From the NCBI GenBank assembly GCA_013297865.1, contig JAAFIP010000004.1, forward strand, positions 186,001 through 250,000: a stretch of 64,000 bases of DNA. Reading direction: 5' to 3'. The DNA comes from Polaromonas sp. (lineage in GTDB: Bacteria; Pseudomonadota; Gammaproteobacteria; Burkholderiales; Burkholderiaceae_C). Below are positions 1 to 64,000 of this stretch, piece by piece (within the stretch, counting starts at the first letter, position 1; every line of letters begins with the position of its first letter). The notes below the pieces were generated by a model. It did no database searches, was not told where the DNA came from, and worked only from the letters and a program-made list of their open reading frames with translations. The position numbers were made by a program, and so were the translations under genes.

Positions 1-1286
1 AGCGCGTCGCGCAGATGAAAGCCTGCAATCGAGCGGCCCGAGCCTTTGAGCAGATGCTCCTGCCCCTCGGCCCCGCTGGGCGCAAACACAAAAGCCGGGC
101 GGTGCAGCTTGTCCTTGATGCGCGAGGCCACAATGCCCACCACACCTTCGTGAAAATCAGGGTCAAAAATCGCTACCGCACTGGGCGGCTCTTCGCTTTC
201 GTCAAACATGGTCTCTGCAGCCAGCTCGGCCTGCTCGCGCATGCCGGCCTCGATGTCGCGGCGGGTGCGGTTGATGCCGTCCAGCAGCTTGGCCAGTTCG
301 TCGGCGCGGGCGCTGTCATCGGTCAGCAGGCATTCAATGCCCAGGCGCATATCGTCCAGGCGGCCTGCAGCGTTGATGCGCGGACCTAAAGCAAAGCCAA
401 AGTCAAAGGCACTGGCCAGCTCGCGCTTGCGCCCTGCGGCTACAAAAAGACTGGCGATGCCCGCTGGAAAAGCCTGGGTTTTGAGGCGCTTGAGGCCCTG
501 TGAGACCAGGCGGCGGTTGTTGGAATCGAGCTTGACCACGTCGGCCACGGTACCCAGCGCAACGAGAGGTAGCAGGACATCCAGCTTGGGCTGCGGACGT
601 GCTCCGTTTGCTGATGGGGCGGCAGCATCTGCCGATTCAAACACGCCGCGCGTGCGCAGCTCGGCGCGCAGCGCCAACAGCACATAGAACATCACGCCAA
701 CGCCGGCAATGGATTTGCTCTCAAAGCTGCAGCCAGGCTGGTTGGGGTTGACGATCACATCGGCATCGGGCAGATAGACCTGGCCGTCCTTTTGCGCAGG
801 CAGGTGGTGGTCAGTCACCAGCACCTGCAGGCCCAGCGCCTTGGCGCGGGCTACGCCTTCTACGCTGGCGATGCCGTTGTCCACAGTGATCAGCACATCG
901 GCGCCACTGTCTTTGACGCGCTGGGCGATGGGCGCCGTGAGGCCATAGCCATCGACCACGCGGTCCGGCACGATGTAGTCCACCTGCTGTGCGCCCAGCA
1001 GCCTCAGGCCGCGCACGGCCACGGCGCAGGCGGTGGCGCCATCGCAGTCGTAGTCGGCTACGATGCAGAGCTTTTTGTTGGCAGCGATGGCGTCTGCCAG
1101 CAGCACGGCCGCGGCCTGGCAGCCCTGCATGGTGGAGGGGGGCAGCAGCTTGCCCAAGCCGTCGTCCAGCTCCTCCTTGCTGTGCACGCCCCGCGCCGCG
1201 TACAGGCGCGCCAGCAGCGGGTGCACGCCCGCCTCCTCCAGTGCAAAGGCAGCGCGTGGTGAGGTCTCTCGTACTATTAATTTCAT
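1..1286 (-). CDS. recJ: Single-stranded-DNA-specific exonuclease RecJ (C-terminal part beyond the window)
   Basis: The first 428 codons of RecJ, the 5'-3' exonuclease acting on single-stranded DNA in recombination and mismatch repair, are present; the reading frame runs off the window start without a stop. The translated minus strand shows the DHH-phosphoesterase motifs: DYDCDG near residue 76 (metal-binding motif I) and VTDHH near residue 150, followed by the long DHHA1-type part. The ATG at 1286 overlaps the TGA of the upstream RpfE-like gene in an ATGA arrangement, so the two are probably translationally coupled. The start codon and the GGGAGCAG stretch before it lie inside a copy of the dispersed repeat described separately. 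Confidence 0.95.
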   Translation of the reverse strand, partial: MKLIVRETSPRAAFALEEAGVHPLLARLYAARGVHSKEELDDGLGKLLPPSTMQGCQAAAVLLADAIAANKKLCIVADYDCDGATACAVAVRGLRLLGAQQVDYIVPDRVVDGYGLTAPIAQRVKDSGADVLITVDNGIASVEGVARAKALGLQVLVTDHHLPAQKDGQVYLPDADVIVNPNQPGCSFESKSIAGVGVMFYVLLALRAELRTRGVFESADAAAPSANGARPQPKLDVLLPLVALGTVADVVKLDSNNRRLVSQGLKRLKTQAFPAGIASLFVAAGRKRELASAFDFGFALGPRINAAGRLDDMRLGIECLLTDDSARADELAKLLDGINRTRRDIEAGMREQAELAAETMFDESEEPPSAVAIFDPDFHEGVVGIVASRIKDKLHRPAFVFAPSGAEGQEHLLKGSGRSIAGFHLRDA

Positions 1287-1326
1287 AGCTGCTCCCGCGA
1301 TATTTTATTGGCCTGGCGGCCCAAAA
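1271..1326 (+). repeat. Dispersed ~50-bp repeat, copy 1
   Basis: Forward copy of the repeat whose core is AGCTGCTCCCGCGATATT followed by CTATTGG. Here it ends in the GCCTGGCGGCCCAAAA version of the right end, shared with copy 4. Read on the minus strand it encodes the end of the RpfE-like protein and supplies the ribosome-binding region and ATG of recJ. Confidence 0.85.
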
Positions 1327-2224
1327 GATGCATAAAACGTTGTCCTAACGAGGGCTGAAAGCTGCGCCAGTGCTGCGCCGCGCGCTCGCCACAGAAAGTG
1401 ATGTCCACACGCCCGCCGCGCCAGGCCCGCTCGCCCAGGTCTTTGAGCAAACCGCCATCCAGCTGCTGCCAGGCGCTGCTCCAGGCGGCCCAGTCTTCGT
1501 GCAGCGCGGGGCTGCGCAGGTCGTCAATCACCGTCAGCGTGTCAGCAGGGGCAGGCGTGTGGCTTAAAGCGCCTGCGCCGCTGACCCAAAACGAGTTCAC
1601 GCTCAGCAGCCCGGTGGCCTGTCTGCGGTCGTTGACCGGATGGGTATAGAGCAGCATCTGCATCTCGTTTTGCAGGCGGCGCAGCGGCGCAGCCTGCGCG
1701 CCCTCGCTCATCCAGGGGTTGACATTGCGGCCGACTACGCGGTCCATCGAGGCGCTGGCCAGGCCCTTAAACAGAGGGCTGTGGGCATACCAGCGTGTGG
1801 GGCTGTCGTAGTGCAGCGTAATGCCGTCTTCGGCAAAGTAGGGGCGCACTGCCTCCAGCGCCGCGCGTGAGTCGGCTTCGTCCAGCTGCAGGCCATCAGG
1901 GTGCAGCATCTGAATCTGGTCTACGCCCACATGCCAATGACACGGCGTGATCTGCGCCCAGGCTTGGCCATGTTCGTAGCCAAAATGATGAGTTTGCGAC
2001 AGAGTGTGCGCCGCCCAGGGGATTTGGCCGTCCTGCGTCCACAGGCCCAGGTGCTGCGCCAAGGCGCGTTCGTGGGGCGGGCTTTGGGTGTATTCGTCGG
2101 CGCTGTCGCTGGCCACCAGGGCCATGCGCTGCATCAGCCGCTGCAGATGGGGCAGCTGCAGGCCCTCCCAGGCGCGTGCACAGCCTTCGGAACCCACAGC
2201 AGCAAACGCAATCAAATAGTGCAT
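1283..2224 (-). CDS. RpfE-like conserved protein (COG4255 type)
   Basis: A 313-residue cytoplasmic protein with no signal peptide or membrane segment. The sequence (MHYLIAFAAVG start, many His and Trp residues, conserved NPWMSEGAQ and NSFWVSG stretches) resembles the family often annotated 'regulatory protein, RpfE type' or phosphoglycerate-mutase-like, which sits beside recJ in Xanthomonas and many Burkholderiales. The biochemical role is unknown. It overlaps recJ by four bases (ATGA), so an operon is very likely. Its last ~12 residues (LLGRQANKISREQL) are encoded by a dispersed repeat copy, so the natural C-terminus may have been replaced or extended by that insertion. Confidence 0.75.
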   Translation of the reverse strand: MHYLIAFAAVGSEGCARAWEGLQLPHLQRLMQRMALVASDSADEYTQSPPHERALAQHLGLWTQDGQIPWAAHTLSQTHHFGYEHGQAWAQITPCHWHVGVDQIQMLHPDGLQLDEADSRAALEAVRPYFAEDGITLHYDSPTRWYAHSPLFKGLASASMDRVVGRNVNPWMSEGAQAAPLRRLQNEMQMLLYTHPVNDRRQATGLLSVNSFWVSGAGALSHTPAPADTLTVIDDLRSPALHEDWAAWSSAWQQLDGGLLKDLGERAWRGGRVDITFCGERAAQHWRSFQPSLGQRFMHLLGRQANKISREQL

Positions 2225-2300
2225 AAACGGCTATTGTCAGGCCAAACACACAGGCCTTGGGCCGTGCGCCGGGCAGTAATGCCACAATAGCGCCTAATTT

Positions 2301-3557
2301 ATGAAATTACCCTACGAACTCGAAGTGGGGCTGCGTTACACCCGGGCCGGGCGTTCCAGCAGCCGCAACGGCTTTATCAGCTTTATCTCTGGCGTCTCGA
2401 TGCTGGGCATTGCCTTGGGCGTGGCTGCGCTCATCATTGTGCTGAGCGTGATGAACGGCTTTCAGAAAGAGGTGCGCGATCGCATGCTGGGCGTGGTCTC
2501 GCATATCGAGGTGTTTGCTTCGGGTGGCGCGGCGCTGCCCGATGTGGCGCGCACGCTCAAAGAAGTCAAGGCCAATAGCGAGGTGATTGGCGCTGCACCT
2601 TTTATCGCTGCGCAGGCCCTGCTGGCGCGCGGCGAAGACATGAAAGGCGCCATCGTGCGCGGCATTGACCCCGCGCTGGAGAGCGAAGTCACCGAGCTGG
2701 GCCAGGCGCTGAAAAACGATGCCTTCAAGCGCCTGATCCCGGGCGAATTTGCCATCATCCTGGGCGGCGAGCTGGCGCGCAGCCTGGGTGTGCGCATGGG
2801 CGACAAAGTCACACTGATTGCCCCCAGTGGTCAGGTCACGCCTGCGGGCGTGGTGCCGCGCCTCAAGCAGTTCACTTTGGTGGGTGTGTTTGACTCGGGC
2901 CATTTTGAATACGACTCGGCCCTGGCCATGCTGCATATGGATGACGCGGCCAAGGTCTTTCGCCTGGACGGCCCCACGGGCGTGCGCCTGAAGATCAAAG
3001 ACCTGCACCAGGCCCGCGAGGTGGGCCAGCAGCTGACCGTGCAGCTGTCTGACGGCCTGCTGGTGCGCGACTGGACGCGGCAAAACCGCACCTGGTTTGC
3101 CGCCGTGCAGCTGGAAAAACGCATGATGTTCATCATCCTTACGCTCATCGTGGCCGTGGCCGCGTTCAACCTGGTCAGCACCTTGGTGATGACGGTGCAG
3201 GACAAGCGCGCCGACATCGCCATTCTGCGCACCCTGGGCGCCAGCCCGCGCAGCATCATGGGCATCTTTGTCGTGCAAGGTGCGATGGTGGGCATGATCG
3301 GCACGCTGGTGGGCCTGGCCCTGGGGCTGCTGGTGGCCTTCAATATCGACGTGATCGTGCCTTGGATCGAGAGCGTGCTGCGCACCAGCTTTTTGCCGCG
3401 CGACATTTACCTGATCAGCCGCATGCCCAGCGAGCCGCAAAGCGCCGACATCACGCCCATCATCGTGCTGTCCCTGATCCTCGCCTTTGCCGCCACGCTC
3501 TACCCCAGCTGGCGCGCCAGCCGCGTCAACCCTGCACAGGCACTGCGTTATGAATGA
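2301..3557 (+). CDS. lolC: Lipoprotein-releasing ABC transporter permease LolC/LolE
   Basis: Inner-membrane permease (418 residues) of the Lol system, which releases outer-membrane lipoproteins from the inner membrane to LolA. The N-terminus [14 protein letters not shown] and [19 protein letters not shown] are typical of the family. One transmembrane segment lies near residues 27-48, a large periplasmic domain follows to about residue 265, and three C-terminal segments carry the FtsX-like core ([21 protein letters not shown] between them). It overlaps lolD by eight bases. A single permease gene beside lolD suggests the LolCD homodimer-type arrangement (also called LolF) rather than separate LolC and LolE. 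Confidence 0.93.
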
Positions 3558-4293
3558 CATGGTTAATTTTTCTACCCTGCACCCCAGCGCCCAGTCGCCC
3601 GCAACGGCACATACTGCGGCGCAAAGCGCGGTGATCCTGCAGGCCACGGGCCTGACCAAGCGCTTTCACGACGGCACGCTGGACGTGACCGTGCTGCAGG
3701 GCATTGACCTGCACGTGCGCGCGGGCGAAACCGTGGCCATCGTTGGCGCGTCCGGCTCGGGCAAGAGCACGCTGCTGCATTTGCTGGGCGGCCTGGACGC
3801 CCCCACCACCGGCAGCGTGCAGCTCATGGGCCAGGACATCACCGCCATGAGCCCCGCTGACCAGGGCCAGTGGCGCAACCAGCACCTGGGCTTTGTCTAC
3901 CAGTTTCACCACCTGCTGCCCGAATTCACCGCGCTGGACAACGTGGCCATGCCGCTGAAGATTCGCCGCAGCGCGCGCCCCGACTATGTGCAAACCGCCA
4001 CCCGCATGCTGGCCAGCGTCGGCCTGGAGCACCGCCTGCACCACCGCCCCAGCGAGCTGTCTGGCGGCGAGCGCCAGCGCGTAGCCATCGCCCGCGCCCT
4101 CGTCACCCGCCCCGCCTGCGTGCTGGCCGACGAACCCACCGGCAACCTGGACCGCACCACCGCCGACGGCGTGTATGTGCAAATGCTCCAACTAGCCAAA
4201 GACCACGGCACTGCGTTTGTGATGGTGACGCACGATGAAGATTTGGCCGGGCGCTGTGACCGGGTGCTGCGGTTGGTAGGCGGAAAGCTGTAG
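3550..4293 (+). CDS. lolD: Lipoprotein-releasing ABC transporter ATP-binding protein LolD
   Basis: ATPase subunit partnering the upstream permease. From the ATG at 3550 it has 247 residues. Walker [10 protein letters not shown] is at about residues 66-74, the ABC signature [15 protein letters not shown] near 175, Walker [13 protein letters not shown] just after, and the H-loop in [13 protein letters not shown]. The start lies inside the end of lolC (stop TGA at 3555-3557), consistent with coupling; ATG at 3559 is an alternative. The first ~28 residues (Ser/Ala/Thr-rich) are a variable extension before the conserved [11 protein letters not shown]. Confidence 0.93.
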
Positions 4294-4382
4294 GCTCTTT
4301 GAGTGTTTGCCTAGGTGTTGAAAACTGGCTTCCGGGTTGTCTTTCGCTGGATTTTTTTAATTTTGTACTGGAGCCGGCCGAC

Positions 4383-4659
4383 GGCGTACTCAGCTCCGCG
4401 GCTGTCCCCCGCGGTGGCCTAGGGCCGCCTGCTCCTCCTTGATGCCGCTGCGCTGAGCACACCGCCGACCAGCTCTTGCGACCAAGGTGGGCTATCCACT
4501 GCCTTACATCAACCACTGTCCTGTTCTCGCGAAGTGCTTAACAGTCCACGGTCCAGCTCCTACCACCCCCCTACGTAGCCCTGACGCTTGGTGTGCACAG
4601 CGCAGCGGCATCAAGGAGGAGGCCGCAGGCCGGGGGACAGCCGCGGAGCTGGGTACGCC
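4383..4659. repeat. Pair of facing repeat units in a 408-bp gene-free stretch
   Basis: The gap 4294-4701 has no plausible gene. It holds two units in opposite orientation, 4383-4463 and the complement of 4590-4659. Read in the same sense, both begin GGCGTAC then AGCTCCGCGGCTGTCCCCCG and both end TCCTCCTTGATGCCGCTGCG then CTG and GCACACC, with one mismatch in each ~30-base block. The stretch between the blocks differs in length (about 21 versus 10 bases), yet in each unit it is a GC-rich near-palindrome (GGCC...GGCC type). The two units could pair as a long stem. It separates the convergent lolD and YHS lipoprotein genes, so it may also end transcription. Confidence 0.75.
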
Positions 4660-4701
4660 AAGTGTCGGGGCGGGCACAGGATAAGAGATAAGAGCCTGCT
4701 A

Positions 4702-5331
4702 TCAGCCCTTCGCTTTTTTAGCCGCCACCATATCTGCCAACTCTTTGCCACTCTTGTAGTGCGGCACCCTGAGAACCAAGCGCTTGCTGCGTTGCCAGAA
4801 GCTGTTGCTGGTGGCGACTTCGTCTTTCCAGTACTTGTCCGCCAGCGCAATGTTGGCGGGGACGTCGAGCAAGAATCCGTCTCTGGAGCCTGCGCCACCA
4901 AAGATGTAGAGCTTGCCGTCGATCATGCGCCAGCTGTCAGCGTCGCCACCCCAGGGGATACCGTAAACAATGCCGTTGGCACAATAGCCGCCATATTGCG
5001 GCAGGTATTTGGTGGGCTCTTTGTCAAACAGGGCTTTGTTTTCTGCGCTGGCAAAATGAAAATTGACACCCTCATAGACGCTGGCAAACTGGGCGCTGCC
5101 CATGGCGTGTTTGTTTTGTGTGAAGTAAGACACCACGTCGTGGCCTTTGAGCATGACGGGGCTCGTGCCATCCACAACATGCGCATTGACAGGCTTGAGT
5201 GCGCCACCGGGGTTTTGCGCCTGCATGGCAGAGCATCCCATCAGGCAGGCCACCATACCTGCTACTAAAAGCGTGGCAAGGTTCTGAAATAGGGGAGAAC
5301 GTGCAACACGCAGTGCAGTAGCGGTGGTCAT
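4702..5331 (-). CDS. YHS-domain lipoprotein (tandem paralogue 1)
   Basis: A 209-residue predicted lipoprotein: hydrophobic N-terminus and lipobox CLMGC with the lipidation Cys at residue 33. The rest matches the YHS-domain pattern: KGHDVVSYF, then YEGVNFHFAS, ALFDKEPTKYLPQYGGYCA, and a C-terminal part with DADSWRMIDGKLYIFGG. YHS domains are thought to bind metal or accompany metal-handling proteins, but the role of the secreted form is not established. It follows its near-identical paralogue by six bases and is the last gene of the eleven-gene cluster. Confidence 0.85.
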   Translation of the reverse strand: MTTATALRVARSPLFQNLATLLVAGMVACLMGCSAMQAQNPGGALKPVNAHVVDGTSPVMLKGHDVVSYFTQNKHAMGSAQFASVYEGVNFHFASAENKALFDKEPTKYLPQYGGYCANGIVYGIPWGGDADSWRMIDGKLYIFGGAGSRDGFLLDVPANIALADKYWKDEVATSNSFWQRSKRLVLRVPHYKSGKELADMVAAKKAKG

Positions 5332-5337
5332 GGCGTG

Positions 5338-5973
5338 CTATCCCTTGGCTTTTTTGGCAGCCACAAGCTTGGCAATATCGTCGCCACTCTTGTAGTGGGG
5401 TACTTTAAACACGAGGCGTTTGGAGCGTTGGATAAAGCTGTTGCTGCCCTTGACCTCTTCAGCCCAGTATTTTTCTGCCAATGCCATATTGGCAGGTATG
5501 TCTACTTCAAAGCCGTCTTTGGAGCCTTGGCCGCCAAAGATATAGAGCTTGCCGTTTTGAATCATCCAAGTGTCGGCGTCGCCACCCCAAGGGATACCAT
5601 ACACAATGCCGTTGGCGCAGTAGCCGCCAAATTGTGGAATGTATTTGGTGGGCTCTTTGTCGAACAGGGCCTTGTGCTCTGCGTTGGCAAAGCGGAACGT
5701 GACACCTTCGTACTGGCTGGTAATTTGCGCGCTGCCCATGGCATGTTTGTTTTGCGTAAAGTAAGACACTACGTCGTGCCCTTTGAGCATGACAGGGCTG
5801 ACTTCGTCCACCACATGGGCGTTGACGGGCTTGAGCGCGCCGCCAGGATTTTGTGCATTGATGGCAGCGCAGCCCATTAGACTGGCCATTGCACCTACGG
5901 CCAGCACGGTCGCTGCGCGCCGCAGGGTGGTGGCCATGTGGTTACGGCTTGATGGGTGTGCGCGAGAGAGCAT
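5338..5973 (-). CDS. YHS-domain lipoprotein (tandem paralogue 2)
   Basis: A second YHS-domain lipoprotein with the same order of motifs as its neighbour (QNPGGALKPVNAHVVD, KGHDVVSYFTQNKHAMGSAQ, GGYCANGIVYGIPWGGDAD). I chose ATG at 5973 because its A is the last base of the TAA stop of the ATP-grasp gene (TAATG), a usual coupling signal; it gives 211 residues with the lipobox SLMGC at about residue 35. An in-frame ATG at 5937 (199 residues) gives a more compact signal peptide, and one at 5991 is also possible. The two lipoproteins clearly arose by tandem duplication. Confidence 0.83.
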   Translation of the reverse strand: MLSRAHPSSRNHMATTLRRAATVLAVGAMASLMGCAAINAQNPGGALKPVNAHVVDEVSPVMLKGHDVVSYFTQNKHAMGSAQITSQYEGVTFRFANAEHKALFDKEPTKYIPQFGGYCANGIVYGIPWGGDADTWMIQNGKLYIFGGQGSKDGFEVDIPANMALAEKYWAEEVKGSNSFIQRSKRLVFKVPHYKSGDDIAKLVAAKKAKG

Positions 5974-7367
5974 TATGTTGAAAGTTTCCATGAGGGAGCA
6001 GGGGGGGTAAGTGGGTTGGCGTGGTCTGGACGGGCAGAGGTTTCGTGTGCACCTGCGTGCAAAGCGCTATCGGCATAAGGCACTGGCCATTGCAACACGG
6101 CACTGGCAGCGTCCAGTCTGGCGCGCAGGTCGCTGGCGTCTCGTCCTCCTAGATGCAAGATGCCATAGCGGTAACTGCCCAGCCATTTAAAGTCTCGTGC
6201 CAGTGAATGCCCTGCTTTGGGAAACTGCAGTAGCAAATGGTCAGAAAATTTGTGCCTCAGCTCAGCCAGCTGTGCTGCGCTGGGCATCGGCGGTATGCTC
6301 TGGGTGAGGTGGGCCGCCTGGTCGTCAAACACGCGATAAACTGAACTGGTAGCAATATTGGCTGTCGGCAAGATGCGTGGTGCGGCCCAGGGGTCTTGCC
6401 CGTGGGCCAGGGCCAGAGCCATGGCGTACAGGTCAATACCGTCCACGCGCAGGTACAGGTCGGCAAACTGTGAGGCCATGCGCGGGTTGAACTCGATCAC
6501 GGTCAGCTTGTCAGTAGCCGCATCGTAGAAAAACTCCATATTGAACATGCCGTAGGTGAAGCCTACGGCATTCAAAAACCGGGTGGCAATGTCGAGCGCC
6601 CGAGCCTTAATGTCGGCTGCCAGCTTGCTGGGGTAGTCAAAACGCATGAAAGCCTGGGTGCCAGGGTACATCACCGCATCAACCACGCCCAAAGGCCTGG
6701 TCTGGCCGTTGTGCACAATGCCGTCGAGGCAGTATTGCGTAGCGTGCACCGGGGTTTCCAGCATCATGCTGTGGGCTGTGCTGGCCAGTGGCAGCAGGCG
6801 CTTGGCCACGCGCTCAAAGGGCTCGACCAGGCGTTTGATCACCCACAGCTCATACGCGCCAAAGCGTGTAAAGCGGTGCAGCTCGTCCTGGGTGCGCACA
6901 ACTTTTGCCAGTACTGAGAAGGCCGCTTTGATGGGTTTGACAAAGGTGGGGTACGCAAGGCCAGTGGGTGCCGGGTCGCCATAGGCGCAGGGCAGGCGCT
7001 GGAACTGGGTGTTGGCTTCGGGGCAGACTTTTTGCAGTACCTCGCGGGCATACAGCTTGTGCTGGCAGGCGGCAACAGCAGCCGGCGGTGTGCCTGGCCA
7101 GCCCATTTTGTCGGCCAGCAGGGCAGCGGTCAGCGCGCCAAACTGTTCGTGCTGCGAGGCCACTGCCGTCCAGCCCTGGTCTTTGGCCTGGCGCGCCAGC
7201 TTGTTGACCATGCGGTCCATGTCAAACAGCACCAGGTGCGCATTGCTCGGGAAGGAAAACAGGTCAAAACCCCGGCTGTCAAAACGTGCGCCCGTATCGC
7301 GCCCCAGGCGCGCAAAGCCGTCTGCATCCCAGTCGTAATTGAAAAGTAAGAGCGTTTTGCCGGTCAT
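5973..7367 (-). CDS. ATP-grasp domain protein
   Basis: A 464-residue cytoplasmic protein. After an N-terminal preATP-grasp-like part (LLLFNYDWDADG, NAHLVLFDMDRMV) it has an ATP-grasp fold of the carbamoyl-phosphate-synthase/biotin-carboxylase type: YPTFVKPIKAAFS (ATP-binding Lys), YELWVIKRLVEPFE, and the metal-binding stretch MEFFYD...TVIEFNPRMASQFADLY. Such enzymes join a carboxylate to an amine or thiol using ATP; the substrate cannot be read from the sequence. The ATG at 7367 overlaps the TGA of the flavoprotein gene (ATGA). An open frame extends further upstream but overlaps that gene and lacks conserved features. Confidence 0.85.
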   Translation of the reverse strand: MTGKTLLLFNYDWDADGFARLGRDTGARFDSRGFDLFSFPSNAHLVLFDMDRMVNKLARQAKDQGWTAVASQHEQFGALTAALLADKMGWPGTPPAAVAACQHKLYAREVLQKVCPEANTQFQRLPCAYGDPAPTGLAYPTFVKPIKAAFSVLAKVVRTQDELHRFTRFGAYELWVIKRLVEPFERVAKRLLPLASTAHSMMLETPVHATQYCLDGIVHNGQTRPLGVVDAVMYPGTQAFMRFDYPSKLAADIKARALDIATRFLNAVGFTYGMFNMEFFYDAATDKLTVIEFNPRMASQFADLYLRVDGIDLYAMALALAHGQDPWAAPRILPTANIATSSVYRVFDDQAAHLTQSIPPMPSAAQLAELRHKFSDHLLLQFPKAGHSLARDFKWLGSYRYGILHLGGRDASDLRARLDAASAVLQWPVPYADSALHAGAHETSARPDHANPLTPPAPSWKLST

Positions 7368-8431
7368 GTTAAGTATTGTCGAATCCAGCGTTGATTTATT
7401 ACATCGCGAACACGCCAAGCCAGGCTGCCTTGAAAACTCATGGTACCCCAACTGGCTATAGCAGTACGGTCGCCACAGCTGAGCAGATTCAGGCCTTGAG
7501 GCCTGCGTGCGGCGATTTTGACGGGCTGTGCATCCAGCGCGGCACGCAGGTTCAGGTGCTGGGCCACGCGGGAGCCTGAAGATACACTGCCAGCAGCAAA
7601 CACATGGAGGTCTGAGGTCGATTGACCGGCAGAGTTCACTGCAATCTGTTGATCCTCTGTTAGTGCTAACCCTGAGCTGGCCAGCCATGGCGGTGGCTGC
7701 CCGCGCAGCGCCAGCACAGGCACATCGCAGGACACACTGGCCCCGGAGTGCAGATGGAGCCGGTCTGCTTCGATCGCAACGCAGTCGCTGTGCAGCACGG
7801 TGATGTTGCGGCGCCTTAAGGTGGACAGCAGGCGTTGCTGCACGCTGCGCGCGTGCCGGGCGGCTACAGGCTGGCTGCCCGCGATCAGCGTCACACGGCA
7901 GTGCGGCAGGCGATGCTGCAGCGCCAGCGCCAGCTCGACGCCCAGGGCATCTGCCCCACTGACAATGCTGATATGCAAGGCTTGGTGCTCGGCGTGCGAC
8001 AGCAGCTGGGGCCAGAGCCGGGCGAACAGGGCCTCGGGATACACAAACACCGCATGTTCCTTGGCGCCGGGCATGAGCGTGTCGACACTGGCTCGGTCTA
8101 CAGGCAGGCCGGTGGCGATGCTCAGCACGTCATAGTGCAGGGTGCTGCCATCAGCCAGCTGCAGCTGGCGGGCTGAGGTGTCGATGCCTGTGCAACTGCT
8201 ATAGCGGGTTTTGATGCTGCTGGCGGCCAGCCAGTCGGGCAGGTGCAGGCTGCATTGCTCCAGGCCGTAGTGGCCGGCCACCACGCTGGGCAGCATGCTG
8301 CGCGGCAGCATCAGGTCATGCGGGGTGACCAAGTGCACATCGGTGTCAGCCCGTGGCATGGCCTTGAAGGCTGCCAGTGCGTCGATGTGGGCATGTCCAG
8401 CGCCCAGAAAAACCAGTTTTTTGATGGTCAA
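7364..8431 (-). CDS. FAD-dependent oxidoreductase, NDH-2 / SelD-associated type
   Basis: A 355-residue flavoprotein of the pyridine nucleotide-disulfide oxidoreductase superfamily. The N-terminus IKKLVFLGAGHAHID carries the dinucleotide fold with GAGHAH in place of GxGxxG. This feature is known from NDH-2-like proteins fused to or encoded near selenide water dikinase (TIGR03169-like). LSIATG near residue 105 and VFAAGS near residue 285 are the usual FAD contacts. The start is inferred as TTG at 8431, which overlaps the TGA of the DUF3047 gene (TTGA); an upstream open frame lacks conservation. No CxxxxC redox pair is visible. No selD is in the window, so a selenium role is unsupported. Confidence 0.8.
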   Translation of the reverse strand: MTIKKLVFLGAGHAHIDALAAFKAMPRADTDVHLVTPHDLMLPRSMLPSVVAGHYGLEQCSLHLPDWLAASSIKTRYSSCTGIDTSARQLQLADGSTLHYDVLSIATGLPVDRASVDTLMPGAKEHAVFVYPEALFARLWPQLLSHAEHQALHISIVSGADALGVELALALQHRLPHCRVTLIAGSQPVAARHARSVQQRLLSTLRRRNITVLHSDCVAIEADRLHLHSGASVSCDVPVLALRGQPPPWLASSGLALTEDQQIAVNSAGQSTSDLHVFAAGSVSSGSRVAQHLNLRAALDAQPVKIAARRPQGLNLLSCGDRTAIASWGTMSFQGSLAWRVRDVINQRWIRQYLT

Positions 8432-9195
8432 GGTGACACCACAATATCGGTGACATACCCCAGGCTCGTGCCCTCGGTGTTGTCTGAATCTGCTCCCACT
8501 ATGATAGCAGTTACCGGCGGCACTGTGGTGGTTTCGTTGCCAAAAGCCTTCAAAAAGTCTGCACTCACATTGCGCTGGTGCTCTTGCCAGGTCTTGAGCT
8601 GGCCTTCGCCGCTGTTGACGACGATGTAATGCACCCTGCCCGTGTAGGGGCTGGTGATCTCCATACCCGATGCTTCGGCATGTGCCCAGATGTAGCACAG
8701 CGTGGCGGTGGGCAGTTTGTCCTTGCTGGACAGCTGGGCCAGGCGAAACAGCGTGCGCTCGCCAGCAGGAATGCTGGCCACCGGCATATCAAAGCTCAGG
8801 CAGACTTTGAGGGCGATGTCTTCGGTCTTTTTGTATCGCAGATCGGCTTTGAGCAGGGGGACATCAAGCCGCCATTGCCATTTCAGGCTGGACAGCGAGC
8901 CCTTCCAGTCGTACACCATGTTGCCGTAAGACTTGTCGGCGCGCACGCGCAGGACTTTTTTGCCGTCCACCTCACTGATATCAAACTGCGTAGAAGGCCT
9001 GGAGTAGCGCTCGGGCAGGCCCACAAAATGCCAGGGCGCGGGAGGCTGCTCTCCACTGGCGGTTGAGAAGGCGCTGGGGCCTGCCGCCCACGCTGGCGCG
9101 TTAGCGCCCAGCGTCGTTAAGAGACCAGTCGTAATCCAGATGGCTGATGGGTACAGTTTTGGCACGAAGCTGTCCTTGAATGTTGGCATCTGCAC
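8428..9195 (-). CDS. DUF3047 exported protein
   Basis: A 255-residue protein whose N-terminus looks like a signal peptide (hydrophobic SAIWITTGLLTTLGA, cleavage after APAWA). The body matches DUF3047: KVLRVRADKSYG, LKWQWRLDVPLLKADLRYKKTEDIALKVCLSFD, and the C-terminal IIVGADSDNTEGTSLGYVTDIVV with its acidic D-D pattern. The function is unknown; the beta-rich pattern suggests a carbohydrate-binding-like sandwich (inference). The ATG at 9195 lies 95 bases inside the end of the DUF547 gene, an unusually long same-strand overlap. A later start would lose the signal peptide, so the overlap is probably real. Confidence 0.78.
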   Translation of the reverse strand: MQMPTFKDSFVPKLYPSAIWITTGLLTTLGANAPAWAAGPSAFSTASGEQPPAPWHFVGLPERYSRPSTQFDISEVDGKKVLRVRADKSYGNMVYDWKGSLSSLKWQWRLDVPLLKADLRYKKTEDIALKVCLSFDMPVASIPAGERTLFRLAQLSSKDKLPTATLCYIWAHAEASGMEITSPYTGRVHYIVVNSGEGQLKTWQEHQRNVSADFLKAFGNETTTVPPVTAIIVGADSDNTEGTSLGYVTDIVVSP

Positions 9196-9925
9196 TCAGT
9201 GTATCTGCGTATTTGGCAAACACATCTTCCACTTTGCTGAAACCTTTGTAACCTTTTTCGAAATCTTCCTTGAACCATTTGAAAATGCTTGATACCTGAA
9301 GTTTCCCATCAGCATAGCGGTTGCGTGTTTTGTCACCCACAAAGCGCTTCATGCCGTCTTCGAGCTGGCTGTCAAGCTTGGCCGCGGTAAAGGCCTCGGG
9401 TGGCAGCGCGGGGCAGCCAATGCTGGCGCAGACGATGGCCACATGGATGCGCGGGTCCTGAAAGCCGCCTCCGGCAATGTTGGGGCGCAGACGCTCGTGC
9501 TCGATCCAGTCCAGATTGCGCTCTTCACCCAGCAGCGGGAAGAACTTCTTTTTCCACGGGCTGGAAAAAGTGGTTCCCAGGTCCTTGATGGACTTGAGGT
9601 TGGGATATTTGCTGAGGATGAGTTCGATCGTGTAGGCGTTGTAGGCGTTGATCAAAAACGCCATCTGCTGCTCTTTGCTAAAGGCTCCGTACTGCGCTGA
9701 CGTCACGGCGCTGAAGCTTTCCAGCACCTTGGTCAACTCAGCCCGTTCTGCAGCAAAACCTTTGTAGTTCACGCGGCTTTGCTTGTTGTCCGGCAGCCAT
9801 TTGACATGCTTTTTCACCTGGGCGTCCCAGGCGGCGTAATTGTGGTCAAAACCTTGGGCAAATGCGGCTCCAGCCCAATGGAATATCGCGGCGGCAGCTA
9901 TTAAAAATATAGTAAATCGTTTCAT
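9101..9925 (-). CDS. DUF547 exported protein
   Basis: A 274-residue protein with signal peptide (MKRFTIFLIAAAAIFHWAGAAFA) and the DUF547 domain: MAFLINAYNAYTI, SPWKKKFFPLLGEERNLDWIEHERLR, DPRIHVAIVCASIGCPALPPEAF. DUF547 proteins have a conserved Cys and His pattern (here CASIGCP), suggestive of a papain-like or transglutaminase-like fold, but no activity is settled. The hydrophobic core and cleavage site of the signal peptide (IAAAAIFHWAGAA) are encoded by a copy of the dispersed repeat, with the same frame and orientation as in the second M16 peptidase of this window. Confidence 0.85.
   Translation of the reverse strand: MKRFTIFLIAAAAIFHWAGAAFAQGFDHNYAAWDAQVKKHVKWLPDNKQSRVNYKGFAAERAELTKVLESFSAVTSAQYGAFSKEQQMAFLINAYNAYTIELILSKYPNLKSIKDLGTTFSSPWKKKFFPLLGEERNLDWIEHERLRPNIAGGGFQDPRIHVAIVCASIGCPALPPEAFTAAKLDSQLEDGMKRFVGDKTRNRYADGKLQVSSIFKWFKEDFEKGYKGFSKVEDVFAKYADTLSADANIQGQLRAKTVPISHLDYDWSLNDAGR
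9865..9915 (-). repeat. Dispersed ~50-bp repeat, copy 2 (inside a signal peptide)
   Basis: Minus-strand copy. Relative to the DUF547 gene it reads forwards and encodes I-F-L-I-A-A-A-A-I-F-H-W-A-G-A-A. It differs from the consensus at a few bases (GCCGCCGCG for GCTCCCGCG, CCATTGG for CTATTGG), and the changes keep the signal-peptide character. Confidence 0.82.
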
Positions 9926-9995
9926 GGATACTCCTCAAAGATGCGTTGTACAAAATTGGAGTGGGCAAAAACCTGGATAGTTCAATGCCGCACGT

Positions 9996-12158
9996 TCAGC
10001 CGCGGCGCCAATCATGGTATTTTTTAACGAACTCCAGCAATTTGACGGGCTGGTGGGCGCGTTTCCATTCTCCAGCGACGTATTTGTTGGACTCTGCCAG
10101 CGTGGGGTAGGCGTGGATGGTGCCTAGGATTTTTTCCAATCCCAAGCCATGCTTCATCGCCAGCACGTATTCGGCCAGCAAGTCACCTGCGTGCACGCCA
10201 ACAATCGTTACGCCAAGGATCTTGTCTTTGCCTGGTACCGTCAGTACCTTGATAAAACCGTGTGCTTCACTGTCAGCAATAGCACGGTCCAGGTCGTCAA
10301 TGCCGTACTTGGTGACTTCATACGGCACGTTTTGCGCTTTCGCTTCCAACTCGTTCAGGCCTACGCGGGCTACCTCAGGGTCGATAAATGTGGCGGCCGG
10401 GATGATGCGGTAGTCGGCCTTGAATTTCTTGAAAGTGCCAAACAGGGCGTTGACTGCGGCATACCAGGCTTGGTGCGCAGCGGTGTGGGTGAACTGGTAG
10501 GGGCCCGCTACATCGCCAGCCGCAAAGATGTTGGGGTACAGGGTTTCCAGATACTCGTTGGTGTCCACGGTGCGGCTGGTAGGAATGCCCAAGTCTTCCA
10601 GTCCATAGCCCTTGAGGCGCGCAATGCGGCCTACCGCGCAAATCACTTCATCAAACTCAATGCGCTTTTCTGCGCCGGCGTGTTCAACGATCAAGGCTTT
10701 CACGCCGCCCACGCTTTCAAAACGCAAGGCTTTGTGGCTGGTCAATACCTTCACGCCATCGCTGCTGAGGGATTTTTGCGCATGCGCGGACACCTCTTCG
10801 TCCTCGCGGATCAAGATGCGCGGGGCCATTTCTACCTGCGACACCTCAGAGCCCAGCCGGGCAAAGCTCTGCGCCAGTTCGCAGCCAATCGGGCCACCGC
10901 CGAGCACTACCAAGCGCTTGGGCACGGCGTCCAGTTTGGCAAAGGCGTCCCATAAGGTGTCGCTGGTCACATAGCCCGACTGCTCAATACCCGGCAATGG
11001 CGGTACTACGGGGCTGGCACCAGCGGCAATCACGATGCTGCGGGTGGTCAGTGTTTTCTTGCTGCCATCGTTCATGGCAATCTCCACCGTCCACGGGTTG
11101 ACGATCTTGGCGTAGCCCTGCAGCACATCCACACCCAGGCCCGTGAAGCGCTCTACGCTGTCGTGCGGCGCAATGGCGGCAATGATGTCGTGCACGCGTT
11201 GCATCACCGCTTTGAAGCTGAAGGTGGGCGAGGCGGCGTTCAGGCCGTAGTTTTCTGCATGGCGCATCATGTGGGCCAGCTTGGCCGACTTGATAATCGC
11301 CTTGCTGGGCACGCAGCCAAAGTTCAGGCAGTCGCCGCCCATTTTGTGGGCTTCTACCAAAGTCACTTTGGCCTTTACCGCAGCGCCAATCAAAGCGGTG
11401 ACCAAGCCGCCAGCGCCTGCGCCTATGACGATCAGGTTGCGATCAAATGTGGCTGGCTTGACATGGTTCCAGCGGGCATATACCTTGCGCCGCTTGACGG
11501 CGTCGACAATTCTTTTGGCGATGAGCGGAAACACCCCCAGCAGCACAAATGAGCCCAGCAAACCCGGCGACAAAATGCCCTTGAGTGAGTCGATCTTGGC
11601 CAGCTGCGTGCCCGCATTCACAAACACCACGGTGCCCAGAAACATGCCCAACTGGCTGACCCAGTAAAAGGTCCAAGTCTTCATTTTGGTCAGACCCATC
11701 AGCAGGTTGATGACAAAGAAAGGCACCAGGGGTACGAGGCGCAAGGTAAACAGATAGAACGCACCTTCTTTTTCCACGCCTTTGTTGATCTCGGCCATGC
11801 GCTGGCCGAACTTGGCCTGCACCGAGGAGCCCAGCACAAAGCGTGCGGCCAAAAACGCCAGGGTGGCGCCGATACTTGAGGCAAATGACACAATCAACGT
11901 ACCGGCAACCAAGCCAAAAATCGCACCTGCAGCAAGCGTCAATATGGCTGCACCAGGCAGGGACAATGCGGTCACGGCCACATACACGGCAAAAAACGCC
12001 GCAATCACCAGGCCTGGCTGGTTGCTGTAGAGCGCGGCAAACGTAGCCTGGCTGCTCTTGATATAGCCCAGGCTGAAGAATCGGCCCAAATCAAGGGCGA
12101 AGAAAGCGATGATGGCGGCCAGTAAGGCCACCAAGATGATGATTTTTTTCTTGTCCAA
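9996..12158 (-). CDS. TVP38/TMEM64 membrane domain fused to mercuric-reductase-like FAD oxidoreductase
   Basis: A 720-residue fusion. Residues 1-220 are a TVP38/TMEM64 (VTT, DedA-like) membrane domain with about five to six hydrophobic segments and the conserved FLAARFVLG and TLRLVPLVPFFVINLLMG stretches. Residues 240-715 are a class I pyridine nucleotide-disulfide oxidoreductase: FAD motif GAGAGG (246-251), redox pair in GGDCLNFGCVPSK (Cys277, Cys282), a second dinucleotide motif in LVVLGGGPIGCELA, FAAGDV, and a C-terminal dimer domain ending near HAYPTLAESNKY, the His-Glu active-site region. It lacks an N-terminal MerA HMA domain. It probably passes electrons from NAD(P)H to a disulfide or membrane partner; the substrate is unknown. 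E. coli keeps two TVP38 proteins (YdjX, YdjZ) beside ynjBCDF. Confidence 0.9.
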   Translation of the reverse strand: MDKKKIIILVALLAAIIAFFALDLGRFFSLGYIKSSQATFAALYSNQPGLVIAAFFAVYVAVTALSLPGAAILTLAAGAIFGLVAGTLIVSFASSIGATLAFLAARFVLGSSVQAKFGQRMAEINKGVEKEGAFYLFTLRLVPLVPFFVINLLMGLTKMKTWTFYWVSQLGMFLGTVVFVNAGTQLAKIDSLKGILSPGLLGSFVLLGVFPLIAKRIVDAVKRRKVYARWNHVKPATFDRNLIVIGAGAGGLVTALIGAAVKAKVTLVEAHKMGGDCLNFGCVPSKAIIKSAKLAHMMRHAENYGLNAASPTFSFKAVMQRVHDIIAAIAPHDSVERFTGLGVDVLQGYAKIVNPWTVEIAMNDGSKKTLTTRSIVIAAGASPVVPPLPGIEQSGYVTSDTLWDAFAKLDAVPKRLVVLGGGPIGCELAQSFARLGSEVSQVEMAPRILIREDEEVSAHAQKSLSSDGVKVLTSHKALRFESVGGVKALIVEHAGAEKRIEFDEVICAVGRIARLKGYGLEDLGIPTSRTVDTNEYLETLYPNIFAAGDVAGPYQFTHTAAHQAWYAAVNALFGTFKKFKADYRIIPAATFIDPEVARVGLNELEAKAQNVPYEVTKYGIDDLDRAIADSEAHGFIKVLTVPGKDKILGVTIVGVHAGDLLAEYVLAMKHGLGLEKILGTIHAYPTLAESNKYVAGEWKRAHQPVKLLEFVKKYHDWRRG

Positions 12159-12250
12159 GGCTTCACTCCTCGCTTATAGCTAATGTGTAGGATAGTCGAA
12201 TCTGCAAAATAGTCGTGCAGTGACGGTAATTCTTACTGATGGAGGCCAGC

Positions 12251-12856
12251 TTACTGCAGGCTGTGCAAGCCACCATAGATGCGTGTGGCGATAGTGACAC
12301 AACACAGCGCACTAAACAAGTACGCCAGAGGCGCAAAATGCTGCGGCCACAGACACATGGCGATAAAACAGGCCAGGGTTTCGGTGGCTTCGGTCAGGCC
12401 ACCAAGGTAATAGAAGGATTTGTGGGGGTAGTCAATGCTCTGGATATTGCGCTTGGCTGCCATGATGGCAAACGCCAGAAAGCTAGCACCTGTGCCTACA
12501 AAAGCCGCCAGCAGCGCTGCAGCGGGCAGTGCGTTGACAGATGGGTCCGCTAGCGCAAAAGCCAGGGGAATGCTGGCGTAGAACACAAAATCCAGCGTGA
12601 TGTCCAGAAATCCGCCTGCATCGGTCGGTGCGGTCTGCCGTGCCACCGCGCCATCAAGCGCGTCGCACAGCCGCGAGAGCAGGATAAATGCAGCGCCCCA
12701 CAGATAAGCGCGAGTGGCGATGCATGCTGCTGCCACCAAGCCCAGAGCCAGTGCAAACCAGGTCACGTGGTCAGCCTTGATGCCTGCACGCACCAGCGCG
12801 CTGGCGATGCCTTCCACCATCGGTTTGATCAGTGGGGTGATGTGGCGGTCCAGCAT
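12251..12856 (-). CDS. CDP-alcohol phosphatidyltransferase family protein (YnjF-like)
   Basis: A 201-residue membrane enzyme with about five or six transmembrane segments. It carries the CDP-alcohol phosphotransferase signature: Asp65, Asp68-Gly69, Ala72-Arg73, a Gly near 81, Asp85 and Asp89. This family moves a phosphatidyl group from CDP-diacylglycerol to an alcohol, making phospholipid headgroups; the acceptor here is unknown. Its place just after the ABC ATPase gene (six bases) matches E. coli ynjD-(ynjE)-ynjF, with no sulfurtransferase gene in between here. Confidence 0.87.
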   Translation of the reverse strand: MLDRHITPLIKPMVEGIASALVRAGIKADHVTWFALALGLVAAACIATRAYLWGAAFILLSRLCDALDGAVARQTAPTDAGGFLDITLDFVFYASIPLAFALADPSVNALPAAALLAAFVGTGASFLAFAIMAAKRNIQSIDYPHKSFYYLGGLTEATETLACFIAMCLWPQHFAPLAYLFSALCCVTIATRIYGGLHSLQ

Positions 12857-12862
12857 GGTGGT

Positions 12863-13483
12863 TTACAGTTGTACCACAGCCTGTGGGTCGGCAATGTCGG
12901 CACTGTCATGCGTGACCAGCAGTGCGGGCAGGCCCTGTTTGCGCACATGGTCAAACACGAAGTCGCGAAATTGCTGGCGCAGCGCTGCATCCAGCTTGGA
13001 AAACGGCTCGTCCAGCAGCAAGGCCTGTGGCTGGGCCAGCAAAGTGCGCAGCAGCGATACCCGCGCCCGCTGGCCACCAGACAGCGTGGTGGGGCTGCGC
13101 TGTGCCATTGCGGCAAAGCCCAGCTCGGCCAGAGCCGCCTGCACGGCGGCCTCACGCTGGGCTGCTGGCCCAGGCGGTACGGCAAACAACAGGTTGTCAT
13201 GCACGCTCATATGCGCAAACAGCAGGTCGTCCTGAAACAGCATGCCGATGCGCCGCTGGGCGCAGGGCAGGTGGGCCACAGAGCGCCCGGCAAGCTGGAT
13301 GTCCCCGTCAAACTGCAGGCCACTGTCCAGCGTGCCGCACACGGCGGCCAGCAGGCTGGATTTGCCCGATCCGCTGGCTCCCATCAAGGTGACGATCTGA
13401 CCGGGTGCGCAGTGCACATGCAGGTTGCTGACCAGCACATGGCCGTCAGTGCGCAGCGTGTTGATGTGGATATCGAGGGTCAT
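12863..13483 (-). CDS. ABC transporter ATP-binding protein (YnjD-like)
   Basis: A 206-residue ATPase from the ATG at 13483; upstream in-frame ATG codons overlap the permease gene and add no conserved sequence. Walker [10 protein letters not shown] is near residue 34, Q-loop LFQDD, signature LSGGQRARVSLLRTLLA, Walker B ALLLDEPFSKLD, H-loop VTHD. It is short for a family of about 200-240 residues and lacks a regulatory C-terminal domain, like YnjD and ThiQ. It serves the fused permease encoded 20 bases upstream. Confidence 0.88.
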   Translation of the reverse strand: MTLDIHINTLRTDGHVLVSNLHVHCAPGQIVTLMGASGSGKSSLLAAVCGTLDSGLQFDGDIQLAGRSVAHLPCAQRRIGMLFQDDLLFAHMSVHDNLLFAVPPGPAAQREAAVQAALAELGFAAMAQRSPTTLSGGQRARVSLLRTLLAQPQALLLDEPFSKLDAALRQQFRDFVFDHVRKQGLPALLVTHDSADIADPQAVVQL

Positions 13484-13503
13484 CGCGGGCAGTTTAAATG
13501 GCG

Positions 13504-15189
13504 TTAAATGGTGTGAAAGCGGCGTGGTCGGCCCAGCCAGGCTGCCAAGGCAAAGCCCAGCGCTGGGATCAACCATTGCAACCAGGCATAGGCCGCCACC
13601 AGAGAGCGCTGGCCTCCAGAGGCCAAGGTGACTGCCTCGGTGGTGACAGTGCTAAAGCGCCCTTCGCCCACGTACAGCGTAGGCAGATACTGCGCAACGC
13701 TCACAGCCAGGCCCACGGCAGCGGCGGCGCACAGGCTGGCACGCAGCATGGGCCATTTGACCTTGAGCAAAAACGCACCATAGCTGCGCCCCAGGCTTGC
13801 GCTGATGTGCGCATACCGCGGATCGAAGCCCAGATAGGCCGGGCTCAGCGCAATCATCACATAGGGCAGCACAGCCAGGCTGTGCGCAGCGACCAGAGCG
13901 CTGAAGCTGCTGCCCCAGCCGACCCACAGCGTAATGCGGTGCAAACCTACGACCCACAATACTGAAGGCAGCAGCAAAGGCAGATACAGAGGCCAGCGGA
14001 TGGACTTGTCCCAGCCTGTCGGGGCACATTCAAGCCATGTGACGGCCCACAGCAAGGCCAGCGCCGTGCTCGAAAAGGCCAATGCCAACGTGGTGCTGAC
14101 GGTGGTAAAGCTCTGCAGCACGCTGATCCAGGCCTGCAATGACCAATTGTCTGGCAACCATCTGGGAAAAGGCCATACGCCTGAAAAGCTGCCCAGCAGC
14201 AGGGCCAGCAGCACAGCGCCGTAAACCGTGCACAGCACGATGACAAAGGCCTGTCCTCCTGCACGCTGCGGCCTGTCGGTGCCGCGCGTGCCGGTCAGCG
14301 GCTGCAGATGCTGGGCCAGACGCGACAGGCCATATCCAGCCAAAGCAGCCAACGCGACGGTGCCTGCCAGCAGCCAGCCAGCCACCGCGCCTTGGGCGTT
14401 AGTCAGTTCATCGGCGTCCTGCAGCCATTGCCAGGCCAGCACGGACAGGGTCGATGGATTGGATGATCCGGCAATCTGGGCGACATCCACCACGGTCAAT
14501 CCATAGGCCAGCACAGCCAACACAGGCCAGCGGATACGCACTGCCAGCTGGGGCCAGACCACGCGCCAAAAAGCCCTCTGGCGGGCATAGCCCAGCGTCT
14601 GCGCGGCTTGCAGCTCACGTGCCAGGCGCTGGCCCGTATCGTCGCGCTGCAGCTGCGTGGCCAGGGCCCAGAGCAAAAAAGGGACTTCCTTGAAGACCAG
14701 CACGGCGATCATGCCCAAGCCCCAAGGGTCTTGCGAGGTAAGCCAGGGGGGCGGCTGCGTGAAGCCGGTTAACCAGGGCGAGACGGCGCGCAGCAGCCAA
14801 CCGCTGGGAGAGACCAAAAATACCCAGCCCACGGCGAAGGCTGCATGGGGCACCGCCAGCATGGGGCTGAGCATGCGCACCGCTGCAGCCCAGGCGGGTG
14901 TGGCAAAACTGCGCGCCACGACTGCCGCAGCCAGGGCATAGGCCAGCGCTGTCGAGGCCAGGCCCGTCCAGACGGTCATAGCCCAGGCAGGACGCAGCAC
15001 AGATGCAGTGCCCAGCTCGCGCCAGGCAGATGGCTCCGTGGCCGCAGCGATACAGGCCCACAGCACGGCCAGCAAAGGCAGCAGCACTATCGATGCCAGC
15101 AGGGTATTGCGCAGCCCACGCACGCTGCGCGCAGCGCGGGTGCGGGGTGCCCAGGCGTTCAGTGTCAGGCTCCGTAGCGGCGTAGCCAC
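13504..15189 (-). CDS. ABC transporter permease with two fused membrane domains (YnjC-like)
   Basis: A 561-residue inner-membrane protein made of two BPD-type permease halves (roughly residues 25-280 and 300-555), each with about six membrane segments and an EAA-type loop (AAQTLGYARQRAFWRVVWPQLA in the first; SASLGRSYGAFLLKVKWPML in the second). The fused architecture is that of YnjC, ThiP and FbpB. It overlaps the substrate-binding gene by 25 bases. Confidence 0.88.
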   Translation of the reverse strand: MATPLRSLTLNAWAPRTRAARSVRGLRNTLLASIVLLPLLAVLWACIAAATEPSAWRELGTASVLRPAWAMTVWTGLASTALAYALAAAVVARSFATPAWAAAVRMLSPMLAVPHAAFAVGWVFLVSPSGWLLRAVSPWLTGFTQPPPWLTSQDPWGLGMIAVLVFKEVPFLLWALATQLQRDDTGQRLARELQAAQTLGYARQRAFWRVVWPQLAVRIRWPVLAVLAYGLTVVDVAQIAGSSNPSTLSVLAWQWLQDADELTNAQGAVAGWLLAGTVALAALAGYGLSRLAQHLQPLTGTRGTDRPQRAGGQAFVIVLCTVYGAVLLALLLGSFSGVWPFPRWLPDNWSLQAWISVLQSFTTVSTTLALAFSSTALALLWAVTWLECAPTGWDKSIRWPLYLPLLLPSVLWVVGLHRITLWVGWGSSFSALVAAHSLAVLPYVMIALSPAYLGFDPRYAHISASLGRSYGAFLLKVKWPMLRASLCAAAAVGLAVSVAQYLPTLYVGEGRFSTVTTEAVTLASGGQRSLVAAYAWLQWLIPALGFALAAWLGRPRRFHTI

Positions 15190-16376
15190 TCTTTCTCCAG
15201 AGGGTCTACCCAGCTGCCGTGTGGCTCAGGCAGGACGGGCGCAGAGCGCTCCACCTGGCCGGCTGCTGCGGTGGCAGTAAAGCGCGCAGCCTCTGCTGCA
15301 GGCAGCTTACCTGGTGCCAGTACGGTGGGGTCTCCCCAGATGCTGATGTCTGCCTTGCGCGCCTGGGCCATCGGTGAGAGCAAAAAGTTGGCCGCTACCT
15401 GGGCGGCCTCTTTGCCTTTGGCGTTGAACGGGATGGCCAGGAAATGGGTATTGCCTACGGTGCCAGAGTCAAACTGGTAGCTGTAGACAGTTTTGGGCAG
15501 CCGGCCTGCTGCAATCTCATTGGCAGCTTCATTGGGGTTGAAGGTCAAGGCTAGCATCAGTTCGCCGTCAGCCATCATTTGACGCACGTTGGCGGAATTG
15601 GCTGCAAACTGTTTACCACTGCGCCACAGATGGGAGTGCAGCGCATCCAGGTGTTTCCACAGGGGCTCTGTCACTTTGGCAAAAGCGTTGGCATCGTAGG
15701 GTTTGTACAGCGCAGCTTTGTCACTGGTCAGATCCAGCAGGGCCTGCTTGACGAAGGTGGTGCCATGAAAGTTGGGCGGCTTGGGGTAGGTCACGCGGCC
15801 AGGGTTGGTGCGGGCAAACTCCAGCAGGGCGGCAGTGCTGCGCGGCGCGTTGGGGACCTTGGCACGGTCAGCAAAAAATGTCAGCTGGGCCATGCCCCAA
15901 GGCGCTTCCATGCCCTGCACGGGTTCGGAAAAATCAATACGCGTCGTGGGCTTGCCTTCCGTATCCACAAACCTGAAGTTGGGCAGACTCTCTGCAAACG
16001 GACCAAACAGCATTCCTTCGCGTTTCATGGCCAGAAAGTTTTCGCCGTTGATCCACACCATGTCAACAGAACCATCCGCTACGCGGCCGGCAACTTTTTC
16101 ACTGCGAACGCGCTTGACTACATCAGCCGTATCGGTCACTTTGACATGCTCCAGCTTGACGCCAAACTGCTTGTCCAGCTCAGCGGCGGCCCAGACCAGA
16201 TACGCGTTGATGCGCTCACTGCCGCCCCAAGCGTTGAACACGACAGTTTGGCCGCGGGCTTTCTTTTCCAGATCACTCCATGCGCTCGTCTGGGCGGACG
16301 CCCAGGGCGAGAGGCTCATGAGGGCAGCGGCAGTGCCGCTGCCAAGCAGGGTGCGGCGGTCAATCATGTGGGGCAT
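15165..16376 (-). CDS. ABC transporter substrate-binding protein (YnjB-like)
   Basis: A 403-residue periplasmic binding protein. The N-terminus MPHMIDRRTLLGSGTAAALM followed by SLSPWASAQ has twin Arg plus a short hydrophobic stretch, suggesting Tat export. The mature part begins ARGQTVVFNAWGGSERIN and has VDMVWINGENFLAMKREG, typical of the YnjB / thiamine-spermidine-like binding family. The ATG at 16376 has AAGGAA upstream at good distance. It is the first gene of the eleven-gene cluster, so the main promoter should lie in 16377-16476. The ligand is unknown. Confidence 0.87.
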   Translation of the reverse strand: MPHMIDRRTLLGSGTAAALMSLSPWASAQTSAWSDLEKKARGQTVVFNAWGGSERINAYLVWAAAELDKQFGVKLEHVKVTDTADVVKRVRSEKVAGRVADGSVDMVWINGENFLAMKREGMLFGPFAESLPNFRFVDTEGKPTTRIDFSEPVQGMEAPWGMAQLTFFADRAKVPNAPRSTAALLEFARTNPGRVTYPKPPNFHGTTFVKQALLDLTSDKAALYKPYDANAFAKVTEPLWKHLDALHSHLWRSGKQFAANSANVRQMMADGELMLALTFNPNEAANEIAAGRLPKTVYSYQFDSGTVGNTHFLAIPFNAKGKEAAQVAANFLLSPMAQARKADISIWGDPTVLAPGKLPAAEAARFTATAAAGQVERSAPVLPEPHGSWVDPLEKEWLRRYGA

Positions 16377-16476
16377 GGGTGTATTCCTTGAAGTTTTAAT
16401 AGCGATAGCGTAGTGGTCGGTTATGCAGCTGCATTCTTACGAAAACTACGTGAGAAAGTGCGACGTGGATTCAAAT

Positions 16477-17547
16477 CTACTGCAGCAAGGCCTGTGAGAA
16501 TTCTCGGGCACTGAAAGTTTCCAGGTCTTCGAGTTTTTCTCCTACGCCGATGAAATAGACGCCCAGCGGCTTGAGTGCAGGCTGTTTGACCGCACGCTCG
16601 CGCGCCCACAGTGCAATGGCTGCAATCACCCCGCCTTTGGCAGTGCCGTCCAGTTTGGTGATGATCAGCCCGGTGACCTGCAGGGCATCGTCAAATGCCT
16701 TGACCTGAGTGAGGGCGTTCTGCCCGGTGTTGCCGTCAATCACGAGCAGTACCTCATGCGGAGCTGACGCGTCAGCCTTGGTGACCACACGCTTGATTTT
16801 TTTGATCTCTTCCATCAGGTGCAGTTGGGTGGGCAGGCGACCCGCCGTGTCCACCATCACCACATCGCGGCCACGTGCCTTGCCAGCGCTCACGGCATCA
16901 AAGCTCACTGCCGCCGGGTCACCACCGTCCTGGCTGATGATCTCCACACTGTTGCGGTCGGCCCAGACGCCCAGCTGCTCGCGCGCAGCGGCCCGAAAGG
17001 TGTCCGCCGCAGCCAGCAGCACGCTGGCACCCGAGTCGGCCAGATGCTTGGTAAGCTTGCCAATTGAGGTAGTTTTGCCAGCGCCATTGACGCCAGCGAT
17101 CATCATCACTGTAGGCTTGTGCTCGCCAATCACCAGCGGCCTTTGCAGAGGCAGCAGCAGCTCGGTGAAGGCATCGGCTAGCAAAGCCTTGACGGCTGCA
17201 GGGTCGGTAGTTTTGGATTCCTTGACGCGGCGCTTGAGGTCGGCCAGCAGGTGTTCTGTAGCGCCCACACCCGCGTCGCTCATCAAGAGGGCCGATTCGA
17301 GTTCTTCATACAGGGCATCATCGATCTGCGTGCCTGTGAACACGGTGGCAATTGAGCTGCCAGTCTTGCGCAGGCCATTTTTGAGCTTGGTAAGCCAGCC
17401 CTGGCGCGGGGCAGCAGTTGCGGTGCTGCTGACCAAGGCAGCCTCTGTGCTGGCTGCCACAGGCGTGGCGCTGACCAGGGCGGGGGGCACAGTTTCCACT
17501 GCAGGTGCAGGGATTTCAGGGGCTTTTTTACGGAAAAACGAGAACAT
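16477..17547 (-). CDS. ftsY: Signal recognition particle receptor FtsY
   Basis: The 356-residue SRP receptor GTPase, which brings ribosome-SRP complexes to the Sec translocon. An N-terminal Pro/Ala-rich A region (to about 50) is followed by the N domain and by the G domain with P-loop GVNGAGKTT (152-160), DTAGRLPTQ and TKLDGTAKGG. The start is only 29 bases from the oppositely directed M16 peptidase start. Confidence 0.96.
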   Translation of the reverse strand: MFSFFRKKAPEIPAPAVETVPPALVSATPVAASTEAALVSSTATAAPRQGWLTKLKNGLRKTGSSIATVFTGTQIDDALYEELESALLMSDAGVGATEHLLADLKRRVKESKTTDPAAVKALLADAFTELLLPLQRPLVIGEHKPTVMMIAGVNGAGKTTSIGKLTKHLADSGASVLLAAADTFRAAAREQLGVWADRNSVEIISQDGGDPAAVSFDAVSAGKARGRDVVMVDTAGRLPTQLHLMEEIKKIKRVVTKADASAPHEVLLVIDGNTGQNALTQVKAFDDALQVTGLIITKLDGTAKGGVIAAIALWARERAVKQPALKPLGVYFIGVGEKLEDLETFSAREFSQALLQ

Positions 17548-17576
17548 TTGGTGAGTTTCTACAATCAGAGCATTCT

Positions 17577-18977
17577 ATGAAAATATTCCGTACTCTTTTA
17601 TCCACTGTCGCAACCGTCTGCCTGGCTGGCGCGGCACTGGCCCAAAACGCCCCTGTTACCACGGCCCAGCAGTTCAGCTTGCCCAACGGCCTGACGGTCA
17701 TTATCAAGCCCGATCGCCGCGCGCCTACGGCGGTGCACATGCTGTGGGTGCGGGTGGGCGCGATGGACGAGGTGGACGGCACCAGCGGCGTGGCCCATGT
17801 GCTGGAGCATATGCTGTTCAAAGGCACCGACGTGCTCAAGGCGGGCGAGTTTTCGCAGAGGGTGGCGGCGCTGGGTGGGCGCGAGAACGCTTTTACCGCG
17901 CGCGATTACACCGGCTATTTCCAGCAGATTCCCTCCAACAAGCTTGAAGAGGTGATCAAGCTGGAGGCCAACCGGTTTGCCAGCAACCGCTGGCCTGATG
18001 AGGAATTCAAAAAAGAAATTGAAGTGGTCAAGGAAGAGCGCCGCTCGCGTACCGAGGACAATCCGCGCAGCCTGATGTGGGAAGCTCTCAATGCGGTTAT
18101 GTTCAGTGCCTCGCCTTACCGGCGTCCCATCATCGGCTGGATGAGTGACCTGGACGCGATGACTCCTGACGATGCACGCAACTTTTACAGGCAGTGGTAT
18201 ACACCGAACAACGCTGCTGTGGTGATCGCGGGCGATGTGGACGTGGCCGCTGCCCGCGCGCTGGTGGAAAAGCACTATGGCGCCATCCCTTCGCGTGCCC
18301 TGCCAGCGCGCAAGCCGCGCGAGGAGCCTGCCCAGTCGGGTCTGCGGCGCCTGGAGTTCAAGGCACCTGCCGAGCAGGCCTATGTGGGCCTGGCTTTCAA
18401 GGTGCCGCAGATCACATCCCCTGCAGCCACGGACACCGCCACAGTGGACAGCTATGCGCTGACGGTGCTGTCCGCTGTGCTGGACGGTTACAGTGGCGCG
18501 CGTATGGACCGGGCGTTGACCCAGGGCGATGACCGGGTGGCCGACAGTGCGGGGGCCTACTGCGCTCTGTCGGGCCGCGGGCCGCAGATCTGCGCGCTCG
18601 ATGGTGTGCCAGCCAAAGGCAAAACCGCAGCCCAGCTGGAGGCTGCGCTGCGCGCGCAGGTGGCCAAAGTGGCCAAGGAAGGCGTCAGCGAGGCGGAGCT
18701 TAGCCGCGTCAAAACACAATGGGTAGCAGGGCAGGTGTACCAGCAGGATTCGGTGTTCTCGCAGGCGCGCTCGCTGGGGGCCAACTGGGCCACCGGGCTG
18801 CCGCTGGACACCGACAACGTGGTGATCGAGCGGCTGCGCAAAGTTACGGCCCAGCAGGTTCAGGACGTGGCAGCCAGGTATTTTGGCGACGACGCTTTGA
18901 CAGTGGGCACCCTGATTCCCCAGCCACCAGACCCCAACCGCAAACCCCGCAAGCCGCCTGCTGGCAGCAGACATTGA
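17577..18977 (+). CDS. M16 family zinc metallopeptidase (catalytic partner)
   Basis: A 466-residue exported peptidase: signal peptide with cleavage after LAGAALA, then the inverted zinc motif HVLEH (residues 74-78) and the downstream Glu region EVVKEERRSR. The ATG at 17577 is chosen because the longer frame overlaps ftsY and adds nothing hydrophobic. Processing peptidases of this type act as pairs; the next gene encodes the non-catalytic partner. Divergent pairing with ftsY is usual in Burkholderiales. Confidence 0.93.
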   Translation: MKIFRTLLSTVATVCLAGAALAQNAPVTTAQQFSLPNGLTVIIKPDRRAPTAVHMLWVRVGAMDEVDGTSGVAHVLEHMLFKGTDVLKAGEFSQRVAALGGRENAFTARDYTGYFQQIPSNKLEEVIKLEANRFASNRWPDEEFKKEIEVVKEERRSRTEDNPRSLMWEALNAVMFSASPYRRPIIGWMSDLDAMTPDDARNFYRQWYTPNNAAVVIAGDVDVAAARALVEKHYGAIPSRALPARKPREEPAQSGLRRLEFKAPAEQAYVGLAFKVPQITSPAATDTATVDSYALTVLSAVLDGYSGARMDRALTQGDDRVADSAGAYCALSGRGPQICALDGVPAKGKTAAQLEAALRAQVAKVAKEGVSEAELSRVKTQWVAGQVYQQDSVFSQARSLGANWATGLPLDTDNVVIERLRKVTAQQVQDVAARYFGDDALTVGTLIPQPPDPNRKPRKPPAGSRH

Positions 18978-18991
18978 AGGGTAACAGCACC

Positions 18992-20332
18992 ATGATTACT
19001 ATTAAAAATATAGCTGCTCCCGCGATATTCTATTGGGCTGCAGCCGTTTTTCCTATATATTCCTGGGCCAAACTGCCCATTGAGCGCACCACTTTGCCCA
19101 GTGGCGCGCAGGTATATGTGGTCTCCAGCATGGGCATTCCGATGGTGGATGTGCAGATCGAATTTGACGCGGGTGCAAGGCGTGATCCGCAGGGCCTGGC
19201 GGGCCTGGCCAACGTGACCAGCGGCCAGCTCAGCAAAGGCGTGCTGGCCCATAGCGGCCGTCCGGCGCTGGATGAAAACCAACTGGGCGAGGCCTGGGCT
19301 GACCTGGGTGCAAGCTTTGGCGCAGCCGCAGGTGATGACCGCATGGGCTTTTCGCTGCGCTCGCTGACCTATCCCGACCTGTTGCCCAAGGCGGTGGCAC
19401 TGGCGGCCCAGCAAATGGCTGCGCCCGCCTTTACCACTGCCCTGTGGCAGCGCGATGCCGAGCGTATCAGTGCCAGCATCAAGGAAAACAACACCAAACC
19501 AGCCACCATAGCCAATCGCCGTTTCAACGCTGCGGTCTATGGCACGCACCCCTATGGCAACGAACTGACCGAAGAGAGCCTGCTCCGTATCACAGTAGAG
19601 GCCATGCGCAGCTTCTATGCGGCCCATGTACGTGCCTGCCGAGCCAAGGTCAGCATTGTGGGCGCGCTGAGCCAGGCGCAGGCGGTGCAGGTGGCGACGC
19701 AGTTGCTAGCCGGTCTGCCGCAGGGCGGCTGCGATGCAGCGCCTGCAGTGCCCGAGGTGCAGCCGCTGGCAGCAGCGCAGGACATCAAGGTGCCATTTGA
19801 CTCGGCCCAGGCCCACGTGATGATCGGCCAACCAGGCTACAAACGCAGCGATCCTGACTTTTTTGCGCTGCTTGTGGGCAACCATATCCTGGGTGGCGGT
19901 GGCTTTACCTCGCGCCTGACGCAGGAAGTGCGCGAAAAGCGTGGTCTGAGCTACAGCGTCTACAGCTACTTCAGCCCCGGCTTGCATGCGGGCGCCTTTG
20001 CTATCGGCCTGCAGACCCGCCCTGACCAGGCAGCGCAGGCGGTGCAGGTCTCGCGCGATGTGCTGGCCAGCTTTGTGGCCAATGGCCCGAGCGAGCAGGA
20101 GCTGCAGGCCGCCAAGGACAATCTGATCGGCGGCTTTGCGCTGCGGATTGACTCGAACAAAAAACTGCTGGACAACGTGGCCAACATCGCCTGGGTAGGC
20201 CTGCCGCTGGACTATCTGGCAGGTTGGACCCAGCAGGTTGAAAAAATCACGGCTGCCGATGTCAAAGCGGCCTTGCAGCGCAAGCTGCAGCCGCAGAAGA
20301 TGGTGACCGTGGTGGTGGGAGGCGGCAATTGA
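18992..20332 (+). CDS. M16 family peptidase-like protein (non-catalytic partner)
   Basis: A 446-residue M16 protein lacking HxxEH: the equivalent stretch reads GLAGLANVTSGQLSKG. It should therefore be the structural partner of the upstream peptidase, as alpha subunits are in mitochondrial processing peptidase. The C-terminal REKRGLSYSVYSYF is the family's conserved R/Y region. The ATG at 18992 follows GAAGGG at ten bases. The signal peptide MITIKNIAAPAIFYWAAAVF is encoded almost entirely by a dispersed repeat. Confidence 0.92.
   Translation: MITIKNIAAPAIFYWAAAVFPIYSWAKLPIERTTLPSGAQVYVVSSMGIPMVDVQIEFDAGARRDPQGLAGLANVTSGQLSKGVLAHSGRPALDENQLGEAWADLGASFGAAAGDDRMGFSLRSLTYPDLLPKAVALAAQQMAAPAFTTALWQRDAERISASIKENNTKPATIANRRFNAAVYGTHPYGNELTEESLLRITVEAMRSFYAAHVRACRAKVSIVGALSQAQAVQVATQLLAGLPQGGCDAAPAVPEVQPLAAAQDIKVPFDSAQAHVMIGQPGYKRSDPDFFALLVGNHILGGGGFTSRLTQEVREKRGLSYSVYSYFSPGLHAGAFAIGLQTRPDQAAQAVQVSRDVLASFVANGPSEQELQAAKDNLIGGFALRIDSNKKLLDNVANIAWVGLPLDYLAGWTQQVEKITAADVKAALQRKLQPQKMVTVVVGGGN
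18995..19045 (+). repeat. Dispersed ~50-bp repeat, copy 3 (inside a signal peptide)
   Basis: Forward copy with the intact left end ACTATTAAAAATATAGCTGC, the CCCGCGATATTCTATTGG centre, and the GGCTGCAGCC right end. It starts three bases after the ATG of the second M16 gene and encodes residues 2-18. Confidence 0.9.
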
Positions 20333-20979
20333 GCAAGCAGTCTCTGCGCGCGGCCAGCGCCACACAGGGCAAGGCAAAGCCTGCTACGCGCCACACTGGA
20401 GGCCACGCCAGCCCCTCCAAAGCGGCGGGAGAAGTCCGCATCATCGGTGGCCTGTGGAAGCGCACCAAGCTGCCAGTAGCCCAGCACCCGGGCCTGCGCC
20501 CTACGCCTGACCGTGTGCGCGAAACACTGTTCAACTGGCTGGGCCAGGACATGACGGGTCTGCGCTGTGTGGACGCCTTCGCAGGCACCGGTGCGCTGGG
20601 CCTGGAGGCGGCGTCCCGAGGCGCGGCCGACGTGCTGCTGGTGGAGTCTGAAGCCAGGCTGGTGGCGCAACTGCACAACCTGGTCACCAAGCTGCAGGCG
20701 GGGATGGTGCGCATCCAGCGCGGCGACGCCATTGCCGCTTTGCAGGCCCTACCCAAGGGCAGTATGGACGTTGTGTTTCTGGACCCACCGTTTGACGCCC
20801 CCGTGTTTGACAAAGCGCTGGCCGCAGCTGCCCAGGCGCTGTCTGCACGGGGCGCTGTGTATCTGGAGGCGCCGAAGGCCTGGACAGACAGCGATGTGTC
20901 TCGCTGGGGCTTGAAGGTCGTGCGCAGCGCCAAAGCGGGTATGGTGCATTACCACCTTCTGACCCACGCAGCGCCCTAG
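20329..20979 (+). CDS. rsmD: 16S rRNA (guanine(966)-N(2))-methyltransferase RsmD
   Basis: A 216-residue SAM-dependent methyltransferase that modifies G966 of 16S rRNA. RIIGGLWKRTKLPV and LRPTPDRVRETLFNWL are the family's substrate-binding stretch; VDAFAGTGALGLEAASRG is SAM motif I and VVFLDPPFDAPV the catalytic DPPF. The start is TTG at 20329, overlapping the TGA of the M16 gene (TTGA), which indicates coupling. The first ~35 residues are a basic/Ala-rich variable tail. Confidence 0.94.
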   Translation: MSKQSLRAASATQGKAKPATRHTGGHASPSKAAGEVRIIGGLWKRTKLPVAQHPGLRPTPDRVRETLFNWLGQDMTGLRCVDAFAGTGALGLEAASRGAADVLLVESEARLVAQLHNLVTKLQAGMVRIQRGDAIAALQALPKGSMDVVFLDPPFDAPVFDKALAAAAQALSARGAVYLEAPKAWTDSDVSRWGLKVVRSAKAGMVHYHLLTHAAP

Positions 20980-20998
20980 CCCGGGTATCATTACGGGT

Positions 20999-21765
<767 letters not shown>

Positions 21766-21985
21766 TGGTGGGCTCGCTCCCAAATGTATATCAAGCTATC
21801 TATCCAATAGCATATTTCAGCGATATATATAGGTTTCGCGGCATATAGCTACTGTTGCACCGCGCTTGCAAATGTATCTGAGGCAAGCCAAATGTGTCGC
21901 AAGCAACAGCAAGCAAAAGCGTTTGGTGATCGGCTGCGCATGCGGTGCAATAGGGATTCCTTCAACTTGAACAGGAGTTCTTCTG

Positions 21986-22297
21986 ATGACTTTTAAATCA
22001 CATACTTTGGTCGCTACCGCTGCATTGACACTGCTATCTGCTGGTGCCGTCTGGGCCCAGTCCACCGCGCCTGCTGCTGGCACAGCACCAGCTGCCGCTG
22101 CTCCGGCAGCTGCAGAAAAGCCCATGAGTGCCAAGGACATGTCTGCCGCATTCACCAAGGCTGACGCCAACAAGGACGGCAAACTGGACAAGACAGAGGC
22201 TGAAGGCGTGCCAGGCTTGGCTGCCAAGTTCGATCAGGCAGATGCTGATGGCGACAAGTCGATCTCTAAAGCCGAGTTTGAAAAAGCCATGAAGTAG
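21986..22297 (+). CDS. Exported EF-hand calcium-binding protein
   Basis: A 103-residue protein: signal peptide ending SAGAVWAQ, an Ala/Pro-rich spacer (about 25-45), and two EF-hand loops, DANKDGKLDKTE and DADGDKSISKAE, spaced as one EF pair. It probably binds calcium in the periplasm; a partner is not known. CAGGAG lies eight bases before the ATG. The gene stands alone, followed by hairpins that look like a terminator. The ~220-bp gap upstream (21766-21985) is AT-richer than its surroundings and shows no gene. Confidence 0.88.
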   Translation: MTFKSHTLVATAALTLLSAGAVWAQSTAPAAGTAPAAAAPAAAEKPMSAKDMSAAFTKADANKDGKLDKTEAEGVPGLAAKFDQADADGDKSISKAEFEKAMK

Positions 22298-22305
22298 TAG
22301 TGTCA

Positions 22306-22362
22306 AGACTGTCTTTTTGACAGTCTGGCGCTGGGTGCCTGCTTGCAGGCACCCATTTTTTT
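22306..22362 (+). terminator. Rho-independent terminator after the EF-hand gene
   Basis: A first hairpin (AGACTGTC/GACAGTCT, 22306-22326) is followed by a perfect ten-base stem GGGTGCCTGC-TT-GCAGGCACCC (22333-22354) and a T run. Confidence 0.85.
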
Positions 22363-22400
22363 ACCAGTGCACTTCTTTGGCACTGAATTGGTTTGTATGC

Positions 22401-23174
22401 ATGCAAAAAATCCCGTTTTCCACTAGCCAGCATGCCTTGTTTTTGGATTTTGACGGCACGCTTGCTGATATTGCACCGCATCCCGGCGCGGTACATGTGC
22501 ACGCCAGCTTGGTCAGCACGTTGCACAGCATCTATCACCTGCTGGGGGGTGCACTCGCGATTGTCTCTGGCAGGCGTATTGCCGAAATCGACAGTTTTCT
22601 CACGCCACTGGTGCTGCCTGCTGCGGGCGAGCATGGCACCCAATGGCGCAATGCCCAGGGTGAGCTGCTGGAGCTGGACGACCAGGTGATTGCGCCCATG
22701 CTGGCACCGATCGTGCACGCTGCTGAGCAACTGGTGCAGCAGCATGGCGAGCTGCTGCTGGAGCGCAAAACAGCAGGTTTTGCGCTGCACTACCGCATGG
22801 CACCAGCGCTGTACACCCTGTGCTGGAATACGCTGATGCCCATGGTGCAACGCACCCCGGCGCTGGCCCTCATGCGCGGCAAATATGTGATGGAAGTGGT
22901 GCCCAGTGCGATCGACAAAGGCACGGCCATCGCCAGTTTTTTGCAGACCGCACCGTTTGCAGGGCGCATACCTGTATTCATTGGCGATGATGTGACCGAC
23001 GAGTCGGGCTTTGCCAAAGCGCAGGAGCTTGGCGGTCACGGTGTCAAGGTGGGCGCAGGCCCCAGTGTGGCACTGCACCGCTGCCCCAACCCTGCGGCTT
23101 TGCGTGCCTGGCTGGAACAGGCTGTGCACACGCCACAGCCCAGGCTGTCCGGCCTGCTGGCGCACGCGGCATGA
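22401..23174 (+). CDS. otsB: Trehalose-6-phosphate phosphatase OtsB
   Basis: A 257-residue HAD-family phosphatase that removes phosphate from trehalose 6-phosphate. The nucleophile motif LDFDGTLADI has Asp16 and Asp18; VSGRR is the second motif; DKGTAI and FIGDDVTDESGF give the Lys and acidic motifs. Start ATG at 22401. The stop overlaps the GH15 start (ATGA). With GH15 and otsA it forms a trehalose operon. Confidence 0.94.
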   Translation: MQKIPFSTSQHALFLDFDGTLADIAPHPGAVHVHASLVSTLHSIYHLLGGALAIVSGRRIAEIDSFLTPLVLPAAGEHGTQWRNAQGELLELDDQVIAPMLAPIVHAAEQLVQQHGELLLERKTAGFALHYRMAPALYTLCWNTLMPMVQRTPALALMRGKYVMEVVPSAIDKGTAIASFLQTAPFAGRIPVFIGDDVTDESGFAKAQELGGHGVKVGAGPSVALHRCPNPAALRAWLEQAVHTPQPRLSGLLAHAA

Positions 23175-24958
23175 GCGCCGACGCTGGTCTATCTCTGGGA
23201 ATTATTGGCAACTGCGCCTACAGCGCACTGATCGACGGCCAGGCCCGCATGGTTTGGTGCTGTCTGCCGCGCTTTGATGGCGACCCCGTGTTCAATGCGC
23301 TGATTGACCAGGGCGAACACGCCAGCAGCTTTGCCATCGAGATCGAAGATTTTTCGCACGCTACCCAAGCGTATGAAACCAATACGGCAGTGCTGCGTAC
23401 CCAGCTGTATGACCGCGCAGGCCAGGGGATTGAAATCACCGACTTTGCCCCCCGCTTCTACAGCCGTGCCCGCTTTTTCAGGCCCATGACGATCGTGCGC
23501 CGTGTGCGCCCGATTTCGGGTGCGCCTAGGGTGCGCGTACGCCTCAACCCCCGTTTCGACTGGGGGCGCAGCGCGCCAGCCATGACACGTGGCAGCAACC
23601 ATGTGCGCTATGTGGGCGCCGATCTGGCGCTGCGCCTGAACACGGACGCACCAGTGACCCATGTGCTGGCGCAAACCCCTTTTGTGCTCACGCGCGAATG
23701 CAATTTTCTGCTCGGCAGCGACGAGACCTTGAACGAAGGTATTGCCGACACCGCACGCAATTTTGAGCAGGAGACGCTGAGCTACTGGCGGCACTGGACG
23801 CAACGCTTGGCGATCCCGATGCAGTGGCAGGATGCGGTGATCCGTGCAGCCATCACGCTCAAGCTCTCGCTGTTTGAAGACACTGGCGCCATCGTGGCCG
23901 CCATGACCACCAGCATCCCTGAGTCTGCGCACAGCCAGCGTAACTGGGATTACCGCTACTGCTGGCTGCGCGATGCGTTTTTTGTGGTGCGTGCGCTTAA
24001 CAGCCTGTCGGAAGTGGGCACGATGGAAGACTATCTGCGCTATCTATCCAACGTGCTGGAGCATGCACGTGGCGGGCACATTCAGCCGTTGTACGGTATT
24101 GGCCTGGAGACCGAGCTGCCCGAGTCCATCATGGCGCATTTGACAGGCTACCAGGGCATGGGTCCAGTGCGTGTGGGCAACCAGGCCCAGGAGCATTTTC
24201 AACACGATGTGTACGGCAATGTGGTGCTGGCTGCAGCGCAGGCCTTCCATGACCAGCGCCTGCTCCATCGCGCAGGTGTGGCCGAGTTCAACCGACTGGA
24301 AGCCGTGGGTGAGCGGGCCGTGCAGGTGTTTGAGCAGCCCGATGCGGGCATGTGGGAGCTGCGCACCCGCAGCAGGGTGCACACCTCGTCAGCGCTGATG
24401 TGCTGGGCGGCCTGCGACAGGCTGGGCAAGATCGCGCAGCGTCTGGGCCTGGCACTGCGGGCGGCTTACTGGCACAACTGTGCTCAGGTCATGCACACCC
24501 GCATCACCGCCCAAGCCTGGAGCGAAGAGCGCAAAGCCTTTGCTGAAAGCTATGGCGGGCGCGATCTGGACGCCAGCGTGCTGCTGATGGCCGAGGTTGG
24601 CTTCATCCAGGGCACCGACCCCCGCTTTGTCGCGACAGTGGACGCGCTGGAAAAGCATCTGTGCGATGGCCCTTATATGCGCCGCTATGAGGCAGCCGAT
24701 GACTTTGGCAAGCCGGAGACGGCATTCAACATCTGCACGTTCTGGCGCATTGACGCGCTGGCGCGCATTGGGCGTGTGGCCCAGGCGAAGGACATCTTTG
24801 AAAGCATGCTGGCCGCGCGCAATCCGCTGGGTCTGCTGTCGGAAGACACCCATCCCGTGACGGGAGACATGTGGGGCAATTTTCCCCAAACCTACTCGAT
24901 GGTGGGCATCATCAATGCCGCGGTGCGCCTGTCTGCGCCGTGGGACAGCGTGGTGTAG
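23171..24958 (+). CDS. Glycoside hydrolase family 15 protein (glucoamylase/trehalase-like)
   Basis: A 595-residue cytoplasmic protein without signal peptide. N-terminal GIIGNCAYSALIDGQARMVWCCLPRFD and the beta-sandwich part are followed by an (alpha/alpha)6 barrel with NWDYRYCWLRDAFFVVRALN, GMWELRTRSRVHTSSALMCWAACDRLG and FNICTFWRIDALARIG, all GH15 features. Members hydrolyse alpha-glucosides; a cytoplasmic member between otsB and otsA could be a trehalase-like or maltooligosaccharide enzyme (inference). Overlaps otsB by four bases; otsA begins four bases after its stop. Confidence 0.9.
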   Translation: MSADAGLSLGIIGNCAYSALIDGQARMVWCCLPRFDGDPVFNALIDQGEHASSFAIEIEDFSHATQAYETNTAVLRTQLYDRAGQGIEITDFAPRFYSRARFFRPMTIVRRVRPISGAPRVRVRLNPRFDWGRSAPAMTRGSNHVRYVGADLALRLNTDAPVTHVLAQTPFVLTRECNFLLGSDETLNEGIADTARNFEQETLSYWRHWTQRLAIPMQWQDAVIRAAITLKLSLFEDTGAIVAAMTTSIPESAHSQRNWDYRYCWLRDAFFVVRALNSLSEVGTMEDYLRYLSNVLEHARGGHIQPLYGIGLETELPESIMAHLTGYQGMGPVRVGNQAQEHFQHDVYGNVVLAAAQAFHDQRLLHRAGVAEFNRLEAVGERAVQVFEQPDAGMWELRTRSRVHTSSALMCWAACDRLGKIAQRLGLALRAAYWHNCAQVMHTRITAQAWSEERKAFAESYGGRDLDASVLLMAEVGFIQGTDPRFVATVDALEKHLCDGPYMRRYEAADDFGKPETAFNICTFWRIDALARIGRVAQAKDIFESMLAARNPLGLLSEDTHPVTGDMWGNFPQTYSMVGIINAAVRLSAPWDSVV

Positions 24959-24962
24959 CAGC

Positions 24963-26363
24963 ATGGGCCGCCTTGTTGTCGTCTCCAACCGTGTCGCCGA
25001 CCCGCGCAAGAGCGCAGCGGGCGGCCTGGCTGTTGCTGTAGGCCAGGCCCTGGAAGCTGCGGGTGGTGTGTGGATGGGCTGGAGTGGCAAGGTCAGCGAA
25101 GATGCCGACGATGCCCCGCTGCAGATGCAGCGCAGTGGCAATGTACAGCTGGCTACCTTCGACCTCAATGCCCAGCAGCATGACCGGTTTTATCTGGGTT
25201 ATAGCAATGGTGTGCTGTGGCCCGTGTTCCATTACCGGTTGGATCTGGCAGACTTTGACGCAGGCTATTTTGAAGCTTATCGCGATGTGAACATGCTGTT
25301 TGCGCGCAGGCTGCTGGCTGTGCTGCGGCCTGACGATGTCATCTGGATCCATGACTACCACCTGATTCCCCTGGCAGCCAAGTTGCGCCAGCTGGGATGC
25401 CAGCAGCGCATGGGTTTTTTCCTGCATATTCCGCTGCCCCCGCCCTTGATGCTGGCGGCCATTCCCCGGCATGCCTGGCTGATGGAGCGTTTGTTTGCCT
25501 ACGATGTCGTGGGCTTTCAAAGCCAGGCGGATGTGCAGCATTTTTCGGGCTATGTGCAGCAGGAGCTGGGTGCCGAATCGATGACAGCCAACGGGCAGGA
25601 TGCGCAGCAATTTCGCGCCTTGGGCAGCAGCTTCAGCCGCGATGTGCGCGTGCAGGCCTTTCCGATCGGTATGGATGTGGAGGAATTCAGGCATCTGGCG
25701 CTTGGAAAAGATGCGCGTGAAGCCTTTACCACCACCCGCGAGCAATATGCGCGCAGGCGGCTTTTGATCGGCATTGACCGGCTGGACTATTCCAAAGGCA
25801 TTCCCCACCGCATCCGCGCCTTTCGCGAGCTGCTATTGCAGTTCCCGGAAAACCGCGACAGCGCCACCCTGATCCAGATTGCCTCGCCCAGCCGCGAAAC
25901 GGTAGACGCCTATGCCGACATACGCCAGGAGCTGGAGGGCCTGTGTGGTGCCATCAATGGCGATTTCGGCAATCTGGACTGGATGCCTGTGCGCTACATC
26001 CACCGCACGGTGGCGCGCAAACGCCTGCCTGGGCTGTGCAGAGCTGCGCGCGTGGGCCTGGTCACGCCGCTGCGTGACGGCATGAATCTGGTGGCCAAGG
26101 AGTTTGTTGTGGCCCAAGACGCGCAAGACCCTGGGGTGCTGGTGCTGTCACGCTTTGCGGGTGCTGCAGAGCAACTCAAGCAGGCGTTGCTGGTCAACCC
26201 CTACGACATCCACGGCACAGCGCAGACCATCCAGCGCGCCCTGCACATGCCGCTGGCTGAGCGGCAGGAGCGGCACCAGCAGCTGCTGGCCCATATCGCA
26301 GCGCATGATGTGCATTGGTGGAGTCAGGGCTTTCTGGCGGCACTTAATGCCCCCGCATCTTGA
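24963..26363 (+). CDS. otsA: Trehalose-6-phosphate synthase OtsA
   Basis: A 466-residue GT20 glycosyltransferase joining UDP-glucose and glucose 6-phosphate. [24 protein letters not shown] is the N-terminal loop, [17 protein letters not shown] the central motif, [16 protein letters not shown] the UDP-binding stretch, and [18 protein letters not shown] the C-terminal motif. ATG at 24963, four bases after GH15. Trehalose protects against desiccation and salt. Confidence 0.95.
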
Positions 26364-26368
26364 GCAAT

Positions 26369-26944
26369 TCAGCTGCGCAGATGCCCCAGTGGCAGCATGT
26401 GCGATGCCTTGACCTCACCCAGCGAAAAACTGGTGTGCAGGTCTTTCACATGCGGCAGGTTGATCAAGCGGTCCATGGCAAAACGTGAATAGGCATCCAG
26501 ATCGGTGGCCATGACGGTGATTTCAAACGAGCCTTCGCCAGAGATATGGTGGCAGCTCATCACCTCGGGCATCTGGATCAACTGCTCCTTGAGTTCACGC
26601 GTGACTTCGCCGGTGTTGCGGTCAGCATAGATGCGCACAAAGGCTATCACCCCCAAGCCCAGCTTGTGGCGGTTCAGCGCGGCATGGTAGCCACTGATGT
26701 AGCCCTCGGTCTCCAGCCTGCGCACGCGCCGCCAACAGGGCGCAGGCGACAGGCCCACCCGGTTGGCCAGTTCGGCATTGGTCAGCCGGCCATCGGCCTG
26801 CAGCTGGCTCAGAATGTGGATGTCGAATTTGTCCAAGCCCGTGAGGACTTCATCGACTTCGGGCGTTTGTGGGCTGGCCATGGCGCTGGGCGGCTGCGGT
26901 GGCCTGGCTTTGGCAGTAGTGCTGGACGTTTGTTTCGTTGGCAT
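26369..26944 (-). CDS. Lrp/AsnC family transcriptional regulator
   Basis: A 191-residue regulator. After an unusual Ser/Thr/Pro-rich extension (to about 33) it has the Lrp winged helix (LDKFDIHILSQLQADGRLTNAELANRVGLSPAPCWRRVRRLE) and a RAM ligand-binding domain (GVIAFVRIYADR, SCHHISGEGSFEITVMATDLDAYSRF). The shorter start at residue 22 (MASPQTPEVD) is also possible. It is divergent from an aminotransferase gene across about 100 bases, so it probably controls that gene in response to an amino acid. Confidence 0.9.
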   Translation of the reverse strand: MPTKQTSSTTAKARPPQPPSAMASPQTPEVDEVLTGLDKFDIHILSQLQADGRLTNAELANRVGLSPAPCWRRVRRLETEGYISGYHAALNRHKLGLGVIAFVRIYADRNTGEVTRELKEQLIQMPEVMSCHHISGEGSFEITVMATDLDAYSRFAMDRLINLPHVKDLHTSFSLGEVKASHMLPLGHLRS

Positions 26945-27044
26945 GGTGTTTGGGGCGTGATTCTTTCAAATGATACCCAGCTTGGGGCATGAAACGCAAT
27001 AAATTTTGGTGAGCAACGCATACTTTGGCTGCTACAGTTAAGCC

Positions 27045-28208
27045 ATGCGAAACACCATCCAATCCCTGGAAGAATCCAAAATCCGCGAAGTTGCCAACGC
27101 AGGCATGGGCCGCACCGATGTGCTCAAATTCTGGTTTGGCGAGAGCGACGAAGTCACGCCCGAGTTCATCCGCCAGGCGGCCATCGAATCCCTGCAGGCT
27201 GGCGACACTTTCTACGTCCATAACCTGGGCTTCCCAGAGCTGCGCGAAGCACTGGCGGCCTACGCCACGCGGCTGCACCAGCCGGTTCAGGCAGAGCGTA
27301 TCGCTGTGACGGCAGGTGGCGTCAATGCGCTGATGTTGGCCTGCCAGATATTGATCGATGCAGGCGATGAGGTCGTGGCCATCACACCCGTGTGGCCCAA
27401 TCTGACAGCGCAGCCCCTCGTGATGGGCGCTGCGCTGCGCACCGTGGCCCTGCAGCCGTCACTGTCTGGCGCATGGACGCTGGATATGGCGAAGCTGCTG
27501 GAAGCGGTGACCGCGAAAACCAAGTTGCTGATCCTGAACGCACCGAACAACCCCACTGGCTGGACGCTGTCCAAGGCACAGCAGCAAACCATCCTGGAAC
27601 ATTGCCGCCGCACAGGCACCTGGATTCTGGCCGACGAGGTGTATGAACGGCTGTACTACGCAGGCGACACGGCCAACGGCTGCGCACCCAGTTTTCTGGA
27701 CATCAGCACAAGCGACGACCGGCTGATTGTGGTGGGCTCAATGAGCAAGAGTTTTTTAATGACAGGTTGGCGCACGGGCTGGCTGGTCATGCCGTCTGCG
27801 ATGGTGGCGCACATGGGCAAACTGATCGAGTTCAACACTTCGTGTTCGCCGCTGTTTGTGCAGCGTGCCTGTGTGGCCGCACTGTCCCGCAGCGAAGAGG
27901 TGACGCCGGGTGTGGTGGCACACTTGAAAACCTGTCGCGACACACTGGTGCCTTTGCTGCAAGCTGTGCCTAGAGTGCAGGTGCAGGCAGCCAGTGGCGG
28001 TATGTATGCGTTTTTCAGGATCGACGGGATGGATGATTCGCTGGATGTGGCCAAGCGTCTGGTGACTGAAGCAGGCCTGGGGCTGGCACCGGGCAATGCC
28101 TTTGCACCCGAGGGACAGGGGTGGCTGCGCTGGTGTTTTGCGTCTAAGGATGTGGGGCGTTTGGGGCAGGGGGTAGAGCGGCTGCAAGGTTGGTTGGCAC
28201 GGCGTTGA
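27045..28208 (+). CDS. PLP-dependent aminotransferase, class I/II
   Basis: A 387-residue fold-type I aminotransferase. Features in order: FYVHNLGFPELREALAAYATR, the NAPNNPTGW motif, ADEVYERLYY, PLP lysine 235 in VGSMSKSFLMTGWRTGW, and a C-terminal Arg region. It is related to aspartate/aromatic or valine-pyruvate aminotransferases; the exact substrate is not clear. Divergent from the Lrp regulator. Confidence 0.88.
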   Translation: MRNTIQSLEESKIREVANAGMGRTDVLKFWFGESDEVTPEFIRQAAIESLQAGDTFYVHNLGFPELREALAAYATRLHQPVQAERIAVTAGGVNALMLACQILIDAGDEVVAITPVWPNLTAQPLVMGAALRTVALQPSLSGAWTLDMAKLLEAVTAKTKLLILNAPNNPTGWTLSKAQQQTILEHCRRTGTWILADEVYERLYYAGDTANGCAPSFLDISTSDDRLIVVGSMSKSFLMTGWRTGWLVMPSAMVAHMGKLIEFNTSCSPLFVQRACVAALSRSEEVTPGVVAHLKTCRDTLVPLLQAVPRVQVQAASGGMYAFFRIDGMDDSLDVAKRLVTEAGLGLAPGNAFAPEGQGWLRWCFASKDVGRLGQGVERLQGWLARR

Positions 28209-28268
28209 TTTTTGGCTGTGTTCATCGGAGATTTTGGGTCGTCGTAGGGTGATTGCGTCATCTCGTAC

Positions 28269-28496
28269 GCACGGCTAGGTATTCATCATCCGCCCTCATA
28301 CTGGGGTACCAGAAATCGGTCGGCTGATAAATACCTAGCCGTGCAGCAACCATGGTAGCGCGCTACCCGTAGTCTCCGTCGGCTCTTCGTGTTCAATACC
28401 GGTAGCGCACTGCCCGGGTTGCAGGCGAGATGGTGTGTGCCGAACGACCGATTTCTGGTACCCCAGTATGAGGGCGTTTGGCATGCACCATCTCGC
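28269..28496. repeat. Two head-to-head hairpin units with an identical 32-base loop
   Basis: The gap 28209-28613 has no gene. It contains two units in opposite orientation. Unit 1 (28269-28344): stem arm GCACGGCTAGGTATT (28269-28283) and its exact complement at 28330-28344, loop 28291-28322. Unit 2 (complement of 28425-28496): arms GCGAGATGGTG (28425-28435) and complement at 28486-28496, loop 28445-28476. The two 32-base loops are perfect reverse complements, while the stems are unrelated in sequence but keep base pairing. A further similar tail follows each (28345-28368 and 28399-28424, GCAACC...GCGCTACC). This is the pattern of a structured RNA or single-stranded-DNA element. Confidence 0.8.
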
Positions 28497-28613
28497 CCGA
28501 AGCAAACTACGCCAGAACAGAGCAAACCCAGCCAAAACAGCGAAGCAGTGCACAAAACCACGTAAAAGTGACCCATCCATAAACCAACCCTCAGAGTTAG
28601 GGATAATCAAGCC

Positions 28614-29708
28614 ATGAGCGGCAATACTTTTGGACATTTATTCGCAGTCACCAATTTTGGTGAATCCCACGGCCCGGCCATTGGCTGTGTGATTGATGGC
28701 TGCCCACCCGGCATGGCGCTGAGCGAGGCCGATATCCAGCCCGACCTGGACCGCCGTCGTCCTGGCACCAGCAAATTCGTCACCCAGCGCAACGAGCCAG
28801 ACACGGTGGAAATCCTCTCTGGCGTCTACGAAGGGCGGACCACGGGCACACCGATTTGCCTGCTGATCAAAAACACCGACCAGCGCAGCAAAGACTACAG
28901 TGAGATCGCTCGCACCTTCCGCCCTGGCCACGCCGACTACAGCTACATCCAAAAATACGGCCTGCGTGACCCGCGCGGAGGCGGCCGCTCGTCTGCGCGC
29001 CTGACCGCGCCCATGGTGGCAGCCGGTGCGGTGGCCAAAAAATGGCTGCTGCAAAAATACGGCACCGTATTTCGTGGCTGCATGACGCAGATTGGCGATG
29101 TGGCCATTGGTTTTGAAAGCTGGAGCCATGTGCAACACAACCCGTTTTTTGCTCCCATTGCTGACACCACCGCGCTGGAACACTACATGAACACCCTGCG
29201 CAAAAGCGGCGACTCCTGTGGGGCGCGCCTGCGCGTGACAGCCGCCAACATGCCGGTAGGCCTGGGCCAGCCGCTGTTTGACAAGCTCGATGCCGATATC
29301 GCCTACGCCATGATGGGTATCAACGCGGTTAAAGGTGTGGAGATTGGTGCCGGTTTTGCCAGCGTGACGCACAAAGGCAGCACCCATGGTGATGCACTGT
29401 CGGCTCAGGGGTTTAAGCACAACAACGCGGGCGGCGTGCTGGGCGGCATCAGCACCGGACAGGATCTGGAAGTGAGCATTGTGGTCAAGCCCACCAGTTC
29501 CATCCTCGTGCCGCGCGAGACCATGGACATCGACGGCAATGCTGCCGAAGTCATTACCAAAGGCCGCCATGACCCGTGTGTGGGCATCCGTGCCACGCCG
29601 ATTGCCGAGGCTATGCTGGCGCTGGTGGTGATGGAGCATGCGCTGGCGCACCGCGCGCAGTGTGGTGATGTGGTCAGCAGCACGCCGGTGATCAAGGGCA
29701 GTGTTTGA
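28614..29708 (+). CDS. aroC: Chorismate synthase AroC
   Basis: The 364-residue last enzyme of the shikimate pathway, turning 5-enolpyruvylshikimate 3-phosphate into chorismate with reduced FMN. It shows [19 protein letters not shown], the basic [45 protein letters not shown], and C-terminal [17 protein letters not shown]. Full length. The upstream region holds the paired hairpins. Confidence 0.97.
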
Positions 29709-30958
29709 TTGACAGCGACGCGCAACCCAGGGCTGATACCCAGCCTCAAGGCTTTGCTGTAGGGCCGCATAAGGACAGGCGCGGGCGCGAGTTGCTGTCT
29801 TTTGCGGCCTTGTCGGCCAGCTATTTCGCACACCTGGGCTTTTTCAGCCCTTATCTATCGCTCTGGCTCAAGGACATTGGCCTGAGCATTGCGGTCATCA
29901 GCGTGCTGGCCTCGATGCAGTCAGCCACGCGCCTGTTTGCGCCCTATGGCTGGGGCTGGCTCAGTGACCGCACTGGCCAGCGTGTCAAGCTGCTGCGCTA
30001 CAGCGCGCTGGCAGCCATGCTGTCGTCTGCCTGCCTGTCGTGGGCGCAGCCCAGCGCGGTGTGGATCAGTGTGGTGCTGGTGGTGATGCTGATCCACTCC
30101 AGCGCCATGATGCCGATGAGCGAGGCGGCCATGGCCCAGATGGTCAGCCGGGGCGGGGGCTTTGACGCCAAGCGCTATGGGCGCGTGCGGCTGTGGGGTT
30201 CGATGGGATTTTTGCTGACGGTGCTCGCAGCAGGTTGGTGGTTTGAGCGCTTTGGCATGGCGCATTTTCCTCTGTGGTCGGTAGTGACGATGCTGGCGCT
30301 GATGCTGAGCACCTGGTGCTTGCCTGACACCCCTGAAAAGCCAGTGCAAGCCCACGAGCGCGTGGCGATCTGGCCCATCCTGCGCCAAAGCGCAGTGGCC
30401 TGGCTGTTCGTGAGCGTGTTTTTGCATGTGCTGGCCCATATGGGCGTGTACATCTACCTGTCGCTGTACCTGGACGCTTTGGGCTATAGCAAAACCACCA
30501 TCGGCATGCTGTGGGCAGTCTCGGTGGTGGTGGAGATCGCCTGGTTTTACAACCAAAGCCGCTGGCTGCCGCGCTACAGTCTGAGTGCCTGGCTGGTGAT
30601 TGCTGCGGCAGTGACAGCGTTGCGCATGGGCATGACCGCGGCAGGCGCGGGTGTGTTGGTGATTGCGCTGTTGGCCCAGGCTTTGCACGCCATCACCTTT
30701 GCAGCGCACCACACGGTGTGCATTGCCCTGCTGTCACACCATTTCCCGGGCCACGCGCGCGGTCGCGGGCAGGCCCTGTACACCGTGATTGGCTATGGGC
30801 TGCCCGGGGTATTAAGCGGTCTGGCAGGCGGCTACCTTACGACCTACTGGGGCCTGGCCAGCGTGTTTTGGGTAACTATGGTGGTGGCGCTGGCTGCCAC
30901 AGCCTGCGCCCTCAGGGTATGGGCGCTGCAACATCGGGTGCCTTTGCAAACGGGTTGA
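29705..30958 (+). CDS. MFS transporter (HcaT / 3-phenylpropionate permease-like)
   Basis: A 417-residue transporter with about twelve membrane segments. [19 protein letters not shown] and the segment-2/3 loop [18 protein letters not shown] are typical of the MFS_1-like HcaT/nucleoside symporter group. The TTG start at 29705 overlaps the aroC stop (TTGA). The substrate is unknown. Its 3' end overlaps the convergent EamA gene by 47 bases. Confidence 0.85.
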
Positions 30959-31805
30959 ATTCGCTCACCAGCGCGGTGGCTACCAGCACCAGTGCAGCAC
31001 CCAGCAACATGCCTGAGCTGACAGGCTCGTTCAAAAACAGATGCCCCCAGGCCACACCAAATAGCGGGATCATGAAAGCGGGCGTCATGGACGCGGTGGC
31101 CGATACATGGCGCATGATGCGCAGATGCATCCAGTAGGCCAAAGCGGAGGTGATGATGCCCATCACCGCCACTGCCGCCATGGCAGGCAAGGTAAAACGC
31201 GCTTGCGGCAGACTCCACAGCGTTGCAGGCGCCAGCAACAGCACTGACCACAGATGGATGCCAGCGGCAATCGCCACCGGCTCAATACGCGTGACAGCGC
31301 GTTTCATCAAGGGCGTAGAGATGCCGTAGCAAGCCGCTGCGCCGGTACAGGCCGCTGCGGCCCACAGCACGCTGGGCGACAGTGCAATAGGCCCCAGCCG
31401 CACGACCAGGGCCACACCGACAAAGCCGATCACGCAGCCCAGCAGCTTGCGCGGCGTAAGGGAGTCCACTTTCATCCAGGCACCGGCCAGGCAGCCGAAA
31501 ATCACCGCACTGGTATTGAGCAGGGCGCTGTAGCCTGCAGGGATATGCAAAGCCGCCCAGGCATAGAGCATGAAAGGCAGCGCTACAGACAAAACACCAA
31601 TCAAGAGCAGCTCTCGCCAGTGCGCCCAGGGCCAACGCTGGCGCAGCGCGCGCATGATGATGCTCAAGGTGATGGTGGCCAGGCCAATGCGCAGCCCGGC
31701 CAGCACTGCGGGGCCCAAAACGGGGCTGGCGATACGGATGAACAGAAAGGACGCTCCCCACAGTGCAGACAAGGTCATCAACTGGAGCAAAATTTTCAAG
31801 GGCAT
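30912..31805 (-). CDS. EamA/DMT family transporter
   Basis: A 297-residue inner-membrane protein with ten predicted hydrophobic segments in two EamA repeats (LWGASFLFIRIASPVLGP near the start; TGAAACYGISTPLMKRAV opening the second half). Such proteins export metabolites or amino acids; the substrate cannot be told. Start ATG at 31805 is chosen because the longer frame adds a second, unusual hydrophobic stretch before MPLKILLQLMTL. Confidence 0.87.
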   Translation of the reverse strand: MPLKILLQLMTLSALWGASFLFIRIASPVLGPAVLAGLRIGLATITLSIIMRALRQRWPWAHWRELLLIGVLSVALPFMLYAWAALHIPAGYSALLNTSAVIFGCLAGAWMKVDSLTPRKLLGCVIGFVGVALVVRLGPIALSPSVLWAAAACTGAAACYGISTPLMKRAVTRIEPVAIAAGIHLWSVLLLAPATLWSLPQARFTLPAMAAVAVMGIITSALAYWMHLRIMRHVSATASMTPAFMIPLFGVAWGHLFLNEPVSSGMLLGAALVLVATALVSEFNPFAKAPDVAAPIP

Positions 31806-32003
31806 GGGGGCAATCGTAAGGATAAGTATCTGCGTAATAGGTATCAAGCCTGCACAAAAGGACAGCGGACCAGGCAACCGGACATGCAGCGGGATTTGCT
31901 GGAACAAAACCCACTGCCTACCTAGAGCATAACGGTTCAGGCTATAATCATAGGCTGAGCATAAAGAGCTCGAGTCCTTTGTGCTTGTGTCAAAGCTTAA
32001 CCT

Positions 32004-32037
32004 TTGACAATTTCCAGGAAATTGTTTTTTCTATACT
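32004..32037 (+). promoter_or_regulatory. Putative promoter with a 19-bp palindrome between its boxes
   Basis: TTGACA (32004-32009) and TATACT (32032-32037) stand before the alanine-rich lipoprotein gene. Between them lies the perfect palindrome ACAATTTCC-A-GGAAATTGT (32007-32025). The 22-base spacing is longer than usual, as in promoters that need a DNA-distorting regulator. The palindrome runs into T6, so a weak hairpin cannot be excluded. Confidence 0.4.
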
Positions 32038-32061
32038 TTATTACTCAGTCAAGGAATTGAA

Positions 32062-32511
32062 ATGAAAAAGACCCTCGTATTGGCATCTTTGGTAGCCGCT
32101 GTTGCTTTGGCCGCTTGCGGTAAAACTGAGGCTCCTGCTGCTGCTCCCGCACCAGCACCAGCTCCTGCCGCCGCTGCTCCAGCACCCGCACCAGCTCCTG
32201 CTGCTGCCCCCGCTGTAGAAGCCGCTAAAGACGCAGCATCTGCTGCTGCTGGCGCTGCTGCCGCCGCTACCGGCGCTGCTGCTGATGCTGCCAAGGCCGC
32301 TGCTACTGCTGCTACCGGCGCTGCCGCTGGCGCTGCTGGTACCGCCGCTGGTGCTGCTGCCGACGCTGCCAAAGGTGCAATGGCCGCTGGTGCCGGTGCT
32401 GCTGACGCTGCCAAAGCTGCTGCTGGCGCTGCAACCGACGCTGCCAAAACTGCTGCTGGCGATGCTGCCAAAGCTGCTGCTGGTGCCGCCAAAGACGCAA
32501 TGAAGAAGTAA
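32062..32511 (+). CDS. Alanine-rich repetitive lipoprotein
   Basis: A 149-residue protein with a clear lipoprotein signal (MKKTLVLASLVAAVALAAC, Cys19) followed by a Pro-Ala stretch (about 25-52) and then degenerate repeats of the type AADAAKAAAGAA to the C-terminus MKK. More than half of the residues are Ala. The pattern of one Lys and one Asp per 10-12 residues predicts long amphipathic helices, as in histone-H1-like or LEA-like proteins. No catalytic motif; the role is unknown, perhaps an envelope spacer. It has its own promoter-like region and terminator. Confidence 0.85.
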   Translation: MKKTLVLASLVAAVALAACGKTEAPAAAPAPAPAPAAAAPAPAPAPAAAPAVEAAKDAASAAAGAAAAATGAAADAAKAAATAATGAAAGAAGTAAGAAADAAKGAMAAGAGAADAAKAAAGAATDAAKTAAGDAAKAAAGAAKDAMKK

Positions 32512-32526
32512 TTCTTCAGACTCTGG

Positions 32527-32552
32527 AAAAAGCTCCTTCGGGAGCTTTTTTT
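32527..32552 (+). terminator. Rho-independent terminator after the alanine-rich lipoprotein gene
   Basis: Stem AAAAAGCTCC / GGAGCTTTTT with a stable TTCG loop, followed by more T. Confidence 0.92.
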
Positions 32553-32615
32553 ACGTCTGCTGTTTGCCCAGAGGCAGTTTTCTGCACCTCAGATACGCTG
32601 CACAAGTCTATTGGC

Positions 32616-32671
32616 TTACTATCAATAACATAGCTGCTCCCGCGATATTCTATTGGCCTGGCGGCCCAAAA
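32616..32671 (+). repeat. Dispersed ~50-bp repeat, copy 4
   Basis: Forward copy lying between genes: TTACTATCAATAACATAGCT, then the CCCGCGATATTCTATTGG centre, then CCTGGCGGCCCAAAA. The right end equals that of copy 1. Confidence 0.9.
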
Positions 32672-32687
32672 CACTGATAAAAGACGT

Positions 32688-32716
32688 AAAAAAACCTCGG
32701 CATGCCGAGGTTTTTT
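32688..32716. terminator. Bidirectional Rho-independent terminator
   Basis: A perfect palindrome, ACCTCGGC/GCCGAGGT, flanked by A7 on the left and T6 on the right. It works in both directions and ends transcription of the BI-1 gene on the minus strand. Confidence 0.9.
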
Positions 32717-32751
32717 GCTTTCAGAGCAGCTGCGTTTGCAGCCTGGGCAGC

Positions 32752-33456
32752 TTAGTCGCGGTCGCCGCCAAAGATGCCCAGCAGAGCCAACAGGCTTTGG
32801 AAGACGTTGAAGATGTCCAGGTACAGGCTCAGCGTGGCGCTGATGTAGTTGGTCTCGCCGCCGTCCATGATCTGTTTGAGGTCATACAGCATGTAGGCCG
32901 AGAAGATGCCGATGGCCAGCATGCTGATGGCTGCCATACCCATGGTAGAGCCGGTCAACACTGCAACGATGCCACCTACCATCACGACCAGTGCTCCCAC
33001 AAACAGCCATTTGCCCATACCAGACAGGTCACGTTTGATCACACTGGCGAGGCTGGCCATGACAAAAAATACGCCAGCCGTGCCGCCAAAAGCCGTCATG
33101 ACCAGGCTGGGGCCGTTTTTGAAGCCCAGGACCGAAGCAATCAGGCGCGAGAGCATGATGCCCATAAAGAAGGTAAATGCCAGCAGCACAGGCACGCCAA
33201 TCGCGGAGTTTTTGGTCTTTTCAATCGCAAAGATGAACGCGAAAGCGCCGCCCATGAACAGCATAATGCTCATGCCAGCGCCCATACCGCGCAAAACATT
33301 GGTCAGACCGGTGGCCATGGCCAGCCAGGCGCCCAATACGGTGGGGACCAGGCTCAAGGCCAGCAGCCAGTAGGTGTTGCGCAAAACACGGTTGCGCTCA
33401 GCTGAGGCCAAACCGCCTGCTTGCGAATAATCAGCCGTTTGAATATGGTCGGACAT
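32752..33456 (-). CDS. Bax inhibitor-1 / YccA family membrane protein
   Basis: A 234-residue protein with seven hydrophobic segments and the BI-1 hallmarks: RNTYWLLALSLVPTVLGAW at the start and YMLYDLKQIMDGGETNYISATLSLYLDIFNVFQSLLALLG at the end, with the acidic residues that form the pH-sensing pair. The family forms calcium-leak channels or modulates FtsH in bacteria; the precise role here is unknown. The divergent gap to the next gene (33457-33665) shows no further gene. Confidence 0.92.
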   Translation of the reverse strand: MSDHIQTADYSQAGGLASAERNRVLRNTYWLLALSLVPTVLGAWLAMATGLTNVLRGMGAGMSIMLFMGGAFAFIFAIEKTKNSAIGVPVLLAFTFFMGIMLSRLIASVLGFKNGPSLVMTAFGGTAGVFFVMASLASVIKRDLSGMGKWLFVGALVVMVGGIVAVLTGSTMGMAAISMLAIGIFSAYMLYDLKQIMDGGETNYISATLSLYLDIFNVFQSLLALLGIFGGDRD

Positions 33457-33665
33457 AAATTCTCCTGTAATGAACTGCCGCTTCTACAAACTGCAATTTG
33501 CGACAGATAGCCGAATTCTAGGGCTAAACAGGGAGCGAGCACCAGTGTGGGCTGTATGGATTCCTACTTTTTGTATGGACACTTTTCACCACAACAGTGC
33601 GCGGGCGCCTCCCGTAGCGGGTATGCTCACACCTTGTTTGAATTTGCAACCTGGAACCTATCCTC

Positions 33666-34073
33666 ATGAAAACCAAAGCATTTCTGGAAGCCGCAGACGT
33701 CAAGGCCATTTTGCAGGCCGCTGAAGCCGAAGCGCTAAAAAATAACTGGGCCGTCACGATCTGCGTGGTCGATGATGGCGGCAATTTACTGGGTTTGCTG
33801 CGCCTGGACGGCTGCCCTGCAGTGTCTGCGCATATCGCCCCTGCCAAAGCACACACCTCCGCGCTGGGCCGCCGCGAAAGCAAAATGTACGAAGAAGTCA
33901 TCAACGGCGGACGCACCAGCTTTTTAAGCGCCCCCACCATCCAGGGCATGCTTGAAGGCGGCGTGCCGGTGATGAAAGATGGCCACTGCATTGGCGCTGT
34001 GGGCGTGAGCGGCGTGAAGTCGAGCGAAGACGCGCAGATTGCACGTGCAGGCATTGCTGCCATCGGCCTGTAA
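33666..34073 (+). CDS. GlcG/HbpS family protein
   Basis: A 135-residue soluble protein of the GlcG/HbpS (DUF336) family: VTICVVDDGGNLLGLLRLDGC, AKAHTSALGRRES, and the C-terminal GAVGVSGVKSSEDAQIARAG. Some members bind haem or cobalamin; others sit in glycolate or diol operons. No signal peptide. Alone, with a terminator behind it. Function not further assignable. Confidence 0.87.
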   Translation: MKTKAFLEAADVKAILQAAEAEALKNNWAVTICVVDDGGNLLGLLRLDGCPAVSAHIAPAKAHTSALGRRESKMYEEVINGGRTSFLSAPTIQGMLEGGVPVMKDGHCIGAVGVSGVKSSEDAQIARAGIAAIGL

Positions 34074-34090
34074 GCTACAGCCCGCGCGTT

Positions 34091-34128
34091 AAAAAGCCCT
34101 GCCAGACGAACAGTCTGCAGGGCTTTTT
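34091..34128. terminator. Rho-independent terminator between convergent genes
   Basis: Stem AAAAAGCCCTGC / GCAGGGCTTTTT with a 14-base loop. A and T runs on both sides suit the GlcG-like gene on the plus strand and bamC on the minus strand. Confidence 0.88.
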
Positions 34129-34151
34129 GCTGATGGACTTTGCTTGGAGGC

Positions 34152-35264
34152 TTACTTCAAGTCGTCGGCAATCACTTTGACAATACGCTGGGCGTTAGCT
34201 GAAGTTTCAGGTGCGCCCGCAGTGTTGAGCACGGACACGGTGCTGGCCTCGCCCTGGCTGCGCACGGCAATGCGGTATTTCAGCGGGGCGGCGTCTTTGC
34301 CGCCAGCGCCAAACAGCTTGCTCAGGAAGCCAGGCTCCTTGCCATCACTGGGTTCGACATAGCGCACAAAATACAGGCCCTGGGCGCGGTCGCGGTCTTC
34401 CACCGTAAAGCCGGTGCGGTCCAGCGCCAGGCCCACACGCCGCCAGGCACGGTCAAAGCCTTCGTCCACCTGCACTACAGGGGCACCATTGAGATCTGCC
34501 ACGCGGGAGGTGGGCTTGGGTGCGCCCGAGGCTACCAAGGCTTTGGACTGCTCTTGCGACACGCCCAGCTTGACCATCAGGCGACGCAGAAACTCGGCTT
34601 CCAGCTCAGGGTCGGCTGCGCGCGGCTCCCAGATGGTGCTTTCGTTTTGGGTGGCAGCCTTGCCGCCGGTAAGTTTTTCTACCAAGCCTCGGTGGCTGAT
34701 GTAAATCTCGGTGGCATCACCGTTGCGCTCCAGACGGGTACGGAACTTGTCGCGCTCGCCAGTGGAGTAGAGGCCTTCAAACACTTTGCCGATGGTGTTG
34801 CGGATAAAGTCCTGCGGCAGCTTGGCGCGGTTTTCAGCCCAGTCAGTTTCCAGGATGCCCAGGTTTTGCTGGTCGATATTGAGCAGAAAGCCACTTTCTT
34901 GCCAGAAATCGCGAATCGGGCTCCACAGCTGATCGGCGCTGCGGTTGACCACCAGCCAGCGCTGGTTGCCTGCGCGCTCAATGCGCACATCGCCTACCGA
35001 TGATGCGGCCACTGGCGTGCCTACTGTGGCCTGGCCTGCGTTGTAGCCGCTGGCAGTCACTGCGCCGCCAGGCACCACATAGCGTGTGTCGCGCGAGATG
35101 GCGCTCAAGTCGGGTGGAACTTCCAGCGACGGGCCTTTGCCTGCGCTTTTGTAGTCGATGCGGTCAGTCTCCAGCACCGAGCAGCCAGACACCAGCAGGA
35201 CGGCCAGTGTCAGGCCAAGCGAGCGGGAAGGCGAGGGTTTCAAAGCGCGAAAATGGGTCACCAC
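34152..35264 (-). CDS. bamC: Outer membrane protein assembly factor BamC (NlpB)
   Basis: A 370-residue lipoprotein of the BAM complex. Lipobox LVSGC gives Cys28; the following unstructured N-terminal stretch DRIDYKSAGKGPSLEVPPDLSAI binds BamD in known members. Two helix-grip domains follow, with RWLVVNRSADQLWSPIRDFWQESGF opening the first and VQVDEGFDRAWRRVGLALDRTGFTVEDRDRAQGLYFVRY the second. It stands directly after dapA, as in E. coli and other proteobacteria. Confidence 0.92.
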   Translation of the reverse strand: MVTHFRALKPSPSRSLGLTLAVLLVSGCSVLETDRIDYKSAGKGPSLEVPPDLSAISRDTRYVVPGGAVTASGYNAGQATVGTPVAASSVGDVRIERAGNQRWLVVNRSADQLWSPIRDFWQESGFLLNIDQQNLGILETDWAENRAKLPQDFIRNTIGKVFEGLYSTGERDKFRTRLERNGDATEIYISHRGLVEKLTGGKAATQNESTIWEPRAADPELEAEFLRRLMVKLGVSQEQSKALVASGAPKPTSRVADLNGAPVVQVDEGFDRAWRRVGLALDRTGFTVEDRDRAQGLYFVRYVEPSDGKEPGFLSKLFGAGGKDAAPLKYRIAVRSQGEASTVSVLNTAGAPETSANAQRIVKVIADDLK

Positions 35265-35325
35265 ACATGTATCCTAGATAAAACGGCAGGCAATTGCCTG
35301 CCAGGGCCACTGGGCAATCTGGTCT

Positions 35326-36210
35326 CTACACCAGGCCTGAGGCTTTGAGCGCTGCCAGCAGCGTTGGTTCATACGATTGTGCCATGCTTGTCATGGGCAG
35401 CCTCAAGGTGCCCCCGCACAGGCCCATGTGCTGCATGGCCCATTTCACGGGAATCGGGTTGGCTTCGACAAACAGGTGTTTATGTACAGGCAGCAGGCGC
35501 TTTTGAATCGCCATGGCCTGGGCTGCCTGGCCAGCGATGGCGGCCATGCACAGTTCGTGCATCAGGCGCGGTGCGATATTGGCTGTGACGCTGATATTGC
35601 CCTGACCGCCGCACAGCATCAGCGCCACGGCGGTGCCGTCGTCGCCTGAATAAATGGCAAAGCCTTGTGGTGCGTCCTTGATCAGCCACTGCGCACGCTC
35701 GATGTTGCCCGTGGCTTCCTTGATGCCGACGATGCCTTTGACCTGCGCCAGGCGCAGCACCGTGTCGTGCGCCATATCGGCCACCGAGCGGCCAGGCACG
35801 TTGTACAGCACGATGGGCAGGTCGCCTGTGGCTTCGGCAATCGCCTTGAAATGTTGGTATTGGCCTTCTTGCGTGGGTTTGTTGTAGTAGGGCACCACCT
35901 GCAGTTGGCAGTCCGCACCGACGCCGCGCGCAAACTTGGCCAGTTCAATGGCTTCCGAGGTCGAGTTGGCACCGCAGCCCGCCATGATGGGCACGCGTTT
36001 GTTGGCCTGCTCCACCGACACGCGGATGATCTCGCAATGCTCTTGCACGCTCACCGTGGGCGACTCGCCCGTGGTGCCTACCACGCCAATGCAGTCGGTG
36101 CCTTCAGCGATATGCCAGTCAATCAGTTTGCGCAGGGTGGGGTAGTCCACCGTGCCATCAGCATGGAACGGGGTGACGAGCGCAACAATGCTTCCAGTAA
36201 TTTGTTTCAT
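35326..36210 (-). CDS. dapA: 4-hydroxy-tetrahydrodipicolinate synthase DapA
   Basis: A 294-residue class I aldolase condensing pyruvate and aspartate semialdehyde in lysine/diaminopimelate synthesis. GTTGESPT is the substrate loop, Tyr136 (in VLYNVPGR) the proton relay, and Lys164 ([10 protein letters not shown]) the Schiff-base residue. Full length; followed by bamC after about 60 bases. Confidence 0.96.
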
Positions 36211-36238
36211 GGCGTAATTTTACCCGGGCCGCAGGGGC

Positions 36239-36856
36239 TTACAGCGGGTTCAAAGGGTAGCGTGTGGGCGCTATTGATGCTGATTTTTCGCTGTTTTGAT
36301 GCATGCCGGGATGCGCGTCTGCAAGGCCGACGGGCCGCACGGCGGCGATACGCTGCACAAATCGATCGGGCGCGCTCAAAAACCCTTGCTCATAAGCCAC
36401 CACATCCAGGCCAGCGCAGGCCGCCAGCAGCTCGCCCGGGCGCAACAGAAAATCAGGCCGCGATGGTTTGCCCACGGTTTCGTTACCCACGGCAAAGGTT
36501 TCATAAATCAGCACGCCACCGGGTGCCAGTGAAGCCATCAGGGTAGGCAGCAGCGCGCGCCACAGATAGTTGGTCACCACCACGGCACCAAACTGCTGGG
36601 GCGCCCCGTCTGCCATGAACGGCCAGGGCCCGTTTTCGATATCTGCGACTTTGAGTGCGGAGTCCGCGGGTAGCCTGGTGGCCAGGCTATCGATGGCCGT
36701 TGGCGCAATGTCTACCGCAGCCACCGGGTGGTGTCTGCTGGAGAAATACAGCGCATGCCGCCCCAGCCCACAGGCCACATCCAGCACAGCGCTGCCCGGC
36801 ACTGCCAGGTGCGCCCAGCGCGCCACCCAGGGCGATACAGCTTCATTTCCGTGCAT
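36239..36856 (-). CDS. Class I SAM-dependent methyltransferase (TehB-like)
   Basis: A 205-residue methyltransferase with SAM motif I VLDVACGLGRHALYFSSR, motif II AVDIAPTAIDSL and VVVTNYLWRALLPTLMASLAPGGVLIYETFAVGNE. The pattern is like TehB/SAM methyltransferases of small molecules; the substrate is unknown. It lies 28 bases before dapA and one base after the SDR stop, so all three are probably co-transcribed. Confidence 0.87.
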   Translation of the reverse strand: MHGNEAVSPWVARWAHLAVPGSAVLDVACGLGRHALYFSSRHHPVAAVDIAPTAIDSLATRLPADSALKVADIENGPWPFMADGAPQQFGAVVVTNYLWRALLPTLMASLAPGGVLIYETFAVGNETVGKPSRPDFLLRPGELLAACAGLDVVAYEQGFLSAPDRFVQRIAAVRPVGLADAHPGMHQNSEKSASIAPTRYPLNPL

Positions 36857-36857
36857 A

Positions 36858-37673
36858 TCAGGCTTTGGGTTTCACATCGTCTTTGAGCGCGGCCAGCGCC
36901 ATCTTTTCTACCGTGCCGGGCGAGATCAGCTTGAGCCAGCGGCCCAGCTTGCCTTTGACCGTCATCACCACCTCGCGCTCGCGCCGCTGCATGCCGTCAA
37001 TGATCAGGCGGGCACATTCCTGCACACTCATGGCCTGGTCTTCTTTCAAACCACTCGAACCAGCGGCAACTCCGGCAGCGTTGAGGCCGCGGTAGCGGAT
37101 ATTGGTGGACACCACGCCCGGATAGGCCGTGGTCACACTCACGCCTGCGCCCTTGAGCTCGGCGCGCAGGGCTTCAAAAAATCCGGTCATGGCAAACTTG
37201 CTGGCGCTGTAGGCTGTGCGCCCCGGCACGCCGACAATGCCTGCCAGCGACGACACCGCCACAATGGAGCCTTGGGTGGCCTTGATATGCGCCAGCGCTG
37301 CGTGGGTGCACCACACGCTGCCCCAAAGGTTGATGCGCATCAGGTCTTCATACCAGCCCAGGTCATCGGCCTTGACCTCTTCAAACAGCGCCTGGGCTGA
37401 AATGCCTGCGTTGTTGATCAGTGCGTCGATACGGCCAAATTGCTGCATGGCCTGCGCTACCAGATTGCGGCAATCGGCCTGCACCCCGACATCGGTTTTC
37501 ACAGCCAGCGTGCGCGCGCCCAGCGCGCTGCATTGCGCAGCCACCTGGTTGAGTAGATCCAGGTTGCGTGCCGCCAACACCAACGCTCCATCCGCCTTGT
37601 GCAAGGCCGCCAACTGGCGTGCCAGCTCAGCGCCAATGCCGTCAGAGGCACCGGTAATTACTATCACTTTCAT
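36858..37673 (-). CDS. SDR family NAD(P)-dependent oxidoreductase
   Basis: A 271-residue classical short-chain dehydrogenase: cofactor motif TGASDGIG (7-14), NNAG near 90, catalytic Ser in VAVSSLAG, YSASK with the Tyr-Lys pair, and PGVVSTNI. The substrate is unknown. Its ATG at 37673 lies within dispersed repeat copy 5, which supplies GGGAGCAGCT just before the start. Confidence 0.88.
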   Translation of the reverse strand: MKVIVITGASDGIGAELARQLAALHKADGALVLAARNLDLLNQVAAQCSALGARTLAVKTDVGVQADCRNLVAQAMQQFGRIDALINNAGISAQALFEEVKADDLGWYEDLMRINLWGSVWCTHAALAHIKATQGSIVAVSSLAGIVGVPGRTAYSASKFAMTGFFEALRAELKGAGVSVTTAYPGVVSTNIRYRGLNAAGVAAGSSGLKEDQAMSVQECARLIIDGMQRREREVVMTVKGKLGRWLKLISPGTVEKMALAALKDDVKPKA

Positions 37674-37711
37674 AGCTGCTCCCGCGACATTCTATTGGGC
37701 TGCAGCCCGGA
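37658..37711 (+). repeat. Dispersed ~50-bp repeat, copy 5
   Basis: Forward copy: TTACTATCACTTTCATAGCT, then GCTCCCGCGACATTCTATTG, then GGCTGCAGCCCGGA. Its minus strand carries the ribosome-binding region, the ATG and the first codons of the SDR gene. It lies between the SDR gene and a 44-codon frame. Confidence 0.85.
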
Positions 37712-37728
37712 AACATGTGTAAAAGCGC

Positions 37729-37863
37729 TTAAAAACACGCCCAGATCTGATCTGCCAATGTGATCAAAAACTCAGGCCGCGTGTACAGCATAAACACAGC
37801 AACACAGGCCAATACAGCAGCTGCAAGGCCCAGGTTTTTAGCGGTAACGACGGGTTTAATCAT
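37729..37863 (-). CDS. Small single-span membrane protein (44 residues)
   Basis: A short frame starting MIKPVVTAKNLGLAAAVLAC, with one hydrophobic span (about 11-27) and ending LADQIWACF. It lies just upstream of, and on the same strand as, the SDR gene; the gap of 55 bases holds repeat copy 5. AT-rich sequence with a TATACT box lies upstream on the minus strand (about 37945). No match recognised; the gene is supported only by its frame, hydrophobic profile and position. The rest of the gap to 38072 shows no gene. Confidence 0.5.
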   Translation of the reverse strand: MIKPVVTAKNLGLAAAVLACVAVFMLYTRPEFLITLADQIWACF

Positions 37864-38072
37864 GTGTATTGACCTTACCACATATCCCCAATTTATGGGA
37901 TCTTGCCACTGTGCAGATGGTCCTTCAAAAGCGGTAATGTCATGTAGTATAAAGTTACAAATTGACGCTTAAGTTACTGCTCCGTGGCTATGAGTTTTGC
38001 CATACAACACCCCAAGCCACATGCCCACAAAGCTACTCATCGGGCGACTGAAAACTTGGCCACCAACGGTGG

Positions 38073-38780
38073 TTAGCGATTCTTGGCGAGCTCAGCCTGC
38101 CACCAAACCACACAGGCACGCGCCAGCGCTGCGGTGCTGTCAACACACTGGTTGCGCAAGGGCGACTGCACGGCGTCCAATGCAAGGGGTGTTTCAGTGC
38201 ATGCCAACGCCACCGCGCCAGCGCCACGACTGAGCAGTGTGTGCACCGCTTGCTCGATCAATGGCCCACCCTGAGCGGGATGGCCGGCTTTGACCAGCTC
38301 TATGCCCGGCAAAACGAGGGTGTCCATCATGTGGTCGTCTGGCAGCAGGGGGCTGTAGCCCGCATGTAGCAGCGGGGCATCAAAAATCTTGGCAGCCAGT
38401 GTGGCACGGGTAGCGATCAGGCCGATGGGCGCGCCCGCGGGAGCCAGCTTGCGCAGCTCGCCGATGCACGCGTCGACGATGCTGATGAAGGGCACGCCGC
38501 AACCGTTGAGCAGATCGGCCATCCAAAAATGCGCGGTATTGCAGGGCATGGCCAGCGCGGTTGCACCAGCGGCAATCAGGCGGTCGCGCCCTGCCAGCAG
38601 TTGGGGCAGTGGCGACGGGCCGCTGCTCAAAATAGCTGCAGGGCGAGGAGCGATGCGCGGGTCTGACTGGATCAACAAGGGCACGTGGTCTGCATCGCCC
38701 ACGGCGGGTGTTGCCGCCAGCACTTTGCTAAAAAAATCGAGCGTAGCCAATGGCCCCATGCCGCCTAAAACACCGATCAT
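38073..38780 (-). CDS. Aspartate/glutamate racemase family protein
   Basis: A 235-residue enzyme with the two-Cys pattern of the Asp/Glu racemase superfamily: Cys80 in AMPCNTAHFW and Cys194 in ALACTETPLAL, and N-terminal MIGVLGGMGPLATLDFF. ATG at 38780 gives the usual start; the frame is open nine codons further. It racemises aspartate or related amino acids. It is the last gene of a same-strand cluster with a cysteate lyase-like enzyme; cysteate is the sulfonate analogue of aspartate, so action on cysteate is a reasonable guess. The 181-base gap upstream makes co-transcription uncertain. Confidence 0.87.
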   Translation of the reverse strand: MIGVLGGMGPLATLDFFSKVLAATPAVGDADHVPLLIQSDPRIAPRPAAILSSGPSPLPQLLAGRDRLIAAGATALAMPCNTAHFWMADLLNGCGVPFISIVDACIGELRKLAPAGAPIGLIATRATLAAKIFDAPLLHAGYSPLLPDDHMMDTLVLPGIELVKAGHPAQGGPLIEQAVHTLLSRGAGAVALACTETPLALDAVQSPLRNQCVDSTAALARACVVWWQAELAKNR

Positions 38781-38961
38781 GTTGGTCGCCCTTTCAATAT
38801 GGGTCAATAATGTGCCATCAATCAGCCGCCCGGTAAAAAGCCGATCCCGGTGCGACTACATATACCTTGTTCACCAGCGGAGTGATCAGAAAGCCGCAAG
38901 CGAGTTTTGGGGCGCCCTCGATAGCTGCGTCCAGTGCAAGCACCGGTATCAAGGCAGCTTT

Positions 38962-39972
38962 TTAAAGCGGCTTCAAGCCGTCAAAAGCGTTCATGTAGCC
39001 GTACAGCGCGACTGCGCCGCCAGTGTGCAAAAACACCACGTTCTGGCCTTTCTTGAAATGGCCTTTGCGGCACATATCCATCAGCCCAGCCATGCCTTTG
39101 CCTGAGTACACCGGGTCGAGCAAAATGCCTTCGAGCCGGGCCATCATGGTCACGGCTTCAATCATGCCGGGTGTGGGCACGCCGTAGCCGCCGCCCACGT
39201 AGTCGCAGTTGGCTTTGACGCTTTCGCGGCTGACGCTGCCGGGTACGCCGAGCAGTTCAGCGGTTTTCACCGCCAGGTTGTATACGTTGGTTTCTTGCGC
39301 CTCTTTGGCAGCTCGCACACCAATACCCAACACCGGAATCTGGCTGCGCGCGCCTTCCAGGCCCACCACCAAACCCGCTTGCGTGCCAGCACTGCCAGTG
39401 GCGTGCACTACGCAATCCACATTCAGGCCGAGGTTGTTGAATTGATCGACCATCTCCAGCGCGCACACCACATAGCCCAGTGCGCCAATCGGGTTGGAAC
39501 CGCCGCCGGGAATGATGTAGGGCTTTTGCCCCTTGGCGCGCAGCGCATCTGCCAGCGTGGCCATGGCGGCATTCATGTCGGTACCGCCGGGTACTTCCTG
39601 CACACTGGCACCAAACAGATGATCGAGAAAAACGTTGCCCGACTGCTTGTAATTTTCAACTTTAGACCCGGTGCGGTCTTCCAGCAGAATTTCGCACTTC
39701 ATACCCATCTTGGCGGCAATGGCCACCGTCTGGCGGGCGTGGTTCGATTGCGTTGCGCCCTGGGTGATGATGGTGTCTGCGCCATGTTTGACGGCATCGG
39801 CCATTAAAAATTCCAGCTTGCGGGTCTTGTTGCCGCCCGTGCCCAAGCCAGTGCAGTCGTCGCGTTTGATGTACAAATTAGGGCCGCCTAGCGCCTCGGT
39901 CATGCGCGGCATAAATTCAAGCGGTGTGGGGCCGTGGGTGATGCGAACGCGGGGAAATTGGGTGAGTTTCAT
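38962..39972 (-). CDS. cuyA: L-cysteate sulfo-lyase / D-cysteine desulfhydrase family enzyme (CuyA-like)
   Basis: A 336-residue fold-type II PLP enzyme of the ACC deaminase / D-cysteine desulfhydrase family. Lys49 in [12 protein letters not shown] is the PLP residue; [12 protein letters not shown] contacts substrate; [16 protein letters not shown] and [13 protein letters not shown] bind the cofactor phosphate. Known members include D-cysteine desulfhydrase and CuyA, which cleaves L-cysteate to pyruvate, sulfite and ammonia. The neighbouring HpsN-like enzyme and TauABC-type importer favour CuyA. Sequence alone cannot separate the two activities, so the symbol is provisional. Confidence 0.8.
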
Positions 39973-40015
39973 GGGGTACTTTCTGTTGTAGTGGAGGGTT
40001 AAGAAGCGGAAAATC

Positions 40016-41242
40016 TCAGTGAGCAGCGGCTATCTGGACGGCTGCTACAACGATCTGACCGATCAGAGCGCAGTCGGCGTCGGTCAATGACAGCGGCGTG
40101 CGCAGATCCAGAAGCTGGTTCAATACGCCCATTGATTTGGGAATGTCCGGTTTGCCGCTGAGGTAATGCCAGTGCTCGTAATTGCTGGTGAAGGCCACGG
40201 GTGTGGCTGAGCCGAACCATTTGATGTACAGGCCGCGCAGGTTGCATTCCTTTAAAAACCGCTCAATCTGACTCGGCTTTAAATCGAGAGTGAACTGGAT
40301 GGAGCTGGCGACAAATTCTTCTTTGGGGTGGCGTGCGGGGACCGACACTTTTTGCGCTTTCGTCAGCTCTCGTTCCAGTGTGGTGTAGATGTGGTTCCAG
40401 CGGCGGCCACGCTCTGCCAGTTGCCCAATCTGGGGCCGCAGCAATGCGGCGGCCAAATTGGACATGCGCATGCTGAAGTTAGGGGTGATGTACCTCCAGC
40501 GCTCAAAAATTTCAGCGCTGGGCCTCAGAATGTGCTGGTCATACATCATGTAGCTGCCTGACATCAAAATGGCCTGGGCTGCTATATCGTCGTCGTCCGT
40601 CACCAGCAAACCGCCTTCACCCGAGTTGATGTGCTTGTAGGTTTGTGCGCTGTAGCAGCCTATTTTGCCCCAGGTGCCGGTATGCCTGCCGTCCCACTTG
40701 GCGCCCATGGTGTGGGCGCAGTCTTCGATGATGGCGATGCCGTGCTTGTCGCAAATGGCGCGCAGCGCCTGCAGGTCGGCGATGTGGCCGCGCATGTGCG
40801 AGAGTAAAAATACTTTAGCGCCGCTGGCCGCCGCCTTGCGCTCCAGATCGGCGATGTCGGTCATGTAGTCAGCACTGGTGTCTACCAGCACCGCTTGCGC
40901 GCCTGCATGTGCAATCGCGCCCGGCACAGGTGCCAGCGTGAAGGTGCTGGTCAAGACCTTGTCACCTGGCTTGACGCCCAGTGCTTTGAGTGCAATGTAC
41001 ATCGCCGCGCCGCAGGAGCTGACCGCGACGCAATACTTGCTGCCTACATACGCTGCGTAGTCCTGCTCCAGCAACGAAGGCTCAGGGTAACCAGTGCCTT
41101 GCTCGCCATAGCGGTGCAAGCGGCCTGAGCGCATCAGCGCAACAGCGCGCTCAATGGCGTCCTCGGGTATCGGCTCGGGCGTGCTCAGATCTTTGCCAAA
41201 CCACAGGCCATCTGGCGTACGGGTTGATACAGGGGCTGTCAT
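40016..41242 (-). CDS. DegT/DnrJ/EryC1/StrS family aminotransferase
   Basis: A 408-residue PLP enzyme of the sugar-aminotransferase family. [26 protein letters not shown] is the cofactor-binding start, [15 protein letters not shown] holds the Asp that contacts PLP, and Lys203 in [14 protein letters not shown] is the Schiff-base residue. Members usually aminate keto-sugars. In this cluster a small keto-sulfonate such as sulfopyruvate or 1-hydroxy-2-oxopropane-3-sulfonate is a possible acceptor (inference). Start ATG at 41242, 19 bases after the HpsN-like gene; cuyA follows after 43 bases. Confidence 0.87.
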
Positions 41243-41261
41243 GGATAAGGACTTTGCGCAA

Positions 41262-42608
<1,347 letters not shown>

Positions 42609-43481
42609 TTACCCACGGCCTTTCCAAGGCACCACACGGCGCTCCACAAAGCGCACCAAATGGTCAAAGGCATAGGCAATCATCGCAATCACCACGATGC
42701 CCATGATGACGATCGGCGTCTGCAAAAATCTGGATGCTGACAACACCGTGTAACCCAAGCCGGAGGTAGCAGCCACCATTTCCGCTGCCACCAGCGTTGT
42801 CCAGCCAAAGCCGATGCCCACACGCATAGCCGTGAATATCTCTGGCATGGCGGACGGCAAAACGACCAGGCGAATTACTTGCCAGCGGGTCGCACCAAAT
42901 GAATAGGCGGCATGAATCTGTTCAATCGCTGCAGACTTGACGCCTGCTCGGGCACCCAGAGCCATGGGCGCAAGTACCGACAGGAAAATCAGCAATACCT
43001 TGGACAACTCATCAATACCAAACCAGATGATCATCAGCGGCAAGTAAGCCAGCGGTGGAATCGGGCGGTAGAACTCAATAGGTGGGTCAAAAATGCCGCG
43101 TGCAACGTGGCTCATGCCCATTGCAATACCCAGCGGAATCCCCACCACACAGGCCAGCAAGAATGCGCCAAAAACCCGCAGCGTGCTGATCCAGGTATGT
43201 TCCCAAAAGCTGGCACCGGTAAAACCGTCTCGTAGCATCACCAAAAAAGCATCGATCACGCCCATCGGGGACGGCAAGAAAAGCGGCTTGACGAAGCCTG
43301 CATAGGTGACCAGCCACCACACAAAGATCAGGCCGGCAATCACGACGGCGCTGATGGTGAGGCTTTCGCCCTGGCCTGGGACACCATAAATTTCACCCGG
43401 CTTGGCGGGTTTGGCTTTGGTCATACTGGCCCAGATGCTGCCGCCAGCGGATGAACCAGTGCTTGTTCGGGTGTCACTCAT
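42609..43481 (-). CDS. Sulfonate/taurine-type ABC transporter permease (TauC/SsuC-like)
   Basis: A 290-residue permease with about six membrane segments, FLPSPMGVIDAF near the start, and the EAA loop AAYSFGATRWQVIRLVVLPSAMPEIFTAM. ATG at 43481 is chosen since AGGAG lies at nine bases; it overlaps the ATPase stop by eight bases. ATG at 43499 is an alternative. TauC/SsuC-family permeases import alkanesulfonates, nitrate or related anions. Confidence 0.9.
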   Translation of the reverse strand: MSDTRTSTGSSAGGSIWASMTKAKPAKPGEIYGVPGQGESLTISAVVIAGLIFVWWLVTYAGFVKPLFLPSPMGVIDAFLVMLRDGFTGASFWEHTWISTLRVFGAFLLACVVGIPLGIAMGMSHVARGIFDPPIEFYRPIPPLAYLPLMIIWFGIDELSKVLLIFLSVLAPMALGARAGVKSAAIEQIHAAYSFGATRWQVIRLVVLPSAMPEIFTAMRVGIGFGWTTLVAAEMVAATSGLGYTVLSASRFLQTPIVIMGIVVIAMIAYAFDHLVRFVERRVVPWKGRG

Positions 43482-44268
43482 GATGGGCTCCTGCTTCATC
43501 GGCAAAGATGATCTGCAAAATCTTTTCCCTGAGGGCAATAAATTCTGCCGACGCCTTGATCGCTCTGGCATTGCCGGTCTCAAAATAGCGCTGGCTGAAT
43601 GGCAAATCGAACACGTGCGAAATGCGGCCCGGGCGCGGCGACATCACGATCAGTTTGGTGCCCATGAACAGCGCTTCTTCCACGCTGTGGGTGATAAAAA
43701 ATACCATCTTGCCGGTGTCTCGCCACACCTTCAAAATCAACTCTTGCGCCCGTTCGCGCGTCAGTGCATCCAGCGCGCCCAGTGGCTCATCCATCAGCAA
43801 AATGGCGGGGTCACTCGTCAGCGCCCTGGCAATGCCCACGCGCTGCTGCATGCCGCCCGACAGCTCATACGTGGCCGATTGCTCAAACTGCTCCAGTCCC
43901 AGCAGCTTGATGAAGTCTCGTGCAATCACCTCTCGCTTGGCTTTGTCATGACCCTGAATTTTCAGGCCGAAGGCGACATTGTCCAGTACGTTGAGCCAAG
44001 GCAACAGGGCATGCTTTTGAAACACCACCGAGCGGTCTGCACCAGGCCCTGTGACGACGCGGCCATTCAGGGAAATTTCACCCTCACTGGGCGCCATAAA
44101 TCCGGCAATCAGGTTCAGCAGGGTGGATTTGCCGCAGCCCGATGCACCCAGTGCCACCACAAACTCTTTTTCATGAATCTCAAGGTTGATATTTTTGAGC
44201 GCGTGAACGGACGGTTTGCCAGGAACCGGATAAAACACCGACGCGTTTTGAATGGCTAGTGCTGTCAT
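43474..44268 (-). CDS. Sulfonate/taurine-type ABC transporter ATP-binding protein (TauB/SsuB-like)
   Basis: A 264-residue ATPase: Walker A GASGCGKST near residue 41, Q-loop VFQKHALLPWLNVLDNVAFGL, signature LSGGMQQRVGIARAL, Walker B ILLMDEPLGALD, H-loop ITHSVEEALFMG. The HALLPWLNV stretch is characteristic of TauB/SsuB. ATG at 44268; upstream in-frame ATGs would run into the intergenic region. Confidence 0.92.
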   Translation of the reverse strand: MTALAIQNASVFYPVPGKPSVHALKNINLEIHEKEFVVALGASGCGKSTLLNLIAGFMAPSEGEISLNGRVVTGPGADRSVVFQKHALLPWLNVLDNVAFGLKIQGHDKAKREVIARDFIKLLGLEQFEQSATYELSGGMQQRVGIARALTSDPAILLMDEPLGALDALTRERAQELILKVWRDTGKMVFFITHSVEEALFMGTKLIVMSPRPGRISHVFDLPFSQRYFETGNARAIKASAEFIALREKILQIIFADEAGAHHE

Positions 44269-44345
44269 GGCGAGCCTCAAAGAATTGGTGCGGCATGCTG
44301 ACCCGTCTTGATACGACGGGTCAGCTGCAAAGACACAGACGTGGC

Positions 44346-45347
44346 TTACTTGCCAGCAGCCGCTTTGGCAAACTCGGGGTTGACAAACTTGCTGTAATTG
44401 TCTGCTGTAGCACTGATACGACCCGCGCCCTTGAGAAATTCGGCCGTCGATTTGATGGTGGCAGCTGCACCGCCGCCCATCCACGCTGCTGACATGTTCA
44501 AATCTCCATCAGGGTAAATGGTGCCGTCCAGCATAGACACCACAGCAGCTGGCGTGACACCTACGCTGGCAGCGACTGCTTTAATTTTTTCTGAGTCGGC
44601 GTTCCATGCGGCTTTGTTCTTCATGTAATCGCCATTGATTTCGTTCATAGCCTTGAAAAAGTTAACGATGCCTGCGCGATTGGCCGGCGTTTGGAACTTG
44701 TTATGCACAACCCAGCCGTTGAATGTATTAAAGCCCGTTTTGGCAACTGCACCAGCGGTCACCATGACCTTGCCGTTTTCACGTAATTTGGCTTGAACAG
44801 GAACCCAAATAAAAGCCGCATCAATCGCGTTTTGCGCCCATGCAGCCGCAATTTCGGGCGGCGACATACCAAGAACGGTGACATCTTTTTCTGTCAAGCC
44901 GTACATTTTCAAAGCGCCCATGAGTGAGAAGTGCGCGGTTGAACCAATGGGCACAGCAATTTTTTTGCCTTTCAGATCGGCTCCCTTTTCAATACCTGCG
45001 CCGTTTCTGCTCACCAATGCCTCAGAACTGTCAATAACTTTGCCGACTGACACCATCTGATAGTCGATGCCAGAGCTAAGACCAGCCGACAATGGCGAAG
45101 AGCCGATTTCAGAAATTTGAATGCCGCCAGAGGCCATGGCCGCGTTGACCTCAGCGCCCGAAGCGAACTGGCGCCACTCAATCGTCCAGCCCGTCGCTTT
45201 TTCAAGCGCTCCGTTGGCAATAAGCGCTTTATAGGGCACAGGATCGCCAAAGTGGCCAATGACGACCTTGGTTTGCGCCAGTGCCTGGGAAACAAGGGTG
45301 AGTGTGAGGGCCGAGCCGATAAGCAGCGTTTTAAGCAGGTGTTTCAT
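44346..45347 (-). CDS. Taurine/sulfonate-type ABC transporter substrate-binding protein (TauA-like)
   Basis: A 333-residue periplasmic protein: signal peptide MKHLLKTLLIGSALTLTLVS ending at ALAQ, then TKVVIGHFGDPVPYK, WRQFASGAEVNAAMASGGIQI, IGSSPLSAGLSSGID and SEALVSRNG, which closely follow the order of motifs in TauA. This is the first gene of the importer and catabolic cluster. Its ATG is 278 bases from the divergent MocR regulator, so that gap should hold its promoter. Confidence 0.9.
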   Translation of the reverse strand: MKHLLKTLLIGSALTLTLVSQALAQTKVVIGHFGDPVPYKALIANGALEKATGWTIEWRQFASGAEVNAAMASGGIQISEIGSSPLSAGLSSGIDYQMVSVGKVIDSSEALVSRNGAGIEKGADLKGKKIAVPIGSTAHFSLMGALKMYGLTEKDVTVLGMSPPEIAAAWAQNAIDAAFIWVPVQAKLRENGKVMVTAGAVAKTGFNTFNGWVVHNKFQTPANRAGIVNFFKAMNEINGDYMKNKAAWNADSEKIKAVAASVGVTPAAVVSMLDGTIYPDGDLNMSAAWMGGGAAATIKSTAEFLKGAGRISATADNYSKFVNPEFAKAAAGK

Positions 45348-45563
45348 GATGTACATCCATTCAATAAGTTGCAGAAGTTCTAGCAATTGGAAGCGGCGCA
45401 CATGTTTTTCAGCCACGTGACCTGACTGAATAGTAGGCAAATATGATTTTCAGCGATAGTGCCAGATTGATTTTGTTTTAGTGCCACAATGAAAACCCCT
45501 AGTTTTCTGTTGCGTTTTTTGGGGATGCACTGAATTCAGGCAAAAGCTTGGCACCGGCCACCT

Positions 45564-45588
45564 CTTATTGGTGCAACTCACCAATAAG
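45564..45588. promoter_or_regulatory. Palindromic operator candidate before the MocR gene
   Basis: Perfect ten-base inverted repeat CTTATTGGTG-N5-CACCAATAAG, about 38 bases before the regulator start and within the 278-bp divergent region shared with the TauA-like gene. It is the clearest symmetric site there. Autoregulation or shared control is an inference. Confidence 0.6.
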
Positions 45589-45625
45589 GGGCTTCATCAA
45601 TGTTCATCTTCAACTAAGGATCAAC

Positions 45626-47122
45626 ATGCGAAAAAAGCAGGAAATCACTGGCATATGGGTCAAACTGTTCCCGCAGTTCTCGGGCAGCAGTGCAACCCTG
45701 CAAGGCCGTGTCAAAGAGATGATGGTGCACTCCATTCTGATGGGCTTGGTGCCTGCAGGCGCTAAAGTGCCAACCAGCCGCGCGCTGGCAAGCGCTTTGG
45801 GTTTGTCGCGAAACACGGTGTCGTTGGCGTTGCAGGTGTTGGTGGACAAAGGCTTTTTGATCGCTGTTGCTCGAAGCGGTCTGGTGGTCAACGGCGATAT
45901 CTTGCAGGGGCAGGCCGTGCAGTCCGCGCCCCAAACGGCCACCGCCACGGGCATGCAGTGGGACAAGCGCCTGGTATCGCATCTGGACAGTCAACGCAAC
46001 ATCATCAAACCCGCCAATTGGCAGGACTACCCTTATCCGTTTATCTACGGCCAGTTTGATGCCAGCCTGGTGCCTTTGAGAGACTGGCGGGCCTGCGCAC
46101 ACCAGGCGCTGTTTGTACCTGCCGTCAAGAAGTGGGCGCAAGACCATATCAACCGCGACTCCGAGGCCCTGCTGGACCAGATTCAGCACCGGCTGCTGCC
46201 CGCGCGTGGCATCATGGCCCGGCGCGATGAAATTTTGGTCACTGCGGGCGCGCAAATGGCCTGCTACCTGCTGGCCAATGTGTTGCTGGACCGCAAGACA
46301 GTCGTGGGCATTGAAGACCCCGGCTACCCGGACGCGCGCAACAATTTTTTGCTACGCAGTGACCATGTCAAGGCTTTGCCGATTGACGCAGATGGGCTGA
46401 TCGCCTCGCGCACGATGGGCCAATGCGCTTATGTGTACGTCACGCCCAGCCACCAGTGCCCCACCACGGTCACCATGCCGCTGGCGCGCAGGCAGGAGAT
46501 TTTGGCGCTGGCGCAAAAGCGCGACGTGGTGCTGTTTGAAGACGACCATGAAAGCGAACTTAACTTTTCAGGCAGGCCACTGCCCGCCCTGAAAAGCCTG
46601 GACACCGATGGACGGGTGATTTATCTGGGCAGCCTGTCCAAAACACTGGCACATGGCTTGCGCATCGGCTACATTGTGGCACCGGCAGAGCTGGTGCACG
46701 AACTGCGCGCTTTGCGACGCCTGATGATCAGGCATACGCCAGCCAACAATGCGCACACCGCCAGCCTGTTCATTGCGCAGGGCCATCACGATGCGTTCAT
46801 TCGCAAATTGAACATGACGTACCGGGAGCGTCGTGAGTTGCTCACCAGCGCGTTTTCAAAGTACCTGCCTCAGTTTCATATCATGCCCTCACTGGGTGGC
46901 TCTGGCGCATGGATAAAAGGACCCGATGGGCTGAACGCCCAGACACTGGCTGAAAAATGTGCCACTCGCGGTGTGTTGATAGAGCCGGGCGATGTCTTTT
47001 TCAAAAAATCGTCCGCCGCCAGCCAGTCGCATTTGCGCCTGGGGTACGCCGCTATACCTGGCAACCTGATTGATGCGGGTGTGCAGGAGTTAGCCCATGC
47101 GTACAAGTCGGGCGGTGCTTAG
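45626..47122 (+). CDS. MocR/PdxR family regulator (GntR wing helix plus aminotransferase domain)
   Basis: A 498-residue regulator. The GntR-type winged helix (about 20-90) includes VPTSRALASALGLSRNTVSLALQVLVDKGFL. The rest is a fold-type I aminotransferase-like domain with ARGIMARRDEILVTAGAQMA, YVTPSHQCPTTVTM, LFEDDHESEL and Lys339 in YLGSLSKTLAHGLRIGY, the expected PLP site. MocR proteins such as TauR sense amino compounds through PLP; here an amino sulfonate is a likely effector (inference). AAGGA stands before the ATG at 45626. Confidence 0.9.
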   Translation: MRKKQEITGIWVKLFPQFSGSSATLQGRVKEMMVHSILMGLVPAGAKVPTSRALASALGLSRNTVSLALQVLVDKGFLIAVARSGLVVNGDILQGQAVQSAPQTATATGMQWDKRLVSHLDSQRNIIKPANWQDYPYPFIYGQFDASLVPLRDWRACAHQALFVPAVKKWAQDHINRDSEALLDQIQHRLLPARGIMARRDEILVTAGAQMACYLLANVLLDRKTVVGIEDPGYPDARNNFLLRSDHVKALPIDADGLIASRTMGQCAYVYVTPSHQCPTTVTMPLARRQEILALAQKRDVVLFEDDHESELNFSGRPLPALKSLDTDGRVIYLGSLSKTLAHGLRIGYIVAPAELVHELRALRRLMIRHTPANNAHTASLFIAQGHHDAFIRKLNMTYRERRELLTSAFSKYLPQFHIMPSLGGSGAWIKGPDGLNAQTLAEKCATRGVLIEPGDVFFKKSSAASQSHLRLGYAAIPGNLIDAGVQELAHAYKSGGA

Positions 47123-47152
47123 TCTGCACGGCGCAACAGACTTGCTTGAATG

Positions 47153-48340
47153 TCAAGCGGTGTTTGCAATCTGCTGCGCCAGCCGAACGAGACGCATGTC
47201 ACTGCCCGCTGGGCCGAGCAACGACAGCCCCAGCGGCGCACCCAAGCGTTGACCCAGCGGTAGCGATATTTGCGCAAACCCCGACAAACCTGCCAAGCAC
47301 AGCATTTGAATCGAGCGGTTGCGGTAGCTCTCCAAAGCCTCGCCACCATCGCTCTTGAGCGGGGCAATGTCCGCTGCGGTGGGCATGACCAGCACGCCAT
47401 CAGCGCCCAGCACGTCGGCCAGATGTTTTTTAAATCGCTTTCGGTAAACGCTGGCTTCGGCGAACTGCTCGTCCGTCACAGTTTTAGACCAGGCAAAGCG
47501 CTCCGCAATGCCGGGGCCCAGCGGCGGGCAAAAGCGTTCAATCCACGGGCCATGAACCGTCCACGCTTCATGTCCCTGGATGTGGCGAAAGTGCCAGTAA
47601 AGGCTGTCCGGGTTGTCCAAGATGACCCGCATTTCAACGGCCTTGCCCAGCGCCGCCTCGGTACGCGCCAAGGGTTTGGCTTGAGCCACCGCCACGTCTT
47701 CGCTCAGCATGCTCCAAATATCAAGCGGTTTGAGCAGCCGGATGTTTGTGGGCATGGCGACTGGGTCTTCACCCAACAACACCGAAGAGACGCGGGCAAA
47801 AGTGTCTACATCACGCGCAAAGTAGCCGCAGGTGTCGAGACTAGGCGCCAAATCTAAAACACCTGCCAGACTGATGCGCCCATGCGTAGGACGAATGCCG
47901 TACAGGCCGCAGTGGTTGGCAGGGGCACGGACCGAACCGCCCGTGTCGCTACCCAGGGCAAAGTCACACAAATTGTTTGACACCGCCGACGCAGAACCCG
48001 ACGATGATCCACCCGAAATCCGCTCAGGTGCTGCGCCGTTGATGGGTGCGCCAAAGTGCGCGTTGTTACCGTTCATCGAAAACGCCAGCTCGTCAGTAAC
48101 GGTTTTCCCTACAAACTTTGCACCAGCATCCAGCAATTGCTGCACAGCGGGCGCTGTTTTGGTTTTAATCCCCGACATTGCCAATACCAATGGCTGTCCG
48201 CCGCCTGTGGGGTAGCCGGCGACGTCGAACAAGTCTTTAACGCCAAAGCAAAGCCCCGCCAAAGGCCCGGTGCCAGCGTGCAGCACGGGTACATCCGGGT
48301 AGGGCAAAAAAGCATGGGCGGTGTCGGTGATAAGGGGCAT
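47153..48340 (-). CDS. Amidase signature family hydrolase
   Basis: A 395-residue amidase with the Ser-cisSer-Lys triad: Lys35 (GVKDLFDVAG), the cis-Ser in GGSSSGSASA (110-119) and Ser136 in GSDTGGSVRAP. It hydrolyses a carboxamide or N-acyl bond; the substrate is unknown. No signal peptide. It follows the MFS gene by ten bases on the same strand and converges on the MocR gene, so it may belong to the same regulon: an N-acylated amino compound might be taken up and hydrolysed (inference). Confidence 0.88.
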   Translation of the reverse strand: MPLITDTAHAFLPYPDVPVLHAGTGPLAGLCFGVKDLFDVAGYPTGGGQPLVLAMSGIKTKTAPAVQQLLDAGAKFVGKTVTDELAFSMNGNNAHFGAPINGAAPERISGGSSSGSASAVSNNLCDFALGSDTGGSVRAPANHCGLYGIRPTHGRISLAGVLDLAPSLDTCGYFARDVDTFARVSSVLLGEDPVAMPTNIRLLKPLDIWSMLSEDVAVAQAKPLARTEAALGKAVEMRVILDNPDSLYWHFRHIQGHEAWTVHGPWIERFCPPLGPGIAERFAWSKTVTDEQFAEASVYRKRFKKHLADVLGADGVLVMPTAADIAPLKSDGGEALESYRNRSIQMLCLAGLSGFAQISLPLGQRLGAPLGLSLLGPAGSDMRLVRLAQQIANTA

Positions 48341-48350
48341 AAGCAGACTT

Positions 48351-49571
48351 CTAAGCCTGCAGGCCTTGTAGCGACTTGCGCTCAATCGCCGTTTCCTTGA
48401 TCGGCAGATTCACCAGCCCAGCAAACACGCCCAGCGCAATGGCGATGTACCACACAATGTCGTAGCTGCCGGTTTTGTCGTACAGCACACCACCGAGCCA
48501 CACGCCCATGAAGCTGCCGATCTGGTGGCTGAAAAACACAAAACCGCTGAGCATGGACATGTGCTGGATGCCAAAAATCTGCGCGACTGTGGCGTTGGTG
48601 GGCGGCACGGTGGATAGCCATAGCAGGCCCATGAGGCTGGCAAAAATGTACACACTCATGGGCGTGAGCGGAGCGATCAGAAACACCGTGATCACCACGG
48701 CGCGGGCAAAGTAGATGAAGGACAGAATATTTTTCTTGGCCATCTTCTGCCCCAGCGAGCCAGCGATGTAGGTGCCAAACACGTTGAACAGGCCAATCAG
48801 GGCCAGCGCGTAGCTGGCCACCTGGGGCGACAGGCCTTTGTCTTTGAGGTAGCTGGGCATGTGCACGCCTATAAACACCACCTGAAAGCCACAGACAAAA
48901 TAGCCCGCCATCAAGAGCTGGAAGCTGGGGTATTTGAACGCTTCGGTCAGAGCCTGGGCAATGCTCTGCTCGCGCTTGGCGGGGGTACTGCTACCGCTAA
49001 AGCCTGGCTCGCGCAGCAGCAGTGCCAGCGGCAGCATCAGCAAGGTGGCCGCGCTCAAGATGAGCAGGGCGTTTTGCCAGCCTGTGCTACTGATCAGAAA
49101 GCCCTCAGTAGGCACCATCAGAAACTGCCCAAATGAGCCAGCTGCCGCCGCCACGCCCATGGCCCACGAACGCTTGGCGGGGTCGATATTGCGGCCGATC
49201 ACGCCGTAGATCACGGCATAGGTGGTGCCGGCCTGCGCCGCGCCAATCAAAATGCCGGTAGTAAGGGTGAACATGAAGGGGTTGGTGGACAGGGCCATGC
49301 CTGCCAAGCCCGCCGCATACAGCACGGCGCCCCCCAAGATCACCTTGAACGCGCCAAACTTGTCCGCCAGCATGCCGGCAAAAATGCCGAACACTCCCCA
49401 GGACAGGTTTTGTATGGCCAGCGCGAAAGAGAAGGTTTCGCGTGACCAGTTTTGTGCCTGGGTAATGGGCTGCAGCCACAGCCCAAAGCCATGGCGGATG
49501 CCCATGGCCAGGGTAACGATCAGGGCGCCGCTGATGAGCACCCGGGAGAGGGAGAGTTTCTGGTCTTGCAT
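48351..49571 (-). CDS. MFS transporter (oxalate/formate-antiporter-like group)
   Basis: A 406-residue transporter with about twelve membrane segments; MGIRHGFGLWLQPITQAQNWSRETFSFALAIQNL and the loop GMLADKFGAFKVILGG are typical of the OFA/monocarboxylate-like MFS group. It probably moves an organic anion; direction and substrate are unknown. Upstream of, and likely co-transcribed with, the amidase gene. Confidence 0.87.
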   Translation of the reverse strand: MQDQKLSLSRVLISGALIVTLAMGIRHGFGLWLQPITQAQNWSRETFSFALAIQNLSWGVFGIFAGMLADKFGAFKVILGGAVLYAAGLAGMALSTNPFMFTLTTGILIGAAQAGTTYAVIYGVIGRNIDPAKRSWAMGVAAAAGSFGQFLMVPTEGFLISSTGWQNALLILSAATLLMLPLALLLREPGFSGSSTPAKREQSIAQALTEAFKYPSFQLLMAGYFVCGFQVVFIGVHMPSYLKDKGLSPQVASYALALIGLFNVFGTYIAGSLGQKMAKKNILSFIYFARAVVITVFLIAPLTPMSVYIFASLMGLLWLSTVPPTNATVAQIFGIQHMSMLSGFVFFSHQIGSFMGVWLGGVLYDKTGSYDIVWYIAIALGVFAGLVNLPIKETAIERKSLQGLQA

Positions 49572-49661
49572 CCCTCAATGGTAACTGCTTGTGCTGCGTG
49601 TTGCTGCGCCACGCAATTTCAAATGGTCTAAAGCGCGTCACCGATCACACGCGCGCACAGC

Positions 49662-51779
49662 CTACTTTTTCGGCCTGATGGCGTCTGCTGTGCCCTGAAT
49701 GAAGGCTTTGAGCTTTTCTACATCGTCCTTGTCGAGTTTGCCCGTAAAGTCAGGCATGCCGCGTTCATTGGCAGGACCTTTGTAGACAAAATTTGCCAGG
49801 TTCTCAATGTAGGCCGAGTTCATATAACCCAAGTTGGGAATATTGCCTCCCCTATCAACCCCGGGAACGCCGTGGCAGAACACACAGTTGTTCACATACA
49901 GCAAAGTGCCAGCACCTACTTGCTGTGGGTCGTACTTGACACCGGAGATCAATTCTTCCATCCGGTATTTGACGAACTCGGGCAGCGGAGCCTTGCCCCC
50001 CAGTGCAAAGGTGTACACCGTGCCTGGGCCCTGGCGGTCGGTAGCGCGTTGACTCAGACCATACACACCGCCCCAGCCGACAGCGATGGAGACATACTGC
50101 TTGCCATCCACCATATAGGTGCTGGGTGCGGCGACAACACCTGTTCCCGTTGGGCTCTCCCACAAAGGCTGTCCAGTTTTTGCATCGTAGGCAATGAAGC
50201 GGCCGTCGGCAGTGCCCTGGAACACCAGATTGCCTGCGGTGCTGACAGTGCCGCCATTCCACGGGGAGATCTGCTCCCGGGTCCATACGGCTTTTTGCGC
50301 GATCGGGTCCCAGGCGATCAAGCGGCCAAACGGCTTGCCTTTGGGCGGTTCCACATTGGCCATTTTTGACATGTTCCAGCCCAGGCCGCCGTGCGGCTCG
50401 CCGGGGATGTTGGCATTGGGTTTCCAGGCTTTGTTATCCACCAGAGTCAAGGGCACGCTCTGCACCGGCATGTAGACCAAGCCCGTTTGCGGGTTGTAGG
50501 ACATGCTGTGCCAGTTGCGGGCACCGTAGGGGCTGGGCGTGATTTCAAACGGCCTCTCGGTCTGGCGAGCTTCTGGGTTGACCATCGGGCGGCCGTTCTT
50601 GTCGTAGCCCGTGGCCCAGTTGACCGGGACAAAGTTCTGCGCAGAGATGAATTTTCCATTGACTCTGTCGATCACAAAAAAGAAACCGTTTTTAGGCGCG
50701 TGCATGATGACCTTGCGGTTTTTGCCTTCGATCTTCAGATCGGCCAGTATCATGGGTTGTGTTGAGGTGTAGTCCCAGTTGTCCCCTGGTGTCTGCTGGT
50801 AGTGCCACACATATTTCCCCGTGTCAGGATTGAGGGCCACGATCGATGCGAGGTACAGGTTATCGCCCCCGGCAGGGCTGCGTTTGGCATGGGACCAAGG
50901 AGAGCCGTTGCCAGTGCCCACGTACATGAGATTGAGCTCAGGATCAAAGGTCAGGCTGTCCCAGGCAGTGCCACCACCGCCCAGCTCCCACCATTTACCT
51001 GCAGGGTCCCAGGTTTTGGCGGCTTTGGCCATGGACTCGTCTTCAAATGGCTTGGAGGGGTCGCCCGGCACGGTGTACCAGCGCCATTTCTGCTCGCCGG
51101 TGGCAGCATCGTAGGCCGTGATGTAGCCGCGCACACCATACTCTGCACCACCATTGCCAATGATGACCTTGCCTTTGAACACCCTGGGTGCGCCGGTGAT
51201 GGTGTAGGACATCTTGCGGTTTTCAATCGTATCCTTCTCCCACAGCTGTTGGCCCGTGGCAGCGTCCAGCGCGATCAGTCTGCCGTCGTAGGAGGCGACG
51301 AACACCTTGCCTTGGTACAGGGCCACGCCGCGGTTGACCACATCACAGCAGCCTTTGTAGCCAGCTTCACGCGGTACCTTGGGGTCAAATGTCCATATGC
51401 GCTTGCCTGTGCGCACATCTACCGCATGCACAACACTCCATGCGGCGGTGACATACATGATGCCGTCAACTACCAGCGGTGTGGCCTCTACCCCGCGCGT
51501 GGATTCCAGGTTGTAGGACCAGACAAGCCCCAGATCCTTGACGTTGGACGTGTTGATTTGCTGGAGCTTGGAAAACCGGGTTTCTGCGTAATCAAGCCCA
51601 TGGCTGGGCCAATCTGAGCCAAGCCTTGCGTTGGCCCTGATAAACGCACCATCGACTTTTTGGGCCACGGCAGTAATGTGCGCGGCGGAGCCTTTGGCTG
51701 CCGTCTGCGCCCAGGTGGGGGCTGACACTTGCGCAGATACCATCAAGGCCGCAAAATACAGGCAAATTTTGGCTCTCAT
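49662..51779 (-). CDS. PQQ-dependent quinohaemoprotein alcohol dehydrogenase
   Basis: A 705-residue periplasmic enzyme: signal peptide to about residue 24 (PTWAQ), an eight-bladed beta-propeller with repeated tryptophan-docking motifs, the vicinal Cys144-Cys145 over PQQ, active-site Asp336 in GDNWDYTST, and a C-terminal cytochrome c domain with CVFCH (632-636) and a later Met ligand (ERGMPDF). The residue two after the active-site Asp is Thr rather than Asp, which points to a calcium and not a lanthanide enzyme. It oxidises primary or secondary alcohols and passes electrons through haem. No pqq biosynthesis genes are in the window. Confidence 0.92.
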   Translation of the reverse strand: MRAKICLYFAALMVSAQVSAPTWAQTAAKGSAAHITAVAQKVDGAFIRANARLGSDWPSHGLDYAETRFSKLQQINTSNVKDLGLVWSYNLESTRGVEATPLVVDGIMYVTAAWSVVHAVDVRTGKRIWTFDPKVPREAGYKGCCDVVNRGVALYQGKVFVASYDGRLIALDAATGQQLWEKDTIENRKMSYTITGAPRVFKGKVIIGNGGAEYGVRGYITAYDAATGEQKWRWYTVPGDPSKPFEDESMAKAAKTWDPAGKWWELGGGGTAWDSLTFDPELNLMYVGTGNGSPWSHAKRSPAGGDNLYLASIVALNPDTGKYVWHYQQTPGDNWDYTSTQPMILADLKIEGKNRKVIMHAPKNGFFFVIDRVNGKFISAQNFVPVNWATGYDKNGRPMVNPEARQTERPFEITPSPYGARNWHSMSYNPQTGLVYMPVQSVPLTLVDNKAWKPNANIPGEPHGGLGWNMSKMANVEPPKGKPFGRLIAWDPIAQKAVWTREQISPWNGGTVSTAGNLVFQGTADGRFIAYDAKTGQPLWESPTGTGVVAAPSTYMVDGKQYVSIAVGWGGVYGLSQRATDRQGPGTVYTFALGGKAPLPEFVKYRMEELISGVKYDPQQVGAGTLLYVNNCVFCHGVPGVDRGGNIPNLGYMNSAYIENLANFVYKGPANERGMPDFTGKLDKDDVEKLKAFIQGTADAIRPKK

Positions 51780-51896
51780 AGACAGTCTCCTATCAAAATT
51801 TTCAATCACCAGAGACAACTTTGATGCCAAAGAAACCGGCCAGCAATCTAGGGATTTCCCTTGGCTGGATTTGTTCTAAAACAGGACAGAAACGCT

Positions 51897-53135
51897 ATGG
51901 CAACCAAAAGCACGCAGAAGTGGTCATCTCCCCAACTCTTCGGCAGCACCCACCAGGACAGACGGGTTCAGGCCAGGCAATTGTTTTTCAATGAAGGCAT
52001 CCGCCCCTCAGGCCTGGTGAACGAGGCGGTGATCCAATCCTGGATGCGTTGCATCGCTGCGCACTGCAAGACGGAAAAAATAGTCACGTTTGATCCGGTC
52101 TCCAGTAGCAGGCTGCATTCCGTGCTCAGCCACAGCCGCGAACTGCTGGAGGTGGCCAGGCAGCAGATTGTGCAAATGGAGTCTGCGCTGGCAGATACCT
52201 CCTGCCGTGTGATATTGACAGACGCCAAGGGTGTGGTGGTGCATGCGACGCAGCATGTAGCAGTCAGGCAGCCGCGCCTGCACAAGGCGGTGCGCGTGGG
52301 GGTGAATCTGGCCGAGCATGTGTTGGGCACCACCGCACCGGGCATCACGGTGCGCACCGGGCAGCCCAGCTGTGTCATGGGTGGCGAGCATTTTTATGAT
52401 TTTTTGAGTGTGTTCAGGTGTGCAGCAGCACCCATACGCGACATTCACGGCAACCTGGCGGCGGTGCTGGATCTGTCCACAGATGCGGGCGATTTCAATT
52501 TTGATGCCATGTTTTTGGTTGGCAACTATGCGACATCGATTGAAAACAAGCTGCTGCAGAGCCAGTCGCGTGAGCATATGGTGGTGCATATGCATGTCGA
52601 CAGGTCCTTCCTCAATACGCCTCTGGAGGCATTGGTGGGCGTAGACGCCAGAGGCCAGGTGGCATGGTCCAACCCTGCTGCCCAGCGCCTGCTGGGCCTT
52701 GCCACCAATGCCATCCCCAAAGAGGCCTTGCCCATCATGGGCATGCCACCCGACAACATACTGCGCCTGACCAGGCACACTATGCCCATGCAGCATCGCC
52801 TGCCCAATGGCTTGACAGTATGGCTTTATGTACAGCTGCATGCCCGCGATGGGCTGCCTCAGCCCGCAGTCGCGCTGCGTGGGGACCTGCACGAAAAGAG
52901 TGTTGAAAATCCGCCATTACATGCGCTGCCCGCAGAGGTCGGCGCGCTGCCTTTGCCGCACCAGGCCAGGCTGCAAGACCATTGTGAGCAATGGGTGAGC
53001 GCTGCTTTGGCGTCCCATGCGGGTAACATTTCAAAAACCGCACGTGCTTTGGGTGTTTCGCGTGGCAAGCTGTACCGTCAACTGTCGCGCAAGGACGCCA
53101 AAGCACGTTTTCCCCCTGGCCAGAGCCTTAATTGA
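51897..53135 (+). CDS. AcoR-like regulator with GAF, PAS and Fis-type helix-turn-helix, lacking AAA+
   Basis: A 412-residue regulator. The N-terminal part (about 60-230) is GAF-like as in AcoR (VILTDAKGVVVHATQ, GVNLAEHVLGTTAPGITVRTGQPSCVMGGEHF), a PAS-like part follows (LNTPLEALVGVDARGQVAWSN), and the C-terminus is a Fis-type helix-turn-helix (SHAGNISKTARALGVSRGKLYRQL). The central AAA+ domain of sigma-54 activators, with GAFTGA, is missing, so it cannot act as a normal sigma-54 activator. It is divergent from the PQQ dehydrogenase over 117 bases and probably controls it. AGGACAG precedes the ATG. Confidence 0.87.
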   Translation: MATKSTQKWSSPQLFGSTHQDRRVQARQLFFNEGIRPSGLVNEAVIQSWMRCIAAHCKTEKIVTFDPVSSSRLHSVLSHSRELLEVARQQIVQMESALADTSCRVILTDAKGVVVHATQHVAVRQPRLHKAVRVGVNLAEHVLGTTAPGITVRTGQPSCVMGGEHFYDFLSVFRCAAAPIRDIHGNLAAVLDLSTDAGDFNFDAMFLVGNYATSIENKLLQSQSREHMVVHMHVDRSFLNTPLEALVGVDARGQVAWSNPAAQRLLGLATNAIPKEALPIMGMPPDNILRLTRHTMPMQHRLPNGLTVWLYVQLHARDGLPQPAVALRGDLHEKSVENPPLHALPAEVGALPLPHQARLQDHCEQWVSAALASHAGNISKTARALGVSRGKLYRQLSRKDAKARFPPGQSLN

Positions 53136-53216
53136 GGGCTAAAACTGCTTTGTTCCTGCCCGGCGGCCACAGGCTGCGCCAAAGTGCGACAATAGGGGGT
53201 TAACCATAGAGAGTCA

Positions 53217-54686
53217 ATGAGCGATCAATTTTCTTCCCTGGGACTGGCCGAGCCCATCCTACGCGCCGTAGCCGAAAAGGGCTACACCACCATGAGTCCC
53301 ATCCAGGCACAGGCCATTCCTGTGGTGCTGGCTGGGCGCGACGTGATGGGCGCGGCACAAACCGGCACTGGCAAAACCGCCGCTTTTATCCTGCCGCTTT
53401 TGCAGCGCATGCTCAAGCATGAGAGCGCGTCCACCTCGCCTGCGCGCCACCCCGTGCGTGCGCTGGTCATTTTGCCCACCCGCGAGCTCGCCGACCAGGT
53501 GGCCCAGCAGTCCAAGCTGTACGGCAAATACACCCAGCTGCGCACCGCTGTGGTCTTTGGCGGCATGGACATGAAGCCGCAGACGCTGGAGCTGAAAAAA
53601 GGCGTGGAAGTGCTGGTGGCTACGCCCGGCCGTCTGCTGGACCATATCGAGGCCAAAAACGTGGCCTTGAACCAGGTGGAATATGTTGTGCTTGACGAGG
53701 CCGACCGCATGCTGGACATCGGCTTTTTGCCCGATTTGCAGCGCATTTTGAGCTTTTTGCCCAAGTCGCGCACCACGCTGCTGTTTTCTGCCACCTTCAG
53801 CCCCGAGATCAAGCGCCTGGCGGAGAGCTACCTGCAAAACCCGGTGCTGATCGAGACCGCCCGGCCCAACGAAACCGCATCGACCGTAGAGCAGCATTTC
53901 TACAGCGTGGGCGACGACGACAAGCGCCGCGCGCTCAAGCAGATTGTCAAGGCGCGGGGCATCACCCAGGCCTTCGTGTTTGTCAACAGCAAGCTCGGCT
54001 GCGCTCGCCTGGCACGCTCTTTGGAGCGCGAGGGCCTGCGCACCACCGCCCTGCACGGCGACAAGAGCCAGGACGAGCGTCTGAAGGCGCTGGAGTCGTT
54101 CAAAAAAGGCGAGGTGGACCTGCTGGTAGCTACCGACGTGGCCGCGCGCGGACTGGACATCAAAGATGTGCCGGCGGTGTTCAACTTTGACATTCCCTTC
54201 AACGCCGAAGACTATGTGCACCGCATTGGCCGCACGGGCCGCGCAGGCGCGTCAGGCCTGGCTGTGAGCTTTGTCTCTGCCTCGGACCAGCGCCTGATGG
54301 GCGATATCGAAAAGCTGCTGAAAAAGAAGCTCGAAGTCGAGGGCCTGGAGTTTGACGACGAGCGCCCGCGTGAGCGCATCAACACAGGTCGCCGCGCCTG
54401 GGGCGATGACGACAGCGACGTTCCCCGCAGCCCGCGCCCATCGCGCGACAGCTACCGTGACCAGTTCCGTGAAGACGGCAGCCGCGAGACCAGCCGCTTT
54501 TCGCGCCATGCCAACGCGCCCCGCGATCCGTTTTTTGACAAACCGTATGAAGCGCCCAGCCTGCCAGAGGGCGCAGCCCCAACATGGGAAGCTGGCGTCA
54601 AGCCCGCCACCTCCCGTGTGTCGAGCAATATCAAGCCCAAGAGAAAAGTGGCGGCTTTGTTCAAAACTGCAGAGCCTGCGGCCTGA
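53217..54686 (+). CDS. rhlE: DEAD-box ATP-dependent RNA helicase RhlE
   Basis: A 489-residue helicase. Q motif region GYTTMSPIQAQAIPVV, Walker A AQTGTGKTAAF, PTRELADQ, VLDEADRMLD, SATF, and in domain 2 HRIGRTGRAGA. A basic, low-complexity tail (about 385-489, with RPRERINTGRR and KPKRKVAALF) resembles RhlE tails that bind RNA. It unwinds structured RNA in ribosome assembly or decay. Confidence 0.95.
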   Translation: MSDQFSSLGLAEPILRAVAEKGYTTMSPIQAQAIPVVLAGRDVMGAAQTGTGKTAAFILPLLQRMLKHESASTSPARHPVRALVILPTRELADQVAQQSKLYGKYTQLRTAVVFGGMDMKPQTLELKKGVEVLVATPGRLLDHIEAKNVALNQVEYVVLDEADRMLDIGFLPDLQRILSFLPKSRTTLLFSATFSPEIKRLAESYLQNPVLIETARPNETASTVEQHFYSVGDDDKRRALKQIVKARGITQAFVFVNSKLGCARLARSLEREGLRTTALHGDKSQDERLKALESFKKGEVDLLVATDVAARGLDIKDVPAVFNFDIPFNAEDYVHRIGRTGRAGASGLAVSFVSASDQRLMGDIEKLLKKKLEVEGLEFDDERPRERINTGRRAWGDDDSDVPRSPRPSRDSYRDQFREDGSRETSRFSRHANAPRDPFFDKPYEAPSLPEGAAPTWEAGVKPATSRVSSNIKPKRKVAALFKTAEPAA

Positions 54687-54729
54687 GTTTGAGGGCCAGT
54701 TGGTTGCGTAGCGCAAGCACGGTCAAAGC

Positions 54730-55152
54730 ATGAGCCTTTTCAAAATCCTGATAGTCGCTGCCATCGCCTACGGCGGTTACAGCTACTGGTCTGACAAGCG
54801 GATAAGCCGCGCTGTGCAAGCGCAGGTCAACGCAGCGGGCCCGACAGGGTTTGTCGCCATCCCCACCCCCGAGGGGCAGACCACCCGCAGCGTCATTGTG
54901 TTTGCGCCGCCCAACTGCCCCGAAGAAGCGGGCCAGCGCGCCGACGAGCTCATGCGCCGCCTGGCTGACAAAGGTATTCCGGCCCAGCGCGCCAGCAGCG
55001 CCAACTTCAGCTTTGCCAACCCAGACCCTACCGTGGTGGCCCAGGTGCAGCGCGTGATGGGCGGCGAGTTGCCCGTGGTTTTCATCAACGGTACGGGCAA
55101 AGCCAACCCCAGCCTGGATGATGTGCTGGCGCAGTACCAGGCCACGCGCTAA
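54730..55152 (+). CDS. Membrane-anchored protein of unknown function, possibly with a degenerate glutaredoxin-like fold
   Basis: A 140-residue protein: N-terminal membrane anchor (KILIVAAIAYGGYSYW), then VIVFAPPNCPEEAGQRADELMRRLADKGIPAQRA and a C-terminal GGELPVVFINGTGKANPSLDDVLAQY. The single Cys before Pro, the cis-Pro-like LPVVFING and the helix order recall glutaredoxin, but the CxxC/CPYC site is reduced to CPEE. The fold assignment is an inference. No operon partner; it follows rhlE by 43 bases. Confidence 0.7.
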   Translation: MSLFKILIVAAIAYGGYSYWSDKRISRAVQAQVNAAGPTGFVAIPTPEGQTTRSVIVFAPPNCPEEAGQRADELMRRLADKGIPAQRASSANFSFANPDPTVVAQVQRVMGGELPVVFINGTGKANPSLDDVLAQYQATR

Positions 55153-55172
55153 GCGGTATTTATTATCGAAAT

Positions 55173-55222
55173 AGGCCGCCAGGCCAATAGAATATCGCGG
55201 GAGCAGCTATATTTTATGTAGC
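55173..55222 (-). repeat. Dispersed ~50-bp repeat, copy 6
   Basis: Minus-strand copy, intergenic: GGCCGCCAGGCCAATAGAAT then ATCGCGGGAGCAGCTATATT. The rest of the gap 55153-55447 shows no gene and no clear promoter boxes. Confidence 0.88.
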
Positions 55223-55447
55223 AATTGCTTCCTCCTGAAGTATCTGAAATATGTAACTTCTGGTGAACACCCTGGCGCCAGACCAGCGGGGTTGGAGTGT
55301 GGACAGCAGGTAACAGTCATCGCACAGCCGCTGCAACGCCGCTGCGTTAGGGGTTTGTCCTATCACCTGATTTTTGCTGCGGACGAATGATCTACTTCCG
55401 CTAGCGGGCCCATCCCGGCGCGCTGCGCACCCGTTAGGAGCGTAGAG

Positions 55448-57256
55448 ATGACCGATCTTTCCACTCACCCCACACAGATCGCCAGCGCCTGGTTGGCTGA
55501 CTTCAACACTGTGCTGGAACGCCAAGATATTGATGCCGCCGTAGCGCTGTTTGCGCCCGACAGCTACTGGCGCGACCTGGTGGCTTTCACCTGGAATATC
55601 TGCACGCAGGAGAACCCCGAAGCGATACGTACGATGCTCAAGGCGCGGCTGGCGGACGTGAAGCCGCGCAACTTTGCCATCGAAGGCGAGGGCACCGAAG
55701 CCGGTGGCGTGGTGGATGCGTGGTTCACGTTTGAAACCGCAGTGGCACGCGGACGCGGCCATCTGCGCCTGCAAAACGGCAAGGCCTGGACGCTGCTGAC
55801 CACGATGACCGAGTTGAAGGGCTTTGAAGAGCCTACCGGCACGCAGCGCGAGAAGGGCGCTGAGCACGGCGCGCAGCCCGGACGCAAGACCTGGCTGGAA
55901 AAGCGCCAGCAAGAGGCCGCCACACTGGGCCTGCAGGACGACGAGCAGCCCTATGTGCTGATCGTCGGCGGCGGGCAGGGCGGCATTGCGCTGGGCGCGC
56001 GGCTGCGCAGGCTGGGCGTGCCCACCATCATCGTGGAGAAAAACGAACGCGCTGGCGACAGCTGGCGCAAGCGCTACAAAAGCCTGTGCCTGCACGACCC
56101 TGTGTGGTATGACCACCTGCCGTATTTGCCCTTCCCCGACCATTGGCCCGTGTTTGCGCCCAAAGACAAAATTGGCGACTGGCTGGAGATGTACACCAAG
56201 GTGATGGAGCTGAACTACTGGGGCGGCACCACGGCCAAGAAAGCTAAATTCAACGAAGCCAAGCAAGAGTGGGAAGTGCAGGTGCAGCGCGGCGGCAAAG
56301 ACATCACCCTGCGGCCCAAGCAACTGGTGTTTGCGCTCGGCGTGTCGGGCTACCCCCATGTGCCCAAGATCGCCGGGGCTGACACTTTCAAAGGCGACCA
56401 GCACCACTCCAGCCAGCACCCTGGCCCCGAGGCCTACAAAGGCAAAAAATGCGTGGTGCTCGGCTCCAACAATTCATCGCACGACATTTGCGCCGCGCTG
56501 TGGGAGGGCGGTGCCGACGTGACGATGGTGCAGCGCAGCTCCACTCATATCGCTCCGTCTGATTCGCTGATGGAACTGGCCCTGGGCGGCCTGTATTCTG
56601 AAAGCGCCGTCAAGGCTGGCGTGACCACCGACAAAGCCGATCTGATCTTCGCCTCCATCCCCTACAAAATCATGGCCCCCATGCAGGTGCCGGTCTATGA
56701 CGAGATGAAAAAGCGCGATGCCGATTTGTACGCGCGTTTGGAAAAAGCCGGCTTCATGCTCGACTTTGGCGTAGACGGCTCGGGCCTGTTCATGAAGTAC
56801 CTGCGGCGCGGCTCGGGCTACTACATCGACGTGGGCGCGTCCGAGCTGGTGGCCAATGGCAGCATCAAGCTCAAAAGCAATGTCAATATCGAGCGCATCA
56901 ACCCCAAATCGGTCACGCTGACGGACGGCACAGAGTTGCCAGCCGATTTGATTGTGTACGCCACCGGCTACGGCTCGATGAATGGCTGGCTAGCCGACTT
57001 GATATCGCCCGAAGTGGCCGACAAAGTAGGCAAGGTCTGGGGCCTGGGCTCTGATACGCCCAAAGACCCCGGCCCCTGGGAAGGCGAGCTGCGCAATATG
57101 TGGAAGCCCACCCAGGTGCCCCAGCTATGGATTCACGGCGGCAACCTGCACCAGTCACGCCACTATTCGCAGTTTTTGTCGCTGCAGCTCAAGGCACGGA
57201 TGGAGGGGCTGAAAACGCCGGTGTATGCCTTGGCACCGACTTATCACGCACGCTGA
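55448..57256 (+). CDS. Flavin-dependent monooxygenase-like NAD(P)/FAD oxidoreductase with N-terminal NTF2-like domain
   Basis: A 602-residue protein. Residues 1-140 look like an NTF2/SnoaL-like cup (WLADFNTVLERQDIDAAVALFAPDSYWRDLVAFTWNICT). Then comes an FAD fold (VLIVGGGQGGIALGARLRRLG near 174), WRKRYKSLCLHDPVWYDHLPYLPFPDHWPVF, a second nucleotide motif (CVVLGSNNSSHDICAALWEGGADVTMVQRS) and LIVYATGYGSM. This order is that of flavin monooxygenases of the FMO/Baeyer-Villiger group. The substrate is unknown. GAGCG at the start is a weak ribosome site. Stands alone. Confidence 0.88.
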   Translation: MTDLSTHPTQIASAWLADFNTVLERQDIDAAVALFAPDSYWRDLVAFTWNICTQENPEAIRTMLKARLADVKPRNFAIEGEGTEAGGVVDAWFTFETAVARGRGHLRLQNGKAWTLLTTMTELKGFEEPTGTQREKGAEHGAQPGRKTWLEKRQQEAATLGLQDDEQPYVLIVGGGQGGIALGARLRRLGVPTIIVEKNERAGDSWRKRYKSLCLHDPVWYDHLPYLPFPDHWPVFAPKDKIGDWLEMYTKVMELNYWGGTTAKKAKFNEAKQEWEVQVQRGGKDITLRPKQLVFALGVSGYPHVPKIAGADTFKGDQHHSSQHPGPEAYKGKKCVVLGSNNSSHDICAALWEGGADVTMVQRSSTHIAPSDSLMELALGGLYSESAVKAGVTTDKADLIFASIPYKIMAPMQVPVYDEMKKRDADLYARLEKAGFMLDFGVDGSGLFMKYLRRGSGYYIDVGASELVANGSIKLKSNVNIERINPKSVTLTDGTELPADLIVYATGYGSMNGWLADLISPEVADKVGKVWGLGSDTPKDPGPWEGELRNMWKPTQVPQLWIHGGNLHQSRHYSQFLSLQLKARMEGLKTPVYALAPTYHAR

Positions 57257-57288
57257 TGTGGAATGCTGCAGGCGCAACGCCTGCAGCT

Positions 57289-58128
57289 CTAACCCGGCTT
57301 CTGCACCTGCGGGCACGGCACCTGCACCAGCTCGCGCCGCCCGCCATCGACGCGCATGGCGCTTAAGCTGCCACCCCAGACACAGCCGGTGTCCAGGGCG
57401 ATCAGGTTGGGGCGGTTGATTGGGCCCAGGGTAGACCAATGGCCAAATGCTACGGTGATCTCTGCGGTTTGGCGCTGGGGCACTTCAAACCAGGGCATAA
57501 AGCCTGGCGGTGCGCCGCCTGCGCCTTCTTTGGTAGCAAACTCCATCTCGCCAGCAGCGCTGCAAAAGCGCAGCCGGGTCAGCGCGTTGACGATCACACG
57601 CAGCCGATCGCTGCCCTGCAGCGTGTCGCTCCACTGGGCGGGCTGGTTGCCATACATTGTCTGCAGAAATTCCTGGTAGTGGCTGGCGCGCAGGGCCGTG
57701 GCCAGCTCGTGCGCGCAGGCCAGGGTTTGCGCGGCAGTCCACTGCGGCAGCACGCCAGCGTGCACCATCAGCACATCGCTTTGCCCTGGCTCTGCGTGCA
57801 GCAGCGCCAGGGGCCGGTGGCGCAGCCAGTCAAGCAGCGGGGCTGCGTCTGGCGCGGCCAGCAGCTCGCCCAGGGTGTCGCTGCGGTGCGCAGGGCGCAC
57901 GCCAGCTGCGGCGGCCAGGGCGTGCAGGTCGTGGTTACCCAGCAGGCACTGGGCTGCATCGCCCAGGCGGCTTAATTGGCGCAGCACGGCCAGCGAGTGG
58001 GGCCCGCGGTTGACTAAATCGCCCAGCAGCACCAGACTATCGCGGCTGGGCGAAAAATCCAGCTTGGCCAAAAGCCGCTCCAGAGGCTGCCCACAACCCT
58101 GCACATCGCCAATCAGATACAGTCCCAT
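57289..58128 (-). CDS. apaH: Bis(5'-nucleosyl)-tetraphosphatase, symmetrical (ApaH)
   Basis: A 279-residue metallophosphatase splitting Ap4A into two [11 protein letters not shown] (GDxxG), [13 protein letters not shown] (GDxxNRGP), LLGNHDLH (GNHD) and [10 protein letters not shown] follow the family order. The start lies 24 bases from the divergent CNNM/CorC-type gene. Confidence 0.94.
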
Positions 58129-58152
58129 GGTGTACTTTCATTTTTCCTTGGT

Positions 58153-59451
58153 ATGGACTTTATCCTGATTGCTTTGCTGACCCTGATCAACGGGGCTTTT
58201 GCCATGAGCGAGCTGGCCCTCACGGCCAGCCGCAAAACCCGCCTGATGGCCATGGCTGAGGCCGGTGACGAGGGTGCCAAGGCCGCGCTGGTGCTGAACG
58301 AAAACCCTACCCAGATGCTGTCTACCGTGCAGGTAGGCATCACCTCGATCGGCATGCTCAACGGCATTGTGGGCGAAGCAGCGTTCAGTGATTCCGTGTC
58401 AGGCTTTTTGCAGAACATGGGGCTGGCCGCCAAGTTTGCCGCGCCCGCAGCCACCACCTTTGTCGTGGCCGCAATCACCTTCATCACGCTGATTTTTGGC
58501 GAGCTGGTGCCCAAGCGCATTGGCCTGCTGTACCCCGAGGCCGTGGCCCGCGTGATGGCGCGGCCCATGGCCTGGCTGGCCAGGGTGGCCAACCCGTTTG
58601 TCAAGCTGCTGACCATGTGCACCCAGGGCGTGCTCAATCTGCTGCGCATCAACACCAACAATGCCCGCGCCGTCACGCAGGAAGAAATCGCCGCCAGCCT
58701 GGACGAGGGCCTGGACGCGGGTGTGATCGAGGCGCATGAGCGCCAGATGGTGCAGAACCTGTTCCACCTGGACGACCGGCCGCTGACCTCCATCATGGTG
58801 CCGCGCAGCGACATTGTGTGGCTGGACGCCACGCTGACCGTAGCGCAGGGCCTGGAGAAGGCCGGGGGCACCAAGGACACCCATATCAAGACCTCGCACA
58901 GCTGGTTTCCGGTATGCCGCAAAGGGCTGGACGACGTGCTGGGCCTGGTCAGCGTGGCGCGCATGCTGCGCTCGCAGGGGCAGGCCACGCTGGAGTCGCT
59001 GGTCAGCCCGGCGATTTTCATCCCCGAAACGCTCAGCGGCATGGAGCTTTTGGAGCAGTTTCGCGCCCAATCGGCTCGCATGGTGTTTGTGGTGGACGAG
59101 TACGGCGTAGTGCAGGGCCTGCTGACCCCGCGCGACCTGCTGGAGGCCATTACTGGCGAGCTCAAGCCCCAAGCCGCAGCCGACGCCTGGGCCAACCGCC
59201 AGGCCGACGGCAGCTGGCTGTTGGACGGCATGATGCCAGTGGCCGAGCTGAAAAGCCGCCTGCAGATCGAGGACGACCTGCCCGAAGAGGACAAAAACCG
59301 CTACAACACCCTGGCAGGCCTGCTGATGGCGGTGGCTGGCGAGCTGCCGCAGCCTGGCGACACGATTGACTGCGCGGGCTGGGCCTTTGAGGTGCAGGCG
59401 CTGGAAGGGCGCCGTCTGGACCGCATCAAGGCGTCCAAATTGGTGCATTGA
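58153..59451 (+). CDS. CNNM/CorC family membrane protein (DUF21-CBS-CorC_HlyC)
   Basis: A 432-residue protein of the group often called hemolysin-like: DUF21 membrane domain (1-180, with LTLINGAFAMSELALTASRKTRL and FGELVPKRIGLLYPEAVA), a CBS pair (about 200-335, RPLTSIMVPRSDIVWLD and FVVDEYGVVQGLLTPRDLLEAI), and a CorC_HlyC domain (about 350-430). Members move or regulate magnesium or cobalt. 'Hemolysin' is a historical name and should not be taken as function. Confidence 0.92.
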   Translation: MDFILIALLTLINGAFAMSELALTASRKTRLMAMAEAGDEGAKAALVLNENPTQMLSTVQVGITSIGMLNGIVGEAAFSDSVSGFLQNMGLAAKFAAPAATTFVVAAITFITLIFGELVPKRIGLLYPEAVARVMARPMAWLARVANPFVKLLTMCTQGVLNLLRINTNNARAVTQEEIAASLDEGLDAGVIEAHERQMVQNLFHLDDRPLTSIMVPRSDIVWLDATLTVAQGLEKAGGTKDTHIKTSHSWFPVCRKGLDDVLGLVSVARMLRSQGQATLESLVSPAIFIPETLSGMELLEQFRAQSARMVFVVDEYGVVQGLLTPRDLLEAITGELKPQAAADAWANRQADGSWLLDGMMPVAELKSRLQIEDDLPEEDKNRYNTLAGLLMAVAGELPQPGDTIDCAGWAFEVQALEGRRLDRIKASKLVH

Positions 59452-59658
59452 CAGGCATTTTGACGGTGTCTACCCAAAGCGGGATAATGAGGCCTGTAGG
59501 GGCGGCAGACCCAATGTGAAGCCAACTTTACACAGCATTTGGAACCATCAGGCCTGCTGGCGGTCTACCAAACCAGTCGGTCAAGCGTTACAAATCTACG
59601 GCGGTTGACCGCTTGCATAGACAACAGAGGGTTGTTGTCACACTTTTGAGGCATTGCC

Positions 59659-60447
59659 ATGAAACTGCATTTCTCCAGCCTGTCGAATCTTGCCCCATCT
59701 GCCACCTGGTCTGGCGCGCTTGGCCTGAGCGTGCTGGCTTTGGCCAGCGCTGGCGCATCGGCCCAAGAAGTGGGCCGCGTGGTCTCCAGCACCGCCATCA
59801 TCAGCCAGGTCAGCGTGCCGCGCCAGGTGTGTGCCCAAGAGGTAGTGCAGGTGCAAAACACCACACCCGCCACCAAGTCGGGCGCGGGTGCCCTGATGGG
59901 CGGTATCGCCGGGGGTGCCATGGGCAACGCGATTGGTAACGGCAGTGGCCGCGCCGCAGCCACCGTGCTGGGCCTGTTTGCTGGCGCCATCGTGGGCGAC
60001 AGGATCGAAGGCGGCAGCCCCGCCCAGACCACCACCACCCAACAGACAGTCAACCGCTGCAGCACCCAGAACTTCCTGGAAAACCGCACCACAGGCTATA
60101 ACGTGGTCTACGAATACGCAGGCAAGCAATACAGCGTGCAGATGCCCCAAGACCCCGGCCCCACCATCCAGCTGCAGGTCGCGCCGATTGCGCCCACCTT
60201 GCCAGCCCCTGCCAACCAGCCGCGCGTGATGTCGCAGGCCGAGCAGCAGCCCCAGACCACCGTGATCGCCACCACCACCGAATACCAGCGCTTCATGACC
60301 GAGCCGCAGGTGGTGTACACCGCCCCTGTCGTGGTGGCCGCCCCTCCTGTGTATTACCAGCGCCCGGCCGTGTCGTTTGTGATCCGCGCAGGCAACTACG
60401 GACATGGCCGCTATCCCTACCACCATGGCCATGGCTACTGGCGCTAA
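59659..60447 (+). CDS. Glycine-zipper envelope protein
   Basis: A 262-residue exported protein. Signal peptide ending LASAGASAQ after a rather long N-terminus, then a glycine-zipper hairpin (GAGALMGGIAGGAMGNAIGN and AATVLGLFAGAIVGDRI, about 75-115), then a domain with YNVVYEYAGKQYSVQMPQDPGPTIQLQV, and a Tyr/His-rich tail (YYQRPAVSF, HGRYPYHHGHGYWR). SlyB/17-kDa-like proteins of this type sit in or near the outer membrane, but no lipobox Cys is seen. Role unknown. Followed by a terminator. The 207-base gap before it shows no gene. Confidence 0.85.
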   Translation: MKLHFSSLSNLAPSATWSGALGLSVLALASAGASAQEVGRVVSSTAIISQVSVPRQVCAQEVVQVQNTTPATKSGAGALMGGIAGGAMGNAIGNGSGRAAATVLGLFAGAIVGDRIEGGSPAQTTTTQQTVNRCSTQNFLENRTTGYNVVYEYAGKQYSVQMPQDPGPTIQLQVAPIAPTLPAPANQPRVMSQAEQQPQTTVIATTTEYQRFMTEPQVVYTAPVVVAAPPVYYQRPAVSFVIRAGNYGHGRYPYHHGHGYWR

Positions 60448-60470
60448 GCGCTGGCCCGACACAAGCAATC

Positions 60471-60495
60471 AAAGCCCCACCTGTTGGGGCTTTTT
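60471..60495 (+). terminator. Rho-independent terminator after the glycine-zipper gene
   Basis: Stem AAAGCCCCA / TGGGGCTTT with loop CCTGT, followed by TT. Confidence 0.88.
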
Positions 60496-60515
60496 CACGT
60501 GCAGCGCGCTTTGCG

Positions 60516-60533
60516 CTCCCATGAACATGGGAG
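60516..60533. promoter_or_regulatory. Inverted repeat upstream of the response regulator gene
   Basis: Perfect eight-base palindrome CTCCCATG-AA-CATGGGAG, 50 bases before the start. It is a possible operator; there is no T run, so it is not a terminator. Confidence 0.35.
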
Positions 60534-60583
60534 TGTGATCACAGCGCAGCGATAGTGGGGCAGGGCTGCGCTATGCTCTGGGC

Positions 60584-61336
60584 ATGACACAGCACACCTC
60601 TGCAGCGCCGCCCTGGCGGGTTTTGATCGTGGAAGACGACCCCGCCACGCGGACTTTCTTTGCCAGCTCGGTGCGCCAGTGCAACGCCCTGCAGCTGCTG
60701 GGCGAGGCGGCCAGTGTCAGCGAGGCCTGTGCCTGGCTGGGCCAAAGCGGCCATGCGATCGATGTGCTGCTGACCGACCTGGGCCTGCCCGATGGCAGCG
60801 GCCTGGAGGTGATCCGCTATGCCCTGCAGACCTACCCCGACTGCGAAGCGCTGGTGATTTCGATGTTTGGCGACGAGGACAATGTGCTCAGCAGCATTGA
60901 AGCCGGGGCCACGGGCTATATCCACAAAGACTCAGCGCCCGAGGACATTGCCCAATCGATTGTGCAGCTCAAGGCCGGTGCCTCTCCCATCTCGCCCATG
61001 ATCGCGCGGCGTGTGCTGGCCAAATACCGCGTCATGGCCCGCAATTCCACAGAAAATACGGCTGCAGGCCAATCAAATATCGCGGGGGCAGCTACTGAAA
61101 GCATAGCAAATGAATTGCCTGAAGATGCCAATTCAGAAGGCATTGTGCTGTCACCGCGCGAGCAGGAGGTGCTGCAGCTGATCGCGCGGGGCTTTTCCTA
61201 CAGCGAGATTGCCAAGCTGCGCAATGTCAGCGTGAACACGGTGCAGACGCATATCAAAAACCTCTACGCCAAGCTGGCGGTGCACAACAAAACCGAGGCG
61301 GTGTACGAGGCCACGCGCATGGGGCTGCTGCGCTAG
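60584..61336 (+). CDS. NarL/LuxR-type response regulator
   Basis: A 250-residue two-component regulator. Receiver domain with VLIVEDDPA (acidic pocket), phospho-acceptor Asp65 in LLTDLGLPDGSG and the conserved Lys in HKDSAPED. C-terminal LuxR helix-turn-helix LSPREQEVLQLIARGFSYSEIAKLRNVSVNTVQTHIKNLYAKL. The linker (about 145-185) is unusually long; residues 158-176 are encoded by a dispersed repeat copy. No kinase gene is adjacent, so it is an orphan. Confidence 0.92.
   Translation: MTQHTSAAPPWRVLIVEDDPATRTFFASSVRQCNALQLLGEAASVSEACAWLGQSGHAIDVLLTDLGLPDGSGLEVIRYALQTYPDCEALVISMFGDEDNVLSSIEAGATGYIHKDSAPEDIAQSIVQLKAGASPISPMIARRVLAKYRVMARNSTENTAAGQSNIAGAATESIANELPEDANSEGIVLSPREQEVLQLIARGFSYSEIAKLRNVSVNTVQTHIKNLYAKLAVHNKTEAVYEATRMGLLR
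61057..61111 (-). repeat. Dispersed ~50-bp repeat, copy 7 (inside a coding linker)
   Basis: Minus-strand copy, somewhat diverged: CGGCTGCAGGCCAATCAAAT then ATCGCGGGGGCAGCTACTGA then AAGCATAGCAA. It lies in frame within the response regulator and encodes TAAGQSNIAGAATESIA. Confidence 0.8.
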
Positions 61337-61423
61337 TAAGGCCCGGCGTGGCCGCGCAGCGAGAGGCCAGCGCACAGTCGGGTACAGTGCTGCTATTCAT
61401 GCAACTTCAGGAGGAATGGATCC

Positions 61424-62179
61424 ATGCCCGCCGCCACGTTCTATGACAAGCCCGTCCTGCTCAACCGCGAGGCGCACAAACACAAGAAAATTGCGCCCAG
61501 CAACAGCTTTGCCTTTGCGCGCCAGTCCAATTCGCTGTATGTGGCGGGCGTGGAGTTTACCCAAGCCTGCAAGGAATACCCTATTGTCTTCACCCAGGTT
61601 GGCAAAGACAAGGTCGCTCCCGTGGCCATTTTGGGGCTGCGCGAGAAAGAAAACCTGTTTGTCAGCAGCGACAGCCGCTGGGACGCTAGCTATGTGCCCG
61701 CCTTTGTGCGGCGCTACCCGTTTGTGCTGGCCGAGCTGCCGGGCCAGCAGATGGGCGTGTGTATCGACGAAGGCTACGCAGGGCTCAACGACAAGGACGG
61801 CGAGGCCCTGTTTGACAGCCAGGGTAACAACACCCCGTTCCTGCAGAACGCGCTGGATTTCCTGAACCGCTACCAGGTGGAATACCTGCGCACCGAGCGC
61901 TTTTGCCAGCGCCTGAAAGAGCTGGGCCTGCTGATGGAGATGAACGCCAAGGCTGACCTGTTTGATGGCACCAGCTTCATGGTCAATGGGCTGATGGTGG
62001 TGGATGAGCGCAAACTGCTGCAGTTGGACGATGCGCAGGCGCTGCAGGTGTTCAGATCAGGCGAGCTCAGCTGGATTTACGCCCACCTGGTGTCACTGTC
62101 CAACCTCAACAGCTTGGTGGACAAGCTGGCGCAGAGCAAGCGCGCGGGTGCTGCCGTGGCTGGCAAAGCTGCTACCTGA
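61424..62179 (+). CDS. SapC family protein
   Basis: A 251-residue soluble protein of the SapC family (named after a Campylobacter S-layer-associated gene): PVLLNREAHKHKKIAPSNSFAFARQSNSLYVAGVEF, EYPIVFTQVG, AILGLREKENLFV, YVPAFVRRYPFVLAE, and GLMVVDERKLLQL. Biochemical role unknown. It is followed after 10 bases by a methyltransferase gene; the pair is probably an operon. AGGAGGA precedes the ATG. Confidence 0.87.
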   Translation: MPAATFYDKPVLLNREAHKHKKIAPSNSFAFARQSNSLYVAGVEFTQACKEYPIVFTQVGKDKVAPVAILGLREKENLFVSSDSRWDASYVPAFVRRYPFVLAELPGQQMGVCIDEGYAGLNDKDGEALFDSQGNNTPFLQNALDFLNRYQVEYLRTERFCQRLKELGLLMEMNAKADLFDGTSFMVNGLMVVDERKLLQLDDAQALQVFRSGELSWIYAHLVSLSNLNSLVDKLAQSKRAGAAVAGKAAT

Positions 62180-62189
62180 CATCCCGCCT

Positions 62190-63842
62190 ATGCAAAAGCC
62201 TCTTTCTGATATGCAGGTCAGCGCTGCACCTGGCCCAGGTGCCGACAGCAGCACCCAGGCGCGCAACCAGGCAATTGCCAGCGCCTACGACACGGTGCCC
62301 TACCAGTCCAGGCCCTTCGCCCAGAGCACGCCCGAGCAACTGTCCATCATGGGCCAGCTGTTTGGCCTGACGCCACCCGACATCACCACCGCGCGCGTGC
62401 TGGAGCTGGGCTGTTCGGCGGGCGGCAACCTCATCCCGCTGGCGGCCAGATACCCTGGCGTGCAGGCGCTGGGCATTGATCTGTCGGCAGTGCAGATCGC
62501 CCACGGGCAGGAGCTGCTGGACCGGCTGGGCCTGACCAACTGCACCCTCAAAGTGCTGGATATTGTGCAGGCCGCCCATGAGATCACTGGCCAGTTTGAC
62601 TACATCATCTGCCATGGTGTGTTCAGCTGGGTGCCCGAAGCCGTGCGACACGCTATTTTGGATGTGATCCGCGACCATCTGTCGCCGCACGGCATTGCCT
62701 ATGTGAGCTACAACGTCTATCCCGGTTGGAAGCAGCGCGAAGTGATCCGCGAAATGATGATGTTCCATGCGGGCGGGCGCACCACGCCCACCGAGCGGCT
62801 GCAGCAAGCCAGGGCGATACTGGAGTACACCAAAAACATCAGCGCCGAGCAGTCCACCTACGGCAGGCTGCTGCGCGACGAAGCGGTGCAGGTGAGCCGC
62901 GCGGAGGACTATTACCTCTACCACGAGTACCTGGAGATTGAAAACAATCCCATGTATTTCAAAGACTTCATCGCGCTGGCCAGCGCGCGCAAGCTGGCCT
63001 ACCTGGGCGAAGCAGGCCTGTCCGACATGGCGCCGCAGCGCCTGGGCAAAGACATCCACGAGACGCTTTCACTGCTGTCTGCCGGCAATATCCTGGCCAC
63101 CGAGCAGTACATGGATTTTTTCACCAACCGCAGTTTCCGCCAGACCCTGCTGGTGCATGAGGCGCAGGCCAGCCAGATCAACCGGGGCCTGAGCGCGCGC
63201 TCGGTGCAGGGCTTCACCGTCAGCACCGGCCTGGTAGAGGACACGGATTTCAAGCCAGTGCCTGGCCAGGCGCCGATAGCGCAGTACAAAGACAGTTCCG
63301 GTCGCACGCTGGGAGTCAACGCCCCGCTCACTCACGCGCTTGTCAAGGCGCTGGCAGCCAGCAAGCTAACAGGCATCCGTGTAGATGCCCTGGCGCGCGC
63401 AGTCAGAGCCACAGTGCCAGAGCTGGCGGCCCATCCTGAAGCGGCAGTACTCGAAGCAGTGGGCATGGAGCTGATGACCCTGCTGGTGCAAAACGTGGTG
63501 CGCCTGTCTCTGCATCCCGTGGTCCTGCCGCCCGAGTCAGACACGCCCATGGCCTATCCTCTGGCGCGCGCACAGGCCGAGCGGGGCCAGGCCTGGGTTA
63601 CCAATCTGCAGCACCAGGCAGTGAGCATTTCCCCCGCCCACTGCGCCGTGCTGGCCCAGCTGGACGGCCAGACCAGCAGCGCCGAACTCCAGGCCGAGCT
63701 GCTGGCCCAGCTGCAGGACGGACGCTTGGTAGCCCACCACAACCAGGAGCGGGTGACCGACGCCGCGCAGTTACAGCAACTGGCAGCGCAGTTTTATGCG
63801 CAGGCGGTGCACGATCTGAGGCAGCTGGGGATACTGCAGTAA
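62190..63842 (+). CDS. Methyltransferase with PKMT-type regulatory domain
   Basis: A 550-residue protein. N-terminal class I SAM domain with VLELGCSAGGNLIPLAARYPG (about 69-90), GIDLSAVQIAHGQ and FDYIICHGVFSWVPE. Then YVSYNVYPGWKQREVIREMMMFH and a regulatory domain (about 210-370), with a C-terminal domain of unknown type. This architecture is that of the bacterial protein-lysine methyltransferases known from Rickettsia (PKMT1/2), which methylate an outer-membrane protein; substrate here unknown. Start ATG at 62190; ATG at 62211 is possible. Confidence 0.86.
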   Translation: MQKPLSDMQVSAAPGPGADSSTQARNQAIASAYDTVPYQSRPFAQSTPEQLSIMGQLFGLTPPDITTARVLELGCSAGGNLIPLAARYPGVQALGIDLSAVQIAHGQELLDRLGLTNCTLKVLDIVQAAHEITGQFDYIICHGVFSWVPEAVRHAILDVIRDHLSPHGIAYVSYNVYPGWKQREVIREMMMFHAGGRTTPTERLQQARAILEYTKNISAEQSTYGRLLRDEAVQVSRAEDYYLYHEYLEIENNPMYFKDFIALASARKLAYLGEAGLSDMAPQRLGKDIHETLSLLSAGNILATEQYMDFFTNRSFRQTLLVHEAQASQINRGLSARSVQGFTVSTGLVEDTDFKPVPGQAPIAQYKDSSGRTLGVNAPLTHALVKALAASKLTGIRVDALARAVRATVPELAAHPEAAVLEAVGMELMTLLVQNVVRLSLHPVVLPPESDTPMAYPLARAQAERGQAWVTNLQHQAVSISPAHCAVLAQLDGQTSSAELQAELLAQLQDGRLVAHHNQERVTDAAQLQQLAAQFYAQAVHDLRQLGILQ

Positions 63843-63855
63843 GCGGCCGCAGTCA

Positions 63856-63933
63856 GCGGGGCCGGGGTCAGATGGTATAAAAATCCTGCCCGGCAAAGGT
63901 TTTGAATAGTTTGAATTTACCCCCTGGCCCTGC
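63856..63933. repeat. Possible small inverted-repeat element after the methyltransferase gene
   Basis: GCGGGGCCGGGGTCAG (from 63856) and ACCCCCTGGCCCTGC (to 63933) form an imperfect inverted repeat around an AT-rich centre (TATAAAAATC, GAATAGTTTGAATT). GGGGTCAG ends are common in palindromic elements moved by REP-associated transposases. No transposase is seen; the last 67 bases of the window show no gene. Confidence 0.3.
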
Positions 63934-64000
63934 AGCACCTGCAGTGCGCCAGCCTAGAAGCCTCGTGGGGCAGGGGTCGGCCAGCAAGGCTTCTTTGGGC

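Follow-up and report, generated by a model that had tools for sequence, protein, structure and literature searches.

Background

YnjBCD and the ydjXYZ-ynj locus are without an assigned function in the very well studied Escherichia coli. A cluster in a Polaromonas sp. contig, in which ynjBCD-like genes keep company with redox and envelope genes, raises the question of what this importer brings into the cell and what its neighbours do with it. The answer I tentatively favour is that YnjBCD imports a ribose-type organometalloid, probably an arsenosugar-like compound, which others make via ArsS, and that the module shared by both forms would carry out arsenic and selenium redox chemistry. The cluster lies in a window of 64,000 nucleotides, this being the whole stretch of DNA that was analysed.

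Gene content of the cluster

Eleven minus-strand open reading frames occupy positions 4702-16376, in the order given by an earlier sequence-only reading and, as it had stated, all on one strand. Its claim of tight spacing stands for eight of the ten junctions, where genes overlap or lie at most about 35 bases apart depending on the choice of start, and does not for two larger gaps, 92 bases before the TVP38 fusion and 70 bases before the DUF547 gene, which leave room for as many as three transcription units. Scans for promoters (5 sites against 4.3 in shuffled sequences) and terminators (20 against 19.0) gave numbers about equal to those of the shuffles, and no tRNA was found within the window. 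The eleven genes are two modules. YnjB, YnjC, YnjD and a YnjF-like CDP-alcohol transferase make up the entry module; the redox/envelope module consists of a TVP38-flavoreductase, DUF547, DUF3047, a TIGR03169 flavoprotein, an ATP-grasp protein and two YHS lipoproteins.

The YnjB-like solute-binding protein (15165..16376, 403 aa) matches NF008633 with 527.7 bits against a cut-off of 203, and homologues of YnjC and YnjD follow immediately downstream. Its AlphaFold model (pLDDT 92, from 37 sequences) has a binding-protein fold, with VIA Z of 25.9-28.0 among the 50 matches listed. The top fold matches listed are tied between binders of sugars, dinucleotides and glycerophosphodiesters (UgpB, glycerophosphocholine), so the fold names no ligand; against PDB sequences the protein had no match at a threshold of 0.001. 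The YnjC-like fused double permease (13504..15189, 561 aa) has no Pfam match at E ≤ 0.001, its permease matches being weak and below cut-offs, and is 35-66% identical to relatives in clusters. The YnjD-like ABC ATPase (12863..13483, about 206 aa; longest reading frame from 13576) scores 104 bits with ABC_tran. The YnjF-like CDP-alcohol phosphatidyltransferase (12251..12856, 201 aa) scores 35.7 bits with PF01066, and its top NCBIfam match, archaetidylinositol phosphate synthase, is under the cut-off (67.7 against 180 bits).

In the second module, a TVP38/VTT domain is fused to a flavoreductase of the lipoamide-dehydrogenase/MerA type (9996..12158, 720 aa from a TTG start; VTT_dom, Pyr_redox_2 and Pyr_redox_dim). 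Of the 64 relatives with at least 600 aligned residues, all have the motif CxxxxC and 61 have H-x-[YH]-P-[TS]-xx-E. Mercuric reductases carry a C-terminal cysteine pair; the fusion was rejected as one, scoring 346.5 bits with TIGR02053 (cut-off 454.45) and having no cysteine in its last 30 residues. Two exported proteins follow, DUF547 (9101..9925, 274 aa; PF04784, 87 bits), for which 12 of 13 called relatives show a CAS-x-x-CP-type motif, and DUF3047 (8428..9195, 255 aa, true start possibly later; PF11249, 161.6 bits); neither matched a PDB sequence at a threshold of 1. DUF3047, considered as a possible carbohydrate-binding module, is predicted to be a beta-sandwich with weak fold matches only (query TM 0.30-0.44 among the 50 listed), and the lowest E-values among those listed belong to glucuronyl epimerase and ciliary chains, followed by GH12 and CBM chains.

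The TIGR03169-type flavoprotein (7364..8431, 355 aa) is a homologue of the N-terminal domain of SelD, with relatives either fused to SelD or standalone, and at 198 bits it fails the curated cut-off of 310 for TIGR03169 ('Nterm_to_SelD'). Just below its cut-off is the ATP-grasp ligase-like protein (5973..7367, 464 aa; PF13535, ATP-grasp_4, 25.1 against 27 bits), which had no match to PDB sequences at a threshold of 0.1 and whose relatives are seven called proteins at seven loci, two of them from a single genome. The tandem YHS lipoproteins a (5338..5991, starting at 5991 or 5937) and b (4702..5331) both pass the cut-off of 70 bits for NF041384, 'YHS domain-containing (seleno)protein', with 108.3 and 110.6 bits, respectively; by Pfam YHS (PF04945, cut-off 30.3) one is below at 25.0 bits and b above at 36.8. 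Both translations hold a GGYC motif, with cysteine at the site of the GxU motif given for YHS (seleno)proteins in a passage of PMC13188914. The earlier labels for YnjB, the VTT and Pyr_redox fusion, DUF547, DUF3047 and CDP-OH_P_transf can be kept, with YnjB, DUF547, DUF3047 and CDP-OH_P_transf above cut-offs; weaker are those for the flavoprotein and ATP-grasp, both sub-threshold, and for the YHS proteins, of which both pass by NF041384 and one by Pfam.

Recurrence in other genomes

The full set of eleven genes is local; a core of it recurs in Alpha-, Beta- and Gammaproteobacteria, which bears out the expectation of co-occurrence beyond close relatives. In the Alpha- and Betaproteobacteria the TVP38 fusion, the CDP-alcohol transferase, YnjBCD and the TIGR03169-type protein are found in varied gene orders, and in the Gammaproteobacteria the fusion occurs with YnjBCD and either the transferase or TIGR03169. 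As the modules recur across many genera, the cluster is not a product of chance. That all eleven genes form one unit, as first proposed, is rejected on the locus counts: among 112 mapped YnjB loci, with flanks of varied length and including the duplicates L073/L139, L063/L146 and L022/L077, the ATP-grasp gene is present in 4 and DUF547 in 8, and the redox module is also found where YnjBCD is missing, next to senABC or ArsS. Among the more distant YnjB loci, 47 in number, only six have a TVP38 fusion matched in the flank, one of these matches being weak and partial, and some consist of YnjBCD on its own, such as a stretch of S. meliloti pSymB. The proposed scheme of an imported compound handled by membrane redox and lipid chemistry is thus a fair frame, since the core co-occurs, but not one eleven-gene pathway.

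YnjB and ArsS

Comparison across related bacteria suggests that the importer part tends to replace ArsS there, and that selenium genes are linked with the redox part. A sample of 200 genomes from the host family includes 31 with YnjB, 62 with TIGR03169 (E ≤ 1e-70, a limit chosen post hoc, after a first TIGR03169 search) and 24 with ArsS, the arsenosugar radical-SAM enzyme; all 24 ArsS genomes have TIGR03169 at that limit. Within the 62 TIGR03169 genomes, YnjB and ArsS meet in one genome where 12 are expected (p = 2.5e-9, phylogeny ignored), an avoidance seen only there and not significant over all 200 genomes (p = 0.14). None of the mapped loci, 112 with YnjB and 20 with ArsS, has both. A quick tree built from 64 TVP38 fusions requires the YnjB/ArsS label to change at least nine times, with starred branches forcing at least six changes for ArsS, so that the label does not reflect a single split.

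The arsenosugar transferases TIGR04282/TIGR04283 accompany YnjB (13) and ArsS (16) loci alike. In these transferase-bearing loci, an APH kinase is present in 10 of the 13 with YnjB and 0 of the 16 with ArsS, against 0 of 13 and 8 of 16 for a phosphorylase. Over all loci the kinase difference is not significant (13/112 vs. 0/20, p = 0.22); MTA phosphorylase is found in 0/112 YnjB and 10/20 ArsS loci. The window genome has no ArsS (TIGR04167) match at E ≤ 1e-70, and no TIGR04282 or TIGR04283 transferase is among the eleven genes. NCBI family names, together with a review passage on ArsS, suggest the label 'arsenosugar'. According to the literature slr0303 is arsM and slr0305 a TVP38 homologue; the numbering alone suggests that they are neighbours. 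The YnjBCD form is present in three isolates from algae and is adjoined by a TonB receptor in two Alteromonadales; 22 kb of a Sphingopyxis plasmid hold a TonB receptor, a NupC-type nucleoside transporter, the CDP-alcohol transferase, the TVP38 fusion and TIGR03169, without YnjBCD. Among the papers listed by searches of the open PMC library, none names an organoarsenical importer, and none was found to combine at least two of the terms YnjB, TVP38, arsenosugar, Nterm_to_SelD, TIGR03169 and TIGR04553.

Selenium genes

A strong TIGR03169 protein (E ≤ 1e-70) is present in all 31 YnjB genomes of the family sample and in 31 of the 169 others; at the curated cut-off it is found in 29/31 YnjB genomes (the window genome through its SelD fusion) and 21/24 ArsS genomes. 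It is fused to SelD in 18 of the 31 and standalone in 13, and only 2 of the 18 have a separate copy in addition to the fusion (E ≤ 1e-38, p = 5e-7). Of the control genomes only E. coli has YnjB, and there TIGR03169 finds no match even at E ≤ 1e-38; the link is therefore shown in the host family and on some plasmids, and does not extend to every YnjB.

The selenium genes of the window genome sit just outside the window, out of sight of the earlier reading, which did not name an arsenosugar connection either. At 7-9 kb past the YHS genes, the same contig carries a SenA-like gene, SenB and a TIGR03169-SelD fusion, so that SenA, SenB and SelD, the combination expected for selenoneine, occur together. 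I take the first of these to be SenA from its position and likeness. A DedA-selenite connection is reportedly the subject of a 2005 paper by Ledgham. The SenB carries EGGAHV, named as a SenB motif in a passage of PMC10891094. Elsewhere, senA, senB or selD adjoin the module in L135, L138 and L185-L189.

These genes are the ground for another explanation, selenium supply, in which YnjBCD would import selenium in some compound form, reduction to selenide would fall to the TVP38 and TIGR03169 flavoproteins, and SelD would feed the selenide into selenoneine and other selenium products. I consider it unlikely. SelD is present in 31/31 YnjB genomes, but also in 150 of the 169 without YnjB; it lies within 40 kb of YnjB in 10/31, which may partly reflect a common spot beside ftsY, and 5.6 kb from ynjF in E. 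coli. SenB is commoner with YnjB (19/31 vs. 52/169, p = 0.002), but 12 of the 31 genomes lack it. The fused-or-separate pattern of TIGR03169 fits this explanation, as do source passages according to which the YHS family holds selenocysteine in other bacteria and, in two reviews, prokaryotes have no known high-affinity selenium transporter. However, a putative selenate importer, TIGR04553, stands by senABC and shows no anti-correlation with YnjB (16/31 vs. 71/169, p = 0.33); what YnjB avoids is ArsS. Because SelD is near-universal (181/200) and TIGR04553 is independent of YnjB, selenium import is kept as the first rival and not as the main reading.

Discussion

It is rather improbable that unrelated operons have merely gathered in a favoured spot by ftsY, with YnjBCD an ordinary nutrient importer (e.g. 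of a sugar, glycerophosphodiester or thiamine-type compound). FtsY is indeed found in 29 of the 112 YnjB loci, the sen cluster itself is near ftsY in L190 and L236, among the fold matches listed for YnjB many sugar-binding and UgpB proteins score equally well, and E. coli has YnjB without TIGR03169. However, the same partners occur in other orders with no ftsY in the examined stretch and on plasmids of Alpha- and Gammaproteobacteria, and TIGR03169 accompanies YnjB throughout the family sample. Least probable of all is a role in copper, gold or thiol stress, with the cluster assisting the bufferin (gig) metal-response operon by handling damaged thiols or metal chelates: an MNIO gene is present in 14/112 YnjB loci, all within the 33 loci L055-L087, and bufferin genes lie directly upstream of YnjB and co-directional with it in the nine loci with gene order inspected and neighbour the TVP38 fusion on three kinds of plasmid (IncC, B. 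glumae, Paracoccus), but they are missing from the eleven-gene stretch and most loci, adjoin the fusion also where YnjBCD is absent, and MNIO is found in 0/47 of the more distant YnjB loci.

Under the organometalloid reading, which I prefer, the whole would be a modular organo-metalloid locus. YnjBCD, presumably working inwards, would take up an organometalloid of the ribose type, which the YnjF-like enzyme possibly anchors in lipid; an arsenosugar or its nucleoside-like precursor is the most likely candidate. The entry module would replace synthesis of the compound by ArsS. The TVP38-flavoreductase, DUF547, DUF3047 and the TIGR03169 flavoprotein, locally with ATP-grasp and YHS proteins, would form a shared membrane/periplasmic redox module that holds arsenic and selenium compounds reduced and usable, and the TIGR03169 part, which many relatives have fused to SelD, may also serve that enzyme and hence the selenoneine pathway.

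A wider and more doubtful proposal is that YnjBCD in general, that of E. coli included, imports arsenosugar-type organoarsenicals, with ArsS bacteria as makers and YnjBCD bacteria as acquirers (from algae or food, with a TonB receptor in marine forms), both using the same redox and lipid machinery, shared with selenium metabolism. That E. coli carries YnjB but lacks TIGR03169 speaks against so wide a reading. If true, this would provide a candidate importer for organoarsenicals, account for TVP38-flavoreductases in arsenosugar loci, link bacterial arsenic and selenium metabolism, and make arsenic-containing sugars acquired metabolites and not detoxification waste alone. The substrate class, the apparently replaced enzyme ArsS and the SelD-linked flavoprotein partner make the question testable in laboratory strains.

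Comparison with known systems

The selenoneine senABC clusters are represented on the window contig, yet the eleven genes themselves are not sen genes. The selenium-linked importer by senABC in relatives, TIGR04553, has a PhnD-type binding protein, a family other than YnjB, and the two occur independently. With the ArsS/TIGR04282/TIGR04283 locus on an Acinetobacter portensis plasmid (L249) the window cluster shares the TVP38-flavoreductase and DUF547, and with Burkholderiales ArsS loci DUF3047 and the TIGR03169-type protein; unlike the ArsS loci, it has YnjBCD and the YnjF-like enzyme but lacks ArsS, the phosphorylase and the transferases.

To the E. coli ydjXYZ-ynjABCDEF locus the likeness is 49% identity for YnjB, 33% for YnjC, 47% for YnjD and 52% for YnjF, and against the TVP38 fusion YdjX reaches 31% and YdjZ 29%. 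The earlier equation of gene order (B-C-D-F) does not hold, as in E. coli ynjD and ynjF are separated by ynjE, with ynjF on the opposite strand. Besides its nearby selD, the E. coli locus encodes TVP38 proteins that stand alone and lack the flavoreductase, and adds YdjY, YnjA and the sulfurtransferase YnjE, whereas the window's eleven genes include no ynjE, ydjY or ynjA family; the 26 kb examined in E. coli hold no DUF547, DUF3047, TIGR03169-type, ATP-grasp or YHS match. The window importer is an E. coli-type ynjBCD, but the cluster around it is not that of the E. coli locus.

Results

Eleven genes, all on the minus strand, fill positions 4702-16376 of the window (C22:186001-250000 of a 3.99 Mb genome). 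By its relatives the host is a Comamonadaceae-like bacterium. The genes would be transcribed in the order ynjB, ynjC, ynjD and a YnjF-like CDP-alcohol transferase (CDPOH), followed after 92 bases by a TVP38-flavoreductase fusion and after another 70 by DUF547, downstream of which lie DUF3047, a TIGR03169-type flavoprotein, an ATP-grasp gene and a tandem pair of YHS lipoproteins. The fusion has the CxxxxC pair of disulfide reductases, present in 64/64 relatives, and their His-Glu motif (61/64); it scores under the MerA cut-off, and its nearest named relative in the tree is that of Variovorax sp. PCZ-1. Another YHS-like stretch, at 1018-1435 of contig C21 of G000, shares 67% DNA identity with positions 4745-5156 of the window. 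The gene upstream of the cluster (16477-17547) I take from its sequence to be ftsY. It often adjoins YnjB clusters, and sen genes in L190 and L236; its vicinity is perhaps a favoured insertion spot.

The sequence-only reading had treated the eleven families as one unit. Their core recurs, also on plasmids, but the complete set is together in no other mapped locus. A GTDB genome scan for YnjB gave 589 confirmed loci, of which the best 80 were retained; gene names in most loci come from tblastn with a protein of the window or of a relative, in partly fragmented assemblies. The 33 nearest loci (L055-L087, every record titled as a betaproteobacterium, short contigs counted in) commonly show the order YnjB-C-D-CDPOH-TVP38 fusion-(DUF547)-DUF3047-(TIGR03169), with the TVP38 fusion in 15, DUF3047 in 12 and CDPOH in 18. 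In the remaining 47, more remote loci (L088-L134, mostly from other groups), the corresponding counts are 6 (one a weak partial match), 0 and 14. Of the mapped loci, only that of Variovorax sp. PCZ-1 (L073, the same contig as L139) unites ten of the eleven genes, and its cluster has no TIGR03169 gene. A core of TVP38 fusion, CDPOH, YnjBCD and TIGR03169-type protein occurs in other orders on plasmids of Pseudooceanicola, Ciceribacter, Falsirhodobacter and Paracoccus aestuarii, and plasmids of Pseudoalteromonas and Catenovulum carry a TonB receptor, TVP38 fusion, DUF547, YnjBCD and CDPOH. Six of the plasmid flavoproteins were compared with TIGR03169 and score 287-369 bits, five of them above the cut-off. 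On the Salmonella IncC plasmid NZ_MH760469 (L245, about 106,700-115,600) a cut copy lies beside resistance genes, with bufferin genes, TVP38 fusion, TIGR03169, YnjB and a cut permease adjoining IS26; searches returned the same identities in Klebsiella, Providencia, Citrobacter and E. coli plasmid records.

Selenium genes lie near the cluster. On the same contig, 7-9 kb past its YHS end, are SenB and a 762-residue TIGR03169-SelD fusion on the cluster strand, with a SenA-like gene on the opposite strand; contig C21 holds a homologue of egtD as well as TIGR04553, a putative selenate-binding protein. The host's SenB contains EGGAHV, the motif named for selenosugar synthase in PMC10891094. Given this gene set, the host very probably makes selenoneine.

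In a sample of 200 genomes spread evenly over the host family, YnjB is present in 31, SelD in 181, SenB in 71 and TIGR04553 in 87; counts and p values ignore kinship. TIGR03169 is found in 62 genomes at E<=1e-70, a limit chosen after looking at the match results, and exceeds the curated cut-off in 54. At the former limit it occurs in 31/31 YnjB genomes versus 31/169 others (Fisher p 2e-19, kinship ignored), and 29 of the 31 exceed the curated cut-off. It is fused to SelD in 18 (counting G064, whose gene is split across two contigs) and standalone in 13. The standalone form lies inside the YnjB locus in 7 of these, away from it near a TVP38 fusion and DUF3047 in G005 and G138, and in the other 4 the YnjB contig is short. 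A separate, weaker copy is present in 2 of the 18 SelD-fused genomes, the window's and G064 (p 5e-7). SelD is within 40 kb of YnjB in 10/31 genomes (G000, G012, G071, G136, G137, G147, G148, G157, G187 and G212; p 3e-10 assuming a 2% chance each and ignoring shared ancestry), and in the flank of two of the 80 named loci, the best of the 589 (L079, L094). In YnjB-free genomes (L185-L189) the redox module adjoins senA, senB, selD, egtD and the TIGR04553 transporter, and SenB and TIGR04553 are strongly associated (54/71 versus 33/129 genomes, p 5e-12).

Around the sen genes, the putative selenate ABC transporter TIGR04553 and egtD adjoin them in L185 (4745-8191), L186-L191 and L242. A second EgtB/SenA-like gene, 28% identical to SenA, neighbours an ATP-grasp gene or selenium transporter (L189:9585-10901, L187:12087-13322, L243:18297-19472), and a YnjE-like sulfurtransferase with a further membrane gene (L138:6228-8253) adjoins SenB-SelD, beside a YnjBCD cluster.

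The TIGR03169 genomes without YnjB are mostly those with the arsenosugar radical-SAM enzyme ArsS (TIGR04167). This enzyme is present in 24/200 genomes, all within the 62, 21 with TIGR03169 above cut-off. YnjB and ArsS occur together in one genome (G065) versus 12 expected among the 62 (hypergeometric p 2.5e-9, kinship ignored); taken over the whole set of 200, the avoidance does not reach significance (p 0.14). Eight of the 62, some of them incomplete assemblies, have neither. Among mapped loci, where some genomes are represented twice, YnjB is in 112, ArsS in 20 and both in none. A quick tree was built from 64 TVP38 fusions, 42 of them rows with YnjB, 17 with ArsS and 5 with neither; the label was taken from the genome for family members and from the record inspected for named loci and plasmids. 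On this tree the YnjB/ArsS label requires at least nine changes, which means that the fusion's partner has been swapped repeatedly.

Both kinds of locus can carry TIGR04282 and TIGR04283 transferases (13/112 YnjB, 16/20 ArsS loci). Among these, an APH-family kinase is found in 10/13 YnjB versus 0/16 ArsS loci (p 1e-5; over all loci not significant, p 0.22), and methylthioadenosine phosphorylase in 0/13 versus 8/16. The anomeric position is the target of some APH-fold kinases, and kinase and phosphorylase alike could yield a sugar 1-phosphate. CDPOH is in 52/112 YnjB versus 0/20 ArsS loci. L086:13477-14823 holds a TIGR04283-TIGR04282 fusion in a single reading frame of 449 codons. Sphingopyxis sp. 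FD7 has a NupC-type nucleoside transporter and a TonB receptor at the usual place of YnjBCD; the transporter scores 249 bits against TIGR00804, under the cut-off of 442, with three Pfam domains over theirs.

Discussion

ArsS is described in PMC12159101 as performing the arsenic adenosylation step of oxo-arsenosugar biosynthesis. Because the importer is found in place of ArsS while the downstream genes stay the same, its substrate is best read as the ArsS product or a near relative, which YnjBCD would import in the manner of classical make-or-import swaps. Both the nucleoside transporter and the predicted YnjB fold fit this import, without proving it. The redox module, common to both routes and tied to SelD, therefore probably acts in low-valent metalloid chemistry, in which pentavalent arsenic and oxidised selenium would be reduced. 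The YnjF-like enzyme would join diacylglycerol to a sugar or a sugar phosphate; TVP38 proteins act in the handling of membrane lipids. Roles for DUF547, DUF3047, ATP-grasp and YHS are guesses, the predicted DUF3047 fold weakly resembling sugar-active beta-sandwiches.

Alternatively, the cluster may be tied to copper or thiol stress, an explanation kept alive by the bufferin genes upstream of YnjB. Fourteen of the 33 nearest loci (among the best 80 of 589) carry MNIO, and bufferin/gig genes (DUF2282-like, MNIO, DUF2063-like, often DoxX and a sigma factor) directly adjoin YnjB upstream and co-directionally in L057, L059, L060, L063, L078, L080, L082, L085 and L086.

As to known systems, E. coli, searched as a control, gave no hit to TIGR03169 at E<=1e-38, and thus not every YnjB has this partner. 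ynjF and selD lie 5-6 kb apart in E. coli K-12, as they do in a plasmid record of Klebsiella.
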